DNA of 64,000 nt from Nitrospira sp. (GTDB lineage Bacteria; Nitrospirota; Nitrospiria; Nitrospirales; Nitrospiraceae). The stretch spans positions 3,114,800 through 3,178,799 of the forward strand of contig CP126122.1 of assembly GCA_030123565.1 (NCBI GenBank). Reading direction: 5' to 3'. Both the position numbers and the translations under genes were made by a program. Shown here one piece after another: positions 1-64,000 of this stretch. Each line of letters opens with the position of its first letter. The stretch's first letter is position 1. The notes under the pieces are model-generated. The model worked only from the letters and a program-made list of their open reading frames with translations, was not told the origin of the DNA and did not search any database.

Positions 1-2815
1 GCCGGCTGGTCACCCCACCCAGGAGGGGACCGGTTCGCTCGAATTCCATCTGCACCTTGCCCGTCGTCGTGAGCCACCCAGTCATCACCGGTTTTTCCTC
101 GACGAGGGTCAAGAGACGTTCGATGGGAACGCCGTTCATGCGGAAGGTGCTTTGGGCCTGCCGAACCCGCTGCCCTGCCCCCCGCACCTTGACCTGACCC
201 GCCACATGCCCTTCGTTCGTATCCCCGCTGATTCGGTCGACCGTCAACAACCCATGGTCCCAGAGCACTCGACTCGAAAGGTCGGTGAGCAGGAACTTTT
301 GATAATAGACATGATCCACAAACACGAATGCTTCCAGCCTTCCGTCCGACCACCAGGTCTTGCGGACGGGCCGGTCTTGATGGGGGACGGATGAACCCCG
401 TTGGGACGGGACGAATGCCGCCACGTCGAGTTGTGAGGATTCGACGACCAAGCGGGCCTTCGGCGCCTCCGCCCAATGCGTGATGGAGCCGGACACCCGC
501 AGGTCGCCGCCTCCCAGGTGAAACGCCATGCGCTGGATCTGGATGTCGTCTTGATCGAACCGCAGCGTCACGAACGCATCGCGGATCGGTTCGCTCAACC
601 CTTCCACCTCGATGGCGCCTCGATCGAATCGCATCAGTCCGGACACGCGCCATGAACTGCGCTCCTTCATCTGCCCTTCCACATGCAACGCGGCGTCGAG
701 GGTCCCTGCCTTGATCGGCCCAAGCACGATCCCGGCCGGCAGCTTCTTCACGGACAAGGTGCCGGACGAGACGTCTGCGGCGAAGTCCATGTCTCCGGAC
801 AGGTGAACGGTCCCGGCCCCGGCGATCTTGATCGGAGGGAACAGCAGGCCCATGTGCCGAATCATCAAGACCTTGCCGCCGGACAGCCGGGCATCGAACT
901 CAACGGCCGCGGGAGCGTACAGCGGCTTGGTCAGGACGTTCGGGATGCGCAGCGCGACGGACTCCAAGTCAAGCCTCCCCTTGACCCTCGGTTCCCCGAC
1001 GACACCGGTCACCGCTGCCTGCATGCGCATGGTGCCGCCCACGTCCGGTCGTGGACCGAGATCGATTTCCTTTTCAAGCAACGACCACAGCTCGGTCGCC
1101 TCCGCCGACAGGTTCAGCTTCACATCGGAATAGGCCGTACCGTCGGTCATGGTGACCGTGCCGTGACCTTCAAGCTTGGCTGGGCCAAGCAGCCCTTCAA
1201 GATGTTCGATCGTCACGACCGTCTGCTTGGCATGGATGCGGGCCTGCACCTGCCGCACCGGGGCTGAGAAGAGGGCGCTGCGGAATCCTGCGTCATGAAG
1301 CATGAGCAGGACATCGACGACGGCCAGCCGTTTCCCGCCGGCCGGTTGCCCCATGACATGGGCGATCATTTCGACCTCACCGGTCGCCGGTTGCATTCTC
1401 GTCAGCAGGTCGCGCAGAAGCGAAAACCCCTCGATCCGCTGTGCGGAATCGACCAACCCCGTCAAGGGAGCGGTCCCCAGAATCCTGACATCGATGTGCG
1501 GGTCATCGACCCACTGTGTCATGAGCAGATCCTCCCCCGTCAGGCGCACCGGCCCGCATTGTGCGCGGAGTCCGGTAATCCGAATCTGCTCCATATCGTA
1601 GACGATGCGGCCGGACAGGGCCTCGAGGGGGGGATAGCGCGGATCCAGCGTGAACCGTCCGTTTCGCACTTCGATGAGTCCGCTGACGCTCGGATGCGAG
1701 CCGGGCGCCAGCAGCCCCGACAGGACCATCGACTGCATCGTGACAAGCCCATCGATACCGTGCTCCGCCACTTGCGACCGAACCTGATTCGAGACCCATG
1801 CGGTGGGAATCTGACTCAGTGCCCGCGCCAGCGTCACCGGTGGGGCGGACAGCGTCGCGGAATACTGCGCGCGCGCTGTACCGAGACCGACCACTTCCGC
1901 CGTCCCCTGCAAGGAGAGATCCGACAGCTCGACTTTCCATTCATCTGCGGCGAGACCATACCCCTCGGCCCTGGGCGACAGTCGGAGATGGGCGGTCAGT
2001 CGCGCCGGCCCGACAAACCCGTCTGACAGAGGCCCCAGGCCGGTCCAGAGAGAAATAAGATGCCGGACATCGATGCGATGGAGGCGGAGATCACCCTCGG
2101 CCTGCGGGTCGCTTCCGTCAGGATTCAGTGTCAGCGAGCCGTCCAGGGTAAACGCCGCCGTCTCTCGCTCTTGCGGAATCTCGCCGGAGAGTTGCAGCCT
2201 GGCATGGCGCCCAGGGATGTCGGACGAGAGGGTCGCCCCTGTCACCACGACCCGGATGGGAGTCCGCAAGGTGAGGCCAGACCCATCAATCACCGTGATC
2301 GCTCCGCCGGTCACCAACAGATTGCGCACCATCTGCAACCAGGCGAACGGCCGGGCCGGGCGATCGGAGGGGGCCGAACCATCGAAGGGCATGTCGCGCT
2401 CCGTCTCGCCGACGGACCAAATTCCGCTGTGGTTGCGGCGGACGGTCAAACGTGGGCGATCGACGATCAGGTCCTTGCCGACGATTCGTCCCCCCAGGAG
2501 CGGAAGGATTTGCAGCGTGATCTCCAGACGGTCGGCGGAAAACAGCGTCGCAGCGGAAACGCGGTCTTGAACCTGGACGTTGATCAGCTCCAGCCGGATG
2601 GAGGGGAAAACACGAACCTGCCATGTCTCGACGGACAAGCCCTGTCCCGTTCGCTGCTCGAATTCACGAAGGAGAGCCTCCCCGACCACCGGACGATTGA
2701 GTATCCAGGGCAGAGCCAGCAGGAACAGCAGCAGGAGAGTCGCGGCCAGCAGGAGTACCATCGCGCCTCGGCCGCCGCCTCTCCCTACCGAGGCCTTCCC
2801 TATGGGTCGATCCAC
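1..2815 (-). CDS. AsmA-family envelope protein, 3' end outside window
   Basis: The minus-strand frame is open from a GTG at 2815 to the window edge, about 938 codons without a stop. It begins with a Gly/Arg-rich basic leader, then a Leu-rich membrane segment (about residues 19-38), then the AsmA-type signature LNRPVVGEALLREFEQRTG. A long stretch of short beta-strand-like repeats follows (patterns such as VDRPRLTVRR and SGLIEVRNGRF). AsmA-like proteins are anchored in the inner membrane and cross the periplasm; several move phospholipid to the outer membrane. The GTG start is preceded by GGGAAG and overlaps the 3' end of the antiporter gene by 16 bp, so the two are probably co-transcribed. An ATG at 2761 would remove the basic leader. 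Family assignment is confident; substrate unknown. Confidence 0.85.
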   Translation of the reverse strand, partial: MDRPIGKASVGRGGGRGAMVLLLAATLLLLFLLALPWILNRPVVGEALLREFEQRTGQGLSVETWQVRVFPSIRLELINVQVQDRVSAATLFSADRLEITLQILPLLGGRIVGKDLIVDRPRLTVRRNHSGIWSVGETERDMPFDGSAPSDRPARPFAWLQMVRNLLVTGGAITVIDGSGLTLRTPIRVVVTGATLSSDIPGRHARLQLSGEIPQERETAAFTLDGSLTLNPDGSDPQAEGDLRLHRIDVRHLISLWTGLGPLSDGFVGPARLTAHLRLSPRAEGYGLAADEWKVELSDLSLQGTAEVVGLGTARAQYSATLSAPPVTLARALSQIPTAWVSNQVRSQVAEHGIDGLVTMQSMVLSGLLAPGSHPSVSGLIEVRNGRFTLDPRYPPLEALSGRIVYDMEQIRITGLRAQCGPVRLTGEDLLMTQWVDDPHIDVRILGTAPLTGLVDSAQRIEGFSLLRDLLTRMQPATGEVEMIAHVMGQPAGGKRLAVVDVLLMLHDAGFRSALFSAPVRQVQARIHAKQTVVTIEHLEGLLGPAKLEGHGTVTMTDGTAYSDVKLNLSAEATELWSLLEKEIDLGPRPDVGGTMRMQAAVTGVVGEPRVKGRLDLESVALRIPNVLTKPLYAPAAVEFDARLSGGKVLMIRHMGLLFPPIKIAGAGTVHLSGDMDFAADVSSGTLSVKKLPAGIVLGPIKAGTLDAALHVEGQMKERSSWRVSGLMRFDRGAIEVEGLSEPIRDAFVTLRFDQDDIQIQRMAFHLGGGDLRVSGSITHWAEAPKARLVVESSQLDVAAFVPSQRGSSVPHQDRPVRKTWWSDGRLEAFVFVDHVYYQKFLLTDLSSRVLWDHGLLTVDRISGDTNEGHVAGQVKVRGAGQRVRQAQSTFRMNGVPIERLLTLVEEKPVMTGWLTTTGKVQMEFERTGPLLGGVTSR

Positions 2816-4482
2816 GGCTCTTCCCTTCCCGTCGACGTCTCCTCGGATCGGCGCGCGATCCCGTCGGGTCGAAGCGTCCGTTCCGCCCGCCGCCGGTCGA
2901 TGCCCAGACGCAAGGCTTCGATATCGAGTTCCTGTTCGAGATGATGCAACAGCTCATCACCGATCGTCTCGTCATCACGCAGGCCGATGAGCGCCGACCG
3001 CTCGGCCTTCAATGTTTCCTGCCGCAAGCGCCGAAAGGCTTCGGCTGACTCCACAGACCCTTCCTCCGCCACGGGACCGGAACCGGCGAGCTGTTCCAAT
3101 TGCCGGCCATATTCGGCCCGCAATTGTTCGATATGGGCGGCCTGCGCCCACCCCTCCCGCATGGCAGCATCCAGGCGACCCAAAGCCGCCGTGGCGGCAT
3201 ATTCGCGCGCCAGCCGCTCCTCTCGCTCAAACCCACGGTCCTCTTCGAGACCCAGCCTGCGAATCAAGGGAGGCAGCGACAATCCCTGAAACACCAGGGT
3301 CGCCAAAATGACTGCCACGCTCAGGAGGATGATTTCCGCGCGGAATGGAAACGGCGTTCCCCCGCTCGTGGTCACCGGCAAGGCCAAGGCCGCCGCGAGC
3401 GTCACGATCCCCCGCATCCCGGTCCACGATACGAGAAAGAGATGCGACCAGGGCGGCATGGGATCGCGCGCCCGCAGGGACGGACTCAGCAACCGGGGGA
3501 CCATCGCCACCAGGGGAACCCACAGCAGGCGCACCAGGATCGCCGTCACACTCACCAGTGCGCCGGCCATGAGGACCATGCCGAGCTTGCCGGGCGGCAC
3601 CGCGTCGCGCAGCGAGCCCAGTTGCAGTCCGATCAAGACGAAAATCACGCCGTTCAGCATGAAGATCAAGACGTCCCACACGGCGCGGGCCTGAATACGC
3701 GTCGTCGGCGCAACCGCCGTGCTGAACTGCTGCCGGAGATACAATCCACCGGCCACACAGGCCAGCACGGCGGAGGCATGGATCGTCTCACCCAGAACCC
3801 AGGCCAGGTAGGGCGCGAGCAACGTGATGCCGATCTGCGTAAACCCGTCGTCGGTCGCGCGCAGGGCACGGCGGGCGAGAAACGCCACGCAGATGCCGAT
3901 CACGACACCGATCACCGCGGCAAAGACGAATTCCAACAACGTCTCGCCCAACAGAAACGAGCCGCTCACGACCGCCCCCACCGCCGCGCGATAGAGCACC
4001 AGCGCTGTGGCGTCGTTGACGAGACTCTCCCCTTCCAGGATGGTGACGACGCGACGCGGGATACCGAGTCGCTTCCCGATCGCCGTCGCGGACACGGCAT
4101 CCGGCGGCGACACGATGGCCCCCAACGCAATGGCCTCCGCCCACCCCATGCCGGGCAGGACCGTATGGGCGACCGCGGCCACCGCAGCGGTGGTGGCCAG
4201 CACCAGCCCGACGGCGAGGAGCGAGATCGGCCTGAGGTCGCGCCGGAATTCCCGCAAGGACGTGAAATAGGCCGCAGCCCAGAGAATCGGCGGGAGAAAG
4301 ACAAGGAAGACCAAGTCAGGATGGAAGGTAACCGCCGGCAACCCCGGCACAAGTCCCAGCGTCACCCCGCCGAGCACGAGGAAGATCGGATAGGGGATGC
4401 ACATATTTTGGGCGACAGCCGTCAGGGCCAGGACGGCCGCGAGCAACATGATGATGATTTCGAGCTGATGGAGGCCTTCCAA
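2800..4482 (-). CDS. CPA1-family Na+/H+ antiporter
   Basis: A 560-residue cation:proton antiporter of the inner membrane. The first 400 or so residues form about twelve hydrophobic segments. Family motifs are visible: LPPILW (63-68), SPPDAVSATAIGKRLGIPRR (125-144) and EGESLVNDATALV (150-162), the last carrying the Asn-Asp pair of electrogenic-type exchangers. The C-terminal 160 residues are charged and probably cytosolic. Such proteins export Na+ or K+ in exchange for protons in pH and salt homeostasis. It overlaps the downstream AsmA gene by 16 bp and is divergent from the amidohydrolase gene at 4704. Ion specificity cannot be read from sequence. Confidence 0.93.
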   Translation of the reverse strand: MEGLHQLEIIIMLLAAVLALTAVAQNMCIPYPIFLVLGGVTLGLVPGLPAVTFHPDLVFLVFLPPILWAAAYFTSLREFRRDLRPISLLAVGLVLATTAAVAAVAHTVLPGMGWAEAIALGAIVSPPDAVSATAIGKRLGIPRRVVTILEGESLVNDATALVLYRAAVGAVVSGSFLLGETLLEFVFAAVIGVVIGICVAFLARRALRATDDGFTQIGITLLAPYLAWVLGETIHASAVLACVAGGLYLRQQFSTAVAPTTRIQARAVWDVLIFMLNGVIFVLIGLQLGSLRDAVPPGKLGMVLMAGALVSVTAILVRLLWVPLVAMVPRLLSPSLRARDPMPPWSHLFLVSWTGMRGIVTLAAALALPVTTSGGTPFPFRAEIILLSVAVILATLVFQGLSLPPLIRRLGLEEDRGFEREERLAREYAATAALGRLDAAMREGWAQAAHIEQLRAEYGRQLEQLAGSGPVAEEGSVESAEAFRRLRQETLKAERSALIGLRDDETIGDELLHHLEQELDIEALRLGIDRRRAERTLRPDGIARRSEETSTGREEPWIDP

Positions 4483-4621
4483 GAATCAGGCTTTCAGTCT
4501 GGTACGAGGGGGAACCCCTGACGGCCGGTTCGACGGCCGCCCCATGCCGCTGCGAGGCTACCGGCTGAGCCGAGTGATGTCAACGAGCGGGAGAACGGAG
4601 GTCGCCCGATCGGTCGATCTG

Positions 4622-4650
4622 ATCGCCGGACTGTGGTACAGTCCGGCGAT
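4622..4650. promoter_or_regulatory. perfect 12-bp inverted repeat in divergent intergenic region
   Basis: The arms ATCGCCGGACTG and CAGTCCGGCGAT are exact reverse complements separated by TGGTA. The element lies between the divergent antiporter (start 4482) and amidohydrolase (start 4704) genes. There is no T-tract on either side, so it is more likely an operator or a 5' leader hairpin than a terminator. No regulator gene is adjacent. Confidence 0.5.
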
Positions 4651-4703
4651 TGAGGGGCCTGCGTAGTTCGCACTGCTCCTCTTCACTGTTCTCCTCTGCA
4701 CCG

Positions 4704-5486
4704 ATGGCCGGATCGACCCTCCCTATCGCCTTCTTGCACCTGGCCCCCATCCCTGGGGATCTCGCGGAAAACCGTCGCCTGATCGCCGATGGGATCACGA
4801 AGGCTGCTCGACTCGGCGCCGGCTGGATCATCACCCCGGAACTCGCGGTCAGCGGCTATACGTTTGCCGATACCCTCGGAACGGATTGGATTACCCCGCA
4901 ACCGGACGACTGGATGGCCAAGATCTGCCGTCTCGCCGCCCGGCTGCGCGTCACGATTTTTCTGTCGCATCCGGAACGGGATCGGCAATCGCACCGACTG
5001 TACAACAGCCTGTTCGCCATCGCTCCCGATGGACGCCTGGCGGGAACGCATCGCAAGATCAATACGCTCCGCGTCGGATCGGAAGCCTGGTCGACGCCCG
5101 GCACCCAGGCCGTCGCCTTTCCTGCCGCGCCGTTCGGCCCCATCGGCATCCTGATCTGCGCCGATGCCTTCTCACCGGACATCGCCAAAAGTTTGCAGGC
5201 GCAAGGGGCGAGGGCGCTGGTCTCCTCGGCGGCCTGGGCACCGGGACTGCACGGTCCGAACGGCGAATGGGAACGTTGCACGAAAGACACGGGCTTGCCG
5301 TTGTTCGTGTGCAATCGCACCGGGCCGGACTGCACACTCGATTTCAGAAAGGCCGAGAGCGTGGTGGCCCAGGGAGGACGGCGGCTCCTTTCACTGGCCT
5401 CGGAACATTCCACGATCTTCATCATCGGCTGGAATGTGAAAACAGGAACGCTCGCCTCGCCACAGTACCAACACATCCGGCTTTAG
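4704..5486 (+). CDS. carbon-nitrogen hydrolase (nitrilase superfamily)
   Basis: A 260-residue cytosolic amidohydrolase if translation starts at the ATG at 4704; an in-frame TTG at 4650 lies inside a hairpin and is less likely. The nitrilase catalytic triad is complete: Glu46 in PELAVSGY, Lys118 in HRKIN and Cys152 in ILICADAF. Members hydrolyse non-peptide C-N bonds of amides, nitriles or carbamoyl groups; the substrate cannot be assigned. No clear Shine-Dalgarno precedes the ATG. The gene converges with the RBBP9-type hydrolase gene that ends at 5521. Confidence 0.88.
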   Translation: MAGSTLPIAFLHLAPIPGDLAENRRLIADGITKAARLGAGWIITPELAVSGYTFADTLGTDWITPQPDDWMAKICRLAARLRVTIFLSHPERDRQSHRLYNSLFAIAPDGRLAGTHRKINTLRVGSEAWSTPGTQAVAFPAAPFGPIGILICADAFSPDIAKSLQAQGARALVSSAAWAPGLHGPNGEWERCTKDTGLPLFVCNRTGPDCTLDFRKAESVVAQGGRRLLSLASEHSTIFIIGWNVKTGTLASPQYQHIRL

Positions 5487-5520
5487 CCGGATGCGCCGTG
5501 AAGCGCATCTCGTCAGCTGG

Positions 5521-6081
5521 TCACGACGACTTCAGCAGGCCTTCGAACAACGCGAAACCGGTAGGCCAGTCACCCAGTCCACTATCCGCATTGATATGGC
5601 CGGCTGCGCCGATCTCGACGAATTCACTCCCCCAATCGTTCGCGCAACCTCGCGCATAGGCGACGGACCCGAACGGATCGTCCCGGCTGGCGACGACCAG
5701 CGCGGGAAAACGAAACTTGCCTGAAGGAACCGGCCGAAATCCTTGTGCCACGGCGGGAAACAGCGGCCCGCTGGGGTCCGGCACCGCCACCAGGAATGCC
5801 GCACGAACCGGCGCCGACGAACGCTGCGCCCAATGGGCCACCAACAGGCAACCCATACTATGCGCGATCAACAGCGGCGGAGCAGAGACCTGAGCCATCG
5901 CCGCATCGAGCGCAGACATCCATTCCTCACAGACAGGGCGGTCCCAATCACGCTGCTCCACCCGCCGCCAACTTGGATGCCGCCGCTCCCACAGGGTTTG
6001 CCAATGCCCAGGTCCGGAGTTGCCGATCCCCGGCAGGATCAACGTCGGCCCATCGGCCTCTTTTCCAGCATCACCCGGCAC
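5521..6081 (-). CDS. RBBP9/YdeN-family alpha/beta hydrolase
   Basis: A 186-residue single-domain alpha/beta hydrolase. The oxyanion region LPGIGNSGPGHWQ is near the N-terminus, followed by the nucleophile elbow AHSMG (Ser75), an acidic pair in SRDDPFGS (Asp134/Asp135) and the histidine in GHINADSG (His162). All three positions match the RBBP9/YdeN family of serine hydrolases, whose substrates are poorly defined. The start overlaps the end of the upstream flavoprotein gene by 11 bp, indicating translational coupling. Probably cytosolic, since no signal peptide is present. Confidence 0.9.
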   Translation of the reverse strand: MPGDAGKEADGPTLILPGIGNSGPGHWQTLWERRHPSWRRVEQRDWDRPVCEEWMSALDAAMAQVSAPPLLIAHSMGCLLVAHWAQRSSAPVRAAFLVAVPDPSGPLFPAVAQGFRPVPSGKFRFPALVVASRDDPFGSVAYARGCANDWGSEFVEIGAAGHINADSGLGDWPTGFALFEGLLKSS

Positions 6082-7312
6082 GGCTTGCGCGCTCCTTCAG
6101 CCAGGCGACTGCCCCCGCACCGGCCACCCGACCTCCGGCAAAACAGGCCGTGAGCAGATATCCTCCGGTCGGCGCCTCCCAATCCAGCATTTCTCCCGCG
6201 CAAAATACACCCGGCAGAGTACGCAGCATCAACCGCCCGTCGAGCGCCTTGAATGCCACTCCTCCGGCGGTGCTGATCGCTTCCGCCAAGGGTCGTGGCG
6301 CCGCGAGTGCGAGCGGCAATGATTTGATCGCCGCAGCCAACCGGGCCGGGTCGGCGAAGGCTTCTTTCGAGACGAGTTCCCGAAGCAGGCCGGCCTTGAC
6401 CCCTTCGATATGGGCCCGCCGCTGCAGCTGGGTCGCCATCGTCCGCTTCCCCCGCGGCTGAGAGAGGTCTTTGATGAGTCGCGGCAACTCCCGATCCGGT
6501 GCCAAATCCAACCTCAACGTTCCTCGCCCCTTCGCTCGAATCTCCTCACGCAGGCAGGCGGCCACCGCATAGATCACCCCACCCTCGACCCCGGTTTCCG
6601 TGATCACGAATTCTCCCATGCGACGGATCACCTCGCCGGTCGGAGCCTTCGCAACCACGCCCACGGTTTTCACCGGATGTCCGGCGAACCTGGCGCGGAA
6701 GTGCTCGCTCCATTCCACATCGAAGCCGCAGTTCGCCGGTTGTAACGGAGCAATCTGAACAGCCTTCCCGGCAAGCAGCGGCACCCAGGCGGCGTCCGAC
6801 CCGAGCTTCGGCCAACTGCCGCCCCCCAGCGCCAGCACGACCGCATCAGCCTTGACGGATTGCGTTCCCTGCGGCGTCTCAAAGAGCAGCGCACCCTGCC
6901 TGTCCCAGCCGGTCCAGCGGTGCCGCACGTGAAGGGTCAAGCCGGCCTGACGCAACCGTCGCAGCCAGGTTCTCAGGAGCGGCGCCGCCTTCATATCGAC
7001 CGGAAACACACGACCGGAGGAACCGACAAACGTCTTAACCCCGAGACCGCTCGCCCAGGCGCGTAACGCATCCGGACCGAACTCGGCCAACCAGGGTGTA
7101 ACCTGCGCCACACGCTCACCATAACGGGACAGAAATAACTCCGGCGGATCGGAATGGGTCAGGTTCAGTCCGCCCTTTCCTGCCAGGAGAAACTTGCGGC
7201 CGATGGACGCCATGGAATCGTAGAGTTCCACCTGCGCGCCTCCGGCCAGCGCCGTCTCTGCCGCCATGAGCCCGGCCGGCCCTCCGCCGATGATTGCAAT
7301 CTTCATGGGCAT
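6071..7312 (-). CDS. BaiN/HI0933-family NAD(P)/FAD-dependent flavoprotein
   Basis: A 413-residue flavoprotein. The N-terminal Rossmann motif IAIIGGGPAGLMAAE binds FAD, and the following GRKFLLAGKGGLNLTH is characteristic of the HI0933/BaiN family (the TIGR03862 branch). The C-terminal FCAGEMLDWEAPTGGYLL is the second FAD-contact region. Family members include a clostridial bile-acid reductase, but most have no known substrate. Two ATGs (codons 1 and 3) are possible starts. The downstream alpha/beta hydrolase overlaps the 3' end by 11 bp, so the two form an operon. Confidence 0.9.
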   Translation of the reverse strand: MPMKIAIIGGGPAGLMAAETALAGGAQVELYDSMASIGRKFLLAGKGGLNLTHSDPPELFLSRYGERVAQVTPWLAEFGPDALRAWASGLGVKTFVGSSGRVFPVDMKAAPLLRTWLRRLRQAGLTLHVRHRWTGWDRQGALLFETPQGTQSVKADAVVLALGGGSWPKLGSDAAWVPLLAGKAVQIAPLQPANCGFDVEWSEHFRARFAGHPVKTVGVVAKAPTGEVIRRMGEFVITETGVEGGVIYAVAACLREEIRAKGRGTLRLDLAPDRELPRLIKDLSQPRGKRTMATQLQRRAHIEGVKAGLLRELVSKEAFADPARLAAAIKSLPLALAAPRPLAEAISTAGGVAFKALDGRLMLRTLPGVFCAGEMLDWEAPTGGYLLTACFAGGRVAGAGAVAWLKERASRAG

Positions 7313-7613
7313 GCCGATCTTTCTTCACCCTCCTGCACCGACCAGCCAAACAGGTACGGGCCGGGTTGCTCCAAACCATCACCGGGCCGGAATGCCGACC
7401 GTGAACAATCCGAGTGCAGTCCTGATAGAGGCGAGCAACGTGCGCTCGTTGGGCCGGTCGGGTCCATTGTCGAGCCAGACGATCCCCTACGCTCTGTCGG
7501 CATTTTCCCGCATCATGACTTTCCGACAGGCCGTCGAACGATATCCCATCGAGGGATGAAGCTCAAGAGATCGGCCTGATGAGCAAGGCGGGGAAACGAG
7601 AGCGGGAAAGGGA
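7313..7613. other. intergenic, no feature seen
   Basis: This 301-bp gap separates the DUF748 gene end from the flavoprotein start. Open frames here lack ribosome-binding sites and resemble no family I know. It probably carries the promoter of the flavoprotein operon, but no clear -35/-10 pair stands out. Confidence 0.4.
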
Positions 7614-9191
7614 TCAGGAATGAACAGCACGTTTGAAACCCGGCACAATCGCCTTGATGAACGCATTCTTCACGAGGTTGATGAGGATCTCCCAGGTATC
7701 GGCTCGCGGATCACTCAACGGTCCGGACACCACGGTCTCCGTGGCAACTTCGCTTCGCGGCTCGTTTTCAAACAGAGTCACGATACTGTCGATCAGGCCC
7801 TCATATACCTGTTTCAGAAACCCCTTATCTTTATCTTTCTCCGGGTCGTAGACGGCCACATCCTTAAAGAACGGCCTGATATAGCCATCCATCTTTCCCC
7901 CCTGCACGGTGATTTCGCTGAAGAATGCAAAGGTACCGGCGTGAACGTCGGCATCGGTATGGGCACGCAAGACATTGTTCATCGACTTTAACGAGGTCTT
8001 GAGGATTTTGATTTTCACGTCGAAGTCGGGCAAGGGTATTTGCGGCCGAAAAACTCCTTTGGCTGTGAGTGTTCCACTTCCCATAAAGCGACCCGTGAGA
8101 TCGACTTTCGCCGTGCCCCGGTCGAACCGATTCGACAAATCATGAATGGTCATCTCCATCTGGGTGAGGAACACCCGATAGCCCGGCTCGTTGTCTTTGT
8201 TCACGAATCCTATTTCACTCTTCGTGATTGTTCCACGCTCGACCCTGAGCATCAGCTTAGGCTGGCTCCGGCCGACCTTTCCCCGGGAAGCCGCTGCCTG
8301 CGCCGCTCTTTTGGCTGTTGCCGTTGAGCCGCCGGCCTGGACGTAATCGGCCCGCAACCCATCCCGCGTGAACTCTTGCAACTCAACCTGTTCGACGGTG
8401 GGTGAATATTCCACATGGCCCCTGGCATCGAGCACGCCGTCCCGTATCTGCACATTCACTCGTCCCGCCAGCGGCAACAAATCTTTCAGGACGACATGGG
8501 TCAGCGTGACGTTTGCATCTACCCCCAGATGCGGCTGCGCCAGGAAATCGGCCTTTCCTTCGACGGTGAGTCGTCCGGCATCAAAAACCTGGGCGGCCAG
8601 CCGGATCTTGGACGGATATACATGGTCCGCCGACTCGATGTTGCGAATATTTTCTGCATGGAATTGAATAGCCTGCAAGCGCAGAGGCTTGCTGTTCGGC
8701 GAATCGATATAGGTTACGTCGCCGTCCGAAATTTGCAGGGCATTGATTTCCACAGGATAGAGTTGGAGCACCGCTTCCTGCCATCCCCCCTCTTTCAAAT
8801 CTCGTTCATCGGCGGTTTCCTCGGCGGCTTGTGCTCGCGTGAAGTAGACGACCGGGCGCTCGATCCGATGGTCGCTCACCACATTCCTCGTCAACAGCTT
8901 CCGCCAATGAATACTGGCATTCCACCGCGCAATTTTTGCGAGAGGCTGCTCGGGACGCTTCGCTTGCATCAGCACCACATTCTCGAGTTCGACGGAAAGC
9001 CCCAAAGGATGGAAGTCGAGCGCACCGATTGTTAAGTGGTATCCGTCCAATGCCCGGTTCGCCCGCCGTTCGGCATAGACGCGAAGAGGCTCGTCGATGA
9101 AGGCGACGGCCACCGCCACGAGCATCACCGATACGATCACGCCGATGCCTATCTGTTTCCACCGCCGCTGCGAGGCGAGGGACCAATTCAT
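7614..9191 (-). CDS. DUF748 domain-containing envelope protein
   Basis: A 525-residue protein from the ATG at 9191; the frame stays open upstream to 9269, but the segment starting MNWSLASQRRWKQIG gives a standard basic-then-hydrophobic N-terminus. One membrane anchor (about residues 15-35) is followed by a long periplasmic region with the DUF748 pattern, including FHPLGLSVELENVVL and LDARGHVEYSP. DUF748 proteins are relatives of AsmA/TamB-type bridge proteins, and a role in lipid or lipopolysaccharide export is inferred only from that. The last 60 residues include a hydrophobic helix. Located about 5 kb from the AsmA gene, with no operon partner. Confidence 0.85.
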   Translation of the reverse strand: MNWSLASQRRWKQIGIGVIVSVMLVAVAVAFIDEPLRVYAERRANRALDGYHLTIGALDFHPLGLSVELENVVLMQAKRPEQPLAKIARWNASIHWRKLLTRNVVSDHRIERPVVYFTRAQAAEETADERDLKEGGWQEAVLQLYPVEINALQISDGDVTYIDSPNSKPLRLQAIQFHAENIRNIESADHVYPSKIRLAAQVFDAGRLTVEGKADFLAQPHLGVDANVTLTHVVLKDLLPLAGRVNVQIRDGVLDARGHVEYSPTVEQVELQEFTRDGLRADYVQAGGSTATAKRAAQAAASRGKVGRSQPKLMLRVERGTITKSEIGFVNKDNEPGYRVFLTQMEMTIHDLSNRFDRGTAKVDLTGRFMGSGTLTAKGVFRPQIPLPDFDVKIKILKTSLKSMNNVLRAHTDADVHAGTFAFFSEITVQGGKMDGYIRPFFKDVAVYDPEKDKDKGFLKQVYEGLIDSIVTLFENEPRSEVATETVVSGPLSDPRADTWEILINLVKNAFIKAIVPGFKRAVHS

Positions 9192-9336
9192 ACGTGACGC
9201 TCTTGTGGCTGACCGAGAAACCGGTTGGTTCCTCGGTATACAGATCTCATAGTACGGCTGGGTTCGCATGGCCGAATACTGGAGAAAGCCCGAGTCCCCG
9301 CGAAAAGGGCCCGGCCGGAGGGGAGCGAGTCATCCG

Positions 9337-9753
9337 CTATCGCGGAAGCGTGACCGAAAGAAACCAAGCCGGCTTCATACGTCGGAAATCGGTGCGCACG
9401 TGCGTCTTCAAGGCTGCCTTGGAATCCAATACGTAGCGCCGATCATTCTTTCGCACGAACACCACCCAATGCCAGAAGGGCCGGCCCCCTTCCAGATGCC
9501 ACTTGATGGCCAGCAAGGCGCAGTCCGGCAGGTCCGACCAGGCACGAAACGGCCTCGTTCCCCGCGCGGTACGAATGCCGAACTGCGCGAGCAATCGCTT
9601 CACAGGGGCCGTCTCCGACCACAGTCTCCGATCCTGAGCGGAGATGCCCAACGACGCGGCCATGGCCTTCGCGCGCGCATAGGACAGGCCGGCGATCGCT
9701 GCAACGCTCGCAATGCCGCAGCCGGTTCGTTCTTCTTGAACGACAGGCTTCAT
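9337..9753 (-). CDS. C39-like papain-fold cysteine peptidase
   Basis: A 138-residue protein resembling the peptidase C39 domain of bacteriocin transporters but free-standing. The nucleophile is Cys12 in RTGCGIASVAAIAG, with His95 in FWHWVVF and Asp110 in YVLDSK completing a papain-type triad. The ATG at 9753 overlaps the stop of the GNAT gene in an ATGA junction, so translation is coupled. Upstream extension of the frame runs inside the GNAT gene and is not used. No signal peptide is present. Substrate unknown; no bacteriocin-like gene is nearby, and it may be a housekeeping peptidase or a catalytically reused domain. Confidence 0.8.
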   Translation of the reverse strand: MKPVVQEERTGCGIASVAAIAGLSYARAKAMAASLGISAQDRRLWSETAPVKRLLAQFGIRTARGTRPFRAWSDLPDCALLAIKWHLEGGRPFWHWVVFVRKNDRRYVLDSKAALKTHVRTDFRRMKPAWFLSVTLPR

Positions 9754-10223
9754 GACAGGTCCGCTTTCATCTTCCGCCCACCGGAAATGCCGAACCCTTC
9801 CCGCTCGTAGAAGGCGAGCGTCCGCTCGAACTGCGGCAAGGGCGGCGTCGTCACCTCCAGCCTGGTCCAGCCTCTCGATCGCGCCAACCGTTTCGCTTCC
9901 GCCATGAGCATCGCGCCGACCTGGCGGGACCGAAAGGCGGGACGCACATACAATTCGGGAATCGTGCCGAACGAGCCCTCCGCATAGAGGGCACGGCTTT
10001 CGACCAAGGCTAAAAATCCCAGCGTGGCCTCGCCATCGCGTGCAAGCAGCACCGTATAGATGCCGTCCGTCAGCCAACCTCGCGCCCGCGCCTCGGTCTC
10101 GGCCTGAGAAAATCCGAACGCCTCCGCTCCGATAGCCGCCATAATTTCCTGCAGCAACTCACCGACCAAGCCGGCAATGAGCGGCGCATCGGACGGCCCT
10201 GCTTGCGTGATGTGAATCGGCAT
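9750..10223 (-). CDS. GNAT-family N-acetyltransferase
   Basis: A 157-residue single-domain GNAT protein. The acetyl-CoA-binding motif A region is PAFRSRQVGAMLMAEAKRLA, and the C-terminal TPPLPQFERTLAFYEREGF is the usual beta6-alpha4 segment. Such enzymes transfer acetyl groups to small molecules or proteins; the acceptor cannot be predicted. It is immediately followed, with a 4-bp overlap, by the C39-like peptidase gene and is preceded by the aldo/keto reductase gene 14 bp upstream, so the three may form one transcript. Confidence 0.88.
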   Translation of the reverse strand: MPIHITQAGPSDAPLIAGLVGELLQEIMAAIGAEAFGFSQAETEARARGWLTDGIYTVLLARDGEATLGFLALVESRALYAEGSFGTIPELYVRPAFRSRQVGAMLMAEAKRLARSRGWTRLEVTTPPLPQFERTLAFYEREGFGISGGRKMKADLS

Positions 10224-10237
10224 GCGAAGGGTGATCG

Positions 10238-11074
10238 CTACATCCCGATCGTCTCCAGCCGCCGGAGGTCTTCGGGAGCAATCGTGAACCGGTCAGACTC
10301 AAGATCTTCTTTCATATGTTGCCGGTTGGTCGTGCCGGTCAGCGGAAGCATGCCGATCTGCATGGCGAATCGAAACACCAGTTGCGCCAACCCCATCCCG
10401 TACTTGGCTGCCATCGCCCGCACTTCGGGATCGGCGAAGATCTCGCGATTGGCGGTCAGCAACGAGAAGCCCTGATAGATGATGTGGTGCGCGCGGCAAA
10501 TTTCCCGCACCTCCTGATCCCAGCCGAGCGCGGCATAGCAGCGATTCTGCACCACCATCGGCTTGTGTGTCGCCCGCTCACAGAGCAGCCGGAGCTGCTC
10601 TGCGGTCACGTTGCTGATGCCGATCATCTTCGTTTTCCCGGCACCATACAGCGCCTCGATCGCCCCCCAGACTTCCCAGTCTTCCGCGCCCAGTCCTCGC
10701 CGATAGTAGGGACCGTGCAGCACATAGGAATCCAGATAGTCCGTGTGGAGATGGGCCAAGGAACTTTCAAAGGATTGCCGGACCTGCGTCGTCAGGTCGG
10801 CCTGCGCATCGTAGGGTGTGCGATGGTCTTGGCCGTTGACCGGCGTGAATTTGGTTTGGAGAAAGAGGCGGTCGCGCGGCGTGCCCTGCTTCGCCAGCTC
10901 CAACAGGGCTTCGCCCACCATCGCCTCCTGGTAGTGGATCACCTGATTCGCCGTATCGATCGCCGTGAACCCTGCTTCCACGGCCTGCAGCACCAACGTC
11001 GTCGTGGCCTCTTTCTTCCACGCCGTGCCGTACATGAACGAAGGAATAGAAACCTGATTGTAGGCAGTCAACAT
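10238..11074 (-). CDS. aldo/keto reductase
   Basis: A 278-residue cytosolic NADPH-dependent oxidoreductase. The start is the ATG at 11074, preceded by GGAGG eight bases upstream; the longer frame to 11101 has no such site. The fold's landmarks are present: the aspartate in AIDTANQVIHYQ, the lysine in LFLQTKFTP, the histidine in LDSYVLHGP, and the late FRFAMQIGMLPLTGTTN cofactor loop. Members reduce aldehydes and ketones; the physiological substrate is unknown. It lies upstream of the GNAT and peptidase genes. Confidence 0.9.
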   Translation of the reverse strand: MLTAYNQVSIPSFMYGTAWKKEATTTLVLQAVEAGFTAIDTANQVIHYQEAMVGEALLELAKQGTPRDRLFLQTKFTPVNGQDHRTPYDAQADLTTQVRQSFESSLAHLHTDYLDSYVLHGPYYRRGLGAEDWEVWGAIEALYGAGKTKMIGISNVTAEQLRLLCERATHKPMVVQNRCYAALGWDQEVREICRAHHIIYQGFSLLTANREIFADPEVRAMAAKYGMGLAQLVFRFAMQIGMLPLTGTTNRQHMKEDLESDRFTIAPEDLRRLETIGM

Positions 11075-11186
11075 CGCGCAAACCCCTCCATGCCGTACCA
11101 TACACAGTTCATGGCGACGGTCTCAATATTCCAAATGGGCCGTGAACTTGTTAGAGTGGTCACCTTCAGCGAGGAGCAGAGCCCAC

Positions 11187-11498
11187 ATGGATGCAGAACA
11201 GGCAAATCTGGTCGTGGAACTTCGGCTCACCTACCGCTACATCAAGGAACACCCCTGGACGGTGCAGGCCATCACCGGTTTTCTCTCGGCCTATTTCATG
11301 GAGAAACCGGGGTTTACCGTCCAGCGGCATTTTGACGATCTTGAGTCCGGCATGCACGTGTGGCTCTGCGACATACCGCCCAATATGAAGGTCTCGACGC
11401 TCCTGCGACGCCTGCAGGCGGACATCCCCCCCTGTCGCCACAGTCAACCGACCGAGCAGACAACCAGGCCGCACTATGTCATCGATGTTCCGGAGTGA
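11187..11498 (+). CDS. conserved hypothetical protein, 103 aa
   Basis: No family is recognised with confidence. The start is the ATG at 11187, which has GAGGAG about ten bases upstream, rather than the in-frame start at 11142. The product is soluble with no signal peptide or membrane segment, and has a compact pattern (ELRLTYRYIKEHPW, AITGFLSAYFMEK, MHVWLCDIPPNMKVSTLLRR) suggesting an alpha/beta fold. The SDR gene follows 74 bp downstream on the same strand. Confidence 0.65.
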   Translation: MDAEQANLVVELRLTYRYIKEHPWTVQAITGFLSAYFMEKPGFTVQRHFDDLESGMHVWLCDIPPNMKVSTLLRRLQADIPPCRHSQPTEQTTRPHYVIDVPE

Positions 11499-11572
11499 AC
11501 GTCGCTCGTGCCTCTTGCCCATCGCGCAGGCCTGTCACTACACTGCAGGATCAGGAACAAGGGAGGAATACC

Positions 11573-12175
11573 ATGCGAGTGGTCGTGGTCGGTGGAACGG
11601 GCACTATCGGGAGTGCGGTCGTCAAGGCGCTGTCGGCGCGGCACGACGTGGTGCCGGTGGGACATAAGACAGGGGCGTTTCACATTGATCTGGCTTCGCC
11701 GGACTCCATCACCGCCCTGTTCAAGGCGATCGGCACCTGCGACGCCGTCGTGAGCACGGCCGGCATCGCCAAGTTCGCCGACCTGGACGAACTCACGTAC
11801 GACGATTACTTCATCGGCCTGAAGAATAAACTGATGGGTCAGGCGAATCTGGTGCGGATCGGCGCACAGTTCGCGAGCGACCGCGGTTCGTTCACGCTCA
11901 CCAGCGGAGTGCTCAGCCGGGAACCCATGAAGGGCAGTGCCTCGATCAGCATGGTGAACGCCGGGCTCGAAGGTTTTGTCCGAGCCGCCGCGCTGGAACT
12001 GCCGCGCGGTATCCGTATCAACGTGGTGAGCCCGCCCTGGGTCACGGAAACCCTGCTCGCGCGAGGCATGGACCAGTCCATCGGCATGCCTGCCGGCAGA
12101 GTCGCGCAAGCCTATCTTGCCGGCATCGAAGGCACGATGACGGGACAGGTGATCGATCCGAGGAAAATTGCATGA
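11573..12175 (+). CDS. short-chain dehydrogenase/reductase-like protein lacking the usual Tyr-Lys pair
   Basis: A 200-residue Rossmann protein. The start ATG follows GGGAGGAATACC. The NAD(P)-binding motif VVVVGGTGTIGSAV is at the extreme N-terminus. At the place where SDR enzymes have Tyr-x-x-x-Lys, this protein reads SISMVNAGLEGFVRAAA, so the catalytic tyrosine and lysine are missing although the helix is conserved. The later NVVSPPWVTETL matches the SDR substrate-loop region. Related proteins with this variant exist in many bacteria. It may use other residues or act as a dinucleotide sensor. Confidence 0.85.
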   Translation: MRVVVVGGTGTIGSAVVKALSARHDVVPVGHKTGAFHIDLASPDSITALFKAIGTCDAVVSTAGIAKFADLDELTYDDYFIGLKNKLMGQANLVRIGAQFASDRGSFTLTSGVLSREPMKGSASISMVNAGLEGFVRAAALELPRGIRINVVSPPWVTETLLARGMDQSIGMPAGRVAQAYLAGIEGTMTGQVIDPRKIA

Positions 12176-12181
12176 GCGAAA

Positions 12182-14125
12182 CTATCCCTCCCGCTCTCCT
12201 TGAGGTGATTTGGTGTCGGCGGGAAGTATTACGGAAATGGCTCCTCCGAGATCACCTTCTTTGAAGCCCTCCTTCTCGTAACCTGAAATGTCCACTTCGC
12301 CCTTTGGTCTCCCGTGACAAGCAAGGCATGCCTTGGTGTAGAAGAGCGGCAATAAGACGCGAACACTCTTATCCGGAAGCCGCTGGGCAATGACGTGGTC
12401 TCCGACCCTTGGATGACTTTTCTGAATGGTCAACAATGTCGCTGTTTCCTCTTCATCGGGTTTGTTGTCGGGATTTCTCGGGTCAATCTCCGGAGGACCG
12501 ATCTGCCTCAACGTGAGGCCGCTTTCCTTGGAGAAACTTGCCGCGACGTGGGTCCCGAACGTGGCGGGGATAAAGCCTTTGAATCCGATCCCCTTCTTGT
12601 TGATGTCCGGCTGAACATCCTGAACCGCTTTCTGCATAAAGTTCGCCAGCTTGCCCAGCAGCGGCTTGGCGCGTTCCGGCATCGCGGCGGATCCCAGCGC
12701 CTGCAAGTCATGCCCGGTCCTCGCAAGAAACTCTTTCCGCAATCGGGCCTGGAACACCGCCGCGGAAAAACCTTTATCCTCAAGTCTTGGATTGTTGATC
12801 GTCGTCTGCGCCCTTCCCAGCACAACCCGTCCCGAGTCCAAGAGCACCACCAACAGTCTGGCTGTCTCACTGGATTCCGCCTCTTCCGAAGTGATCATCT
12901 CGCTGTTCATGGAAGTCCGGATGACGGCCTGTTCACCCACCTTCACCATGCCGGCCAGGACCGGCTCTTTTTCAGTCGCATTCACTCTGCCTGATCCGGC
13001 CAAGCTCGGCTCTTTTCCCACCTTCAGCGGGGAGGATGCAGTCTGTTGCGAAATGGGAGCAGCAATGGCGGCACTGACGGAGGTGGCCGGCACGATCGGC
13101 CGTCCAAGCCTTGAGGGGAAACTCGTGTCGGCGGGCGTCACAGCTCCCTGGTGAGGGGGATTCCCCGACCGGGAGGCGAGGCCGGATCCTCCCCAGGGGA
13201 CATCTATGGGAAAGCCCAGATAGAACAAGAGGGGTAGCGACAGAATGAGGACGGCAGCGAGCATAACGGCCTCCCGTCTTCTCCAAAAAGACGAAGCGTG
13301 GATGTCATCGATCTCGCCCACAACGTGCTTCGCAATCTTGCGTGAGATCATGGGCTGTCGCTGGCGAAAACCGGTCATAAGCGCATTGTCGCAGAGAATG
13401 TTCAGTCGTCTCGGGATCCCCCGCGAAGCCTTGACGATCATGCGGAGCGCAGCAGTCGAAAAAATGGAGACCTGTTCCCTGCTCGCTTGATCGAGCCGAT
13501 GCTGAATGTACGCGAGGCTTTCGTCTTTCGTCAGAGGCAGAATCCTGGCGCGAACGGCGATGCGCTCGCGCACATGACGGACCTCGTGACGCTCCAGCAG
13601 CGTTTCCAGCTCAGGCTGTCCCATGAGCACGATCTGAATCAGCTTTTCATTCGCCGTCTCCAAATTGGTCAGCATCCGAATGCCTTCCAATGTCTCGACC
13701 GGTATGCACTGAGCCTCGTCGATAACGAGCACCACCCTTCCGCCGCTGCTATGTTCCGTCTTTGCCACGTCATGCAACTGCCTCAGCATTTCGGCCTCTT
13801 CGCCGCTGACCGGTTCGGCCCCCAGTTGATGGAGAATCGTGATGAGCAGTCGCTCGAACGTGACGTTGGGATTGTAGAGATGAATCGTTTTCTGTTGGTT
13901 CGGCGGATGCAGGTGCGGGGGGGCGGCGATTTGGAGATATCGACGAAGAATAGTGGTCTTGCCGACACCAACTTCGCCGGTCACAAGGATCACGCCTTTT
14001 CGTTCTTTGATCCCATACAGGATAGAACCCAACGCCTCCCGGTGGCTCGGGCTCAAGAAGAGATTGTCGGCATCAGGCGTGGTGCGGAAGGGTTCTCGGA
14101 CAAGGCCATAGAAATCAGTGTACAT
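12182..14125 (-). CDS. ExeA-like AAA ATPase fused to periplasmic Tll0287-like (DUF3365) haem-motif domain
   Basis: A 647-residue fusion. Residues 1-270 are a GspA/ExeA-type ATPase: MYTDFYGLVREPF start, Walker A GEVGVGKT (50-57), Walker B VVLVIDEAQ (131-139) and the family segment ASRGIPRRLNILCDNALM. A membrane helix at about 286-306 follows a basic stretch. Residues 310-400 are low-complexity linker. The C-terminal 240 residues match the Tll0287-like/DUF3365 fold, with a CLACH haem-attachment motif at 600-604 and GGAISVILP near the end. Known relatives are separate: ExeA drives secretin assembly through a peptidoglycan-binding tail, and Tll0287 domains bind c-type haem. Here the usual tail is replaced by a probable haem sensor. 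No secretion genes are adjacent. Confidence 0.88.
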   Translation of the reverse strand: MYTDFYGLVREPFRTTPDADNLFLSPSHREALGSILYGIKERKGVILVTGEVGVGKTTILRRYLQIAAPPHLHPPNQQKTIHLYNPNVTFERLLITILHQLGAEPVSGEEAEMLRQLHDVAKTEHSSGGRVVLVIDEAQCIPVETLEGIRMLTNLETANEKLIQIVLMGQPELETLLERHEVRHVRERIAVRARILPLTKDESLAYIQHRLDQASREQVSIFSTAALRMIVKASRGIPRRLNILCDNALMTGFRQRQPMISRKIAKHVVGEIDDIHASSFWRRREAVMLAAVLILSLPLLFYLGFPIDVPWGGSGLASRSGNPPHQGAVTPADTSFPSRLGRPIVPATSVSAAIAAPISQQTASSPLKVGKEPSLAGSGRVNATEKEPVLAGMVKVGEQAVIRTSMNSEMITSEEAESSETARLLVVLLDSGRVVLGRAQTTINNPRLEDKGFSAAVFQARLRKEFLARTGHDLQALGSAAMPERAKPLLGKLANFMQKAVQDVQPDINKKGIGFKGFIPATFGTHVAASFSKESGLTLRQIGPPEIDPRNPDNKPDEEETATLLTIQKSHPRVGDHVIAQRLPDKSVRVLLPLFYTKACLACHGRPKGEVDISGYEKEGFKEGDLGGAISVILPADTKSPQGEREG

Positions 14126-14855
14126 GGCTAGGCCTCATTCTTGTCGCGACCGGTGGGCAAAGGGTCGGCGTACGCGATGCGGCAGGATCATGACGAGCAT
14201 GCTCAACCCCCTTCACCGCCGGACGAGAGGTGATAGATCGCATGTTCGCTCGAGCCGGTGACGGCTGATGCGTCCTGATCCTGCGCTGAACGATGTTGAA
14301 AATCAAGCGTGCCGGCAGCAGCCCCAGACCCGATGGCCAAACGGAAAACTAGCGTCGAGGGCTGAGAGCAAGACGTCTCGATCATGGACGGCGTGAACCG
14401 ACCTGTACTGCGTAAGGCGTAACGGACGATCGACGGGCGGCGAAGGACGCACAAGGAAAACAACCCATGACGTGCAAGTCGGAACGGCAGGCGAAACGTG
14501 CACGACCACCAGGCATCGGAATACCCTGATCTGAGGATACCAATGGGGCCCACCCCACGGTTATGACGACGATAGGCCAGTGATGTGAGAGGAACGTGTC
14601 AATCGAATGGCGCTCTTGAGAACTGGCGACGGGGCCCTCACGACCACAGGCCTGCCGGAGTGTGGGCAGCTTTTCTATAGGTCGCCGCGCGAGCTGCATC
14701 ACCCGCCAGCAAAGACCAGCCGGAACCCGGCCCTGGTCGGATGCGGGCGACGGTCCTTCATCAAACAACCACCCGGCCGACAATCATGATTGACTTCGAG
14801 CGGACATTCCCGCTAGGACTGTGACTTCGTCCATCTCCCCTTCGCCTGGTCAGGA
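14126..14855. other. 730-bp intergenic region with no intact gene
   Basis: This gap lies between the divergent ATPase-haem fusion and the acyltransferase gene. Minus-strand frames at 14382-14783 and 14203-14553 show no recognisable protein. The only identifiable content is a decayed copy of the SUI1 gene 3' end at 14699-14751. Promoters for both flanking genes are expected here but none is clear by eye. Confidence 0.5.
14699..14751 (-). pseudogene. SUI1/YciH 3'-end fragment with 1-bp deletion
   Basis: Read on the minus strand, these 53 bases match the last 18 codons of the SUI1 gene at 16057-16110 at most positions, ending in the same ..GFR-x-VFAGG-stop sense. One base is missing (CTGACC has become CGACC), which shifts the frame. 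Flanking sequence is not similar. It is best read as a small duplicated or recombined gene end 1.4 kb from its parent. Confidence 0.65.
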
Positions 14856-15923
14856 ATGATGCAGTCTCGCTGGGATCCCAGATCACCATCGTCCAACCTG
14901 GATTGCCTTCGCTCTATCGCAGTGCTGGCCGTCGTCGCCTGCCATACATTATTGACCCTTGGGTATAAGCCGAGCGACGCAGCCTGCCGTGTCGGCGTCA
15001 TATTGTTCTTCGTCCACACCAGCCTCGTGCTGATGTCGTCCCTCGAGCGGATCGAACAGACGGACGCCCCCCTGTTCAGCACGTTTTACCTTCGCCGCCT
15101 GTTCAGGATCTATCCGCTCAGCATCTTCTGCGTCGCCGTCATCGTCCTGTTCCAACTGCCGCGCGCACCATGGTGGCCCTGGTCATCGCCGGACGCCTTC
15201 ACTATCCTGACGAACCTCTTGTTGTGCATGAATCTTTTCTATAAGGCCGAGGTAACGTCCGTGCTGTGGAGCCTCCCGCTCGAGGTCCAGATGTACGTGT
15301 TTCTGCCTGTCTTGTACCTGGTCGGGAAAACGCACCGGTTGAAGGGCGTGGCGGTAATGTGGGTCGGCGCCGTGGCTGCCGCGCTGGTCCTGCCGGCCGT
15401 TACCGGCCGCCTGTCGATCGCCTACTTCATGCCCTGTTTCGTCGCGGGAGTCGCGGCCTATTTCCTCGGATTCAGGGTCCCGCATCCCCGTCTGCCTTTC
15501 GTCGGCTGGCTCGGGATGATCGGGAGCGGCCTATGGCTCTTTCCCCATGCTTCTACGATGTTCAATGAAGATGTCGCCAATTGGCTGCTGAGCCTGTGGA
15601 TCGGGCTGTCCGCGCCGTTCTTCGTGGAATTGCAACAGACCGCCGTAAAACAGCTCGTCGCGCTGATCGCCCGGTACTCCTATGGAATCTATCTCACACA
15701 TCTGCACGTGCTCTGGTTCACATTCATCGTCCTGAAAGATCAGGCGAAGCCGGTGCAGTACGGCGCCTTTGCGCTGCTGGGGATCGGCATCCCGGTCCTT
15801 CTCTATCATCTGATCGAACATCCGATGATTGGATTCGGCATGAAACTGACCGCGAGGCGGGCCTTGCAGGCGGAGGAACAGGAGCACGCTGGCGGCGAGA
15901 AGATAGTTGGAACAATCAAGTGA
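14856..15923 (+). CDS. acyltransferase family 3 (OafA/YrhL-like) membrane protein
   Basis: A 355-residue multispanning inner-membrane acyltransferase. The N-terminal LDCLRSIAVLAVVACH carries the family arginine and histidine, followed by the RRLFRIYPL loop and roughly ten hydrophobic segments. The late RYSYGIYLTHLHVLWF and LLYHLIEHPMIGFG motifs are also typical. Members O-acylate sugars of lipopolysaccharide, exopolysaccharide or peptidoglycan precursors. No glycan cluster surrounds it, so the target is unknown. Two adjacent ATGs at 14856 follow a CAGGA site. Confidence 0.9.
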   Translation: MMQSRWDPRSPSSNLDCLRSIAVLAVVACHTLLTLGYKPSDAACRVGVILFFVHTSLVLMSSLERIEQTDAPLFSTFYLRRLFRIYPLSIFCVAVIVLFQLPRAPWWPWSSPDAFTILTNLLLCMNLFYKAEVTSVLWSLPLEVQMYVFLPVLYLVGKTHRLKGVAVMWVGAVAAALVLPAVTGRLSIAYFMPCFVAGVAAYFLGFRVPHPRLPFVGWLGMIGSGLWLFPHASTMFNEDVANWLLSLWIGLSAPFFVELQQTAVKQLVALIARYSYGIYLTHLHVLWFTFIVLKDQAKPVQYGAFALLGIGIPVLLYHLIEHPMIGFGMKLTARRALQAEEQEHAGGEKIVGTIK

Positions 15924-16056
15924 AGGCGTGCTCCTGAGGGGAAACCGTTCGCGATGGCCGCGGCACGCCAAGCCATGAAGATCGTCCTCGGCACCAGCTT
16001 CGATATACTGAAGGTCGAAGCCGCCGAAGCAGCACGTTCACAGAACGCGTGATGTC

Positions 16057-16449
16057 TCACCCACCGGCAAAGACCGGTCTGAACCCGGCCCTGGTCAGGA
16101 TGCGGGCGACTTCCTCTCGTTTGTCGCCCTGAATCTCGATCCGCCCTTCCTTCACCGTGCCCCCGGTACCGCAGGCCTTCTGTATCTGCTTGGCAAGTTG
16201 CTCCTTCTCGGCCTGACCGATGCCGGTGAAACCCGTGACCACCGTCACCGTCTTGCCGCCGCGATGGGCCGTTTGACGGATGATGTCCACACGGCTACGG
16301 TTTTTTTCACGCCCGGGAGATTCCCCTGCCGGCCCGGCCTTCATGTTTCGTTGCGCGCCGGGCGGGAGTTGCACGTCCTTCAGCGCCGCAAAGGGACTCT
16401 TCCACCGCACCGGCTCGCCGTCCGTAGGGATGCGCTTCTTTTCGTTCAC
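16057..16449 (-). CDS. SUI1/eIF1-like translation factor YciH family
   Basis: A 130-residue protein from the GTG at 16449. The N-terminal third is basic and disordered; the C-terminal 75 residues form the SUI1 fold (TAHRGGKTVTVVTGFTG, KACGTGGTVKEGRIEIQGD and a GFRPVFAGG end). Bacterial YciH-type proteins bind the ribosomal small subunit and can influence start-codon fidelity. The gene starts 4 bp after the VF530 stop, so the two are co-transcribed. The in-frame sequence further upstream lies in the VF530 gene and is not used. Confidence 0.85.
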   Translation of the reverse strand: MNEKKRIPTDGEPVRWKSPFAALKDVQLPPGAQRNMKAGPAGESPGREKNRSRVDIIRQTAHRGGKTVTVVTGFTGIGQAEKEQLAKQIQKACGTGGTVKEGRIEIQGDKREEVARILTRAGFRPVFAGG

Positions 16450-16453
16450 GGCC

Positions 16454-16684
16454 TCATTCAAGCTCCGCGATATACATTCCTTCGACCCGCTCGCGCGCCC
16501 ACTGCGTCTTGCGGAGAAACGTGAGACTCGATTTGACGCTTGGGTTGTGGAGGAAGCAGCGCACCGGCAGGCGACGGCCGAGCTCGGCCCACCCATGCCG
16601 CTCGACGAGCTTGGTCACAATGGTTTCCAGCGTCACGCCGTGCAAGGGATCGCGGGGATGGGAGATAGGCGGTGGCTGACTCAT
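16454..16684 (-). CDS. VF530-family DNA-binding protein (DUF2132)
   Basis: A 76-residue small protein. The run DPLHGVTLETIVTKLVERHG, followed by GWAELGRRLPVRCF and NPSVKSSLTFLRKTQWARE, is the VF530 signature. Members form compact helical DNA-binding folds of uncertain role. It is followed after 4 bp by the SUI1 gene, an association that suggests a shared housekeeping transcript. The ATG directly follows the remnant toxin frame on the same strand. Confidence 0.88.
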   Translation of the reverse strand: MSQPPPISHPRDPLHGVTLETIVTKLVERHGWAELGRRLPVRCFLHNPSVKSSLTFLRKTQWARERVEGMYIAELE

Positions 16685-16711
16685 GTGATCGGAGTGACGG
16701 GGGGATAAAGA

Positions 16712-16804
16712 TCAATTTTCGATGGAGTAGGAATTATGGGCGATACAATTTTCTATGTCCTGAAGATCGGTTCCGGCAGTCAGCGACCAGTGGACTTGCG
16801 CCAT
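16712..16804 (-). pseudogene. truncated ParE/RelE-type toxin, 30 codons
   Basis: A short frame starts at an ATG inside the antitoxin 3' end and reads MAQVHWSLTAGTDLQDIENC followed by IAHNSYSIEN and a TGA. This matches the N-terminus of ParE/RelE-superfamily toxins, which begin with a strand, then an xxDLxxIxxYIA helix. The catalytic C-terminal two thirds are absent, and the VF530 gene begins 28 bp further on. The overlap with the antitoxin (25 bp) is the usual order for such operons. The toxin is therefore a remnant. Confidence 0.65.
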
Positions 16805-16977
16805 CGAGCGATTCTTTCTTTCAACTCTTGGTGGGTGAGAACCCGCCCCTCCGCAATGTCCTGAAGCCCCTTCTCCACCTGCTGCTTAAAGAATAATTCC
16901 TCCATAATGACGTCGGTGGTCACATCATCAGGCAGCTGTTTGATCATTTCCAACGCTTCCGCCTTGGCCTTTGCCAT
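16780..16977 (-). CDS. small antitoxin-like protein, 65 aa (orphan)
   Basis: The product (MAKAKAEALEMIKQLPDDVT at the start) resembles the antitoxin half of ParE-type toxin-antitoxin pairs: a helical N-terminus, TTDVIMEELFFKQQVEKGL, and the frequent tail GLQDIAEGRVLTHQELKER, which in relatives wraps the toxin. The partner toxin just downstream is cut to 30 codons, so this antitoxin is orphaned. It could still repress its own promoter or neutralise a related toxin elsewhere. Confidence 0.75.
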   Translation of the reverse strand: MAKAKAEALEMIKQLPDDVTTDVIMEELFFKQQVEKGLQDIAEGRVLTHQELKERIARWRKSTGR

Positions 16978-17214
16978 AGGGATCTCCCATACTGGTGGTG
17001 AATGTTAGGCTATGCCTGGATAGCACAAAAAGCAAGTTTGTCAGGAACGCCGTTCATAGGATTCGATCCCATCGCCGCACGCAGATGAGGGGCTTCAAGA
17101 AAGACCCACAGGCCCCTTTCTTTGTAGTGAGCAGGATCTGAACTTGGAAGAAGTGTCACCAGCGATGCGATATAGGTTCAATACCTTTTTATCGCAAGCA
17201 ATGTCCGGCCTAAG

Positions 17215-17309
17215 TCACATTGTTCGTGGCGTCTTACGATGTTGCTCGTCGTGATGCACATTGCAGAGAGTTACGAGATTGTCGACCCTTGTTCCGTCCG
17301 CAATTCACG
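17215..17309 (-). pseudogene. HNH endonuclease C-terminal fragment
   Basis: In one minus-strand frame the sequence reads IADGTRVDNLVTLCNVHHDE then QHRKTPRTM and a TGA. The ADGT-x-VDNLVTLCN-x-HH pattern is the C-terminal half of an HNH nuclease motif. An in-frame stop lies just upstream, and nothing matching the first His of the motif is found. It overlaps, in another frame, the unusual tail of the neighbouring hypothetical gene, so that tail is likely a read-through into this remnant. Confidence 0.6.
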
Positions 17310-17584
17310 GACGCCACGAGCCCCTTACTTCTTGTCTTTGGCAAGATACTTGGGTTCTTCGCCGTTATCTCCCGGCCGATGTTCTTGGGGAAATATCGTC
17401 CGATAGCCATTTCCAAACTGGCTTGGAATGCTAGCCCTAATTCAGGCTGTCTGACTGCCGTGTGCATAAGATCTGTCAGCACATCGGTCAGGTTGGCAGT
17501 CGGATCATGGGGATCACCGAATTGGAGTGCATATCTCTCGATAATTTTCCTCCCACGTTCTGCCCTCTCGTCGTTGGTTGGCAT
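17234..17584 (-). CDS. hypothetical protein with probable aberrant C-terminus
   Basis: From the ATG at 17584 (GGAGAAACAT just upstream) the first 65 or so residues are a regular acidic helical sequence (ERAERGRKIIERYALQFGD, LTDVLTDLMHTAV, FQASLEMAIGRYF). They resemble short uncharacterised proteins that often precede mobile or defence genes. The remaining 40 residues are basic and irregular and run in a different frame over an HNH fragment, suggesting that the original 3' end was lost in a deletion. It lies 39 bp downstream of the split HNH gene. No function can be given. Confidence 0.5.
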   Translation of the reverse strand: MPTNDERAERGRKIIERYALQFGDPHDPTANLTDVLTDLMHTAVRQPELGLAFQASLEMAIGRYFPKNIGREITAKNPSILPKTRSKGLVASVNCGRNKGRQSRNSLQCASRRATS

Positions 17585-17623
17585 ATGTTTCTCCATTATC
17601 ATTCATGCGGATGAATTTTATGG

Positions 17624-18425
17624 TTACTCGCGAAATAGGTTCGAGCGATGAAAGGCTAGGAATTCCTTCTCCGGCCAGAACTTGTCCGGCATGCGAATCC
17701 TGGTTTTTGAGTAATCGACGAACCCTGATTCAAGCGTCTTATTTGGAAGGTATGCCATTAGTTCGGAGGATAACCTAATCTCGTAGGAATCTTCGATGGT
17801 CCACAGTCCATTATCAAACGCATCATGATGAAGTGAACACAGACACAGACCATTCCTTGGGTTAGCACGAAGATCCTCCCTATTTGCCCAAGGAATGATA
17901 TGTCCGGCCGTTAGCAACTGAGGAATCGGATTGGAACAGACGCAACAGCTACTTCCGTAAGAGGCCATCACGGCTTCTCTAAAAAAATCGCTGGTGTAAT
18001 CTAATTCTCACCTCCCGGATTTTTTCACTTGGCCCGCCAAGGATATCCTGGAGTTTCCAAGAATAACCTTCGCTGCGTTTTTTGACCTTGTCCCTCTCCA
18101 GGAGCATTGTCACCGAACTGGCTTGAAGGCGCTCTGTGGCTAGCTCGCTCTCAATCGAAAGCTTCTCCCAGTCCTGATTGAATTCGTCCCAGATGCCACG
18201 GTCTGCCATACTTGCTCTCGAAAGACCTTTAATCCCTTTGGTGTGCAATGCAGGATCGAAAGAACCGAAATTGCCAAGCTTCATCGCCACAGATGCTGGC
18301 GATCGTTTTATCAACTGAGCAACTTCAATTACTAAAGGGTTATTGGCTTTCGTTTTTGAAAAAGGAATTTTGCAAGACAGATTAAAAGCGACAAGGAGCT
18401 GGTCGCGCGTCCAGATTTCATTCAT
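17624..18425 (-). pseudogene. HNH endonuclease split by one extra base in a homopolymer
   Basis: The 5' part (18425 down to 17979) encodes a regulator-like N-terminal half with LVIEVAQLIKRSPASVAMKL and LSRASMADRGIWDEFNQDWE, seen in a family of solitary HNH nucleases. The 3' part encodes CCVCSNPIPQLLTAGHIIPW, then NGLCLCSLHHDAFDNGL: a complete HNH site with zinc-binding cysteines. The frames meet at a run of seven T on the coding strand (A7 at 17981-17987). Removing one T joins RIRLHQRFF to REAVMASYG and restores one protein of about 266 residues. The region is A/T-rich. It may be a decayed, phase-variable or mis-sequenced gene. Confidence 0.8.
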
Positions 18426-18484
18426 GTTCTGGTTCCATGCGATGAGTTCAGCAGACGGTGAAATAATACCGTTACGAGTATTCG

Positions 18485-18673
18485 ATGTACACAGGAGTTG
18501 CTGATAAAATGAGAGCACTCACCGCAGACAAAAAGATAGGGAAGAATAAGAAACGGGATGCAAGGCAACGGAGAAAACTGAGGAAAATGGGTTGGCATGT
18601 ATTGACATTCTGGACCTGCAAACCGCTGCACCGAACTACTTTAGAGTTTCGTCTAAGACGTTACATTTTATAG
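18485..18673 (+). pseudogene. Vsr-like mismatch endonuclease C-terminal fragment
   Basis: From about 18527 the plus-strand frame reads KKIGKNKKRDARQRRKLRKM, then GWHVLTFWTC. This matches the C-terminal core of very-short-patch-repair nucleases, where K-x-x-x-N-x-x-RD, GW-x-V and W-x-C are conserved. The N-terminal half with the catalytic aspartate and the zinc site is absent, so the gene is a 5'-truncated remnant. Vsr genes usually sit beside a cytosine methyltransferase, and none is present. It is adjacent to the split HNH gene, on the opposite strand. Confidence 0.6.
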
Positions 18674-18729
18674 CAACTCACTCCGCCCCTGGCTTGTGAT
18701 TCATGCAAGGAGGCGGTTGTTGTGGTCTC

Positions 18730-18835
18730 CCCTGCGCACAACCTCCTTACCCGCCCAACCCTCTGGCACGCGAGACGTGCCATTCACCCATTCGAGGGAC
18801 TTCTGAAGCCACGCGTTGCGCGAGCACAGGAGACC
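18730..18835. repeat. interspersed palindromic repeat, family B copy 1
   Basis: This intergenic stretch shares the modules CTGCGC, TTACCCGCCCAACCCTC and CGCGTTGCGCGAGCACAGGA with copies at 44937-45050 and 57296-57405. It contains the palindrome GCGTTGCGC. It occupies the gap upstream of the small Lys-rich protein gene (18674-19039), in which no gene is visible. Confidence 0.7.
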
Positions 18836-19039
18836 AACCGGTCATCGTCATCTCCTTTCTGTAGACCTTCCGCCGCGGGCATGATCGGTTGCTCACTGAT
18901 CGTGGCACAACGGAACAGAGTTCCTGCTGCCGTGAGTGTGCAAGGTCATGGTATTAGCCTGCTGTACGAGCTTATTATGTGCGAACCGTTCGACCCCGAA
19001 CGCTGTGGGTGCTGTCCCACTTATCCGAGGAGGATTGTC

Positions 19040-19349
19040 ATGAAGACTTCGTTGCTCGTTGCCATCGCGGTCGCCGTCGGTCTTGGCGCACAGACCGTCC
19101 CGGCGCTTCTGCCGTCGGCCCATGCGGAGGGGTTGGTCTCGGAAGGGAAGGAGGCCATGAAGGGCACAGGCAAGTCCCTGACGGAGGCCACGGGAAAACT
19201 CAAAACCGATGCGGGCAAGACAAAAGACGACGCCAAGGCGCTCGACCTTGAGAAGACCAAACAGGGCGCAGGCCAGGTGAAGGAAGACGTCAAAGGGACT
19301 GAAGGAGAGCGCCAAGGGCACGCTGACCAATCCCCTGGGTGGCAAATAG
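19040..19349 (+). pseudogene. small Lys/Ala/Glu-rich periplasmic protein, frameshifted near the end
   Basis: The ATG at 19040 follows GAGGATTGTC. The product has a signal peptide (MKTSLLVAIAVAVGLGAQ.. cleaved after AHA) and then a helical repeat-like stretch (EGKEAMKGTGKSLTEATGKL, KTDAGKTKDDAKALDLEKTK). In the annotated frame it would run on through unrelated sequence into the patatin gene. One base fewer at about 19293 instead gives LKESAKGTLTNPLGGK and a stop at 19349, a much more natural end. A related Lys/Glu-rich protein is encoded at 62000-62278. Function unknown; possibly a stress-related periplasmic protein. Confidence 0.6.
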
Positions 19350-19428
19350 CCATCGCCTTGCCGGTAACGGCAGCAGAGGGCCCCGCCGATCCTGCGGAGC
19401 TTCTCCGCAAGACCCACCGGCTCCGACC

Positions 19429-21330
19429 CTACAGCGGGGGACGGACCCGCAGCTCCGGATTCGGAATGGGCTTGAACGGGATCGGCTGGGCCAGGGTCGT
19501 CATGGCAGTCGCGAGATCCCGCAGCGCAGTGACGAACGCATCCAGTTTTCGGCGTTGCTCCTGGGTCATCGGTTCCTCATATCCCGGCGGCGGCTTGGGG
19601 CGACCGTCCTCGTAGGTGGCTTGCATCATCTTATCCAGCAGCCTCGAGAAGTCGGTCGCATGTCCGCAGGTCTGGCTGAGAGCGGCGACGACTCCCGGCG
19701 ATCTGGCTGCGAGCATCTTCAGCAGCACGTGCAGCCGGACGAACCGATTTTCATCCCATCCCTCGGCCTGTCCGCCGTTGGGTGAGGGCATGGCGAATCG
19801 CTGTAGAAGTTCTTCGGTGGCTTCCACGCCACGCTCGGCAATGTTCGTGATGAGCCGGGCCTCCATGTTGAGGTTCATGCCGCCCTCGTCTTTGCTCAGC
19901 CTGATACGAGCCACCCGGTCCCTGACCCCCGGCATGCGCGCGAGGGAGTTGTCGTTCCAATTCTGCATCGTGCCGACGATGGCGCTGATGAACCCGCCCA
20001 ATTTGCTCGCCCCCTCCTCGTCCGGTATGTGGTTCCAGCGTTCCCCATATCCTTGGTCATATTTTTCCGGGAGAAAGACCCTGCCTCGGCCCTTGACCTC
20101 CGGCTCAAGGTTGAGGCCGAAGGTCGGCCACATCGGCACCAACCCGTCGAACAAATGCATGGGAAAGTTGGAGCTGATGCCCCCGTCGGAGAACCAGCAA
20201 CGCCGAAATTTCCTATTTCTGGGCGGGTCATGGTCGATGGCATGGAGCGGTATCGCCGTGAAGAGGAACGGAAACGACAGGCTCATGCGGGCCGCCAGCA
20301 AGACCGGAAAGTCACGAGGCTCCGGCAATTCCCGCATCCCATTCGCGCTTGCGGCATCGGTGGGAGGGTCTTTTCCTTCCCTGCCCGGCTCGACGCTGTA
20401 GGGCTGAGACTTCTCCACCATCAAGGCCACCACATCGGAAGGCAGGCATCGTTTCATTTCCCTTTCCGTGAAGTACAGGCGTTCGCGGTCACGAAACCTG
20501 GTCGGCTGAGAATTCCGCTCGGGTAACGGGAAGATGTAGGGCCTTCCATGGGACAGGTTCGTGGAGAACATCTGCAGATCGATCGAGCGCGGCCTGGGGT
20601 CCGCGGGCAATTTCAGCCACGGCGGAGGAAAACCAGGCGCATCCCACAGGTCGCCGAAGGTGAGGGGTGGGTCATTGAGGCTGCGTCCAGCCGCCTTTTG
20701 GATCAACGCGTGCAGCCAGGGGGTGAGTGCTTCATTCCATGCATCTTCAGTTAAACCGGTGCACAAACCAAGGTCGTTGGCAACCAGCCTTCGCGTGACG
20801 TCACCGTACACCCACAGACCGACCAACAGCGGCAACGCGATAACGAGGGTCAGGATCGCGGCGAACCAGCCCAGGCCAAACGCTCCCACTGCCAAGGCCA
20901 TCACCAGTGCCACCAGCGTGGCTGGCCAGTAGGCCCGCAAGAAGCCGGTGATGATCTGAGCGATACGCGTGGAGGTTTTGTCCTTGTTCAAGGCCCCGAT
21001 GAGCACCGAGAAGAGCCGTCTCATGGCCGGCTGCGGTTGGAACAAACTGAGCAATTTGCTTGTGCCAGGCGCCACCGGACGCTGAAGCTCCGTCGGGAGC
21101 GTTCCAAGCAGGTCGAAGCCGGCCCGAGAGCCCTTCCACCGCCGCTGATATTCTGCAGCAGCCGTGACTACCGCCGCGATGGCACCTGCCGAGGTGCCTC
21201 CAATATTCTTGAAACGGTAGCGGTGAGACAACAGCTCGATCGCCTTCGGGTACACCACACCGCTGGTAATGCCGCCCTTCATCACCAGGTCGCAGAGACG
21301 ATCTATCGGCGGTTCTTGAGCATCAGTCAT
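19429..21330 (-). CDS. patatin-like phospholipase with membrane hairpin
   Basis: A 633-residue protein from the ATG at 21330, which has GGAGG eight bases upstream (an ATG two codons earlier is too close to that site). Patatin elements are complete: the oxyanion stretch DLVMKGGITSGVVYPKAIE (14-32), the nucleophile GTSAG with Ser47, and Asp382 in WFSDGGISSNFP. Two hydrophobic segments at about 134-174 interrupt the domain, so the enzyme is probably membrane-attached. Patatin lipases hydrolyse phospholipids, and bacterial examples serve as toxins, storage-lipid enzymes or immune effectors. No immunity partner lies next to it. The gene converges with the small Lys-rich protein gene. Confidence 0.88.
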   Translation of the reverse strand: MTDAQEPPIDRLCDLVMKGGITSGVVYPKAIELLSHRYRFKNIGGTSAGAIAAVVTAAAEYQRRWKGSRAGFDLLGTLPTELQRPVAPGTSKLLSLFQPQPAMRRLFSVLIGALNKDKTSTRIAQIITGFLRAYWPATLVALVMALAVGAFGLGWFAAILTLVIALPLLVGLWVYGDVTRRLVANDLGLCTGLTEDAWNEALTPWLHALIQKAAGRSLNDPPLTFGDLWDAPGFPPPWLKLPADPRPRSIDLQMFSTNLSHGRPYIFPLPERNSQPTRFRDRERLYFTEREMKRCLPSDVVALMVEKSQPYSVEPGREGKDPPTDAASANGMRELPEPRDFPVLLAARMSLSFPFLFTAIPLHAIDHDPPRNRKFRRCWFSDGGISSNFPMHLFDGLVPMWPTFGLNLEPEVKGRGRVFLPEKYDQGYGERWNHIPDEEGASKLGGFISAIVGTMQNWNDNSLARMPGVRDRVARIRLSKDEGGMNLNMEARLITNIAERGVEATEELLQRFAMPSPNGGQAEGWDENRFVRLHVLLKMLAARSPGVVAALSQTCGHATDFSRLLDKMMQATYEDGRPKPPPGYEEPMTQEQRRKLDAFVTALRDLATAMTTLAQPIPFKPIPNPELRVRPPL

Positions 21331-21593
21331 CGCCATGCCCTCCAGGTGTTTTGTGCACACCACGACATTCTGAGTACGAGCAAGGCATGTGCCACAACCA
21401 TCGGGAGATCGCTTTCTCTTATTTTTTGACGTGATACAAATGGCAGTATTTTTATCAGTCACTCTCACGCGAACCGAACTTGTATCCAAACCATCAGGCG
21501 CGTTATCAAAAGAGATACAACGGGATGGTGATCGAGGCTGTACCGATCCGACGGTTCGCGGTACAGTGTCCTTCCTCGGAGACCTGATGGACG

Positions 21594-22925
21594 ATGACGA
21601 GCCTGGCGCGTATCCCGCAGTTCCTCACGCAAGACCTCTGGACCATCGACCCGGCCTCCGTTCCCATGCTTCAGCGCATCGGCATCCATGCATTGCGGCT
21701 GGCGATCGCCGTGGCGATGGAATTCCGCCATCGGTTGCTCGATGCCCGCGCCGCCGGATTGGTCTACACCACCCTCCTCTCGCTGGTGCCCTTCCTCGCC
21801 GTCATGTTCTCGGTCTTGAAGGCCTTCGGGGTTCACCAACAGATCCAGCCGGTCCTGGCCCAGGCGTTGGAGCCGCTGGGCCCGAAGGGCCAGGAAATCA
21901 CGGACACCATCATCGGCTTCGTGGACAACCTCAAGATCGGGGTGCTGGGAGCCGTCGGGGTCGCAGGCCTCTTCTACACTACCTATTCGCTCATCGATAA
22001 GGTCGAGCAGGCATTGAACGCCATTTGGCTGGTGCGGGAAGGACGTTCGTGGGGACGGAAGTTCGCCGATTACTTGAGCGCGGTCCTCGTCGGCCCGTTG
22101 TTGGTCGTCACCGCCTTCGGCTTGCTGGCCTCTGTCCAGAGCCACACCCTGGTGCAGCGTGTCTTGGAGATCCAACCGTTCGGCTACTTGATGCTCTGGG
22201 CCGGCCAGTTGTTGCCCTTCGTCATCCTGAGCGGGCTGTTCACATTTTTTTATAAGTTCATTCCCCATACCCAGGTGCGGCTCGACTCCGCGCTGGTCGG
22301 GGGGATCACCGCTGCCGTACTCTGGGGACTCGCGGGAGAAGCCTTCGCCACGTTTGTGGCGCAGTCGGCCAAATACAGCGCGATCTATTCCGGCTTCGCG
22401 GTGCTGATTCTGTTTTTATTGTGGCTCTATGCCGGCTGGCTGATCGTACTGATCGGCGCGCAATTCTCGTTTTTTCATCAACATCCCACCGCCTATTTGT
22501 CGCGCCTGCTCTGGCAACAGGGGACCCCGGCGTTTCGAGAGCGTTTGGCCTTGAGTCTGCTGCTGGTCCTGACCCGCCGGTATGTGAAGGGCGAAGGCCC
22601 GCTGGGAGCAGACGAACTGGCCGTCGAACTGAGACTCCCCGTTTCGCTCGTGGAAGAACAGGTGGAGCACCTTGCAGAAGCGGGACTGCTCGGCCTCATG
22701 GCCAAACCGAAAGGCCTCAGCCTCACCAAGCCGCCTGAACTGATCTCCGTCCAGGAGGTTCTGGATGCCTCGCACAAGGGACGTGCGACCGACAGGATGG
22801 CCCCGCTGGAGGCAGGAGACCCGATCCGCGATCTGCTGCAGCGCCGCGATGCCGCCGTCCAACAGGCGCTCGCGGGCCAGACCCTGCGCTCACTCGTCGA
22901 AGCTCCCGTGCCTCGTGAAACGTGA
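21594..22925 (+). CDS. YihY/BrkB-family membrane protein with C-terminal winged-helix-like domain
   Basis: A 443-residue inner-membrane protein. The first 300 residues have six hydrophobic segments and the family landmarks DARAAGLVYTTLLSLVPFLA, GLFYTTYSLIDKVEQALN and LILFLLWLYAGWLIVLIGAQ. The last 120 residues are soluble and look like a winged helix (ADELAVELRLPVSLVEEQVE, LAEAGLL). YihY proteins were once mis-annotated as RNase BN; their transport role is not settled. The gene is divergent from the patatin gene and stands alone. Confidence 0.9.
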   Translation: MTSLARIPQFLTQDLWTIDPASVPMLQRIGIHALRLAIAVAMEFRHRLLDARAAGLVYTTLLSLVPFLAVMFSVLKAFGVHQQIQPVLAQALEPLGPKGQEITDTIIGFVDNLKIGVLGAVGVAGLFYTTYSLIDKVEQALNAIWLVREGRSWGRKFADYLSAVLVGPLLVVTAFGLLASVQSHTLVQRVLEIQPFGYLMLWAGQLLPFVILSGLFTFFYKFIPHTQVRLDSALVGGITAAVLWGLAGEAFATFVAQSAKYSAIYSGFAVLILFLLWLYAGWLIVLIGAQFSFFHQHPTAYLSRLLWQQGTPAFRERLALSLLLVLTRRYVKGEGPLGADELAVELRLPVSLVEEQVEHLAEAGLLGLMAKPKGLSLTKPPELISVQEVLDASHKGRATDRMAPLEAGDPIRDLLQRRDAAVQQALAGQTLRSLVEAPVPRET

Positions 22926-23071
22926 CGCGTCTCTCATCGAGCCCTCTCTTCTTCCCATTCCCCCCCTGACAAACCGAGACCCACCCGTGACCCAAGCGAG
23001 CACAGTTGTATCGTGCGCGCTCTTCATCTCCTACTATTCCCTTTTTTCAGGGAGGCAGCCTGAATGGTTCC

Positions 23072-23189
23072 TACTGCGCGCGTCCAACGAGGGCCTTCTA
23101 AGGCCGCGCGTTGCGCGAGGTGCGCGACGCGAAGAATAATGAGCGTCAAGTCTGCGCACGCCGGCGAGGCGGTGAGCCGGCAGTGTCTT
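23072..23189. repeat. interspersed repeat, family B/C mosaic copy
   Basis: The element begins CTGCGCGCGTCCAACGAG, passes through GGCCGCGCGTTGCGCGAG and ends with a module (23151-23189) containing GCCGGCGAGGCGGTGAGCC. That 39-base module recurs at 41986-42024 with two differences, and its arms GCCGGC...GCCGGC can form a hairpin. It fills most of the 414-bp gap between the yihY-like gene and prfC, where no gene is seen. Confidence 0.7.
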
Positions 23190-23339
23190 CCAGGAGACCA
23201 CCGGACTCCCCTCTCACCTTCCCCTGCTTGCCGCCACCCCATTCCGACTGATAAAAGAGAGGCTTACCATCCAGCAAGCCCGGGCGACTCCGCAGTACCC
23301 CTGTCTCGTTGGCAGTCCGGAACCACCAAGAGAAGCCCT

Positions 23340-24965
23340 ATGTCCCTGCCGGTTGAGAAGTCCACGTCCGACGAATTGCGGCGAGAGGTGTTGCGGCGGC
23401 GGACGTTCGCCATCATTTCACATCCAGACGCCGGGAAGACCACGCTGACGGAAAAACTGCTGCTCTATTCTGGCGCCGTCCACCTCGCCGGCGCCGTGCA
23501 GGCTCGCTCCACCCAACGCCAGGCCAAGTCGGACTGGATGGAGTTGGAGCAGGCGCGCGGGATTTCGATCACCTCGACCATGCTGCAGTTCGATTATCAG
23601 GGAACGCGCGTGAATCTGCTCGATACCCCCGGACACCAGGACTTCAGCGAAGACACCTACCGGACGCTCATGGCGGTGGACAGTGCGGTCATGGTACTGG
23701 ACGCCGCCAAGGGCATCGAGCCGCAGACCAAGAAACTCTTCGCCGTCTGCCGCAAACGCGGCATCCCGATCCTGACCTTCATCAATAAGATGGACCAGCC
23801 TGGCCGCCACCCCTTCGACCTGCTGGACGAGATCGAGCGCACGTTGGGCATGACGGCGGTCCCCTTCAATTGGCCGATCGGCGAGGGGTCCGGCTTTCAA
23901 GGCGTCTACGACTTTCAACATCACCAGGTGTTATTCTTCCAGAGGACGGCACACAATCAGCGACGCGCCCCGATGACGGTCGAGACCTTTCCCAATCCGA
24001 AACTGGCGGAGACGCTCGGCGAGGCCTATGGTCCGCTGCAGGAAGAGATCGGCCTGTTGACGGGGGCGGGCACCTCGTTCGATCGTGCACGATTTCTCGC
24101 AGGCGAGCTGACCCCGGTGTTCTTCGGCAGCGCATTGACGAACTTCGGGGTCGGGCCGTTCCTCGATGCTTTCACCCAGCTGGCGCCGCCGCCAGGCCCA
24201 CGTCACAGCGCCCAAGGATTGGTGCAACCGACCGACGAAACCTTCTCCGGGTTCGTGTTCAAAATTCAGGCGAACATGGACCCGCAGCATCGGGACCGCA
24301 TGGCCTTCCTCCGCATCTGCTCCGGCCGCTTCGAGAAGGACATGATGGTCTATCACGCCCGGTTGGGTCGTAAGATCAGGATGACGCGCCCCCATCGGCT
24401 CTTCGGCCGCGACCGCGAAACGATCGATGAAGCCTATCCCGGCGACGTCGTCGGATTGGTCAATCCCGGGCTCTTCACGATCGGCGACACGCTCAGCTCG
24501 GACAGCTCCATCACCTTCGATCCCATTCCGCACTTTCCGCCGGAATGTTTCGGCCTGTTGCGCACGCAGGACATTTCGAAACACAAGCAGTTTCAGAAGG
24601 GGCTCAAGCAACTGGAAGAGGAAGGGGTCATGCAGATCTTCTACTCGCCGGACCAGGTGCGCCGCGAGCCGGTCCTGGCCGCCGTGGGCGAGCTGCAGTT
24701 CGATGTGGTCGTGTCGCGTCTGGAGAATGAATATGGCGTGAAGACCTCGGTCGAACGCCTGCCCCATGTCCTGGCCCGTTGGATCGTCGGTGATCCCGCC
24801 GTGATCGCGGCGGTCTATTGGCCGTCCGACACTCTGCGGCTCGTCGATCAGCAGGGCCGCGCGGTCATGCTGTTCGCTTCGGAACATCTCCTCGCCTATT
24901 GCGTCAAATCCAATCCGTCCATCAAGTTTCTGTTGCGGGAAGAGGCCGACCATCCCGAAAGCTAG
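23340..24965 (+). CDS. prfC: peptide chain release factor 3
   Basis: A 541-residue translational GTPase that recycles class I release factors from the ribosome. The start is the ATG at 23340; the longer frame runs through the intergenic repeat and is not used. G motifs are visible: G1 SHPDAGKTTLTEK (27-39), G2 within RGISITSTMLQFDY, G3 DTPGHQDF and G4 NKMDQ. The C-terminal domain ends in LAYCVKSNPSIKFLLREE. Full-length compared with the usual 525-540 residues. It stands alone between intergenic regions. Confidence 0.97.
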   Translation: MSLPVEKSTSDELRREVLRRRTFAIISHPDAGKTTLTEKLLLYSGAVHLAGAVQARSTQRQAKSDWMELEQARGISITSTMLQFDYQGTRVNLLDTPGHQDFSEDTYRTLMAVDSAVMVLDAAKGIEPQTKKLFAVCRKRGIPILTFINKMDQPGRHPFDLLDEIERTLGMTAVPFNWPIGEGSGFQGVYDFQHHQVLFFQRTAHNQRRAPMTVETFPNPKLAETLGEAYGPLQEEIGLLTGAGTSFDRARFLAGELTPVFFGSALTNFGVGPFLDAFTQLAPPPGPRHSAQGLVQPTDETFSGFVFKIQANMDPQHRDRMAFLRICSGRFEKDMMVYHARLGRKIRMTRPHRLFGRDRETIDEAYPGDVVGLVNPGLFTIGDTLSSDSSITFDPIPHFPPECFGLLRTQDISKHKQFQKGLKQLEEEGVMQIFYSPDQVRREPVLAAVGELQFDVVVSRLENEYGVKTSVERLPHVLARWIVGDPAVIAAVYWPSDTLRLVDQQGRAVMLFASEHLLAYCVKSNPSIKFLLREEADHPES

Positions 24966-25294
24966 CAGGGCGTCCCGCGTATCCGCCGAAAAAATCCCGC
25001 CGCCCCTGCTCTCGCACGCCTGAACCCCTCCACATCTCAGAATGTGCAGGTAGAGCGTTCAGCCGCGGCCTTGCGATCCTACGCCTCACGCCTCGAATAC
25101 AATCCTCTCCATGGGACCGGAACCTGCCATCATCGAGACTGGATGAAGGCCGGACCGTTCCACTGCCTGGCGGGAGACCTTCTACCTTCCTGCATTGGTT
25201 GACAGCGCCCTGAGATGTTCAGTAATACTGGACATGCGTATATCTTTATTAAAACGCATCGACCCGATCGAATCGAGAGGACGCACCGGCAACC
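24966..25294. other. intergenic, no feature seen
   Basis: The 329-bp gap after prfC has no convincing frame, terminator hairpin with T-tract, or family B repeat. GAGAGGA at its end is the likely ribosome-binding site of the next gene. Confidence 0.4.
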
Positions 25295-26614
25295 TTGCGA
25301 AATGATGAACCAAGAGGGTTCGCCGCCATTGGTGCGCTGACGCTCTTCTTGGCGGGATACGGCCTGCTCCTGCTGACAGGAGCGACGGACATCCGACACC
25401 TGATCGACAAGGCTGTCGCGACCTATCTGCCGACGTGGGCCCTGTATGGAATGTTCACACGGCTGCCGCTTTCGGAAGTCGGAACACGGTTCCTCCTCAC
25501 GACCGGGACGTTGGTCGCATGCTGGCTGTTGGCCGAAGGAGCCGCCCTGGTCGGAGCGGTCGATTACCGCACCTTGCTCGGGGCCTATGAACAGGGCAAT
25601 CCTTTGAGTATGGCCGGGAGGCAGTTCGACAAAGAACTCCTCTGGCGACACGACCCGTATCATCACTATGAAGCGCCCTATCAAGGAAATCTCGGCGCCG
25701 CCCTGTGTATTCCGCCGGATCATGCGCGGAAGGTCTCGGTCCGGCATGACGGACATGGGTTTCGCAATAATCGTGACCTCCAAGAGGCGGATCTCGTGGT
25801 GATCGGGGATTCGTACATTGAGGGCTATCTGACGTCCGACGCCAAGCTGATCACGACGATACTTGGGGAGCTGCAAGGCACATCCGTCGCCAATCTCGGC
25901 CACATGGGGTATGGGCCTCAGCAGGAATTGGTCGTGCTTCGTCGATTCGGACTGCCGCTCAAACCCAAGATCGTCGTGTGGGCATTGTTCGAAGGCAATG
26001 ATTTTTCCGACGCGGAGGCTTATGACAAGAAGGTCCCCTTCACCGGAAATGTCTTTTGGCAGGATTTCTGGTTTCGTTCACTCACCAGAAATGTGGCGGC
26101 GCTGATGTTTCGTTCGCCTCACACATGCGCGCCGACCGATCCGATCAATGAACTGCGGGCCGAATTCACCGACGCCCGCAACAGGACCAAGACCGTGTTC
26201 TTCGCACCAACCGAAGTGGAACAGCCTTCCGATCCGACCCTTCACAAAGCCGTCGCTCCCATCGCAGAGGCGGCGAAGCTCTGTCGCGAGCAGCATATCC
26301 GGTTCATCGTCGCCTTTGTTCCGGAAAAATATCGGGTGTACCATGACCTCGGCAATGTGTCGTTGTCGACAGAGGCGGTGCGTCAATGGCACGTCACAGA
26401 CCTACCGGACCAGCTGCAGCGGCTCTTGGTGGAATTAGAGCCGAGCATCGAGTACGTCGACCTGACCCCCGCTCTGAAAGCTGCGTCACGGAAGGGCATT
26501 GCGACCTATTTGGCCGATGATACGCACTGGACCGACGAAGGCAACCGTGTGGCCGCCGAGACGATTCACCGCGCGCTGAGAGAAAAACGTCTGAATGAGA
26601 TCCCGCAGCGGTAA
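25295..26614 (+). CDS. membrane-anchored SGNH/AlgX-like hydrolase
   Basis: A 439-residue protein starting at a TTG preceded by GAGAGGA; no in-frame ATG precedes residue 53. Two hydrophobic segments (about 8-28 and 65-88) anchor a soluble domain. The block I serine is in VIGDSYIEG (Ser173), and the DDTHWTDEG motif near the end supplies the Asp-x-x-His pair (408, 411). This is the arrangement of SGNH hydrolases and AlgJ/AlgX-like sugar O-acetyltransferases. It could modify a cell-surface glycan, but no polymer cluster is adjacent. Confidence 0.82.
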   Translation: MRNDEPRGFAAIGALTLFLAGYGLLLLTGATDIRHLIDKAVATYLPTWALYGMFTRLPLSEVGTRFLLTTGTLVACWLLAEGAALVGAVDYRTLLGAYEQGNPLSMAGRQFDKELLWRHDPYHHYEAPYQGNLGAALCIPPDHARKVSVRHDGHGFRNNRDLQEADLVVIGDSYIEGYLTSDAKLITTILGELQGTSVANLGHMGYGPQQELVVLRRFGLPLKPKIVVWALFEGNDFSDAEAYDKKVPFTGNVFWQDFWFRSLTRNVAALMFRSPHTCAPTDPINELRAEFTDARNRTKTVFFAPTEVEQPSDPTLHKAVAPIAEAAKLCREQHIRFIVAFVPEKYRVYHDLGNVSLSTEAVRQWHVTDLPDQLQRLLVELEPSIEYVDLTPALKAASRKGIATYLADDTHWTDEGNRVAAETIHRALREKRLNEIPQR

Positions 26615-26954
26615 CGTGGGACTCTTCGCTTAGTCACACGAACTCGTCGACCGCTACATTATTGATCCGGTTATGCTATAAGAAACGGTATCCTGTGCGT
26701 GCCGGTTCCATCTCGTCGACGCGTAAACATGTAGCCAAGATTTCCCACAGAGAGTGTCCACGAGGTCGAGAAACGAGCACGGTCACCTCGCTTCCCGATT
26801 GTAGCGCTTCGGGTTTGTTCAGCCTCGGTGCCCTGCCCGCCCCTCTCTTTTCTTTATGTGACGTATTGCTTGCTGTCCATGTCCGGCTATCGAGAAGGGG
26901 TGGTGAATGCCGAGACACTCTGTTGAACCGACGAACTTGACAAGGAACAGAACC
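26615..26954. other. intergenic, no gene seen
   Basis: This 340-bp stretch between the SGNH gene and the zinc-ribbon gene has open frames on both strands, but none with a ribosome site or recognisable protein. Confidence 0.4.
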
Positions 26955-27125
26955 ATGCCGAAGGCCAAGAGTGCGAAGAACTGTTACTACTGCGAAGCGG
27001 AGGATCGAATCCGCATGAGTTTTATGCTGTGCAGTCTGTGCCATCGGCATTTCTGCAGCGCCCATGGCGTGCCTGACCTGGAGCAATGCACCAAGTGCCT
27101 GGAGGCCAGCGAAGAAACGGAATAG
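26955..27125 (+). CDS. small zinc-finger protein, 56 aa
   Basis: The ATG at 26955 follows AAGGAACAGAACC. The product has four metal-binding knuckles: CYYC, CSLC, the combination HRHFCSAH, and CTKC, consistent with two bound zinc ions in a treble-clef or AN1-like fold. The rest is short and charged. The gene is convergent with the degenerate AAA gene, with a 6-bp gap. Function unknown; a nucleic-acid or protein-binding adaptor is possible. Confidence 0.7.
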   Translation: MPKAKSAKNCYYCEAEDRIRMSFMLCSLCHRHFCSAHGVPDLEQCTKCLEASEETE

Positions 27126-27131
27126 CCCGGA

Positions 27132-27686
27132 TCACGCCTTCCTCTTGCGCCGTTGCTTCTTGATGCCCACCATCACGGACACCTGGGCTTGCCGAGAGAG
27201 AGCTTGATCGATCCGGCTCTTCCCATTGGTCGTCAGGATGACCAGGCCCTTATGATCCTCGATGCGTTGCAGGAGGTGGGCTGCCCCAGCATCGGCGTAC
27301 TTCCCATGGCTCTCCTTGACCGAAGTACGTTTCCCGAACAATGCATCAGCCTCGTCAAAGAAGAGAATCGACCCACTGCGTTCGGCCTCGTCGAACACGC
27401 GGTTGATGTTCTTCTCGGTTTCGCCGACATACTTGCTCACCACCGAGGAGAGATTCACCTTCGCCAAATCCAATTGCAACTCTTCCGCCACCAGCTCCGC
27501 CGCCTTGTTCCGGCGTAGAGGCGTGGACCCGGACAGGACCACGACGGCCGCCGACGGCTGTTTGGCGCGAGCCGTCTCCCTTCGACGCACCGGCAGTGCC
27601 CGTTTGCCCGAATTCTTTTTCACGGAATGCTTCGCCGATGCCTTGGCCGACAGGGCCGTTCCCCGCTTCGCCTTGGTTCCAACCAT
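27132..27686 (-). CDS. AAA-domain protein with degenerate P-loop
   Basis: A 184-residue protein with a basic, disordered N-terminus (about 1-45) and one AAA-like core. The stretch that should be the Walker A loop reads VLSGSTPLRRNKAAEL, with no G-x-x-G-x-GK[ST]. Walker B is intact (ILFFDEADALFGKRT, 107-121), as is sensor 1 (ILTTN), but the arginine-finger segment is shortened and the lid domain is missing. It ends in a basic tail. It is therefore unlikely to bind ATP normally and may be a regulatory subunit of another AAA protein. It lies 57 bp downstream of a helicase gene on the same strand. Confidence 0.78.
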   Translation of the reverse strand: MVGTKAKRGTALSAKASAKHSVKKNSGKRALPVRRRETARAKQPSAAVVVLSGSTPLRRNKAAELVAEELQLDLAKVNLSSVVSKYVGETEKNINRVFDEAERSGSILFFDEADALFGKRTSVKESHGKYADAGAAHLLQRIEDHKGLVILTTNGKSRIDQALSRQAQVSVMVGIKKQRRKRKA

Positions 27687-27743
27687 TCTTTTCTCCTTCC
27701 ATCTCGGTCATCCGTTTCACCCCGATGACCATGCTCCGGGCAA

Positions 27744-29297
27744 TCACCGCTTCCGGTCGAAACCGGAATCCCGCCACTTCTCCAACAATGCAATGCGCCG
27801 CTCCAATTGCGGGATCGTCGCCTGATCGACCCTGCCGCCCGTCCGCTTGATCAACTCGGCGTTGAGCTGTCGATGATCCATTCCCGTTTTACGCGCCACA
27901 GCCCCGACGAGGGATCGATGCCTGTCCCGCAAACTGTTCTTCTGGTCATGGAGCGCCGCCGGCTCCGTCTGGCCCTTCCCCTCTCCCGCCTGGTCGCCCT
28001 CGTCCGCACCGATCAAGGCATCCAGCCGAGCCACGCCGTTCAACGGGATATATTCTTTCAGCGACGTGGCAACCGTGCCGAACAGGGTGCGCTGCACGGC
28101 CGGCATGATCTCTTCGAGCACGTGGTCGCGCTCGACCTTGATGCGCTTGGCATAATGCACCAACGTCGCATCCTTGGGAAGATAGAGCCAGGCCCGTTGC
28201 GGCTTGGGAACCTTGTCCTGCATTCGCACGAAGCGCCCGACGACCTGACGAAAATACATCTCCGTCAATACGTTGGTCGCATAGACCCCGACACGGAGGC
28301 GTGGGATATCGACACCTTCACTCACCATGTTCACCGCCACCAGCCATTGTTGGCTCCTATGCCGTCCAAAGGTCTCGATGGTCTTCGAGGCGGAGGGATC
28401 GTCGGACACCGCCACCTGGGCCCGCGTACCGGTGATCTTCGCGACCAGGTCCGCGACCTGTCGAGCATGGTCCTGGTTCATCGCCACGATGAGCCCGCCC
28501 GCATCCGGCTGCTCCTGTTTGCGCAACCGCTGCAGTTCTGCATGGGCATCGCTTAACACGGGGCCCAACCAACTCTCTTGCAACAGCGCGGTCTTGAGCC
28601 GCTCCCGCTGGCGCTCGAAGGTCAATCCGTCTTCGAAGGTGGCTCGATGTTCCCGCCCCTCCGACAGCCAGGTCAATTCGCCCTCATAACTGGGAAAGAG
28701 AATCGGGCGGCAGACGCCGTCTCTGATCGCATGGGAATAGCCGTAGGTGAAATCCGCCTGGCTCTCACCCTGTTCATACCGCACGTAGGGAATCGGATTG
28801 TTGTCGGAACGAAAGGGTGTGCCCGACAATGCCAGGCGGAACACCGCTTCACGGAAGGCTTCGCGCAGGGCCTTCCCCCAATCCTTGCCGTCACCGGCGT
28901 GGTGCAACTCGTCGAAGATGAGCAGGGTTTTGCGGCTGCGGCAGGCCCGACGGAAGACTTCCGGCGCCAGACAGACCTGCTGGTATGTCACCACCGCCCC
29001 GTGATAGTCGCGCGCCTCACAGGCCTGTTCATTCGACAGGGCTGGGTCCAGTTGAATCCCCACTTGACCGGCCGCCGCCGCCCATTGCGTGCGTAGATGG
29101 TTCGTCGGGCAGATCACGAGCACCCGGCCGGCCGCCCGATCGGCCAGATACTGATGGGCGATCCGGAGCGCAAACCGAGTCTTGCCCGCCGCGGGCGTCG
29201 CGGTGACGAGATAGTCTTCGCGTTTCTGCTTCAGTACGTCCGATACGGCGCGGTTCTGCCAGTCGCGCAACAGCGCGTTCCAAGGGGGAAGGGTCAT
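27744..29297 (-). CDS. superfamily 2 DEAD/DEAH-type helicase (COG1061-like)
   Basis: A 517-residue helicase from the ATG at 29297 (GACGAGG upstream); the frame is open to 29417. Domain 1 has a Walker A variant ATPAAGKT, the DEAH-box variant FDELHHAG and motif III LALSGTPFRSD. Domain 2 has VAVNMVSEGVDIPRL and QVVGRFVRM (motifs V and VI). The C-terminal 100 residues are charged with possible coiled coil (IPQLERRIALLEKWRD). Such enzymes resemble the translocase part of type III restriction or UvrB-like proteins. No nuclease or methylase is adjacent; the downstream gene is the P-loop-less AAA protein. Confidence 0.88.
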   Translation of the reverse strand: MTLPPWNALLRDWQNRAVSDVLKQKREDYLVTATPAAGKTRFALRIAHQYLADRAAGRVLVICPTNHLRTQWAAAAGQVGIQLDPALSNEQACEARDYHGAVVTYQQVCLAPEVFRRACRSRKTLLIFDELHHAGDGKDWGKALREAFREAVFRLALSGTPFRSDNNPIPYVRYEQGESQADFTYGYSHAIRDGVCRPILFPSYEGELTWLSEGREHRATFEDGLTFERQRERLKTALLQESWLGPVLSDAHAELQRLRKQEQPDAGGLIVAMNQDHARQVADLVAKITGTRAQVAVSDDPSASKTIETFGRHRSQQWLVAVNMVSEGVDIPRLRVGVYATNVLTEMYFRQVVGRFVRMQDKVPKPQRAWLYLPKDATLVHYAKRIKVERDHVLEEIMPAVQRTLFGTVATSLKEYIPLNGVARLDALIGADEGDQAGEGKGQTEPAALHDQKNSLRDRHRSLVGAVARKTGMDHRQLNAELIKRTGGRVDQATIPQLERRIALLEKWRDSGFDRKR

Positions 29298-29417
29298 GAC
29301 GGCCTCGTCACGGTCATACTCCACCATATGATTCAGACACCAGAAATTCTGTATCTCTTCAACCGATGGCGCCCCACCGACCCGCCGTCTGCTTTCTCCG
29401 TCGGTGATACGATCCAT

Positions 29418-29797
29418 GGCCCTCCATCAGCCATACAACGTCGGCTCCCATTCACAAGCTCACAGGCCTGGGCTGATCCGCGAAGATTTACTGCTTCTGA
29501 TTAGGATGGTGACGAGGTGTGCCTGATTTCCCGCCGACGTACAACGGCGATCCGAAGACAGCCGGCGGCGGCAAAGGTGAACCGAATCATGAGCGTGCGG
29601 AATGGTATCGCAAAAATCGACGGGCAACAAGGGGCTGGAACATTGCGGGACAACAGAGGTGTTTCTGTCGCACCCTTGGAACAAATTTCTGACCACAGAG
29701 GAGTGGCCGGATTGCCCTTCCCTGCGCGCATCGAACGAGCACGTTATTTTTGCGCGCTCTGCGAGCAAGGAGGGCAACTGGCTGCTCCCTCCTACTC
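29418..29797. repeat. intergenic region with repeat family B copy (29721-29795)
   Basis: The right half contains CTGCGCGCATCGAACGAGCA, then TTTTTGCGCGCTCTGCGAGC and CTGCTCCCTCCT. The same order of modules is seen at 45093-45160 and 57296-57370. The left half (29418-29700) shows no gene. The copy lies between the 3' end of deaD and the helicase start, both on the minus strand. Confidence 0.65.
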
Positions 29798-31519
29798 TTA
29801 ATCCCTGAACAACCTCACCGCCACCTTTTGTCCCTTGATACGCGTCCTCCCCATGGCCTCGATCACTTGCCGGGCCGCCTCTTCCTGCACATCCACCAGA
29901 GAGAACCGCTCCTCGACCTCGATCGCACCGATCAGGCGCGACGGGACGCCCGCTTCATTCGCGATGGCCCCGACCAAGTCACCCGGCCTGATACCGGCCG
30001 CCCGCCCTGCCCCGATGTAGACCCGCACCATCCCGGCCGCCCGGCCGCCTCGGCCGGCTCCCCCTCGCGCGCGATCTCCCGGGCGACCGGTCGATCCATA
30101 TGAAGGACGCGACGCCCGATAGGGCTCCGGCGCCCTGAGGGGCAAGGCAGGAATCTCCTCCTCCGATCGCTCGCCGCCGTGCGAACGGTAGACCAGCTTG
30201 ATGGCCGCCGCTGCGACATCGACCGGATCCGCCGACCCGACCAGCGCCTGGGCGACCAGACGAAAATCATCCAATTGCCCCGCTTCCAGCGTCTCTTGAA
30301 TCGCGCCTTTCATCCGCTCCAGCCGTTTGACCAGGAGGTCACCCACGGACGGCACCGGGGCCACCGTGATCTTGGCCTTCGTATGTTGCTCGACGCTGCG
30401 CAACAACCGTTGTTCGCGCGGCTCAATGATGGTCATGGCCGCGCCTTCCCGCCCGGCCCGACCGGTCCGCCCGATACGATGGACATACACCTCCAACGAC
30501 GAAGGCAGATCGTAGTTGATGACATGCGACACGGAGGGAATATCCAGCCCGCGCGCCGCCACATCGGTGGCCACCAACAGTTGGATTTGTCCCGTGCGAA
30601 AGGCCTGCATGACCCGATCCCGCTGGACCTGGCTCATGCCGCCGTGAATGGCCTCGGCTCGATACCCACGGCTGTTCAACGCACCGGTCACTTCATCCAC
30701 TTCCAATCGCGTGCGGCAAAAGACGAGGGCCGACTTGGGCGCCGCGATGTCCAGGACGCGGGCCAGCGCGGCCACCTTGTGCGGGCGGGCCACCACATAG
30801 GCGGTCTGTTGCACCCGCGGCGCCGTGCCGGCCTTCACCGGCTCCCGCGCAATCGTCACCTCCACCGGATTTTTTAGATGTCGACGAGCGATCGACGCGA
30901 TCCGCGGCGGCATCGTCGCCGAAAACAACGCCGTCTGTTTGGTCGCCGGTGTTTGTTCGAGAATGGCATCGAGGTCGTCGGCGAAACCCATGTCGAGCAT
31001 TTCGTCCGCCTCGTCGAGCACCACGATCTGGAGATCGGCCAGTTTCAACGTCTGTCTTCGCAGGTGATCCAACGCCCGGCCCGGTGTCGCCACGATGACC
31101 TCGACCCCGCGCCGGAGCGCTTGCAGCTGCGGTCCCATCGCCTGGCCGCCGTACAAGGCGAGCACGGCGATCCGCAGTTCCTTGCCGTAACGCTGCACCG
31201 CCTCGCTCACCTGCACGGCAAGTTCCCTCGTCGGCACCAGGACGAGCGCCGTGGGCCGATGTCGTGGGCCGTGGGCGATGCGTTGCAACAGAGGCAAGGC
31301 GAACGCCGCCGTCTTGCCTGTCCCTGTGGCGGCCTGGCCCAGCAAATCGCGCCCCTCCAGCAGCGGGGGAATGGCTTCCCGCTGGATCGGGGTGGGTTCT
31401 TCATAGCCCAACGTTTCGAGGGTGGTCAGCAGCGAGGCTTCCAACCCAAGCGCGGCGAAGCCGGGAGAGAATCCCTTGGCCGCCGGTTCACTCTGCGGAT
31501 GCGTCTGGTGGTGTTTCAT
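29798..31519 (-). CDS. deaD: DEAD-box RNA helicase with DbpA-type RNA-binding domain
   Basis: A 573-residue ATP-dependent RNA helicase. The Q motif (GYEEPTPIQREAI), Walker A AATGTGKT (63-70), DEAD (169-172), SAT and HRIGRTGRAGR are all present. After the helicase core come about 60 residues of linker, an Arg/Gly-rich stretch (RPGDRARGGAGRGGRAAG), and a C-terminal DbpA-type RNA-binding domain starting MVRVYIGAGRAAGIRPGDLV. DeaD/CsdA proteins unwind structured RNA in ribosome assembly and cold response. It is preceded by the pyrophosphatase gene 28 bp upstream on the same strand. Confidence 0.95.
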   Translation of the reverse strand: MKHHQTHPQSEPAAKGFSPGFAALGLEASLLTTLETLGYEEPTPIQREAIPPLLEGRDLLGQAATGTGKTAAFALPLLQRIAHGPRHRPTALVLVPTRELAVQVSEAVQRYGKELRIAVLALYGGQAMGPQLQALRRGVEVIVATPGRALDHLRRQTLKLADLQIVVLDEADEMLDMGFADDLDAILEQTPATKQTALFSATMPPRIASIARRHLKNPVEVTIAREPVKAGTAPRVQQTAYVVARPHKVAALARVLDIAAPKSALVFCRTRLEVDEVTGALNSRGYRAEAIHGGMSQVQRDRVMQAFRTGQIQLLVATDVAARGLDIPSVSHVINYDLPSSLEVYVHRIGRTGRAGREGAAMTIIEPREQRLLRSVEQHTKAKITVAPVPSVGDLLVKRLERMKGAIQETLEAGQLDDFRLVAQALVGSADPVDVAAAAIKLVYRSHGGERSEEEIPALPLRAPEPYRASRPSYGSTGRPGDRARGGAGRGGRAAGMVRVYIGAGRAAGIRPGDLVGAIANEAGVPSRLIGAIEVEERFSLVDVQEEAARQVIEAMGRTRIKGQKVAVRLFRD

Positions 31520-31547
31520 CTGGTGGGATAGGCCTTTCTTGGTCGTC

Positions 31548-32231
31548 CTAACTTTTCATGCCGGCGGGCCAGAGGGATTCCAACTCGGGAAATTTTTTCC
31601 TGTAATCATCGTGGCTGGTGCGAATGACCTTCAGCGCCTCGTCGCGGCCGTACATGCTCGTAATCTCGACCTTATGCTGCGTGGTTCCAGGCGCGTGTTT
31701 GTAGGTCAGAAAATAATGCTGCAGCCGGTCGAGGAGCGTGATCGGGCAGTCTTTGAGGTCGGTATAGTTTCCATAGACCGCGTCGTCCCGCATGACCGCG
31801 ATGATCTTGTCGTCCGCCTCGCCGCCGTCCGCCATGCTGAGCCCGCCGATCGGCAACGCCGTCAGCAGAATATCGCTATGCGGAATCGTCTTCTCGGTCA
31901 GCACGCAGATATCGAGGGGATCACCATCCCCGACCATGCCGGGACGGTTGGCGCGCAGCCCGAACAGCTTGGCGACCCCTTCGCCGCAATAGGTTTGCGG
32001 GATCAGCCCGTAATAGACCGGGCAGAAGTTCGAGAACCGTTGCGGCCGGTCCACCTTGAGAAAGCCGCTGGCTTTATCGACTTCGTACTTCACCGTGTCG
32101 GTCGGCACGATTTCAATGTAGGCCGTCACCACGTCAGGCGCGTGGTCGCCAATGGAGACCCCATGCCAAGGATGCGCCTTGAACATGAGGCTCATGAGTC
32201 GCTGTACTGCATCGATTTCCTTCTTGCTCAT
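31548..32231 (-). CDS. ppa: inorganic pyrophosphatase, family I
   Basis: A 227-residue cytosolic enzyme hydrolysing pyrophosphate to two phosphates. The start ATG at 32231 has AGGAACAGG upstream; the longer frame to 32282 is not needed. The metal-binding signature GDGDPLDICVL is intact, with the upstream FCPVYYGLIPQTYCGEG and the later DDKIIAVMRDD active-site strand. Family I bacterial enzymes are usually about 175 residues, so this is a longer variant. It is followed closely by deaD. Confidence 0.93.
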   Translation of the reverse strand: MSKKEIDAVQRLMSLMFKAHPWHGVSIGDHAPDVVTAYIEIVPTDTVKYEVDKASGFLKVDRPQRFSNFCPVYYGLIPQTYCGEGVAKLFGLRANRPGMVGDGDPLDICVLTEKTIPHSDILLTALPIGGLSMADGGEADDKIIAVMRDDAVYGNYTDLKDCPITLLDRLQHYFLTYKHAPGTTQHKVEITSMYGRDEALKVIRTSHDDYRKKFPELESLWPAGMKS

Positions 32232-32490
32232 CCTGTTCCTATCTCCCTCTGACCCCCTCGGAACCGACGGTTCGGCGCTCACACGAGCCGACAGGGTCTG
32301 AAATGATGGTACGTGATACCCGATGGTGAAACGCGAGCGACGGGCGGAGAAACAATCAGCTTATAACACATCGTCGTCGAATGAAACAGGAGGTTTCGCG
32401 GGATGCCCGATTCGGGCGCCGATCAGCGGCGTGAATTTCACGGCCGGTTGGAGTATGGTGGCACCTGGACCAACCAAGAGGTGATGCTCC

Positions 32491-33723
32491 ATGGATTCAA
32501 CCACATACCTTCTCATCGGCGGCGGCCTCGCCTCCAGCCAGGCGGCCAAACAACTGCGACAACTCGACGCACAGGCGGCCATCACCCTCGTGGGCGAGGA
32601 ACCGCATGTGCCCTATGATCGCCCCCCGCTGTCGAAAGATTTCCTGCGCGGCGAGACGCCGAAGGAACGGCTGTTCTTCGACGAGCCCTCGTTTTTCGAG
32701 GCTCAACGAATCAATCTGAAATTGGGCACGGCGGTCAAGACACTCGATCCCGCCGCGAAAACGGTGGAGCTGTCGGACGGGCGTTCGTTGCGCTTCGAGA
32801 AGGCGCTGATTGCCACGGGCGGCAGGCCCGTACACTTGAAGATTCCGGGAACCGACCTCCCCGGAGTGCATTATCTTCGGACCCTGAATGATTCGATGGC
32901 CCTGGCCGCCGACGCCACGGCCGGCTCTCAAGCCGTCATGGTCGGCGCCGGGTTCATCGGGTTGGAGGTCGCGGCCTCATTGACCCAACGCGGGGTGCAG
33001 GTCACGGTCATTGAGACAGGGCCGCATATCTGGCCGCGCTTTGCCGATGAGGCGCTCGCCCGCGTCATTCAGCAGTACTGCGCCGCCAAGGGCGTCACCT
33101 TCCGCACCGGCGAATCCGTCACGGAGATCCGGCGTCAGAACCACGCGCTTTCGGTGCTCCTCACATCGGGGGCCGCCCTGCCATGCAACGTCGTCTGCAT
33201 CGGCGTCGGAATCGTCCCCAACGTGGAACTGGCCCGGCAGGCAGGATTGGCCATTGATAACGGCATCGTCGTCGATGAATACCTGCAAACCTCGCATCCC
33301 GACATCTATGCCGCCGGGGATGTGGCGAATTATATCGATCCCCTGTTCGGCAAACGGCGCCGTGTGGAACATTGGGGCCATGCAGAATACAGCGGCCAGC
33401 TCGCCGCCCGAAATATGGCCGGTGAGCGCCGGCCCTACGACCTGTTGACCTATGTGTGGTCCGACATCTTCGACCTGCATCTCGAATTCGCCGGCGATGA
33501 ACAGGAGCACGACAAGGTCCTGCTCCGTGGAAAATTAGAGGACCTGTCCTGCTTCATGTTGTATCTCAAGCAGCAGCGGCTCACGGCCTACTTCGCCATC
33601 AACGCCGACAACAAAGATCTCCCGCCCCTGCAGAAACTCATCCAGAGCAAGAAAGACCTCTCCGGCCGGGAGGCGGCGTTACAGGACCAGACCACCCCGC
33701 TCAAGAGTTTGCTGGCATCTTGA
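32491..33723 (+). CDS. FAD-dependent ferredoxin/rubredoxin-type reductase
   Basis: A 410-residue flavoenzyme of the rhodocoxin/putidaredoxin reductase type. The FAD Rossmann motif YLLIGGGLASSQAA begins at residue 6, the NAD(P) motif is VMVGAGFIGLEVAASL, and the C-terminal FAD motif is DIYAAGDVANY. The C-terminal 90 residues form the reductase dimer domain. Such enzymes pass electrons from NAD(P)H to a small iron-sulfur protein, but no ferredoxin gene is adjacent. AGAGGTGATGCTCC precedes the ATG. The gene is monocistronic and divergent from ppa. Confidence 0.93.
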   Translation: MDSTTYLLIGGGLASSQAAKQLRQLDAQAAITLVGEEPHVPYDRPPLSKDFLRGETPKERLFFDEPSFFEAQRINLKLGTAVKTLDPAAKTVELSDGRSLRFEKALIATGGRPVHLKIPGTDLPGVHYLRTLNDSMALAADATAGSQAVMVGAGFIGLEVAASLTQRGVQVTVIETGPHIWPRFADEALARVIQQYCAAKGVTFRTGESVTEIRRQNHALSVLLTSGAALPCNVVCIGVGIVPNVELARQAGLAIDNGIVVDEYLQTSHPDIYAAGDVANYIDPLFGKRRRVEHWGHAEYSGQLAARNMAGERRPYDLLTYVWSDIFDLHLEFAGDEQEHDKVLLRGKLEDLSCFMLYLKQQRLTAYFAINADNKDLPPLQKLIQSKKDLSGREAALQDQTTPLKSLLAS

Positions 33724-33862
33724 TGACCGGCGGCCACTTCACAGGCGGGAATAGTCTGAGCAGGCCGACGAAGAAGGCGGGCCATGCAGCCAGGAGCGGA
33801 CGAACCGCACCTGACTGCCTGAGACAGGCCCTGATGCATCAACGCATCGCCCGGTGATCACC

Positions 33863-34516
33863 TCAGAACTTGCCGGGGAATTGGGCGGCCAACGCCTCGG
33901 TCAGGGCATCCGCCACCACATAGATGTGCTGCTTCATTCCTTTCCAAGTCTCGGCCTCCTGCGCATACTCTCCCGACTTCAACTGCTGAAACTCCGTGAT
34001 GTGATGGGCGGCGTGGGCCATGAGCAGCCCCATCACCGTATCCTTCGGCAAATGTGGATTGGCACCGCTGAGGAACGTCGAGATCTCGGCCGCATTCGCA
34101 GTAAGCGCTTTGACGGCCGTCTCTTGCCTGCTTGCAGCCCCTGCCACGGTCGCGTCCAAATGGTCACGGATGCCCTGATAGTGGCCGGCCAGCAGCGTGA
34201 AGAGTTTGTCGGAGGCAGCCTTTCCATAGAACGGCTCGATGGACCGGGCAATCTGTTCGGCATTGGCCACCACCGCAGTTTCAGCCGCCTCCCTCGCAGC
34301 AGCATTGTGATCCATCGTCGCCACGGCCACATTGCGGATGGACAGGATATGGCCCAGCCAGAGATCCCGCAGCACGGCCTTGGTTTCCGCCACCTTGACG
34401 GGTTGCGCCGCTGCAGTACGAGATTGTGCCGCAGGGGGTGAGTCGGCACTGTGCGCGCAGGCGATGGGGGAAAGGGTCAGCATCAGCACAGGAAGCACAC
34501 GAAACAGCTTACGCAT
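33863..34516 (-). CDS. exported helical protein of unknown function
   Basis: A 217-residue protein. The ATG at 34516 has AGGAGA seven bases upstream. A signal peptide (MRKLFRVLPVLMLTLSPIAC) is followed by an Ala/Gln-rich linker and a domain of about four long helices. Conserved-looking histidines occur in LWLGHILSIRN, LLAGHYQGIRDHLD, MAHAAHHITEFQQL and MKQHIYVVADAL, which could bind metal as in DinB or haemerythrin-like bundles. The cysteine at the cleavage site lacks a standard lipobox. No partner gene is evident. Function unknown. Confidence 0.72.
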   Translation of the reverse strand: MRKLFRVLPVLMLTLSPIACAHSADSPPAAQSRTAAAQPVKVAETKAVLRDLWLGHILSIRNVAVATMDHNAAAREAAETAVVANAEQIARSIEPFYGKAASDKLFTLLAGHYQGIRDHLDATVAGAASRQETAVKALTANAAEISTFLSGANPHLPKDTVMGLLMAHAAHHITEFQQLKSGEYAQEAETWKGMKQHIYVVADALTEALAAQFPGKF

Positions 34517-34722
34517 AATCATTCTCCTTTGATTCAGATAACGGACGATGAAGCGCTTTACCTTAGAGCAAGCCTGCACCTAGGCCATCTCGCACCTCCC
34601 ATGCCGATGTTGAAGACGTATCGCCGGATCAACCGATGCCGGCCGTAGCACCGATGGGCAAGGATAAAGAACCGGTGCAGCCTTGTCTGTTAGCGGGATA
34701 ACAGTGCGGGAGAGGAAGCTGT

Positions 34723-34933
34723 CTTAGCAGGTTGCGGAAAGATTCTTTTACCCTCTGTCATCATCAGAGGCATGAGAGAGTTCAAACGACCAATAACATC
34801 CCTGCAGGATGCTCAAAAAGGCCGTCCAGCAAGGCCGCAGCGAGCGAAGGACCGAGGCATACTGTTTGAGGTACGTTGAGGGGACTGAGAGACGCGAAAA
34901 CGACGCTGGCGGGCTTTTTCAGCATCCTGTTAG
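34723..34933. repeat. family A palindromic element with terminal inverted repeats, copy 1
   Basis: The element runs from TTAGCAGGTTGCGGAAA to TTTTTCAGCATCCTGTTAG, whose reverse complement is nearly the same. An inner pair, CAGGATGCTCAAAAAGGCC at 34804 and its imperfect complement GGCGGGCTTTTTCAGCATCC, makes a large hairpin. The right terminus supplies the TAA stop codon of the Crp/Fnr gene. A second full copy is at 41836-42153. It has no coding capacity, so it resembles a small non-autonomous (MITE- or REP-like) element. Confidence 0.75.
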
Positions 34934-35661
34934 AAACCGGATCCCTTGAGACTCGCGGAGGATTTCTCGGTAGAAAGCAGGAACCGATCGAGCCCGGAGC
35001 GACGGAGGAGGAGCCCGTCCTTGCGCGCATAGGTGACGAGGCCCTGCTCGCGCAACTGGTTCAAGAGGGTCGAGACGACTTCCCGGCGCGCACCGATCAT
35101 CTGTGCCAGATCGTCCTGACGAAAATAATGGGTGAGCCGGACCCACTCGCCCTCCGGTTCGCCGAACTCATCGGCCAACCGGCCCAGCGTGCGCACAAGC
35201 CGTTCCATCGTGCTGCTGAACGACAGGGTTTGAATTTGGTCATAGGCTGCCGACAGCTGCTGCGCGACATTGGAGAGAAACAGCAGGAAGGCCGGGCGAT
35301 TGCCCTGGAGATGGGCGACAAATTCGTCGAAACTCAGTTCGACGATCTCACTGTCTTCCATCGCGACCGCCTGTTCGCGCCGTTCACCGGTGCAGTGGCA
35401 GAGTTCGCCGAAGACCTCGCCGGCCTGATGCAGGCGCAAAATCAGTTCACGCCCATCTTCGGTCAAGGACGTGAGTTTGACGAACCCCTGCCGGAGAAAG
35501 AAAACGCTCTGCGCGGAATCGCCGAGGCCGTAGACGAGAGCGCCCTTCGCAACGCGATGACCGGGCCTGTTCATGAGCTGTTCGCAGAGCTTGCCGCGAA
35601 AGCAACTGGAGAGCGCCCGGCAGTGACGGTGGTCCGCCATGTTCATGGCCGTGTGAATCAT
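34930..35661 (-). CDS. Crp/Fnr-family transcriptional regulator
   Basis: A 243-residue regulator from the ATG at 35661 (GAGGGAGAC upstream). Residues 30-130 form the cyclic-nucleotide-type barrel (SVFFLRQGFVKLTSLTEDGR, AGEVFGELCHCTGERREQ), and the C-terminal wing-helix has QDDLAQMIGARREVVSTLLN as the recognition segment. The N-terminus has two cysteines (HRHCRALSSC), but the four-Cys iron-sulfur pattern of Fnr is not complete. Effector unknown. Its stop codon lies in a repeat element, and it is preceded 88 bp upstream by the Tat-exported reductase gene on the same strand. Confidence 0.92.
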   Translation of the reverse strand: MIHTAMNMADHRHCRALSSCFRGKLCEQLMNRPGHRVAKGALVYGLGDSAQSVFFLRQGFVKLTSLTEDGRELILRLHQAGEVFGELCHCTGERREQAVAMEDSEIVELSFDEFVAHLQGNRPAFLLFLSNVAQQLSAAYDQIQTLSFSSTMERLVRTLGRLADEFGEPEGEWVRLTHYFRQDDLAQMIGARREVVSTLLNQLREQGLVTYARKDGLLLRRSGLDRFLLSTEKSSASLKGSGF

Positions 35662-35749
35662 GTCTCCCTCACGAGCCGGCATTGTACAGAGCCGAGTGAG
35701 CAAATGCCCGGTCCCCGCTCTACCCAACGGGAACCTGGCAGTGGAATGT

Positions 35750-36832
35750 TCAGGAGAGAGCCTGTTGCTCTCGCCCGATCCGTCCGTCGAACCGATCGGA
35801 AGATTTGAACGGTTCGTATGTCCCTGCCTTCGCATAGGGCGCCATGCGGGTCCGCAAGGCCTGCATCTCGGCCACGGTCATCGGGGTGAACCGACGCGCA
35901 ACGGCAAGATTTTGCCTGAGCACCGATTGCGAATCGATGCCGCTCACGACCGTCGCCACCGGCAGGCTCAACACATAGCGCAAGGCCTCCTCGGCGGTGA
36001 CGAGGCCTTGCTTGACGGCATCGGCCGTTCCGCTCAGCGACTTCATCGCCAACGGAGCAATGCCGCGCTGGTTCAGGACCGGCAGCACCTCCTGCTCGAA
36101 ACTGCGGTGGGTGCCGTCGAAGACGTTGAGCGGCAACTGGCAGGCATCGAACGGAAAATCCTGCGCCAGCATCTTGAGGTGAATCTTCGGATCCTTGTGG
36201 CCGGTAAATCCGATAAAGCGAACCTTGCCCTGCCGTTTCGCGTCGAGCAGCGCCTCTGCCGCGCCGCCCGGCGCAAAATGCCGGTCGGGATCATTCTCGT
36301 AGATCACTTCATGGATCTGCCAGAGATCCAGATAGTCCGTTCGCAACCGGCGCAGGGACTCTTCCAGTTGCTGCATGGCGACCTTCTTGTCGCGGCCGTG
36401 CGAACAGACCTTCGTCATGAGAAAGACCTGTTGTCGGCGGCCCTGCAATCCCTTTCCCATCCGTTCCTCGGAGATGCCGCGGTTGTATTCCCAGGCATTG
36501 TCCATGAAGGTGATGCCGGCGTCGATGGCTTCATGCAGCACCCGAACGGCTTCGGCCTCCCCCTCAATGCGCCCCAGATGGGCGCCGCCGAAACAGAGGG
36601 CCGACACCTCCACGCCTGTCTTCCCCAACATGCGCCGCGGAACCGTTCTCTCGGAATGGTCCGAGCCGGACTCGGACGGGGCCACGGAGGTCCCGCCCTC
36701 CGCCAGGGCCCGGGCCAGTCCTTGCGGGTCGTTCAAGACGATCGCTGCTCCCGCCGCACCGAGCGTTTTCAGAACCTGGCGCCGGTCAAGACTGTTCGAC
36801 CAGAAATTTTCCGATTTCCTGTCGTCGGCCAC
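35750..36832 (-). CDS. Tat-signal aldo/keto reductase
   Basis: A 360-residue reductase with an N-terminal twin-arginine-like signal (DRRQVLKTLGAAGAAIVL) and a low-complexity spacer, then the aldo/keto reductase barrel beginning RRMLGKTGVEVSALCFGG. Catalytic positions are present: Asp and Tyr in FMDNAWEYNRG, Lys in FLMTKVCSHG, His in LWQIHEVIY. Export of a folded NADPH-type enzyme is unusual; in many bacteria such proteins are membrane-tethered or the signal is vestigial. It lies upstream of the Crp/Fnr gene. Confidence 0.88.
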   Translation of the reverse strand: MADDRKSENFWSNSLDRRQVLKTLGAAGAAIVLNDPQGLARALAEGGTSVAPSESGSDHSERTVPRRMLGKTGVEVSALCFGGAHLGRIEGEAEAVRVLHEAIDAGITFMDNAWEYNRGISEERMGKGLQGRRQQVFLMTKVCSHGRDKKVAMQQLEESLRRLRTDYLDLWQIHEVIYENDPDRHFAPGGAAEALLDAKRQGKVRFIGFTGHKDPKIHLKMLAQDFPFDACQLPLNVFDGTHRSFEQEVLPVLNQRGIAPLAMKSLSGTADAVKQGLVTAEEALRYVLSLPVATVVSGIDSQSVLRQNLAVARRFTPMTVAEMQALRTRMAPYAKAGTYEPFKSSDRFDGRIGREQQALS

Positions 36833-36910
36833 GGCGATGTATTTCTCCCCTCCATCTTATGGCTTGCTGGGGACGTGCAGATCGATTGTACGGCCATTCG
36901 CTCTGTCGGT

Positions 36911-38164
36911 TCAACAAGGTGGATGGTGGGAGGTCTGCCGCAGCGTTTTGAACAGTCGAGCCACACGCCCCGGGTGGGCCAAGAAACTCGGGTCATGCAG
37001 CAACGCGCTCCCGGCAACGACCCAGGCCCTTCTGGGAGAACCGGACTTCAAGGCGACCGCCGCAGCCGACAGCAAGTTGCCTAAGAGTTGCCGCTTGTCG
37101 GTCTGTGAGTTCATTTCGGTTCCGGCTATCTTCTCTTCAATTTCAACCCAGAACGACTTCACCGCCTGTTCCGGCCTGGGTGACTCCACTGCCAGGGCAC
37201 CGGCCACCCGTTCCAGCGATTGAACGATCACCGGTTCCGTCAAAAGCCAGGGAGCCTTCTGCAAGGCCGTGATGAGATATTGCCGCGTAGACGCGACTCC
37301 CGCAATCCACCATCGCTGCCCCGCGACCGTCGCGCAGACCGCCGCCCGTGCCTTCCGTCTGATACTCTCTGCCTCCGGAGTCGAGGGAAGCCGCTCCAGC
37401 GCCCGCTCAACGATCGGGGTCAGCCGCTGCTCATTGGTGCCATTGACAATGTTGCTGTACCACTTGCCCTTTTTTGAAAACCGTCCATGCGCTACAGGCC
37501 CGCCGGCTAAAAACAGCCATGGCGTCAGCGCCGCCAACCTGAGCGCCATGTCATAATGTTCCATCGTCCGGTGACTTTCATCGAACCATCCGGCCGCCTC
37601 GAACAATTCGCGCCGCACCAGCCAGGTCGGGGGATGGAGGAAATCATCCGTCCGCGTCAGAAAATCTTCGAAGACCTGTCCGGACGGAGCCGAGTCCGGC
37701 CAGATCAACAGCGGAACGTCGCCGCCCGTCACCACGCTTTGACCATACAACACCCCGACCTCGGGATGGGCTTCGAGGATCGGCACCTGTACCATCAGCT
37801 TGTGCGTCAGGAACTCGTCGTCATCGTCAAGCAACGCCACGTATTTACCTTTCGCACAACGGATACCGGCATTTCGGGCGCCGGACGCACCTCGATTTTC
37901 AGGCAACCTGATATAACGCACAGCAGGGAACTCCGCCACCACCTCTGCTGTCTGATCGGGAGAACAATCGTCGACCACGATGATCTCAAGGTCAAAAAGC
38001 TCTCCGGCCTTCTCTTGAGCCAGAGCTGAGAGAATGGCCTTCTTGAGCAACGATCCTCTGTTGTAGGTCGGGATGACGATGCTGACGAGCACACGGTCGG
38101 AGGTCGTTTCGACGGCTTCAGGCCGGCATTCATGACCCAGGGTCGCCGTGCTGTGCATTGTCAT
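36911..38164 (-). CDS. family 2 glycosyltransferase
   Basis: A 417-residue enzyme with a GT-A fold in the first 240 residues: VSIVIPTYNRGSLLKKAI, the nucleotide-binding IIVVDDCSPDQT, NRGASGARNAGI and the metal site LLDDDDEF. The rest is helical, includes the probable acceptor segment HYDMALRLAALTPWLFLAGG, and has no membrane segment. It transfers sugars from NDP-sugars to an unknown acceptor. No polysaccharide cluster surrounds it. The Tat aldo/keto reductase gene follows 78 bp downstream. Confidence 0.9.
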   Translation of the reverse strand: MTMHSTATLGHECRPEAVETTSDRVLVSIVIPTYNRGSLLKKAILSALAQEKAGELFDLEIIVVDDCSPDQTAEVVAEFPAVRYIRLPENRGASGARNAGIRCAKGKYVALLDDDDEFLTHKLMVQVPILEAHPEVGVLYGQSVVTGGDVPLLIWPDSAPSGQVFEDFLTRTDDFLHPPTWLVRRELFEAAGWFDESHRTMEHYDMALRLAALTPWLFLAGGPVAHGRFSKKGKWYSNIVNGTNEQRLTPIVERALERLPSTPEAESIRRKARAAVCATVAGQRWWIAGVASTRQYLITALQKAPWLLTEPVIVQSLERVAGALAVESPRPEQAVKSFWVEIEEKIAGTEMNSQTDKRQLLGNLLSAAAVALKSGSPRRAWVVAGSALLHDPSFLAHPGRVARLFKTLRQTSHHPPC

Positions 38165-38773
38165 ACAACCACCTCTGCTGGTCCTACGGGGGAAAACAAC
38201 AACTCATCGTGATGATGGATGAGGTGAGTTGCCGCATGGAAGCCGCTAGCGAGTATGGGCGAGCACATCGGCCGGACCTCTCGCCCGATTGAGAAGCCCA
38301 TCATTGGGTGGAAACGCATGCTGAAGTTGTGTGTTGACGACAACTCGTGAAAATTTTTGGGTGACGAACCATTTCTTCTCAAACACCCTGCCACGTCAAG
38401 GCCGTATCATTTTCAACCACTAATATCAGAAGAGTAAAAAAAGGCAATTCACATGCCGAATAGGCCGAGATGCGAGAAGTGGCTGATTGGAAAAGGAGAG
38501 AGGTCTCGTGATTCTAAAAAACGGAGCGATATCGCACAGACCGCACAGTGCGAGAATCTTGTCGGTAAAGCTCTGACAGCGAGCGATCTCTCCTCAGGGG
38601 AATAATCAGTCGGCTTCTCCGTATTGTTTCTTTTTGATACGGACGGCTGAAGAATGGGGGATGAGTCCTCGCCGATGTTCCCGAGAGGTTCCTTGGGTGA
38701 ATACGGGGGCCCGATCTGAAGGCCGGGCCCTCGGTTCACGGAAGCGGACTCGCGCCGACAAGACAGGTCTCCG
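38165..38773. other. 609-bp intergenic region; inverted repeat at 38708-38731
   Basis: No convincing gene is present; a minus-strand frame at 38449-38739 has no recognisable content or ribosome site. The middle (38380-38460) is A/T-rich and may hold the glycosyltransferase promoter. Near the right end, GGGCCCG and CGGGCCC arms with a 10-base loop lie downstream of the cupredoxin gene and may act as its terminator, although no T-tract follows. Confidence 0.45.
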
Positions 38774-39628
38774 TTACTTCACGGTAAATTCCGTCGTCAT
38801 CCCTTTCGCAAAGTGCGGCTGACCTGTAGCCGGGTCAGGAAAAAAACAGATCAGACCATAACGCCCCGGCTCGAACCGTGCGGTGAAAAATGCGTGCTCG
38901 CCTGTCGTGAGTCCGACCACCCCACCGATTGGTTTGCCGGGAGGAGGGCCGGACGCGCCTGGTTCGAATGCCGCTGCAAAATCTTTCGCCGAGGCTCCGG
39001 GGTCGAGCTTCAAGACGACGACCTCATGCGGTTGAGTCCCATGGTTCATCACCTGAATCGTGTGGGAGCCCGTCGTCACCGCTCGGGAGAGGCCAAAGCG
39101 GAAGTCGGCCTGCGTGATCGTCAGCCCGGCGTTCGGTTCGGAGACCAGGGCCGGTTTCGGACCCTTGACAGTCAGCGGCTTCTGCATCCCGAGGGCCATA
39201 TGCGGCACTCCCTCCTTGTTGGGAATGATGCAGATCAGCACGTATTCGCCCTCCTCGAGTGTCATCGTAGCCATGGCCTCACTGCCGGGCAGAACGGCAT
39301 TCGGGCCGCCGGCGAACTTGATCCACCGCGGCAACCGTCCTGGATCCGTCTTGATCGCCGCACGAAAATCTGCCGCCGTTTTCCCCTGCAGGAGTTTGAG
39401 CAGTTGAATGTGGTGCAGATCCTGTCCTTTATTGACGACCTGCAGCGTGGCCACTCCGGCCGGAATGAAGTCTGGGCCGGAAAATCCGTAATCATCAGCC
39501 ACGAAGATAATGGGAGAGTCGTCGGTGCGAGGACCGGCGACGGCTCGAGGGCCATCCGCCCAATCCAGGGCGGATGCGAGCATCAGGAAGAGCAGCAAGG
39601 TGACGAATCGAGACGACGTGCGCAACAT
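38774..39628 (-). CDS. secreted tandem cupredoxin-like protein
   Basis: A 284-residue exported protein; the ATG at 39628 has GGAGGTTCCC directly upstream, and a signal peptide is present. The mature protein has two similar halves. Each carries an early histidine (LHHIQLL; QPHEVVVL) and a Cys...His-x4-Met cluster (CIIPNKEGVPHMALGM; CFFPDPATGQPHFAKGM). The Cys-His-Met order and the His-x4-Met spacing are those of type 1 copper sites, and the Cys-His distance is close to that in copper nitrite reductase. A periplasmic electron carrier or copper-binding protein is inferred. It is divergent from the flavin-barrel genes. Confidence 0.75.
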   Translation of the reverse strand: MLRTSSRFVTLLLFLMLASALDWADGPRAVAGPRTDDSPIIFVADDYGFSGPDFIPAGVATLQVVNKGQDLHHIQLLKLLQGKTAADFRAAIKTDPGRLPRWIKFAGGPNAVLPGSEAMATMTLEEGEYVLICIIPNKEGVPHMALGMQKPLTVKGPKPALVSEPNAGLTITQADFRFGLSRAVTTGSHTIQVMNHGTQPHEVVVLKLDPGASAKDFAAAFEPGASGPPPGKPIGGVVGLTTGEHAFFTARFEPGRYGLICFFPDPATGQPHFAKGMTTEFTVK

Positions 39629-39803
39629 GGGAACCTCCTTCCGGTTCTGCAAGGCCGAGATGAGCGATCCAGCAAGGTCTTGAGCGGTGCGGCCATCACC
39701 CTCAGGCAGGGCGAACCCTAACATGAGGAGCCGAGCAGCGGTTCCTAAGAATATGCTATCGTTCGCCTAATTATTTCTTAACGTCGCCGGTTCATCCGCA
39801 TCT

Positions 39804-40259
39804 ATGATTCCTCAGCAGGTCTGCGACCTTCTTCAAACCGGAGTCTCCGTCATCGTCGGCACCCGCGACGTCGCTCTCATACCGGAATCCACCAGAGCCT
39901 GGGGCATCTGCGTGGGACGGGATCGCGCATCGGTCACCATCTTCCTCACGGAAGCGATTTCGCGAAAGACGCTTCAGAACTTGAGAGAGAACGGGCTGGT
40001 GGCGATCAGTTGCACCAGGCCGACCGACCATGTGGCCTGTCAACTCAAAGGACGCCTGCGCAAGATCCGACCGACGAGCCAACGCGATCAAGCCGGCAGC
40101 AAGAGCTGGCACCGCGAATTCGCGGGGGAACTCGTCGCCATCGGTGTCCCGGCCGACCTGTGCGAGGCCTGGATCACCGAGCCGGCCCTGGCCATCGACA
40201 TCGACGTGACCGACGTCTTCCACCAAACCCCTGGTCCCGGTGCCGGAGAAAAGGTCTGA
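39804..40259 (+). CDS. pyridoxamine-phosphate-oxidase-like split-barrel protein
   Basis: A 151-residue soluble protein with the FMN-binding split-barrel pattern: VSVIVGTRDVALIPESTRAW, RASVTIFLTEA, and NGLVAISCTRPTDHVACQLK. Related domains bind FMN, F420 or haem, and many do not oxidise pyridoxamine. The next gene starts 3 bp after its stop and also begins with a split-barrel domain, so the two are one transcript and may work together. Confidence 0.78.
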   Translation: MIPQQVCDLLQTGVSVIVGTRDVALIPESTRAWGICVGRDRASVTIFLTEAISRKTLQNLRENGLVAISCTRPTDHVACQLKGRLRKIRPTSQRDQAGSKSWHREFAGELVAIGVPADLCEAWITEPALAIDIDVTDVFHQTPGPGAGEKV

Positions 40260-40262
40260 GCC

Positions 40263-41651
40263 ATGGAGGACAGCCCGCCGCAGCTGGAGGATCTCTGGCC
40301 CTGTTTCCAAGGGATCATCCCTGCCGCCTTGAGCACCTGTTCGCAAGACGGCACGCCGAATATCACGTTCATCAGTCAGGTCTACTACGTCGATGCCACC
40401 CACGTGGCGATCTCGCATCAGTTTTTCAACAAGACCCATCGGAACGTGCGAGAGAATCCCCTGGCCTGCGCCATGATGCTCGACCCCCGGACCCTGCAGG
40501 CCCACCGCCTCTATCTCCGCTATCAGCATTCCGAATCCTCAGGTCCCCTTTTCGAGTCGATGTCGCTGCAGTTGCAGGCAATCGCCTCCCACGCCGGCAT
40601 GACCGACGTCTTCAAGCTACGCGCCGCCGATGTGTATGAAGTGCTGCGCATCGAACGGGTGAACGGATTCACCAGGCTGCCCGCTCCACCACCCTCGGAA
40701 CGACCCTCGCGCCTGTTCGTCGATCAAGACCTCGAATCATTGCGGCTTTTCGCCGAACGCCTGAACCGCGCCGAACTGCTCGATGGCCTGCTGGAAACCT
40801 CGCTCCAGCTGCTCGATGAGTTGTTCGGCTTCCGCCATTCGATGATCCTGCTGGCCGATGAACGACATGCGAAACTGTTCACGATTGCGAGTCACGGCTA
40901 CTCTGAACACGGCGTGGGCTCCGAAGTCGGCATCGGAGAGGGCTTGATCGGCATGGTGGCCCGAGCCGGACGCGCGCTCCGACTGTCGGCGATCGATCAT
41001 AGTCTTCGCTATGCCCGCGCGGTGCGAGACCGCGCAGAAGCCGCCGCAGGGGCCGAAGCCGTCTGTCGGGAAATCCCGCTCCCCGGCCTCCCTGGTGCGG
41101 CAGGCCAGATCGCCGTCCCGCTCGTGGCCCGCAATCGCCTGATCGGCGTGCTCGCAGTCGAGAGCTCGGAACCCCTCGCCTTCATGGCTCGCGAAGACAC
41201 GATCCTGACGATCATCGCGGCACAACTGGCAGCCGGAATCGAACAACGCAGCCGCGACATAGAGGAGTCTCCTTCCTCCACACTCGCGCGGACCACGCCG
41301 GCGCGCGCCGCCGGCCCATCACCGCTCAGCCGGCACTTCTGCTTCTTTCACCGAGACGACTGTGTCTTTGTGGACGGCGACTACCTGATTCGTAACGTGC
41401 CGGGCCGCATCCTCTGGCGCCTGCTCACGCAACAGCGCGATGAGGGCCGATCCGAGTTCACGAACCGTGAACTTCGAATGGATTCCTGGCTCGGGCTCCC
41501 TGAAATCAAGGACAACTTGGAATGCCGGCTGATTCTGCTGCGCAAGCGAATGGAACAGAAGTGCCCGGAGGTCAGACTGGTTCCCCGAGGGCGCGGCCGG
41601 TTCGCTCTCGAAACGGACGTGGCGATCGAACTGTCGGAGAGAGAGACATAA
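40263..41651 (+). CDS. split-barrel / GAF / winged-helix fusion regulator
   Basis: A 462-residue fusion. Residues 1-145 are a pyridoxamine-oxidase-like barrel (IIPAALSTCSQDGTPNITFI, NPLACAMMLDP). Residues 165-335 form a GAF domain (GEGLIGMVARAGRALRLS, IAVPLVARNRLIGVLAVES). Residues 365-455 look like an OmpR-type winged helix (VDGDYLIRNVPGRILWRLL, FTNRELRMD, NLECRLILLRKRME, RGRGRFALE). The combination suggests a one-component transcription factor sensing flavin/redox or another GAF ligand, without phosphorylation. Co-transcribed with the small split-barrel gene and located across from the cupredoxin gene. Confidence 0.82.
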   Translation: MEDSPPQLEDLWPCFQGIIPAALSTCSQDGTPNITFISQVYYVDATHVAISHQFFNKTHRNVRENPLACAMMLDPRTLQAHRLYLRYQHSESSGPLFESMSLQLQAIASHAGMTDVFKLRAADVYEVLRIERVNGFTRLPAPPPSERPSRLFVDQDLESLRLFAERLNRAELLDGLLETSLQLLDELFGFRHSMILLADERHAKLFTIASHGYSEHGVGSEVGIGEGLIGMVARAGRALRLSAIDHSLRYARAVRDRAEAAAGAEAVCREIPLPGLPGAAGQIAVPLVARNRLIGVLAVESSEPLAFMAREDTILTIIAAQLAAGIEQRSRDIEESPSSTLARTTPARAAGPSPLSRHFCFFHRDDCVFVDGDYLIRNVPGRILWRLLTQQRDEGRSEFTNRELRMDSWLGLPEIKDNLECRLILLRKRMEQKCPEVRLVPRGRGRFALETDVAIELSERET

Positions 41652-41835
41652 TCCGTGCCACCCAGCCCGCTCTGTCATCAGTCCTGTGACACCACTATAG
41701 CGGGTCCCGGGCGGATCTGCCGAACGATCTCGTCCGGCAGGAGCGAGGCATCGACTACCAAGGCATCGGCGGGCTTATCCAGAATCGCGAACCGGCCGGC
41801 CGGAAGTTCACCTTCACATATGACTTGGATCGTCT

Positions 41836-42153
41836 AGCAGGCTGCGGAAACATTCGATTATTGCGTCAGACGCCGCGATCAGCTCACGTGCCGTCTCGGT
41901 GTCAGAATCGCCCGCAGGATGCGCAACAAGGACGTCCAGCAAGGCCGCAGCGAGGTGCACGGCGCGATGAATAAAGATCTCCACGTCTGTGCACGCCGGC
42001 GAGACGGTGAGCCGGCAGTGTCTTAGAGGCGAATCGTCCCATTCTTACCCGCCCACCCTGAGCCTGCCGGGACAGGCTCGGTGCCCATGGCCGTACGGTG
42101 AGCGTCTGCGCGATGCGAGAACGCCGCTGGCGGACTTTTTCCGCATCCTGCTA
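41836..42153. repeat. family A palindromic element with terminal inverted repeats, copy 2
   Basis: The termini TAGCAGGCTGCGGAAA (41836) and TTTCCGCATCCTGCTA (ending 42153) are inverted repeats with one mismatch. The left 100 bases align with copy 1 at 34723, including the shared GTCCAGCAAGGCCGCAGCGAG. The centre differs from copy 1 and holds the 39-base module also found at 23151-23189. The right end abuts codon 4 or so of a GIY-YIG gene. The copy lies downstream of the GAF regulator gene. Confidence 0.78.
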
Positions 42154-42390
42154 TATCTTGGAATGTACCGACGGGAGTCTCTATACCGGAATCACGAATG
42201 ATATGGAGCGCCGCATGAAAGAACATGCGACCGGAAAGGGCGCAAAATACACCACGTGTCGCGGTCCGTTCAAAGTGGGCTATACCGAATAGCTCGATAC
42301 CAAAGGCGCTGCATTACAACGCGAAGCCGCGATCAAGGCGATGGACCGATCCGCGAAAGTGGCACTGATCTCAGCCGTGTTATGGCCCAG
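42152..42390 (+). pseudogene. GIY-YIG nuclease-domain gene, 5' end replaced and interrupted by a stop
   Basis: The frame reads YILECTDGSLYTGITNDMER, then HATGKGAKYTTCRGPFKVGY: the UPF0213-type GIY-YIG domain. A TAG follows at 42290, after which the same frame continues with the expected LDTKGAALQREAAIKAMDRS and KVALI. The first few codons are missing because a repeat element ends exactly there. The gene is therefore inactive on two counts. Confidence 0.85.
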
Positions 42391-42546
42391 CAGTACATGT
42401 GCCGCCAGGCCTTACTCCCTCTCAACCTCACGTCGCTGGCCCCCGAAATGAGTATGTCCAAAATCGAAAGATGGAAACCAGCTAAATCTTAGGAAACAAT
42501 GTATCAACGACGGGAGAGATCACAAGCTGAGATCTTTGACCTCATG

Positions 42547-43152
42547 TTAAACAGAGAACCATTCGCGAAGTTGCCCTCGCAGGATGCCGAACGCCTCGTC
42601 CGTGCACTTTTGTAAACTTATCTTGCTCGCAATGTGTTGGTAGAGAGCAGACGACCTGGGTGAACCGGATGTCTTCAAGACTGCCTCAAAGGCTTCCTTT
42701 GGGCGCGAAGGCTTATCATTCAATTCAAAATGAAAACCCTGGTTTCGTAGCCAATCTCTGATACCTATGTCCTTCGACCAATCAATTGCTGACTTGATTG
42801 AGTTGTCAGAACCCCACACCCAAGCATCCAACTCTGGCTCAATTACTATTGCCCTTGCCGCATTGTTCCAGCACGCTCTCAATTTTTCATTCAATACATC
42901 TTCTAGGGCACGAGCACCGGAGAGCGCACTTCCGCTTCCCTCATAGTCCATCACTAGGAGAGCGTGTTTGAAGCGGTGGCGCTCCAACACCAGCATATCG
43001 ACCCCAAACTTTCTAACTCCACCATCACGACCAGGATGAACACGGAATTCAAATTCAATGGGTGTGATCCCCAAAGCCTCTGGACGTTCCAATGCTCCCT
43101 TAAGTGCAAACTGAGCATTTTTATCCGCGACCAGCAGAACAAGGTCTTTCAT
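42547..43152 (-). CDS. TOPRIM-like partner of AAA ATPase (putative defence effector)
   Basis: A 201-residue soluble protein from the ATG at 43152, one base after the ATPase stop. It has the spacing of a TOPRIM-like fold: a first strand KDLVLLVADKN, then ALLVMDYEGSGS with an acidic D-x-E, and IVIEPELDAWVWG, which resembles the DUF4276/DUF4435 group. The first-strand Glu usual in nucleases appears to be Ala or Asp. Such small proteins pair with AAA15 ATPases in PARIS-like and methylation-associated (MAD3/MAD4) systems. Composition is A/T-richer than the surroundings. The role as effector is inferred from this pairing. Confidence 0.7.
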   Translation of the reverse strand: MKDLVLLVADKNAQFALKGALERPEALGITPIEFEFRVHPGRDGGVRKFGVDMLVLERHRFKHALLVMDYEGSGSALSGARALEDVLNEKLRACWNNAARAIVIEPELDAWVWGSDNSIKSAIDWSKDIGIRDWLRNQGFHFELNDKPSRPKEAFEAVLKTSGSPRSSALYQHIASKISLQKCTDEAFGILRGQLREWFSV

Positions 43153-43153
43153 T

Positions 43154-44416
43154 CTAACTGAGGATTCCTGAGGCGAATAACATACCGAAGTCAGGCTCAC
43201 CCTTTTTCCAGTCTCTCAGAGCTGGATGTCGGTCGCCAGATACGATGTCTGTCGCCCCGGCCTTGTCCTTGGCAAAACAGAGAACTTCCCTTGGCTCTAA
43301 CATGTTCAATGCGACGGGGCTGTGAGTAGCGACCAGCACTTGGCTACGATAAATTGATGACAAAGATTGTAGAACAGTCTCGATAGCGCGCGGATGGATA
43401 CCATTTTCCGGTTCTTCTATGAGAAACGTACCTTCAAAGTCGTGTAAATAGGCTGGGATCGTCAGCGTCAGCAATCGCAATGTTCCATCCGAGACTAGCC
43501 ATGAAGGTACCTTTGCACCGTTCATATACTCAATAACAAGGTATCGGTGTTTGTCTTCTTGTCGTTCGATTGAATCGACGTCTTTAATATCCTCAAGAGC
43601 GGTTCTTACATGATCTAACCATGCGCGAAAACGTTTCTGATCTTGGCGCAGATCAGCAAGGACCCAGGGCAAATTCGAACCGTCTGTCTGGAAACGCCGC
43701 CCTAATCCTGGAGGGCTCGGCTGCCTAATAATTTGACTGTTTAAGACGAACTTTTGCACCCCTTCCTCCAACATGGTACGGAACCAGGTGCTAACTGGAA
43801 AACTCTCGGCATCTGCGGGAATGTTAGCCAAAGCACTAGTTTTTCTTCCAAGCTTATAAGAAGGCTTGAAGGATTTCTTTTTACCCTCCGGATAATAGTT
43901 GTCATTGCCTCCAGGCTTTTTGCTCAACGCCATAGAGACACTTCTACTGGATCGGCAGAAAATCGATCGGATGTCCGCTTGGAAAGCAGGAAAATGATCT
44001 CTGATCTCGATCTGAGGCTCAGATTTGTCCGCTTGAAGCCACAGTATTTCATGGTCAAGGCCGATTTCATTGTTCTTCGAATCCAGCGCGATCTCAACCT
44101 CATACCTAACCCGATTGAAACGAGATTTCTCAGGGTCCATCTCTTTCTTCACAGCTGCAGGAATCTCGGCCTCAACCGCAAGTTGGAAAGAATGTCCCAA
44201 TCCCATCCACAAAAGTTTCTCGAAATCGCCGCTTCTCTCTTGAATAGATCGAAGTACATCGCCTCGATTCTTCACTAAGTCGCCAAGGAATCCAATCACG
44301 TCTAGAAATGTCGTCTTGCCACTTGCATTCGGTCCCACTAAGGCGCGGAAGGGTCCTAACGATTGATCCACGGACTTGAGGCAGCGAAAGGAGGAAGCTT
44401 GAATGCGGGTAAACAT
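43154..44416 (-). CDS. AAA15/OLD-like ABC-type ATPase (putative defence sensor)
   Basis: A 420-residue ATPase from the ATG at 44416 (frame open to 44512). Walker A is GPNASGKT (28-35) after the family opening FTRIQASSFRCLKSVDQSLG. The late motifs are the ABC-like VSDGTLRLLTLTIP, Walker B GTFLIEEPENGIHP and the switch VATHSPVALNML. The middle is variable and low in similarity to known families. This is the single-domain OLD-like class that senses invaders in two-gene defence modules. The partner TOPRIM-like gene follows after 1 bp. No methyltransferase or toxin gene is found beside it. Confidence 0.85.
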   Translation of the reverse strand: MFTRIQASSFRCLKSVDQSLGPFRALVGPNASGKTTFLDVIGFLGDLVKNRGDVLRSIQERSGDFEKLLWMGLGHSFQLAVEAEIPAAVKKEMDPEKSRFNRVRYEVEIALDSKNNEIGLDHEILWLQADKSEPQIEIRDHFPAFQADIRSIFCRSSRSVSMALSKKPGGNDNYYPEGKKKSFKPSYKLGRKTSALANIPADAESFPVSTWFRTMLEEGVQKFVLNSQIIRQPSPPGLGRRFQTDGSNLPWVLADLRQDQKRFRAWLDHVRTALEDIKDVDSIERQEDKHRYLVIEYMNGAKVPSWLVSDGTLRLLTLTIPAYLHDFEGTFLIEEPENGIHPRAIETVLQSLSSIYRSQVLVATHSPVALNMLEPREVLCFAKDKAGATDIVSGDRHPALRDWKKGEPDFGMLFASGILS

Positions 44417-45176
44417 GTTGGGATTATCAGGAAAAAAAGAATAAACTACAACTCTCTTTGAAAGAGCCGGAACTAGATAGTGCGAGAGAATTTCAAGCAT
44501 TCTGATCGGCATTAGCTGCCGATGCGATCAGTGTTGACAGCTTCCGATCCTGCTACCTCCCGGTTTACTAACCTACTCTTGCCGCTAGGTCGGGAAATCT
44601 ACTTGCTACGCCTGCTGCTGTCAACTATTTCATTAAGAGGATTGCCCAGGATTTTTGAAGATAGGACCCGATAGCGAATGGCTTTTCAATCAGCCCAGCT
44701 AAGACATGAGGAGTTTGTTACGACGGTTACCGGACGAGGTGCTTCTGAAGCCGCACTCTGAAGCGCTTAGAGAGAGGAATGGCCTCGCAGGTAACTTCTC
44801 ACCCTTTTTACAACCGAGACAGTTGGGAATGCTCCCTGCGGACGTCTCACACACCTAGCTTCATCATGCGCGATCCGTGATGCTCCTTCCGATTTCCCTG
44901 CGTTCTCTCCAGAGGGCCTGCCTGCTCGGTGTCTCACTGCGCGTAGCGTTCTTACCCGCCCAACCCTCGGTCGCGCCGAGACGCGCCCTTTGCCCATGCG
45001 AGGACCTTCCGCGACCGCGCGTTGCGCGAGCCTATCACACTGTTCCTCCCAAGCCTGCTATTTTCTCTCATAGGAAGGGTGACCTGGTGGGGCCCTAACC
45101 GCGCGCATCGAGCGACCACTCTTTTATCGTGGGGGCTCTGCGAGCGAACGGGCCCTACCGAGTCGTCCTTCCTCCC
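44417..45176. repeat. 760-bp intergenic region with two family B repeat copies
   Basis: Copy one (44937-45050) has CTGCGCGTAGCGTTCTTACC, CGCCCAACCCTCGG and CCGCGCGTTGCGCGAG. Copy two (45093-45160) has CCGCGCGCATCGAGCGA and GGGGCTCTGCGAGCGAACGG. The left part (44417-44870) shows no gene and probably contains the promoter of the defence module. Confidence 0.65.
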
Positions 45177-45536
45177 TCACGTTTCCATCATCTCCAACCG
45201 CGCATCGAATTCATGCCCGCAGGCGGTGCAGCGGATACAATCGGAATCGACGGTCAGTTCGTCTGCGCGAATGCCCATGCCGCCGCAATCCGGACAGCGG
45301 GCGAGATGGACCTTCTGATCGTCGACCGTCTCGTATTGCACGCCGCGGAGACAGTAGACCGGCTTGCCGTCGAGCTGCCATGGGTTGCCCGCGTTGTCCA
45401 CCACGGGAATGGCCAGGTAATGATGCTTCACGTAATCTTCCAGTTCCTGCCTGGTCGCGAACCCGGCATGGATGAGTTTTCCACTCACTGCTTCATAGAG
45501 TGCTCGTTCCTTCACCACCGCCTTGGTAGGCCCCAT
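45177..45536 (-). CDS. conserved hypothetical zinc-ribbon protein, 119 aa
   Basis: The ATG at 45536 is preceded by GGAGGTGGGAA. The N-terminal 70 residues are an unrecognised alpha/beta segment (LYEAVSGKLIHAGFATRQEL, HHYLAIPVVDNAGNPW), and the C-terminal 40 residues carry a zinc ribbon, CPDCGGMG and CTACGHEF. It is soluble. The CBS-domain gene lies about 200 bp upstream on the same strand, with a strong hairpin between them. No function can be assigned. Confidence 0.75.
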   Translation of the reverse strand: MGPTKAVVKERALYEAVSGKLIHAGFATRQELEDYVKHHYLAIPVVDNAGNPWQLDGKPVYCLRGVQYETVDDQKVHLARCPDCGGMGIRADELTVDSDCIRCTACGHEFDARLEMMET

Positions 45537-45651
45537 TTCCCACCTCCTTGGTCGCCCGGATGTTACGGTTCGCAACGAACTACTGAGCCGTTCGCCTCTT
45601 ATCTACCACTCGCATGATGGCCTCACAATTCATGTCATCAGTCCCGCGGAT

Positions 45652-45695
45652 TGCCCCCTCACCATCTCCTCGCCCCCGGTGGGGGAGAGGGGGCA
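45652..45695. terminator. nested GC-rich inverted repeat downstream of CBS gene
   Basis: The outer arms TGCCCCCTC and GAGGGGGCA are perfect complements, and an inner CCCCC-GGT-GGGGG hairpin sits between them. It follows the CBS gene (end 45735). No T-tract is visible, so it is either a terminator aided by its stability or a common REP-like palindrome. Confidence 0.5.
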
Positions 45696-45734
45696 GCCTC
45701 GCGGATCAATTCCACGAACATCAGACACAGGACG

Positions 45735-46505
45735 CTATACTACGCCTGAGTAGTACCGCAAAATGTTGGACACCGAAATCACGCCGATGATGGATCCGTC
45801 CTGCGTGACGGCCAGGTGCCGGGTCGCTCGGTCCTTCATCAGGCGCACGGCATCGATGATCGGACGATTGCCCTCAATGGCCACCACCGGCCTTCGCATA
45901 CAGACCTTGACGGCGGTGGCGGGATTCAACCCGTTGGCCACCACCGCGCGCGCGAGGTCGGAATCGGTAATGAAGCCGACATAGGCACGATCGTCCGTCA
46001 GGAGCAGCGACCCCAGCTTCCATTTCTCCATGGCTTGCCCCGCTTCACGCAGGCTGGCGTCCTGAGACAGGCTGCGGATCTCGGTCGTCATATGTTCGGC
46101 GACTTGCGGACCGATGAGGACCTGCCGATCGGCCTTGGCACCTTTCGATTCGCCGGCCCGCCGGGCCTCCAATTCTGCGATGCAGCTCTCCAACACCCGG
46201 CTGCGCTGCAAGAGACGCTGCCGCTGTCCGTCCGCACCGACACTTTCCGGCGCTTCATCCGTCAGATTCACCAGGCCGGCCGCCTCGCCGAACTCGGCAT
46301 ACTCGTAGGCCTCCAGCAGCTCGGACGTTTCTCCGAGCAGATCCGCAATCACATGTTCCGTTTCAAGGTCGAACTCTTCCAGGCTGCGGGTCGGGTGGCC
46401 CTTGCCGAGGTAGGCGGCCAACTCGGTGAGTTGCTTGCGCAGGCGCTCGATGCTCCGGTCGAGAGAGATCCGTGCTCGCTTGGGAGACGTGCGTGTCATA
46501 GACAT
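45735..46505 (-). CDS. CBS-domain protein
   Basis: A 256-residue cytosolic protein. The N-terminal 120 residues are helical and charged (SIERLRKQLTELAAYLGKG). Two CBS repeats then form a Bateman module: VAEHMTTEIRSLSQDASLRE with YVGFITDSDLARAV, and VCMRRPVVAIEGNRPIIDAV with IIGVISVSNILRYY. Such modules bind adenosine nucleotides and regulate a partner. The N-terminal coiled-coil-like region may be the partner-binding part. It is divergent from the TPR gene. Confidence 0.9.
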   Translation of the reverse strand: MSMTRTSPKRARISLDRSIERLRKQLTELAAYLGKGHPTRSLEEFDLETEHVIADLLGETSELLEAYEYAEFGEAAGLVNLTDEAPESVGADGQRQRLLQRSRVLESCIAELEARRAGESKGAKADRQVLIGPQVAEHMTTEIRSLSQDASLREAGQAMEKWKLGSLLLTDDRAYVGFITDSDLARAVVANGLNPATAVKVCMRRPVVAIEGNRPIIDAVRLMKDRATRHLAVTQDGSIIGVISVSNILRYYSGVV

Positions 46506-46738
46506 GGCACCTCCTCTCTGTAGAAGAACAGGGTGGGATGGCCGATCTTACCCCTCTGAATCGGTTCAGGCAAGCACTCCGACTCGGAGACGTCACCCAC
46601 TCACTTGACCTCGACGCCTTCCTGGCGCATGCTTTTGAAAATGCCGCGCCCGATGCACCATGCGTGGAACGATCGGCAGGGAAGGGAATCGCCCAAGCAC
46701 TTCCGACGTTGCGCTCTTCTTCAGAGGAGGACCGCGTG

Positions 46739-47695
46739 ATGACCGTCCTGGTCCTGCTTCTCTTCTTGCTGTTCTGCCCACATCCGGCCTGGGCGGTCCC
46801 CCACTCGATAGCTGCGCGACCGGTCTCGTCGACCGGCACACTCTCGGGCAATGAACTGCTTCGCATCGGCGAGATCCACGACCATCAACATCATTTTCCC
46901 GAAACGCTGACCTATTATCAGCTTGCGTTGACGAGGTTCCGTGAAAAGAACCAACCCCGCGGCATCGCGACCGCCCTGGTAAAAATCGCCCGGGTCCATG
47001 AACGCCAAGGTAAACTCCAGGAGGCCTACACTTCCCTCCAGGAAGCCGTCCCCATTTTCGCCCGCACATCCGATCGGGAGGCCCACGCCGACGCCCTCTC
47101 GGTATTCGGGCGTGTGGCGGCACGGCTGGGGAACCGTGAGGAGGCCGGCAGCGCACTCCATCAGGCCGTCACCCTCTTCGAGCGCGCCAACGAGCGACGG
47201 GGATGGAATGAGGCGCTGGTTCAATTGGGATTGCTGGAGGTGGACGAGGGCCGGACCGACGAGGGCCTCTCATTGTTGCAACAGGCAAGGCGGGAGGCCG
47301 GGGTGCGGCGGGATGCCGAACAACAACTTGCCGCGATCACGGCGCTGGGGGATGTCCATTGGCTGTTGGATCGACCGACCGATGCACGCGCCTATTATGA
47401 TGAGGGGCTCAGACTGGCCGAGACGGAACATCGGATGCCCTTCGAAGCCAAGCTGAGACTCCGGTTGGCGCAGATGGACCATGCCGACGGGCAACTCAGC
47501 CAACGCATCGCCTTGGGAAAACGTGCGCTGCTGCTCTCACAAACCCTGCGCGATCCCGTGACCGAGGCGACCGCTTGGGCTCTGCTGGCCGACCTCTATC
47601 GACAGACGGACCGGAGTGCCGAGGCCGAGGAGGCCGAACAGCGCGCACTGGCGATCTATCGTCATCGTGAGATTCTGGTGCATGGCGCCCGTTAG
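46739..47695 (+). CDS. exported tetratricopeptide-repeat protein
   Basis: A 318-residue protein. The ATG at 46739 has GAGGAGGACC upstream; earlier in-frame starts have none. A signal peptide (MTVLVLLLFLLFCPHPAWA) precedes about seven TPR-like units, e.g. NELLRIGEIHDHQHHFPETL, TALVKIARVHERQGKLQEAY and AWALLADLYRQTDRSAEAEE. Probably a periplasmic scaffold. The stop TAG is directly followed by GCAGGATGCTGAAAA, the terminus of repeat family A. It converges with the MFS transporter gene. Confidence 0.85.
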   Translation: MTVLVLLLFLLFCPHPAWAVPHSIAARPVSSTGTLSGNELLRIGEIHDHQHHFPETLTYYQLALTRFREKNQPRGIATALVKIARVHERQGKLQEAYTSLQEAVPIFARTSDREAHADALSVFGRVAARLGNREEAGSALHQAVTLFERANERRGWNEALVQLGLLEVDEGRTDEGLSLLQQARREAGVRRDAEQQLAAITALGDVHWLLDRPTDARAYYDEGLRLAETEHRMPFEAKLRLRLAQMDHADGQLSQRIALGKRALLLSQTLRDPVTEATAWALLADLYRQTDRSAEAEEAEQRALAIYRHREILVHGAR

Positions 47696-47710
47696 GCAGG
47701 ATGCTGAAAA
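47693..47710. repeat. solitary terminus of repeat family A at a stop codon
   Basis: TAGGCAGGATGCTGAAAA matches the end of the family A elements (TAGCAGGATGCGGAAAA) with small differences. It begins in the stop codon of the TPR gene and lies 3 bp from the end of the MFS gene. No second end is present nearby. Confidence 0.55.
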
Positions 47711-47712
47711 CC

Positions 47713-48954
47713 CTATCGGGCTCCTCTCGTCGCCCGCCAGGCAATTCCCGCCCCCATCAGCAGCATGATGGTCGAGAGCAGATAGGGTGCGCCGGGAAGG
47801 TGCAGGTCGGCTTGTGGACCAATGAAAGCGGCGAAGGTTTGTGCGAACAGGCTCGGGCCGATCAGGCCGGCGATGCCGGTGAGGCTGGCAATGGCGCCCT
47901 GCAACTGCCCCTGTTCGGACGGACTCACGCGCCTGGTCATGAAGACTTGCGCGGAAGGACCGGCTAGGCCCCAGAAGGCCATCACCGGAATGCCGAAACA
48001 ATAGACGAGCGGCGTGGGCGCGAGCCCATAGATGGCAAAGCCGGCGGCTCCGCAGAGGAGCCCGATGAGCAGGGTACGACGCTCACCCAACCGCGCTGTG
48101 ATCGGTTTCACCAACGTACCCTGGACGATCATGGCGCAGGCACCGACCGCCGCCAGCGTGAAGCCCACCGCCGACGGGCCCCAGCCGTAGCGATAGCCCA
48201 AATACAACACCGCGACGCTGGGCAACACCGCATGGGCCAGGTTCATCAGGAAGTTGGCCGTCGCCAGCCCGAAGAGTTCATGATGTGAGCGCAATAGGAT
48301 CAACGCCCCCACCGGATTGGCCCGCTGCCACCGGAACGGAGCCCGCTTCTCGCGCGGGAGCGATTCCGGCAACACGAAGAACCCGTAACAGGCATTGAGC
48401 AGACTGGTCGCCGCCGCGCCCCAGAAGGGCCAGCGCGGATCGACTGCGCCTAAGAGTCCGCCCACGGCCGGCCCTAGAATAAAACCCAACCCGAACGCAG
48501 CGCCCATCAGGCCGAAGGCCGCGGCACGTTTGTCCGGCGGCGTGACGTCGGCGATGTAGGCGCCGGCCGTGCTGAAGCTCGATGAGGCGATGCCCGAGAT
48601 GACGCGGCCGGCAAAGAGCCACGCCAGGTTGGGCGCCAACGCCATGAGGATGAAATCGAGGCCGAGGCCAAAATTGGAGAGCAACACGACCGGCCGCCGC
48701 CCGAACCGGTCGGACAGGGCGCCCTGGATCGGCGAGCAGACGAACTGCATCAGCGCCCAGGCCGTGCCCATGAGGCCATAGATCTCCACCGCCTCCGCTG
48801 TGTCACCGCCCAGGAACGTCTCGACGAGTTTCGGCAGGACGGGAATGATGATCCCGAACGACAACATGTCGAGCACGACGGTGACAAGGATGAAGAACAC
48901 CGCCGCTCGGCGCGGTTGAAGCGATGGCTGCGCCTGACTCATGGAGGGCGCCAT
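47713..48954 (-). CDS. TetA-like major facilitator drug efflux protein
   Basis: A 413-residue, twelve-segment inner-membrane transporter. The N-terminal motif FGIIIPVLPKLVETFLGG and motif A GALSDRFGRRPVVLLS (with a second copy near LVKPITARLGERRTLL) place it in the TetA/TCR60-type drug:H+ antiporters. Motif C is FGLGFILGPAVGGLLG. Drug specificity cannot be told from sequence, and environmental relatives are mostly not resistance genes. Starts at 48954, 48942 or 48981 are all possible. It converges with the TPR gene. Confidence 0.9.
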   Translation of the reverse strand: MAPSMSQAQPSLQPRRAAVFFILVTVVLDMLSFGIIIPVLPKLVETFLGGDTAEAVEIYGLMGTAWALMQFVCSPIQGALSDRFGRRPVVLLSNFGLGLDFILMALAPNLAWLFAGRVISGIASSSFSTAGAYIADVTPPDKRAAAFGLMGAAFGLGFILGPAVGGLLGAVDPRWPFWGAAATSLLNACYGFFVLPESLPREKRAPFRWQRANPVGALILLRSHHELFGLATANFLMNLAHAVLPSVAVLYLGYRYGWGPSAVGFTLAAVGACAMIVQGTLVKPITARLGERRTLLIGLLCGAAGFAIYGLAPTPLVYCFGIPVMAFWGLAGPSAQVFMTRRVSPSEQGQLQGAIASLTGIAGLIGPSLFAQTFAAFIGPQADLHLPGAPYLLSTIMLLMGAGIAWRATRGAR

Positions 48955-49020
48955 CGTAGCAGGCTCGCGCGTCAGGCGCACAGAAAAAGCCGGCGAGACC
49001 AGTCGACAATCGCAACCGCA

Positions 49021-49341
49021 TCACCGACCCTGGACAATATCGCGGTCGGAGCGACCGGCTCCGTCCAGCTTCACAATCTTGACGATCTGATCGTCGAGAT
49101 CGACTTCAATACGCACCAGGTCCCCTTTGGCGAATGTATCGCGCTTCATGGCGCTCGACGCGGCAACGCGCAGCACCCACACCTGACCTTCCCTGGTCTT
49201 GAACGTCAGGAGCTGATTGCGGAAATCAACGGATTCAATCCGACTCATGGGAAACACCGCGGCGCTTTCATAGGCCGTTGCCGGGCCAACAGGTCCGCTC
49301 CACCACGCGAGAGTGACTAGCATGAGAACACGTACGATCAT
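49021..49341 (-). CDS. small exported protein, 106 aa
   Basis: The ATG at 49341 has AAGGAGATCGTC upstream. A signal peptide (cleaved after ATA) precedes a small beta-rich domain with IESVDFRNQLLTFKTREGQV, VLRVAASSAMKRDTF and KGDLVRIEVDLDDQIVKIVK. This pattern is similar to DUF5666-like domains, as in the protein at 52136-52462. Function unknown. No operon partner. Confidence 0.75.
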   Translation of the reverse strand: MIVRVLMLVTLAWWSGPVGPATAYESAAVFPMSRIESVDFRNQLLTFKTREGQVWVLRVAASSAMKRDTFAKGDLVRIEVDLDDQIVKIVKLDGAGRSDRDIVQGR

Positions 49342-49650
49342 GACGATCTCCTTCCAGTCCGGCCGATATCGGCTTGCATGGAATAAGAAGACAGGTCCCA
49401 GACGCAATCCACTTCACGCCGAGTCCTGTCCCGAACCACCGCGCCATCGTACAGCGACGAACCGCCACGAACTGTCGTGGGTGATCGGATTTGCCTGCGG
49501 CGCTCAGCAGGGCAGAATGGAGCCCATCATGCTACGAAGAATTTCAGAGGGGTCGGAGCTGTCTCCGCCGTCACGCGAACCCCGGCATCGCGTGACTTCG
49601 TGCTTGCCCCGGCTCATTTTGCTTCTGGGGTGACAGGCCACCCACTCCAT

Positions 49651-50880
49651 TCACCGTTTAGATGCGACGGGGGTTCGCACATGTTCAGGTCGAAACCCGA
49701 TCCCGATAAGGCGGGCAGGAATGCGGCGCAGAGGGGGAAAGCGGGTGAGGAATCGAAGCGGGAGCGGGGGCACGAGCGGCCCCTCGTCACCCAGCACCCG
49801 TTTGATGACGCGATTCTGGATGAACAGCTGCATGCGCTGCGTCACCCTGGTCGGCCGATCACGACGCATCTGCACCATGTGGAGATCATCCGATGTCAGC
49901 CGGCCGTCACGCAGCGGAACGGCTAAGAGATTGGCCGCCGCGACCGCATCTTGAATGGCAAGATTGATTCCGACGCCTCCGACCGGAGACATCGCATGGG
50001 CTGCATCGCCGATGCAGAGCAGACCGGGACGCGACCACTGACGCAACCGATCCACCTGCACGGTGAGCAACTTGACCGGCTCCCAATCCTGCAACTCACC
50101 GACCCGATCGGCAACGAAGGGTGCCAGTTGCGCGAGATTTTCGCGGAAGGCCGGCAGCCCCTTTCCCTGCAGCTGATCACGCGATCCCTTTGGAATCACG
50201 AACCCGCATTGCCAGTAGTCTCCCCGGTTGAGCATGATGAAGATCCGCCCCCGGTCGAACCGGCCGATCGGATCTTCCGGATCGCCGGCCCGTCGTGAGA
50301 GGCGGAACCATAAGACATCCATCGGCGCCCCGAATTCCTCCACCGACAAGCCGGCTGTGGTGCGGACGACCGAATGCCGCCCATCCGCCCCCACGACCAG
50401 ATCGGCACGCACCTCTATCCGACCCTCCGAGGTCTCCGCCTTCAATCCGACGATCCGGCCGGCCTTCTCGATCAGGCCCGTCACCTCGGTCTGCATCATC
50501 AGGCGAAAGGTCGGAAAACGCGCCGCCTCAGCGGCGAGAAATGTGAGGAAGTCCCATTGCGGCATGAATGCGACGAAGGGACAGTGGGTCGAGAGCGATG
50601 AAAAGTCCGCGACGGTCAGGGCCAGATCACCGAATTGCACATTGATCCGTGAGACTTTCTGATGTGGCAGAAGGAGCAGCCGCTCCAGCAATCCCAGCTC
50701 GTACATGACCTCAAGCGTGGAGGGATGGATGGTATCGCCGCGGAAGTCACGGAGAAAGTCGGCGTGTTTCTCCAGCACCAACACATCGACCCCGGCGCGG
50801 GCGAGCAGCAAGCCCAGCATCATCCCGGCGGGACCGCCGCCGGCAATGCAGCAACGTGTCGAGGTAGTCTCCATCGCCAA
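49651..50880 (-). CDS. FAD-dependent aromatic-ring monooxygenase-like protein
   Basis: A 409-residue group A flavin monooxygenase. The FAD motif is CCIAGGGPAGMMLGLLLARA (10-29), the DG motif LVVGADGRHSVVR is present, and the GD motif LCIGDAAHAMSPVGGVGINL lies near residue 290. These enzymes hydroxylate aromatic substrates; relatives act in ubiquinone and in aromatic degradation. Substrate unknown. The short C-terminal tail ends with a hydrophobic helix. The neighbouring genes are unrelated. Confidence 0.9.
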   Translation of the reverse strand: MAMETTSTRCCIAGGGPAGMMLGLLLARAGVDVLVLEKHADFLRDFRGDTIHPSTLEVMYELGLLERLLLLPHQKVSRINVQFGDLALTVADFSSLSTHCPFVAFMPQWDFLTFLAAEAARFPTFRLMMQTEVTGLIEKAGRIVGLKAETSEGRIEVRADLVVGADGRHSVVRTTAGLSVEEFGAPMDVLWFRLSRRAGDPEDPIGRFDRGRIFIMLNRGDYWQCGFVIPKGSRDQLQGKGLPAFRENLAQLAPFVADRVGELQDWEPVKLLTVQVDRLRQWSRPGLLCIGDAAHAMSPVGGVGINLAIQDAVAAANLLAVPLRDGRLTSDDLHMVQMRRDRPTRVTQRMQLFIQNRVIKRVLGDEGPLVPPLPLRFLTRFPPLRRIPARLIGIGFRPEHVRTPVASKR

Positions 50881-51164
50881 CTCTCCCGTTGGTCGTCATG
50901 AGGGTGACCGTGAAAGGCTACGCTTTGTGCGCCGATTCGACAAGGCTCTGCCTCCGACGACTGTGGGGACTGCGTCACGCTCTGTGAGGTTTTTGCGACG
51001 GGAAAAATTTGCCTAGAGGCGATGTGACGGCAGACGAGGTTCATTTCCAGCCGTCAACTGCGTGATTGATTGAAGATTTCGCTGCATCCGGCACCGTCCA
51101 TCGACTTCAGGCACCTAGGTATGGCGCTTGCTCTCTTCGCTGATAGACGAAGAGGAGAACGATC

Positions 51165-51293
51165 ATGCACGACCCCGCGCTCTGGGCAAGTTGGTATTTC
51201 TGGCTGCTGGCCTTTCCGGCCCTGGTCATCGGCACCCTCATCCGCGACTGGCTCGGGCGCCGGAGGCTGGTGCGGTTGCGAAAGCGGCCTTAG
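51165..51293 (+). CDS. small single-span membrane protein, 42 aa
   Basis: A short frame with the strong site GAGGAGAACGATC before its ATG. It starts MHDPALWASWYFWLLAFPAL, continues with VIGTLIRDWL, and ends in a basic tail (GRRRLVRLRKRP). This is one hydrophobic helix with positive charges on the cytoplasmic side. Size and ribosome site argue that it is real, but it has no identifiable family. The surrounding region (51294-51766) has no other gene. Confidence 0.55.
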   Translation: MHDPALWASWYFWLLAFPALVIGTLIRDWLGRRRLVRLRKRP

Positions 51294-51766
51294 GACTTGT
51301 GACGAGGCCGTTTCGTGCCGGGTACTCCGGCGCGCCCATGCAATCCGTCAACCTGTATCGACCTAAGCACCGACTGACTGTTCCCGCCTAAGCCACACCG
51401 AATGTTTTGCTCGGCACTCCTCCGCGACTGCCGGTCCGCCCGCGAACTTCATGCGCCCTTCCGGAGCGCTGCCCAATGTTTTGATCGATCTGCCTTGCGA
51501 ATCCCCATGAGCCGATCGTATCTGATGCGATACGGATCTGTATCCGATGGGATACCGGTTTACATAGGGACCATACCTCACCGATGTGATCGAACGCCCA
51601 AGCGCTTGTTCCTCATGCAGAGCCCCCCGTACCTGTTACGGCGCGGAGGTTACCGTGATCCCACGGAGTAGAGCTGCATACACAACTATGGCCGTTCCCG
51701 GTGTCGCGTAACCCCGAGCCTCGCTCATTGCGACAAGGTCGATGCGGAATGAAAAGGAGGTCGTGA
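51294..51766. other. intergenic, imperfect palindrome near 51523-51545
   Basis: No gene is seen. GATGCGATACGGATC and TGTATCCGATGGGATAC are partly complementary and lie in a short A/T-richer stretch. AAAAGGAGGTCGTG at the right end is the ribosome site of the next gene. Confidence 0.4.
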
Positions 51767-52072
51767 TGATCGAAGTTTCATACAGCCTCACGCCCGGCAG
51801 CCGCCCGACGATGACGCGCGTCCTCTATCTGCATGGTGGCTTTGTCTGGATGTGTTCCTCCTCCGCCCCATGAGTTCGTGCCGGAGGACCGGTCGGCGAA
51901 GCCGGACAGGCCGTGCAGGGCCCGCGCCAAACGAACGACGAAGAGATGCGCGATGTCGGCGGAATCTTCGGCTCGTCCGCAGAATCCGTCCGAGCGCATC
52001 GACCTGGAGAAACTGCGGGCGCAGGCAGCCACCGGCCCCTATTTTACCGACGCCTTTTCGATTTTGGACTAG
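51767..52072 (+). pseudogene. probable frameshifted lipoprotein gene
   Basis: AAAAGGAGGTCGTG precedes the ATG at 51767, one of the best ribosome sites in the window, yet that frame stops after 35 codons. Near 51832 a one-base shift joins MTRVLYL to VALSGCVPPPPHEFVPEDRS, giving a lipoprotein signal with lipobox LSGC. The frame then continues to ERIDLEKLRAQAATGPYFTD and ends at 52072 with AFSILD. The 3' part therefore looks like a small outer- or inner-membrane lipoprotein whose reading frame was broken by one extra base. Function unknown. Confidence 0.5.
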
Positions 52073-52135
52073 AACGAAGGAATCGATCGGAGACAACCAC
52101 GATGTGAATGGCTGGCCCCGATTCGGTACCTACCC

Positions 52136-52462
52136 TTATTTCGCAGGAATCGGGGGAATGTCGCCGGTCCCGCCGTCGGGAAGCTGCAATGTGATGGAGA
52201 GCGCTCGCCCATCGCCGTCGATTTGCGCTGAGATCTTGTCGCCGGTTTTCAGTCGCCCGGCCGTACCGCTGATTTTTGTGTCGGCGGTCACCAGCAGGCG
52301 CGCTTCCCGACCGGACATTTCTTTCACGATGAGTTCCTCGCCCTCCCAGTACAGCACATCACCCTTGACCACAGTGGCTGCGGACGGCTGGGAACCCTCT
52401 AACGCTTCTGCCGGAATGATTGCGACAAAGATGAGGTAAAACGCGAGAAGCAGTGCCATCAC
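52136..52462 (-). CDS. small exported DUF5666-like protein, 108 aa
   Basis: An N-terminal signal (MMALLLAFYLIFVAIIPAEA) is followed by a small beta-barrel-like domain: VVKGDVLYWEGEELIVKEM, EARLLVTADTKISG, and KTGDKISAQIDGDGRALSIT. Similar modules (DUF5666 or OB-like) are found in exported proteins of unknown role. It is convergent with the frameshifted lipoprotein gene. A related protein is encoded at 49021-49341. Confidence 0.7.
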   Translation of the reverse strand: MMALLLAFYLIFVAIIPAEALEGSQPSAATVVKGDVLYWEGEELIVKEMSGREARLLVTADTKISGTAGRLKTGDKISAQIDGDGRALSITLQLPDGGTGDIPPIPAK

Positions 52463-52656
52463 CCAACCCTCCCACTATACTTAATTTATGGGCTACTGGG
52501 CGCCTCTGTCAATCGGGAATACGTCACGCGCTCACAGAACATCTCGCTCGCATCTCAGTGGGCATAGTCACGTTCACATCCAGACGTCCAAGGCGATATA
52601 AAATCACTTCGCAGACGTTCCCTTTCATAAAGAGCGCGTCTCGGCAGATCGAGACC

Positions 52657-52685
52657 TTGACGTACATACATATCGTATGTACAAT
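52657..52685 (+). promoter_or_regulatory. brnTA promoter with embedded operator palindrome
   Basis: A -35 TTGACG (52657-52662) and a -10 TACAAT (52680-52685) are separated by 17 bases, a standard sigma-70 arrangement. The spacer and its edges form the perfect inverted repeat GTACATAC-ATATC-GTATGTAC (52662-52682). This is the usual position for autoregulation by a toxin-antitoxin complex. The predicted transcription start is only about 6 bases downstream, close to the presumed brnT start. Confidence 0.75.
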
Positions 52686-52691
52686 CTCGCC

Positions 52692-52983
52692 GTGAGGCTC
52701 TAAATGGGACGAAGCCAAACGAACAGCGAACATCGCCGAGCACGGCATCGATGTTCTGGACGTGTCGGAAATCTTCACCAGCCTGATGCTGGTGGGACCG
52801 GATGTTCGGAAGAACTACGGCGAAACCAGGAAGATCGGCTTCGGATTCATCCGCGGACGGCTTATGGCGGTCGTGTTTACAGAGCGGGCCAAGGTCATTC
52901 GCATCATCTCTGCACGAAAGGCGAACAGACGTGAAGAAGCACAGTATCAAGAAACGGTCGCGGACGAATTGGGCAAGAATTGA
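52692..52983 (+). pseudogene. brnT: BrnT-family toxin, 5' frame interrupted by one extra base
   Basis: The body of the gene encodes WDEAKRTANIAEHGIDVLDV, GPDVRKNYGETRKIGFGFI and RIISARKANRREEAQYQE, all classical BrnT landmarks. BrnT is a RelE-fold ribonuclease. The N-terminus cannot be reached from a start codon in frame; a TGA sits three codons upstream of KWDEAK. Deleting the T at 52701 turns GTGAGGCTCT into GTG AGG CTC and gives MRLKWDEAKR, the usual start. The toxin is thus probably inactive, or the base is a sequencing error. The first usable internal start is the GTG at 52762. Confidence 0.7.
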
Positions 52984-53197
52984 CACGCTCAAGAACAAGG
53001 AGATCGATACCTCCGACATCCCGGAACAGGGGAAGGCATTCTTCAAACGTGCAGTGCTACGGCTTCCCGAGCCGAAGGCCACCGTCACCATCCGGTTGGA
53101 TCGTCAAGTCCTGGACTGGTTCAAAGCAAAGGGGCCTGGCTACCAGACGCGCATCAATGCGCTGCTGCGGGCCTATATGGAAGCGCACAAATCGTGA
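52931..53197 (+). CDS. brnA: BrnA-family antitoxin
   Basis: An 88-residue ribbon-helix-helix protein starting at a GTG, with AAAGG ten bases upstream. It overlaps the toxin's 3' end by 53 bp. The basic N-terminus is followed by DTSDIPEQGKAFFKRAVLRL, and the DNA-binding segment is ATVTIRLDRQVLDWFKAKGP then YQTRINALLRAYM. It neutralises BrnT and represses their shared promoter, whose palindrome lies at 52662-52682. Confidence 0.88.
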   Translation: MKKHSIKKRSRTNWARIDTLKNKEIDTSDIPEQGKAFFKRAVLRLPEPKATVTIRLDRQVLDWFKAKGPGYQTRINALLRAYMEAHKS

Positions 53198-53704
53198 GGC
53201 GTTTTCACTGACGCCGGCGTTGAATAATTTGGAGGGCGTGGAAAACTTCGGTGAAGCAAACGACGGAGTGCCGGTCGTTGCAATGGTGGATGGCAAGACC
53301 CAACCCTATCGTTTCACGCCTTCCATTGCCGCCGCAGGTCGGGAGGGTAACCTTTTCATTCTCATCCTCATCCCCCAACCCAGCAGCCAAGTGGAATACA
53401 ACGACATCTCCGCGCAAATTCTCACCTCCCGATCCCATTGAGATCCTGAACACGAGTACGTACCGCGCAGGACGCCGCCTCGCGTACAGGAATCGAACAG
53501 GAGCATCGAACGTCCATACCGCCAGATTTTGCAATGTTGGATTAGGACAGACTCCTAATCGGCAAGACCCGACCTCTAATTTGACGAGCCAATGTCGATG
53601 CCTGCTAGGGCTTTACCCAGTAGACCTTGAACATCTCGACAGTAGGATTGATTGCACATCCGTCACCCCTTTCAACGTAACACCGCACAATAGGAACTGC
53701 CTCC
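53198..53704. other. intergenic, no feature seen
   Basis: The 507-bp stretch after brnA has no recognisable gene. It becomes gradually A/T-richer toward the cyclopropane-synthase gene, marking the edge of a different compositional segment. Confidence 0.4.
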
Positions 53705-55015
53705 ATGGATCACATAAACGGAACAATTACCGTCCAAGATAAAACGATTCAACACAGTGTCTGCCTCCTTGAACGATTACTGCGGTATTATCGCCCCCTC
53801 GATTTTGGCATCCGGTTGTGGGACGGCAGGACTTGGCATCCTGAAACCGGCATTGCCTCCAAATTCACGCTCATCATACGGCATCCCTCCTTGCTGCGGA
53901 AAATGCTATGGAAGGTGAATGAACTCTCATTGGCCGAAGCCTTTATCTCGGGTGAATTGGATGTCGAGGGCGATCTCGAACAGGCCGTTCCCCTCGCTGA
54001 ATACCTCATCCATTCCCATATGACGTGGGGAGATCGGCTGCGGTTTGGCTTAAAGTTACTGAGTCTGCCTTTGTGTAGATCCTTCAATACCGACTGTCTC
54101 GCCGCAACACTGACCGGGGCCTATCACTCATTAAGCCGCGACAAACAAGCCATCGCGCATCATTATGATCATCCCGCAGAATTTTACGCCACCTGGCTGG
54201 ACCGGCAGATGGTGTATTCATGCGCATACTTCGCCTCTACTGATGACCTGGATACAGCACAGGCACGAAAACTGGATTACATCTGCAAGAAGTTACGCCT
54301 GCGACGTGGTGAACGATTGCTGGATGTGGGATGCGGCTGGGGAGCACTCATCCTCCATGCCGCTCGGTACTATGATGTCTATGCGTGTGGCATCACCTTG
54401 AGCGCGAGGCAGGCAGAATTCGCGGATTCATTGATTAGAAAGTATAGCCTCACGGATCGATGCCGTGTGGAACTCTGCGATTATCGTCAAATGAACAGTC
54501 TCGGCGGATACGATAAGATCGTCAGTGTCGGCATGATCGAACATGTTGGAGAGGCTCAACTCCCAGTGTATTTTCGCCATATCTCCAATCTCCTTAAACC
54601 GGGCGGCACCTTTCTCAATCATGGTATTGGTCTTCGGTATGGGGAACGCCGCGCATTTGGCCCTTTTGTGAATAAATACATCTTCCCTGATGCCGAGTTG
54701 GTTCCCATCTCGACCACAATTGGTCTTGCTGAGGCCTCCGGCTTTGAGGTGAGGGATGTCGAGTGTTTGCGGGAACACTATGTGCTCACTCTTCGACGGT
54801 GGAGACAACGCTTGGAAAGCAGCATTCCGAACATGAACGATCTCATGGATGAGTCCACATGGCGACTGTGGCGGCTGTATCTCGCAAGCGCCGCACATGG
54901 CTTTGCGACAGGCCGGCTCACTCTCTATCAAACGTTGCTTTCCAAAACGCAGGAAGGATCGACGGATATGCCTTTAACGCGGGACGACTGGTATGGCACT
55001 CCCTCCGTCCATTGA
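53705..55015 (+). CDS. cyclopropane-fatty-acyl-phospholipid synthase family protein
   Basis: A 436-residue SAM-dependent enzyme. The N-terminal 130 residues are the lipid-binding part (LWDGRTWHPETGIASKFTLI, GELDVEGDLEQAVPLAEYL). The methyltransferase core includes FYATWLDRQMVYSCAYFAST, motif I LLDVGCGWGALILHAARYY and VSVGMIEHVGEAQLPVYFRH. Such enzymes add a methylene bridge to unsaturated acyl chains in the membrane. The gene is A/T-richer than its neighbours and followed by an IS30 remnant, suggesting acquisition by transfer. Confidence 0.92.
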   Translation: MDHINGTITVQDKTIQHSVCLLERLLRYYRPLDFGIRLWDGRTWHPETGIASKFTLIIRHPSLLRKMLWKVNELSLAEAFISGELDVEGDLEQAVPLAEYLIHSHMTWGDRLRFGLKLLSLPLCRSFNTDCLAATLTGAYHSLSRDKQAIAHHYDHPAEFYATWLDRQMVYSCAYFASTDDLDTAQARKLDYICKKLRLRRGERLLDVGCGWGALILHAARYYDVYACGITLSARQAEFADSLIRKYSLTDRCRVELCDYRQMNSLGGYDKIVSVGMIEHVGEAQLPVYFRHISNLLKPGGTFLNHGIGLRYGERRAFGPFVNKYIFPDAELVPISTTIGLAEASGFEVRDVECLREHYVLTLRRWRQRLESSIPNMNDLMDESTWRLWRLYLASAAHGFATGRLTLYQTLLSKTQEGSTDMPLTRDDWYGTPSVH

Positions 55016-55050
55016 CTAAAGCGTTTGACGACCGCTACCGCGGTGCATGA

Positions 55051-55266
55051 CTATTTTGTGACCCACAAAGCCCGTGGCAGCGTGGCACGAATGAACATAC
55101 AAGCCGCTTGCTGCGGCAGTATTTTCCGAACGGTGCCGACCTGTCACGTTACTCTCAGGCCAACTTGAACACGGTTGCGTTACGCTTGAATCAACGCCCG
55201 AGGGAAACATTGGAGTATCAGACCCCAGCGGCTATATTGGAGGCGGCTGTTGCAACCACCGCTTGA
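55051..55266 (+). mobile_element. IS30-family transposase C-terminal remnant
   Basis: The frame encodes LFCDPQSPWQRGTNEHTSRL, LRQYFPNGADLSRYSQANLN and RLNQRPRETLEYQTPA. These are the IS30 transposase C-terminus including the catalytic-region consensus SPWQRGTNE. The upstream two thirds are missing, and a TGA precedes it. It follows the cyclopropane-synthase gene by 35 bp, so the rest was probably deleted. Confidence 0.88.
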
Positions 55267-55334
55267 ACCCACCGCCCGGTCTTTGCCAGGGAGCCGCGAT
55301 GAAGTACGGGTTCATTCAGGCCCATGTATAGAAC

Positions 55335-56180
55335 CTAGTTTGAATTTCCTTCCGCACCTACCAAATCTGCTATGTCAAACTGAGTTGAGCGGCCAAGGCC
55401 TGGACCTCCTCCTTCTCCATTGTTGGGACCTTTCTGGATAAACGCCATGCTGTGATAAAAATGGAGGCTGACGATATGGGTGTCGGTGTAGGTGGGGTGA
55501 TAGGCTTGTGTTTCAAACTCTGAATAATTCAAGCCATCCACAAGCCGCTTTAGAAATCCCATGCTGGTATCTGCACTGTCCAGTTGATCCGTTGATCCGC
55601 CATATGCGCACCAATAAGAGGTCTGGAGATCTTCGATGACATACATTCCAAATGGGCTGAGGTGGGGGAAAAGATAACGGAACGTATAGAGAACATGTTC
55701 ATTCACGTGACTTCCATCATCGATGATGATATCAATCGGGCCGATCTCGGACACTACGGTTTCGAGAAGGTCGGGATCGATTTGCGAACCTCGAAATGTT
55801 TTTATGCGCCGCTCATTGTGTGGGCTCTTGTCGTAGATGTCGATTCCAAAGATACGCGAATTGGGGAAGTAAGTACGCCACATCCTGAGCGATCCGCCTC
55901 CTCGCTCAGGCCGATCGTAGCCCCCGATTCCTATCTCGAGAATATTCATCTTGCGGCGGCGGATAGATCTGAAATGAGTTTCATAGTGCTCAGGGTACCA
56001 ATCCCATTTGTCAGCGCTATACACTTGTGCCAAAGCGCGAAGATTGGAGCCAAATAACATGCGAAACAGAAAATCTTGCGCCGGACGAAAATGTCGTCGT
56101 TGGAGTTGCCTTACGGTTTGGACCGTACTTGGCGCAAGGAGAGACTTCACGAGTGAGAGTGATCTTAGAGCTAAAGACAT
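55335..56180 (-). CDS. class I SAM-dependent methyltransferase (sugar O-methyltransferase-like)
   Basis: A 281-residue enzyme from the ATG at 56180, which has GGGGGAAGCG upstream; the longer frame enters an IS remnant. A short amphipathic N-terminus leads to YSADKWDWYPEHYETHF, motif I NILEIGIGGYDRPERGGGS, IFGIDIYDKSPHNERRIKT, and IDIIIDDGSHVNEHVLYTFR. It is close to the macrolide/mycinamicin-type 2-O-methyltransferases that act on deoxysugars. The remaining C-terminal part includes YVIEDLQTSYWCAYGG. No glycosylation cluster lies near. Its upstream region is occupied by the IS3 remnant, which may have replaced its promoter. Confidence 0.85.
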   Translation of the reverse strand: MSLALRSLSLVKSLLAPSTVQTVRQLQRRHFRPAQDFLFRMLFGSNLRALAQVYSADKWDWYPEHYETHFRSIRRRKMNILEIGIGGYDRPERGGGSLRMWRTYFPNSRIFGIDIYDKSPHNERRIKTFRGSQIDPDLLETVVSEIGPIDIIIDDGSHVNEHVLYTFRYLFPHLSPFGMYVIEDLQTSYWCAYGGSTDQLDSADTSMGFLKRLVDGLNYSEFETQAYHPTYTDTHIVSLHFYHSMAFIQKGPNNGEGGGPGLGRSTQFDIADLVGAEGNSN

Positions 56181-56254
56181 TGTACGCTTCCCCCAATCTG
56201 AGACGGTTTCAAAGGAGAACTTTCTGGCAGTGACGTTCGTCCAGTTCCGAGACA

Positions 56255-56829
56255 ACGCTCCTGCGCTCCGCCGGTCCCACAGGGATCGGCACCGGTCCAC
56301 AGTGCAGCGCCATGTACTTGCATCGGCGCACTCGCATACGGAGCTGGAACCTCTCGAGCCGGTACAGTCGGCACACCCGCTTCCGATTCACAAACCAGCC
56401 TTTGCGCCGTAAAAACACCCCACTCCACCGGTACCCAAACCGGAGCGGGCATGGGTGAGATCGCGAATGCACATCCCAATGCGGACTGATTCTTTGCGCA
56501 GCTTCGCCCCTGCCCAGCGGCGCGAGTGAACTGCGCAACCGGCAGGCCTGCATGCCACTGACCCGAAAGGTGCCTTGAAATCAGGCGGCGAGTTTTCTGC
56601 GGCGTGCGGGTTTTGGACTTTTTTTCGCAAGGCCTCCGTCGACATGTGCTTGCCGCGTGAGAGGTCGGCGACCGGTCGTTTCAATCGCCTGTTTTCTTCT
56701 TCGAGTTGACGGAGTCACCGCAGTTCAGTCACGCCCAGGTGGGCATACTTCGTTTTTCCACCTGAGTACCGGCTTCGCCTGCCGGATCGCGCGCCCGATC
56801 TGTTCCCCTGAGAACTTCGGCTGCTTCAT
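56255..56829 (-). mobile_element. IS3-family transposase remnant with deletions and frameshifts
   Basis: From the ATG at 56829 the sequence begins MKQPKFSGEQIGRAIRQAKP, then loses the middle of the helix-turn-helix and frameshifts. Further segments read LRQLEEENRRLKRPVADLSR and NRKRVCRLYRLERFQLRMRV, then HCGPVPIPVGPAE. These are the orfA end and orfB start of an IS3 element (IS407/IS1400-like). The catalytic DDE domain is lost. It lies between the methyltransferase and the AbrB-type gene. Confidence 0.85.
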
Positions 56830-56877
56830 GGATCCGCTCCGTCACTTTCGAGGGAGGCGTCCGTCGAATTTTATTAA

Positions 56878-57042
56878 TTACACCGAGCCGATCGCTCCAG
56901 TCAAATCGAACTTGGGCATGACCAGCATCAAATCATCCTTCACGACGATGAACAATTTATCGCCTCCCTTGACGCCCATCGCCTGCCTGGCCTCCTTGGG
57001 AATGACGATCTGATTTTTGCTGTTGAGCTTCTGAACGGCCAT
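56878..57042 (-). CDS. AbrB/MazE-type antitoxin-like protein, 54 aa
   Basis: From the ATG at 57042 (GGGAGATGTCGCC upstream) the protein reads MAVQKLNSKNQIVIPKEARQ, then KGGDKLFIVVKDDLMLVMPK, the swapped-hairpin DNA-binding domain of SpoVT/AbrB antitoxins. It ends soon after, directly beside the IS3 remnant, so the toxin-binding tail and any cognate VapC or MazF gene were probably lost. It may still bind DNA. Confidence 0.75.
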   Translation of the reverse strand: MAVQKLNSKNQIVIPKEARQAMGVKGGDKLFIVVKDDLMLVMPKFDLTGAIGSV

Positions 57043-57424
57043 GGCGACATCTCCCGAGGACACTTTACATTTATCACAAGAAGGTAATGCCGCTCACATG
57101 GCAGGAACAGAATGCGTATCTCGTGAAGCATCGTTCGCATCTCATCGGAAGATTATCCATGAGGATTCCTCGAACCCGCCTCCACCAGACAGGGCGACCT
57201 GTCGATCTGAAGCGCACACGTTCAACAAGGGCTTTTCGATTCCTATTCTGCAACATTACAACTTCTGCCCAAAGGAGTAGTCAGACTGTCCTTCACTGCG
57301 CGCATCGGACGAGCACATTTTCATCGTGCGCGTTCTGCGAGCAAGAAGGACGGTCTGGCTGCTCCTTACCCCCTTCTTATGCCGCGCGTTGCGCGAGCAC
57401 AGGAGGCCACGCAGCCTGCCTCTC
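57043..57424. repeat. intergenic region with family B repeat copy (57296-57405)
   Basis: The copy contains CTGCGCGCATCGGACGAGCA, GTGCGCGTTCTGCGAGCAAG, CTGCTCCTTACCCCC and GCCGCGCGTTGCGCGAGCAC. This is the most complete arrangement of the family, joining the two halves seen separately elsewhere. The left part of the gap has no gene. Confidence 0.7.
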
Positions 57425-58210
57425 CTAAAACCCTACCGACACCCCCACCGTCCCCAGCAACGCCGCGCGGTCAGACGGCCCGACGAACTCAGTCCCGAGG
57501 CCGCCGTCCAAAACGATGCGTGAGGTGAGTTGATGCCTGATCCCGATCTCGACGCCGGTGTGGTTGCGTTGTCCGCGTAGATCCGACTGGCGGGTATAGA
57601 TGCTGGCGATCAAGGTGTCGCGAAAACTGGTGGGATAGCCCAGGGGATAACTGACCGCCGCGACGGCGCGATAGGCACCCGGCCTCTCCTGTCCTTGCGG
57701 CGAACCGAGCAGGCTGTAGCCTGCGTTGAGATGCGCGCGGAGCCGACCGAAGGATCGGGTCAGGATGCCGGTGAGTTGCGTATCGACGCCTTTTGAATTC
57801 ACGCCGGTCGGGAGATCCACCTCGACCCGGGCTGCAAAGGCCGGCAGGCTCAGCGTCTCGGTATTGAAGTTGTACAGGACGCCCAGGTGCAGGTCGCCGG
57901 ACTTATTCGCGCCGACCAGTGATTGGGGGTCGGTGAAGAGGTCGCCCTGGATTTCGATCTGCGTGTTGTTGAACGCGCCATAGATGATCTGCGGTTGGAA
58001 CGTCACGCTCGTGCGGCCCTCGCGCCGGTCGTTGAAACGCACGCCGCCCTCCAGGCCGATCTCGCCTTTCGGAACGGCATAGGCATCCTCCATTCCGATC
58101 GGCCGATTAGGGTCGAGGTTGTCATGGTCCAGGGCCAGAGCCGACAAGAACGGCAGGCCCAGAAACGCGAGGACCATGAACCGGATCGTTCGCACGGCGG
58201 ACCTGCTCAA
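57425..58210 (-). CDS. outer-membrane beta-barrel protein
   Basis: A 261-residue exported protein. The TTG start overlaps the stop of the upstream lipoprotein gene by 4 bp, so translation is coupled. After a signal peptide (ending SALALDHD) there are alternating short strands with aromatic girdles: GEIGLEGGVRFNDRREGRTS, DLHLGVLYNFNTETLSL, RLRAHLNAGYSLLGSPQ, and a final TVGVSVGF ending in Phe as is usual for outer-membrane barrels. It resembles transporter-like barrels of the MetA/phenol-degradation type. Its partner lipoprotein suggests a joint envelope function. Confidence 0.75.
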   Translation of the reverse strand: MSRSAVRTIRFMVLAFLGLPFLSALALDHDNLDPNRPIGMEDAYAVPKGEIGLEGGVRFNDRREGRTSVTFQPQIIYGAFNNTQIEIQGDLFTDPQSLVGANKSGDLHLGVLYNFNTETLSLPAFAARVEVDLPTGVNSKGVDTQLTGILTRSFGRLRAHLNAGYSLLGSPQGQERPGAYRAVAAVSYPLGYPTSFRDTLIASIYTRQSDLRGQRNHTGVEIGIRHQLTSRIVLDGGLGTEFVGPSDRAALLGTVGVSVGF

Positions 58211-59163
58211 TGGTGATGCTCCTGTCCCGGCTGAGTTGTCAGGACCATCGGATTCGTCGCGTCCGCGCTCGCCAGGTAATAGGTATTCACCAGGCGATAG
58301 ATCTCAGCCCGCTTCGCCTCCCACGTCGGCAGCAGCTCACTCGTGAGGATGTCGCTGATGTTGTCGTGCAACATGTGGAGGTTGTCGAAGATGTTGGCGA
58401 TCTCCGGATACCGTGCGGCGAACAGGGGGCTCAACTCTGCCGTGAGCGGCATGAAGGTCCATTGCACCGGCGGTTGGGCCAAATAGCCGCGATAGGTCAT
58501 GAGAATGGGCCGCACCGCCTGCGTCTTCGCCGTGAGATCCTGAGCCGCCCGCAAAGGATCGTACACGGCCACTTGCAGATAATGGTACGCCCAGATGGTG
58601 GCGTTGAAGAGCGGGAACCGTTTCCTGAACGACTGCGAATAGGGAAACTGATCCAGACGATGGTGATCCAACCGCTTCGAGGTGAGGGCGTAGGCGCTGT
58701 CCCGGTAATAGGCCAACACGTTCCGAATCGCCCGGTCCTTATCCGGCTCGTCCGACACGACGATGTCGTAGGTGGCGCGATGGAGGGCATGCGCTTCGTC
58801 GAAGGTATTCTGCGCTCGCCAGGCCAGCTTCATGTAGGTGGGCGCAATCGCCTCCTCATTCGGATTGAGCCGGGGTTTCGTGGCGATGAAGGCCAACGTT
58901 TCCTTGCGTGCGCGGTCCTCGATGGCCGGCACATTGTTGCCGCCGGTGAGCAGGAGGTTCTCGTACAGGTTGGAATGGCCGAAGTCCACGCCGTTGAATT
59001 CGCTGTCGAGCTCGGCGAGATCTTCCCGTAACGCAAAGTTCCACAGCGCCCGGTAATAGAACCGTTTGTCGCGCGGCTCGAATTGGCTGCAGGCGGCCAT
59101 CGTGAGGGCGATCGTCGCCGTCATGATGAGGACCGCCGGCCGCAGGAACTTCCTGATCTCCAT
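58207..59163 (-). CDS. lipoprotein of unknown function
   Basis: A 318-residue lipoprotein from the ATG at 59163, preceded by GGAAGGATCACC. The signal ends in lipobox TMAAC. The mature part is helical with many aromatic residues (KRFYYRALWNFALREDLAEL, HSNLYENLLLTGG, QWTFMPLTAELSPLFAARYP) and a C-terminal triple histidine. No known domain is recognised. It overlaps the following outer-membrane barrel gene, so the two are one operon. A 9-bp inverted repeat at 59231-59259 lies upstream and may be its operator. Confidence 0.75.
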   Translation of the reverse strand: MEIRKFLRPAVLIMTATIALTMAACSQFEPRDKRFYYRALWNFALREDLAELDSEFNGVDFGHSNLYENLLLTGGNNVPAIEDRARKETLAFIATKPRLNPNEEAIAPTYMKLAWRAQNTFDEAHALHRATYDIVVSDEPDKDRAIRNVLAYYRDSAYALTSKRLDHHRLDQFPYSQSFRKRFPLFNATIWAYHYLQVAVYDPLRAAQDLTAKTQAVRPILMTYRGYLAQPPVQWTFMPLTAELSPLFAARYPEIANIFDNLHMLHDNISDILTSELLPTWEAKRAEIYRLVNTYYLASADATNPMVLTTQPGQEHHH

Positions 59164-59230
59164 GGTGATCCTTCCGTCGAGGGCTGCGTCACCCTTGGCG
59201 ATGAGCCCTGTCACAATGGCTGATCCACCG

Positions 59231-59259
59231 CCCTACAGGTAGCACCGCTCCCTGTAGGG
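59231..59259. promoter_or_regulatory. inverted repeat upstream of lipoprotein operon
   Basis: The arms CCCTACAGG and CCTGTAGGG are exact complements separated by 11 bases, 68 bp upstream of the lipoprotein start. The position suits an operator or a leader hairpin. Confidence 0.5.
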
Positions 59260-59413
59260 AATGACTCATGGCCGATTTACCGTTATAGACGGAGCAAGCT
59301 GGGAATTATTACGACCTCGAAGATTATTTTCTCACGAGCCGCTGTGTTGTGGGGTTAATCGCAGGGCGGGTGAAACAGCCATGTTTGGTGCAGAGACCGA
59401 GGGCTTGTTCCAG

Positions 59414-59432
59414 GCCGGCCCGCAGGGCCGGC
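59414..59432. repeat. GC-rich palindrome in the 59.2-59.6 kb intergenic region
   Basis: GCCGGCCC and GGGCCGGC flank GCA, a perfect 8-bp stem. It sits mid-way in the 419-bp divergent region between the lipoprotein operon and the next plus-strand gene, where no gene is seen. Role unknown. Confidence 0.45.
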
Positions 59433-59582
59433 GCTCGTTTCCTGATATGCACGCATTGCCGAGTCGCCGTGCCGTCCCTCCTGTCTCGTCCTGCGACAGC
59501 GCCTAAAAGGGCTTGATCTCGGCCTTGGAGACATGCTTGACTGATCTTTCTTCGTCGTTCTGTCGCTTGATGGAGGGTTTGC

Positions 59583-60086
59583 ATGCATCATGGAATTCTT
59601 CGTACTCTCTGTGTCCTCGCTCTTCTGCTCTCCTCGATCCCGTCCCCAGCCGCCGAGACCCCGGATACCAGTCTGGCCCCCTTGAAGTTCCTTGTCGGAG
59701 AATGGAAAGGGACCGACGCAGAAGGAAAGGCCTACAAAATCACCTATGCGTTCGGCTCGGGAGGCACCAGCCTGGCCGAGACCCTCACCCCACCCGACAG
59801 TCCACCCATGACAACCATGTATTACAGTGACGGCGACCAGCTGATGTTGACGCACTACTGCTCTCTCAATAACCAACCGCGCATGCGCGCCGGGGGAATC
59901 AAAGACGGAGATAAGACCGTCACCTTTACCTTCGTGGATGCCACCAATCTCAAGAACCCGACCGATGTCCACATGCGTCAGCTGTCGATCGAGATCAAAG
60001 ATCATGATCACTTTGCTCAAACCTGGACATTGAGCAAGGCAGGAAAAGACGTACCGAAAACGTTCACGTTTGAACGCGTGAAATAA
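59583..60086 (+). CDS. exported DUF1579/THAP4-like protein
   Basis: A 167-residue protein with a signal peptide (MHHGILRTLCVLALLLSSIP). The mature domain has LAPLKFLVGEWKGTDAEGK, TMYYSDGDQLMLTHYCSLNN, and the last strand FAQTWTLSKAGKDVPKTFTF. This is the pattern of lipocalin-like DUF1579/THAP4-type barrels, some of which bind haem. The ligand here is unknown. It is followed 40 bp downstream by the methyltransferase gene on the same strand. Confidence 0.75.
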   Translation: MHHGILRTLCVLALLLSSIPSPAAETPDTSLAPLKFLVGEWKGTDAEGKAYKITYAFGSGGTSLAETLTPPDSPPMTTMYYSDGDQLMLTHYCSLNNQPRMRAGGIKDGDKTVTFTFVDATNLKNPTDVHMRQLSIEIKDHDHFAQTWTLSKAGKDVPKTFTFERVK

Positions 60087-60126
60087 GACGCAACCGGACT
60101 TCATCGCCCAACCAGGAGGGTATTCG

Positions 60127-60983
60127 ATGCCGACACCAACCCCCGCAGAGGTGATCGAGGCCCAGCGTCAGGACTGGAATCGAGTCGCTGCCGGCTGGGA
60201 CAAATGGGACTCCTACTTCAGTCGCAACATGACCTTCATCAACCACCGGCTGGTGGCGGACGCCAGGTTGCAACCAGGGCTTCGGGTCCTGGACCTCGGG
60301 TCCGGCACCGGCTATCCGGCATTACTCGCCGGGGACGTCGTGGGGTCGGAAGGGTCTGTGGTGGGGATCGACCTCGCCGAATCCATGCTGACTGTGGCCA
60401 CGCGCAAGGCGAAGGCGCTGGGGATGCAGCACGTGACGTTCCGTACCGGCGACGTAACGACCCTTCCCTTCGACGCAGGGTCTTTCGACGCCGTGATCAG
60501 TCGATTCTGTCTGATGTTCCTGCCGGAAATTCCGAAGGCGCTGAAAGAGATTCTCCGCGTGCTGAAACCGGGAGGGTATGTCGCTGCCGCCGTCTGGTCG
60601 GCGCCGGAGAAGAACCCCTTCATCCGCATTCCGATGGACGTGATCAAAACCATCACCCCTTGCCGCCGCCGGATCCCGAGGCCCCGGGGATTTTTCGCTT
60701 GGCGAAGCCGGGCGATCTGGCTGGGATGATGGAGCGGGCCGGGCTGGCACTGTTGAGCGACAACGAGTTTACCGCCGAGGTGACCTACGCCACGGCTGAA
60801 GAGTTTTTTCGGAGCATGATGGATATCGCAGCGCCGATTCAGAATCTATTCGCCACATTGACGCCGGAGCAGAAGACCGAGGCTGAACAGGGCATCGTCA
60901 AGGCCGTGAAGGAATATCGACGGCAGCAGGGCGTCGCCCTGCCGATCGCCGTCCGGATCGTGAGCGCGCGCAAACCGATGTGA
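60127..60983 (+). pseudogene. UbiE/COQ5-type methyltransferase with one-base frameshift
   Basis: The ATG follows AGGAGGGTATTCG. The first 178 codons give a normal class I methyltransferase (VLDLGSGTGYPALLAGDVVG, VGIDLAESML, TTLPFDAGSFDAVISRF, LKEILRVLKPGGYVAA). At about 60660 the frame shifts: codons for PLPPPDPEAPGIFRLAKPGD and the remaining 105 residues, ending IAVRIVSARKPM, are in a different frame. One missing base in a C-run (CACCCCTTGCC) explains it. The protein would be about 285 residues. Substrate unknown. Confidence 0.82.
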
Positions 60984-61004
60984 TCGCCCATGCAAGACAA
61001 TAAA

Positions 61005-61033
61005 CAGCCCGCCGGCCGTCAGGCGACGGGCTG
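61005..61033 (-). terminator. rho-independent terminator separated from its gene by an IS
   Basis: Read on the minus strand, CAGCCCG...CGGGCTG forms a stem and is followed by TTTATTG. It lies just downstream, in the minus sense, of the Lys/Glu-rich gene ending at 62000, except that the IS5 element (61051-61999) now lies between. It may also act for the methyltransferase gene on the plus strand, though no T-tract follows on that side. Confidence 0.7.
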
Positions 61034-61050
61034 TAGACTCGACTGCTTTA

Positions 61051-61999
61051 GAGCTTATCCGTAAATTACATTTATCGCCAACGGGATTTTTCTGAACGTG
61101 ATGATCGCCGCGGCAAGATGGGTGAGGCCGAGGAAACTGCGTTCGAGTTTCTCATACCGCACGAGCAGCTTGCGAAAGCGATTGAACCAGCTATGCGCGA
61201 CCTCCACAATCCACCTCCTGGCTCGCTTCGTCGGATGCCGCCGCTGCTCCTCGGCTTCCTGCCCGCGCCCTTTGACATGGGCGATGTAGCCATGCTCTTC
61301 AATGGTGACACGTGCCGGAATGCCGGTGTAGCCTGCATCGGCACACAAGTGCTGGCTGCGTCGCTCAGGCGGCGAGGGACGCGGCACTACGATGGCGTCA
61401 AGGACGACGGCCAGCTGGCTCACATCATGCCGGTTTGCCGCGGTCACGATGATCGACAGCGGGACGCCACGATCGTCCACCAGCAGGTGGCGCTTGCTTC
61501 CATTTTTTTCCCCGATCCGTCGGGTTCGGCCCGACCGCTTCCTGAGCCAGCGGCGCTTTCATCATGGCCCCGTCGATACTCTGCCAGCGCCACGCGATGC
61601 CTTCCACGTCGTCATACTCCGCCAGCCCGGCCTGCCAGAGGGCTGCGAACAGGCCGGCGTTCTGCCACTCGAGAAAGCGCTTGTGAATGGCGCTCGCGCT
61701 CCCAAAGCGCTCGGTCGGCAACGCCTTCCACTGACAGCCCGTGCGCAACACGTAGACGATGCCCTCGAACACCAGGCGCGCCTCCTTGGGTTTGCGCCCA
61801 CCCCCGGGTTTGCGCACGTAGGGCTTGGCCCTCGCACGCCGGCGCGCGGGGATCAAGGGTTCGACCCGTTGCCAAAACGCGTCCGACACTTCCCATGCTG
61901 CCGCCCTGCTGTGCGTCACACGTTTCGCCATCGTTGATCTCCCCCATTCGTCCGAGTCGAGATGGGAGGCAGTGTACCATATTATTTACGGATAAGCTC
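61051..61999 (-). mobile_element. complete IS5-family insertion sequence
   Basis: Perfect 16-bp terminal inverted repeats GAGCTTATCCGTAAAT (61051) and ATTTACGGATAAGCTC (61984-61999) bound a 949-bp element. The flanking bases TTA are repeated on both sides, as expected for a 3-bp target duplication. The single transposase gene is on the minus strand in two overlapping frames. Size, termini and gene layout fit the IS427-like branch of IS5. The element looks recent and intact. Confidence 0.92.
61055..61931 (-). CDS. IS5-family transposase (two frames)
   Basis: The 5' frame (61931 to 61425) encodes the N-terminal domain: SDAFWQRVEPLIPARRRARA, FEGIVYVLRTGCQWKALPTE and the first catalytic aspartate region WRWQSIDGAMMKAPL. 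The 3' frame (to 61055) encodes LCADAGYTGIPARVTIEEHG and VEVAHSWFNRFRKLLVRYEK with the second Asp and the Glu of the DDE triad. The frames overlap at GGGGAAAAAAATGG (near 61510), an A7 run typical of programmed frameshifting in such elements. The stop lies in the left terminal repeat. Confidence 0.9.
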
Positions 62000-62278
62000 T
62001 TAGTCTTTCATCTTTTCCTTCATTTCCTTCATCTTCCCCTTGGCCCGTTCGCCCGCGCCCTTCACGTTGCCCTTGGCACGCTCCAACTCGGCCTTGGCAT
62101 CGTTCCCCTTCATTTCTTCCTTGAGCGCCTTGGCCTCGCCCTTCATTTCCTCTACATCAGCCTTCATCTCAGCCTTGCCCTTTTCGACCTTGGCTTTCGT
62201 CTCTCCCGCCTCAGCAGAGAGAGCGAAGCCAGCCAATAGCCAGACGCCGACCAGCGATGCCGTCATGAATGTGCGCAT
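62000..62278 (-). CDS. small exported Lys/Glu-rich protein, 92 aa
   Basis: The ATG at 62278 follows GGAGGACGGT. A signal peptide (MRTFMTASLVGVWLLAGFAL, cleaved after AEA) precedes an almost entirely charged helical tail (KAKVEKGKAEMKADVEEMKG, AKALKEEMKGNDAKAELERA). It is similar in style to the frameshifted protein at 19040-19349. Such proteins occur in multiple copies in related genomes and may be stress-related. The stop TAA is part of the IS5 target site, so the coding sequence was spared. Confidence 0.75.
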   Translation of the reverse strand: MRTFMTASLVGVWLLAGFALSAEAGETKAKVEKGKAEMKADVEEMKGEAKALKEEMKGNDAKAELERAKGNVKGAGERAKGKMKEMKEKMKD

Positions 62279-62916
62279 ACCGTCCTCCATCCAGATAGTA
62301 CAGGGTGAGTAGCTTCTGTACCTTGTACCGTCATTACGGACGGGACAGTACTAGAGAAATCCCCAGCCTGGCCCAGGAAGTCTACCGACTTTCCAGGGAC
62401 CTTGGCCATGACCATAGGTCCCCGATGACACCCCTTCCACATGCCTACAGCAGTGACACCCGAGCCGGCATTATAGTGCTTGACGCCGCTGTCCATTGCG
62501 CGTAGCGTGACGTTGTGATGTATGAAGCTCCGCTGACTGTCCTATCCCTCGCGCTTCCTGTTTCTTCATACGCGTGATCGATTCCCCAGTCTCCGCCGCT
62601 CCTGCGCCAGAGTCTTTCTGAACCGTCGTTTGTCTAGCGTCACGGCCTGTTCATGGACCTCCGCCGTGACCCTGGCCCTGCGCCAGAGGGCTGTTCGACT
62701 CACGCCTGCTGCTCCATAGAAAGGAGTTCACGGTGCTCTACTGCGCACTGATGTGTTTAACGGTACGGCGAGAAGAAGCATGAGCTGATGACGTGGGCGG
62801 ACCACTGGCATCAAACCTCGACGCCGGACGCCGTGGGGACAAAGGCTCCCTGAATGGATGCAATCGACGAGAGACGTCTCACAACCTACTTTTACCGTTC
62901 AATGAAGGAGAAAATG
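62279..62916. other. 638-bp intergenic region, no gene seen
   Basis: Divergent promoters for the Lys/Glu-rich protein and the BON-domain gene must lie here. The sequence TTGCGCGTAGCGTGACG at 62498 echoes repeat family B but lacks its other modules. No open frame has a ribosome site or family match. Confidence 0.45.
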
Positions 62917-63474
62917 ATGCACACACGCCACGTACTGACCCTCTGCACAGCATTGGTTTTCGGTGGGACACTGATCGCCGGATCGGCTCATGCGCTCGGC
63001 AAGGCGGACGAGAAGACGCCGATCAACGACTCGTGGATCACGGCGAAGACCAAGATTGCACTGTTCGCCGATTCCCGGGTGAAGGGAAGCGAGATCAACG
63101 TCGAGACCAGCCAAGGGGCGATGATGATCCGGGGCAAGGTTGATTCCGACGCAGAAAAACATGCGGCGGAAGGGATTGCCAAAGGGATCGACGGCGTCAA
63201 GTCGGTGAAGAACGACTTGCAGGTGGTGGCCCCATCCAAGCGCGAGGCGACGGATGACAAGGATGATGCCATCACAGCCCGCGTCAACGAGCAGATGGCG
63301 AAGGACTCTCAGCTGAAGAAAGCCGGCATTCATGCGCAAACGAATGCAGGAGTCGTCTCGCTGACCGGCGAGGTTCAGGACCTCATGACCAGCGCCGAGG
63401 CCTCTTGGACCGCCTGGCAGGTCCCCGGCGTGAAGTCAGTGAAGAACGATCTCACGGTGAAAGAGAAGGCCTAA
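62917..63474 (+). CDS. exported protein with two BON domains (OsmY-like)
   Basis: A 185-residue exported protein; the ATG at 62917 has AAGGAG six bases upstream. The signal ends AHA. Two BON domains follow: SWITAKTKIALFADSRVKGS with INVETSQGAMMIRGKVDSDA, and ITARVNEQMAKDSQLKKAGI with TNAGVVSLTGEVQDLMTSAE. OsmY-type proteins protect the envelope under osmotic stress and bind membranes. The following DUF2934 and Hsp20 genes on the same strand suggest a stress-response group. Confidence 0.88.
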   Translation: MHTRHVLTLCTALVFGGTLIAGSAHALGKADEKTPINDSWITAKTKIALFADSRVKGSEINVETSQGAMMIRGKVDSDAEKHAAEGIAKGIDGVKSVKNDLQVVAPSKREATDDKDDAITARVNEQMAKDSQLKKAGIHAQTNAGVVSLTGEVQDLMTSAEASWTAWQVPGVKSVKNDLTVKEKA

Positions 63475-63597
63475 GGATTTCACTCCCAAGACAGACAAGC
63501 TCTCCGTCCGCCGATATCCGACACAATGGTGTCGGCGGACGACAGGGCCTCTGGTTGAGTCGATCACCATGGACACGCTTCAAAAAGGAGACACACG

Positions 63598-63816
63598 ATG
63601 ATGGATACCGATGTCAGTAGAACCACGTTACAACGGGCCGGCACGTCCCACCCCAGCCACAGCAGCGAGAAACCAGGCCAAGTGACTGCGGTTGAGCACG
63701 GCCGCATCGCGCAACGAGCCTACGAGCTGTATGTCAAACGGGGACGGCAGGATGGCCAGGCCCTGGAAGACTGGTTGAGCGCAGAACGTCAGATGGCCGG
63801 CGCAGCAGGGAAGTAG
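63598..63816 (+). CDS. DUF2934-domain protein, 72 aa
   Basis: The ATG follows AAAAAGGAGACACACG. The C-terminal half carries the DUF2934 pattern: HGRIAQRAYELYVKRGRQDG followed by QALEDWLSAERQM. The domain is common in Nitrospira and proteobacteria near stress genes, with unknown function. The Hsp20 gene begins 57 bp downstream. Confidence 0.88.
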   Translation: MMDTDVSRTTLQRAGTSHPSHSSEKPGQVTAVEHGRIAQRAYELYVKRGRQDGQALEDWLSAERQMAGAAGK

Positions 63817-63873
63817 CCCACTCGCCAGCCTGGTCGGGTGAAGTCCACGTCGATCACAAGAGGAGATGAGGCC

Positions 63874-64000
63874 ATGAACACACTTGTACGATGGGATCCA
63901 TTCAAAATTCAGTGGAATCCTTCAAAGGAACGGGACGATCTTGAGAGCCGATTAACCGCGATCTTGGGACATCGGACGTCCACAGGGAATGGAGGTAAGG
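63874..64000 (+). CDS. Hsp20/alpha-crystallin family protein, 5' end only
   Basis: The ATG at 63874 follows AGGAGATGAGGCC. The 42 codons in the window begin MNTLVRWDPFKIQWNPSKER, the N-terminal region of small heat-shock proteins, with DDLESRLTAIL after it. The alpha-crystallin domain lies outside. Hsp20 proteins hold unfolding proteins under heat stress. It completes a BON, DUF2934, Hsp20 cluster. Confidence 0.75.
   Translation, partial: MNTLVRWDPFKIQWNPSKERDDLESRLTAILGHRTSTGNGGK

Follow-up and report, generated by a model that had tools for sequence, protein, structure and literature searches.

An ExeA-like ATPase joined to a putative c-type haem Cache domain in the Nitrospiraceae

Described haem Cache sensors and ExeA-type ATPases

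Tll0287-like domains are Cache domains that carry haem c, and they were named sCache_heme in 2026 (PMC12889525). One such domain, linked to membrane helices and HAMP, binds nitric oxide (NO) tightly and forms no stable oxygen complex, and a stand-alone one with an axial cysteine looks redox-like (PMC12889525). The partners described for the family are histidine kinases, MCPs, cyclic-nucleotide enzymes and cytochromes, and AAA proteins are never mentioned (PMC12889525). The fusion protein analysed here is encoded in a stretch of 64,000 nucleotides from a Nitrospira sp. genome (contig CP126122.1), which we call the window. It resembles the sCache_heme sensors in its PF11845 match above cut-off, its CxxCH motif and the extracytoplasmic placement of the domain by a membrane helix. 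Unlike the haem domain of those sensors, which is N-terminal, that of the fusion is C-terminal, follows a single helix and is joined to an AAA+ ATPase.

In ExeA, a cytoplasmic ATPase is linked to a periplasmic domain that binds the wall, and the protein forms multimers when it binds (PMC4098917). Like this ExeA/GspA type II secretion assembly ATPase, the fusion combines a cytoplasmic AAA ATPase with one membrane helix and a periplasmic C-terminal domain; it differs in having no peptidoglycan-binding domain, for which a haem Cache is substituted, and no ExeB-like neighbour was seen. The best ATPase profile over residues 1-273 is TIGR03015, the XrtA/PEP-CTERM system-associated ATPase. Unlike members of that family, the fusion scores under the cut-off and lies outside exopolysaccharide loci, and the closed genome of the window gave no match to exosortase with the one model used (TIGR02602). 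The first-pass annotation knew of no system with this layout; in agreement with the partner list above, the literature we searched holds no account of one, and to our knowledge an ATPase-haem Cache fusion has not previously been described there.

Layout of the fusion protein

The coordinates given in the first-pass annotation, 12182-14125, were right, and the gene lies on the minus strand, which is open across this interval in the ORF listing; the plus strand holds many stops. The reading frame begins with ATG, and AGGAGG or GAGG stands at the equivalent place before the start in the five other fusion copies. The annotated order of ATPase, one membrane helix and C-terminal haem-motif domain also held under Pfam, NCBIfam and hydropathy (Table 1).

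Table 1. Positions of the fusion gene, its parts and the chemosensory operon (window positions unless a locus or genome is named)
Feature	Position	Strand	Basis
Fusion gene, 647 aa (ExeA-like AAA+ ATPase / membrane helix / linker / sCache_heme (Tll0287-like) domain)	12182..14125	-	ORF; Pfam and NCBIfam; six orthologues
GAGG, Shine-Dalgarno-like, 7 nt upstream of ATG	14133..14136	-	sequence
ExeA/TIGR03015-like AAA+ ATPase module (residues 1-273)	13307..14125	-	profiles; AAA+ fold in model
Walker A GEVGVGKT (residues 50-57)	13955..13978	-	sequence
Walker B VIDEAQ (residues 134-139)	13709..13726	-	sequence
Single membrane helix (residues 287-305), RRR ahead of helix	13211..13267	-	hydropathy
Linker rich in Pro/Ser/Ala (residues 306-412), fast-evolving	12890..13210	-	dN/dS of region 274-412; pLDDT below 50
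sCache_heme / Tll0287-like domain (residues 413-637)	12215..12889	-	Pfam PF11845 over 500-635; extended by aligning stand-alone relatives
CLACH, haem c attachment motif (residues 600-604)	12314..12328	-	sequence
Chemosensory operon	L126:2877-16600 (G000:C1 about 1878876-1892599); L130:4500-18225		

The assignment of the N-terminal half as an ExeA-type ATPase with Walker A and B motifs was borne out by matches to Pfam AAA_22 (residues 41-177, E 7e-27) and to TIGR03015, the best NCBIfam match (E 4e-68; 229.8 bits, under the curated cut-off of 324.5). G50, G53, G55 and K56 of Walker A and D136, E137 and Q139 of Walker B are invariant in an alignment of ten relatives, and the key residues of a GIPRR motif at 236-240 are invariant in distant relatives. 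In the full-length AlphaFold model this half is well modelled and adopts an AAA+ fold, which compares with Orc1/Cdc6, TnsC and MuB at a VIA-align Z of about 20 over residues 1-284. The Orc1/Cdc6, TnsC and MuB class acts as oligomers. The cytoplasmic part matches AAA+ families only and holds no classical signalling output domain (kinase, MCP or GGDEF/EAL) by Pfam and NCBIfam; PG_binding, LysM and SPOR gave no Pfam match anywhere in the protein at E values up to 1. A role in anti-phage defence was considered and rejected, as only weak P-loop matches pointed that way.

The sole strongly hydrophobic stretch of the protein by hydropathy is VMLAAVLILSLPLLFYLGF (287-305). The RRR ahead of this helix leads us to predict an N-in/C-out topology, with the ATPase cytoplasmic and the C-terminus in the periplasm, the compartment in which haem c is attached to proteins. 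The linker beyond it is disordered in the full-length model (pLDDT below 50).

The C-terminal domain had been annotated as Tll0287-like (DUF3365), and it matches PF11845 over residues 500-635 with E 4e-18 and 66.8 bits, where the cut-off is 24.1. The CxxCH motif is likewise kept by homologues: every one of the six fusion proteins has CLxCH, conservation being judged on these six together with 12 aligned PF11845 rows, with the stand-alone set that had been selected for CxxCH left out. We infer that this domain lies in the periplasm with haem c covalently attached, and that it binds or senses either a small ligand or a redox state. None of the six fusions has a cysteine after the membrane helix other than those of the CxxCH motif, and the Tll0287-type axial cysteine is therefore absent. 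This agrees with the NO-binding example of the family. Nearly all stand-alone Nitrospira relatives share this absence, so that it is uninformative as evidence for NO sensing and we do not use it as such. H472, M482, M497, H571 and H577 are invariant among the fusions and rare in the stand-alone relatives, and may therefore line the distal side of the haem or take part in coupling.

The haem loop (residues 596-626) falls below pLDDT 50 in the full-length model, and the axial ligand cannot be read from it. AlphaFold models of the haem domain alone, for three sequences, reached pLDDT 49 and had no significant fold match. Searching solved structures with the fusion protein as query returned no haem-domain homologue; a family-profile search of solved structures returned Tll0287 (5b82, E 1.5e-12). 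By alignment and tree, the haem domain of the fusion is closer to the stand-alone than to the MCP-type sCache_heme.

Origin, spread and genomic surroundings

The nearest ATPases, at 50-57% identity, come from a sister family within the order. The expectation that ExeA relatives carry a wall-binding tail was confirmed in them: nearly all of those examined have a C-terminal LysM, scoring above cut-off at L048, L081, L049, L050 and L051 and weakly at L085, and the tail at L084 is LysM-like by eye only. The fusion ATPase branches among these LysM-tailed proteins in the tree. It differs from them in bearing sCache_heme in place of the LysM and in its surroundings, as theirs include exopolysaccharide genes: the L048-L051 loci also hold homologues of an XrtA-type (Wzz-like) chain-length determinant and of a tyrosine-autokinase-like protein (annotated in L048). 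The haem domain has its nearest relatives, at about 45-54% identity, among the secreted Tll0287-like proteins that stand alone in genomes of this order. Such proteins are abundant; PF11845 domains number 12 in the genome of the window, including one within an MCP. LysM tails on the nearest ATPases and stand-alone nearest haem domains together indicate that an ExeA-like ATPase exchanged its wall-binding tail, once, for a haem Cache domain.

Another ExeA-like ATPase, of about 465-477 aa and with a tail that is TPR-like by eye, occurs in most genomes of the genus (L065:7537-8961, L066:6533-7957, L068:6622-8013); it was not found in the genome of the window.

Whole-genome searches recovered the full-length fusion in 4 of 29 same-genus genomes, with 71-72% identity along the whole length; one carrier is Nitrospira defluvii (FP929003.1, Candidatus Nitrospira defluvii). 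Two sister-genus genomes, G418 and G401, also encode it (ATPase 54-56% and haem domain 70-71% identical), bringing the carriers to 6 of the 175 family genomes searched. Outside the family, 395 genomes drawn evenly from the phylum yielded no fusion, and viral contigs yielded no relative. A contig scan over 85,000 species returned Nitrospira fusions only, its query being two short motifs that distant fusions could escape. In the tree of each half the fusions form one clade with 100% support, and the branching order is the same for both, ((G418,G401),(window,(G023,(G003,G025)))). Monophyly and shared branching order point to one fusion event in the Nitrospiraceae, followed by co-inheritance of the halves. 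The architecture is rare, narrowly distributed and of single origin.

Both halves are under strong purifying selection and the linker is relaxed: dN/dS is 0.04-0.14 for the ATPase, 0.05-0.11 for the haem domain where measurable and 0.39-0.88 for the helix-plus-linker region (274-412), values that are rough as several synonymous distances are close to saturation. The fusion is intact in five species, including two closed genomes besides that of the window. The copy in G401, a sister-genus metagenome-assembled genome (MAG; L111:8809-10596), is interrupted by two in-frame stops in its linker, between ATPase and haem domain, which may reflect decay or a MAG error. Because full-length forms exist in five other species and both halves are under purifying selection, the fusion is a genuine gene, beyond chance.

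An SDR gene and a HEAT-like gene flank the fusion in three of the four carriers of the genus, and in 20 other genus genomes these two genes are directly adjacent with nothing between them. The site is clean, whether through gain in few genomes or loss in many. In the window an acyltransferase gene (14856-15923) occupies the place that the HEAT-like gene has in the other three fusion genomes, and in G006 a close homologue of this acyltransferase adjoins the HEAT-like gene. The neighbourhood survey proposed in the first-pass annotation gave different pictures for the two genera. No conserved partner gene is linked to the fusion across the four genomes of the window's genus, and no export genes adjoin any of these copies. 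The sister genus has an HD-GYP-type gene directly downstream, overlapping the fusion stop by 4 nt in G401 and separated by a 9-nt gap in G418, a link that rests on two MAGs, one of them the copy with linker stops. This HD-GYP protein is degenerate, with AHE for HHE and HDIGI for HDxGK, and its gene is a second copy, as G401 and G418 each also have a family member in a chemosensory operon. Members of the HD-GYP family (L070:2258-4501, L126:2877-5027) share this degeneracy, with AHE and either HDIGI or HDIGL, and have a C-terminal region homologous to the adjoining Hpt-like protein.

The chemosensory operon is conserved in Nitrospira (Table 1) and runs: secreted sCache_heme, CheY, CheW, MCP, CheA, CheW, CheW, response regulator, Hpt-like, [short ExeA-like ATPase], HD-GYP. 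Its HD-GYP is homologous to the one beside the sister-genus fusion. The short ATPase adjoins it in three genomes (G006, G000 and G030), and by coordinates a related ATPase lies ahead of an HD-GYP gene in genomes of other families (G037, G049, G051). In the window's genome (G000, L126:4994-5834) a two-frame match to the G006 homologue indicates that the short gene is probably frameshifted. Like the fusion ATPase, the short one (L130:15269-16108) is ExeA-like and adjoins the same HD-GYP family; unlike it, it has no membrane helix or sensor domain, is only 31-34% identical and falls in a separate clade. We therefore rejected a derivation of the fusion ATPase from the short chemosensory ATPase. 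The haem domain of the operon is also far from that of the fusion in the tree. Since both operon parts stand apart from their counterparts in the fusion, sCache_heme, ExeA-like ATPase and HD-GYP came together on two occasions. Elsewhere in the window's genome, a chemoreceptor with an N-terminal sCache_heme (L008, G000:C1:1580843-1581226) is directly a candidate NO sensor of the type described in PMC12889525.

Possible roles of the fusion

The reading we prefer, at roughly even probability, is that of a single-pass inner-membrane receptor-ATPase, with the haem Cache as input, the ATPase as output and, in the sister genus, the HD-GYP protein as likely partner. The first-pass annotation had proposed a cytoplasmic ATPase coupled to a periplasmic redox or gas sensor, and our analysis supports the layout and domain assignments on which this proposal builds. 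The main reason to favour a signalling role is that the same parts were assembled twice, and the gene context as a whole, with the sister-genus HD-GYP and the chemosensory operon, leans the same way. Counting against the receptor reading are the closeness of the haem domain to the stand-alone, redox-type sCache_heme, the lack of a conserved neighbour in the window's genus, the degenerate motifs of the HD-GYP partner and the restriction of that link to two MAGs. The exchange of LysM for Cache would change the input of the ATPase from contact with peptidoglycan, or the wall, to the state of a haem. A ligand or redox state would act on the haem, with nitric oxide the best candidate ligand by analogy with the characterised fused sCache_heme, and the state of the haem would shift how the Cache domains dimerise or oligomerise. 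This change would be transmitted through the membrane helix and alter ATPase assembly. The protein probably passes a signal, nitric oxide or redox, into the cell. In the sister genus the HD-GYP protein encoded directly downstream would be the likely output, leading to control of c-di-GMP or of a surface lifestyle; the window's genus would use an unlinked partner, which may be the HD-GYP homologue in the chemosensory operon. We infer that a haem-controlled ATPase feeds c-di-GMP or surface-lifestyle control.

The fusion could alternatively have kept the ExeA/XrtA-ATPase job of arranging a machine for export or secretion across the wall, as an envelope-assembly or exopolysaccharide-export ATPase for which the haem Cache would provide no more than a switch that responds to redox, or a new site for docking. 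We regard this as unlikely, although the top profile is that of the XrtA/PEP-CTERM-associated ATPase, the nearest relatives sit with chain-length determinant and tyrosine autokinase genes, and ExeA assembles its secretin using an ATPase and a periplasmic wall-binding domain (PMC4098917). Against it stand the score under the TIGR03015 cut-off, the missing TIGR02602 match, the lack of a wall-binding domain match and four genus copies with no adjoining export genes.

Quite improbable, in our judgement, is a membrane-tethered redox cytochrome whose haem domain carries electrons or buffers periplasmic redox, as suggested for stand-alone sCache_heme, with the ATPase serving only assembly or oligomerisation. 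The haem domain does group with secreted stand-alone domains of the same genomes, and stand-alone members looked redox-type in PMC12889525. The redox-type example, however, has the axial cysteine that the fusion lacks, and an ATPase that keeps all its catalytic motifs, conserved as strongly as the haem domain, is hard to square with a mere anchor. A chance or decaying fusion whose halves have no joint function would fit the narrow spread and the stops in G401, but is very improbable given intact copies in five species, low dN/dS in both halves and their shared branching order.

Returning to the receptor-ATPase, we put forward tentatively, as possible rather than probable, its fullest form: a periplasmic c-type haem Cache that responds to NO or redox would directly control a cytoplasmic AAA+ ATPase, with c-di-GMP turnover or surface behaviour as output via HD-GYP, making it a new class of transmembrane transducer in bacteria that live on nitrite. 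An AAA+ ATPase as partner of a haem Cache would be a new type of output for a family described in 2026 with conventional ones. The replacement of LysM by a haem Cache would mean that the periplasmic tail of ExeA-like ATPases is, in general, an interchangeable input. Periplasmic sensing of NO or redox is a poorly understood field. Nitrospira live on nitrite and may encounter NO, and a sensor of this kind could link their nitrogen chemistry with biofilm life.
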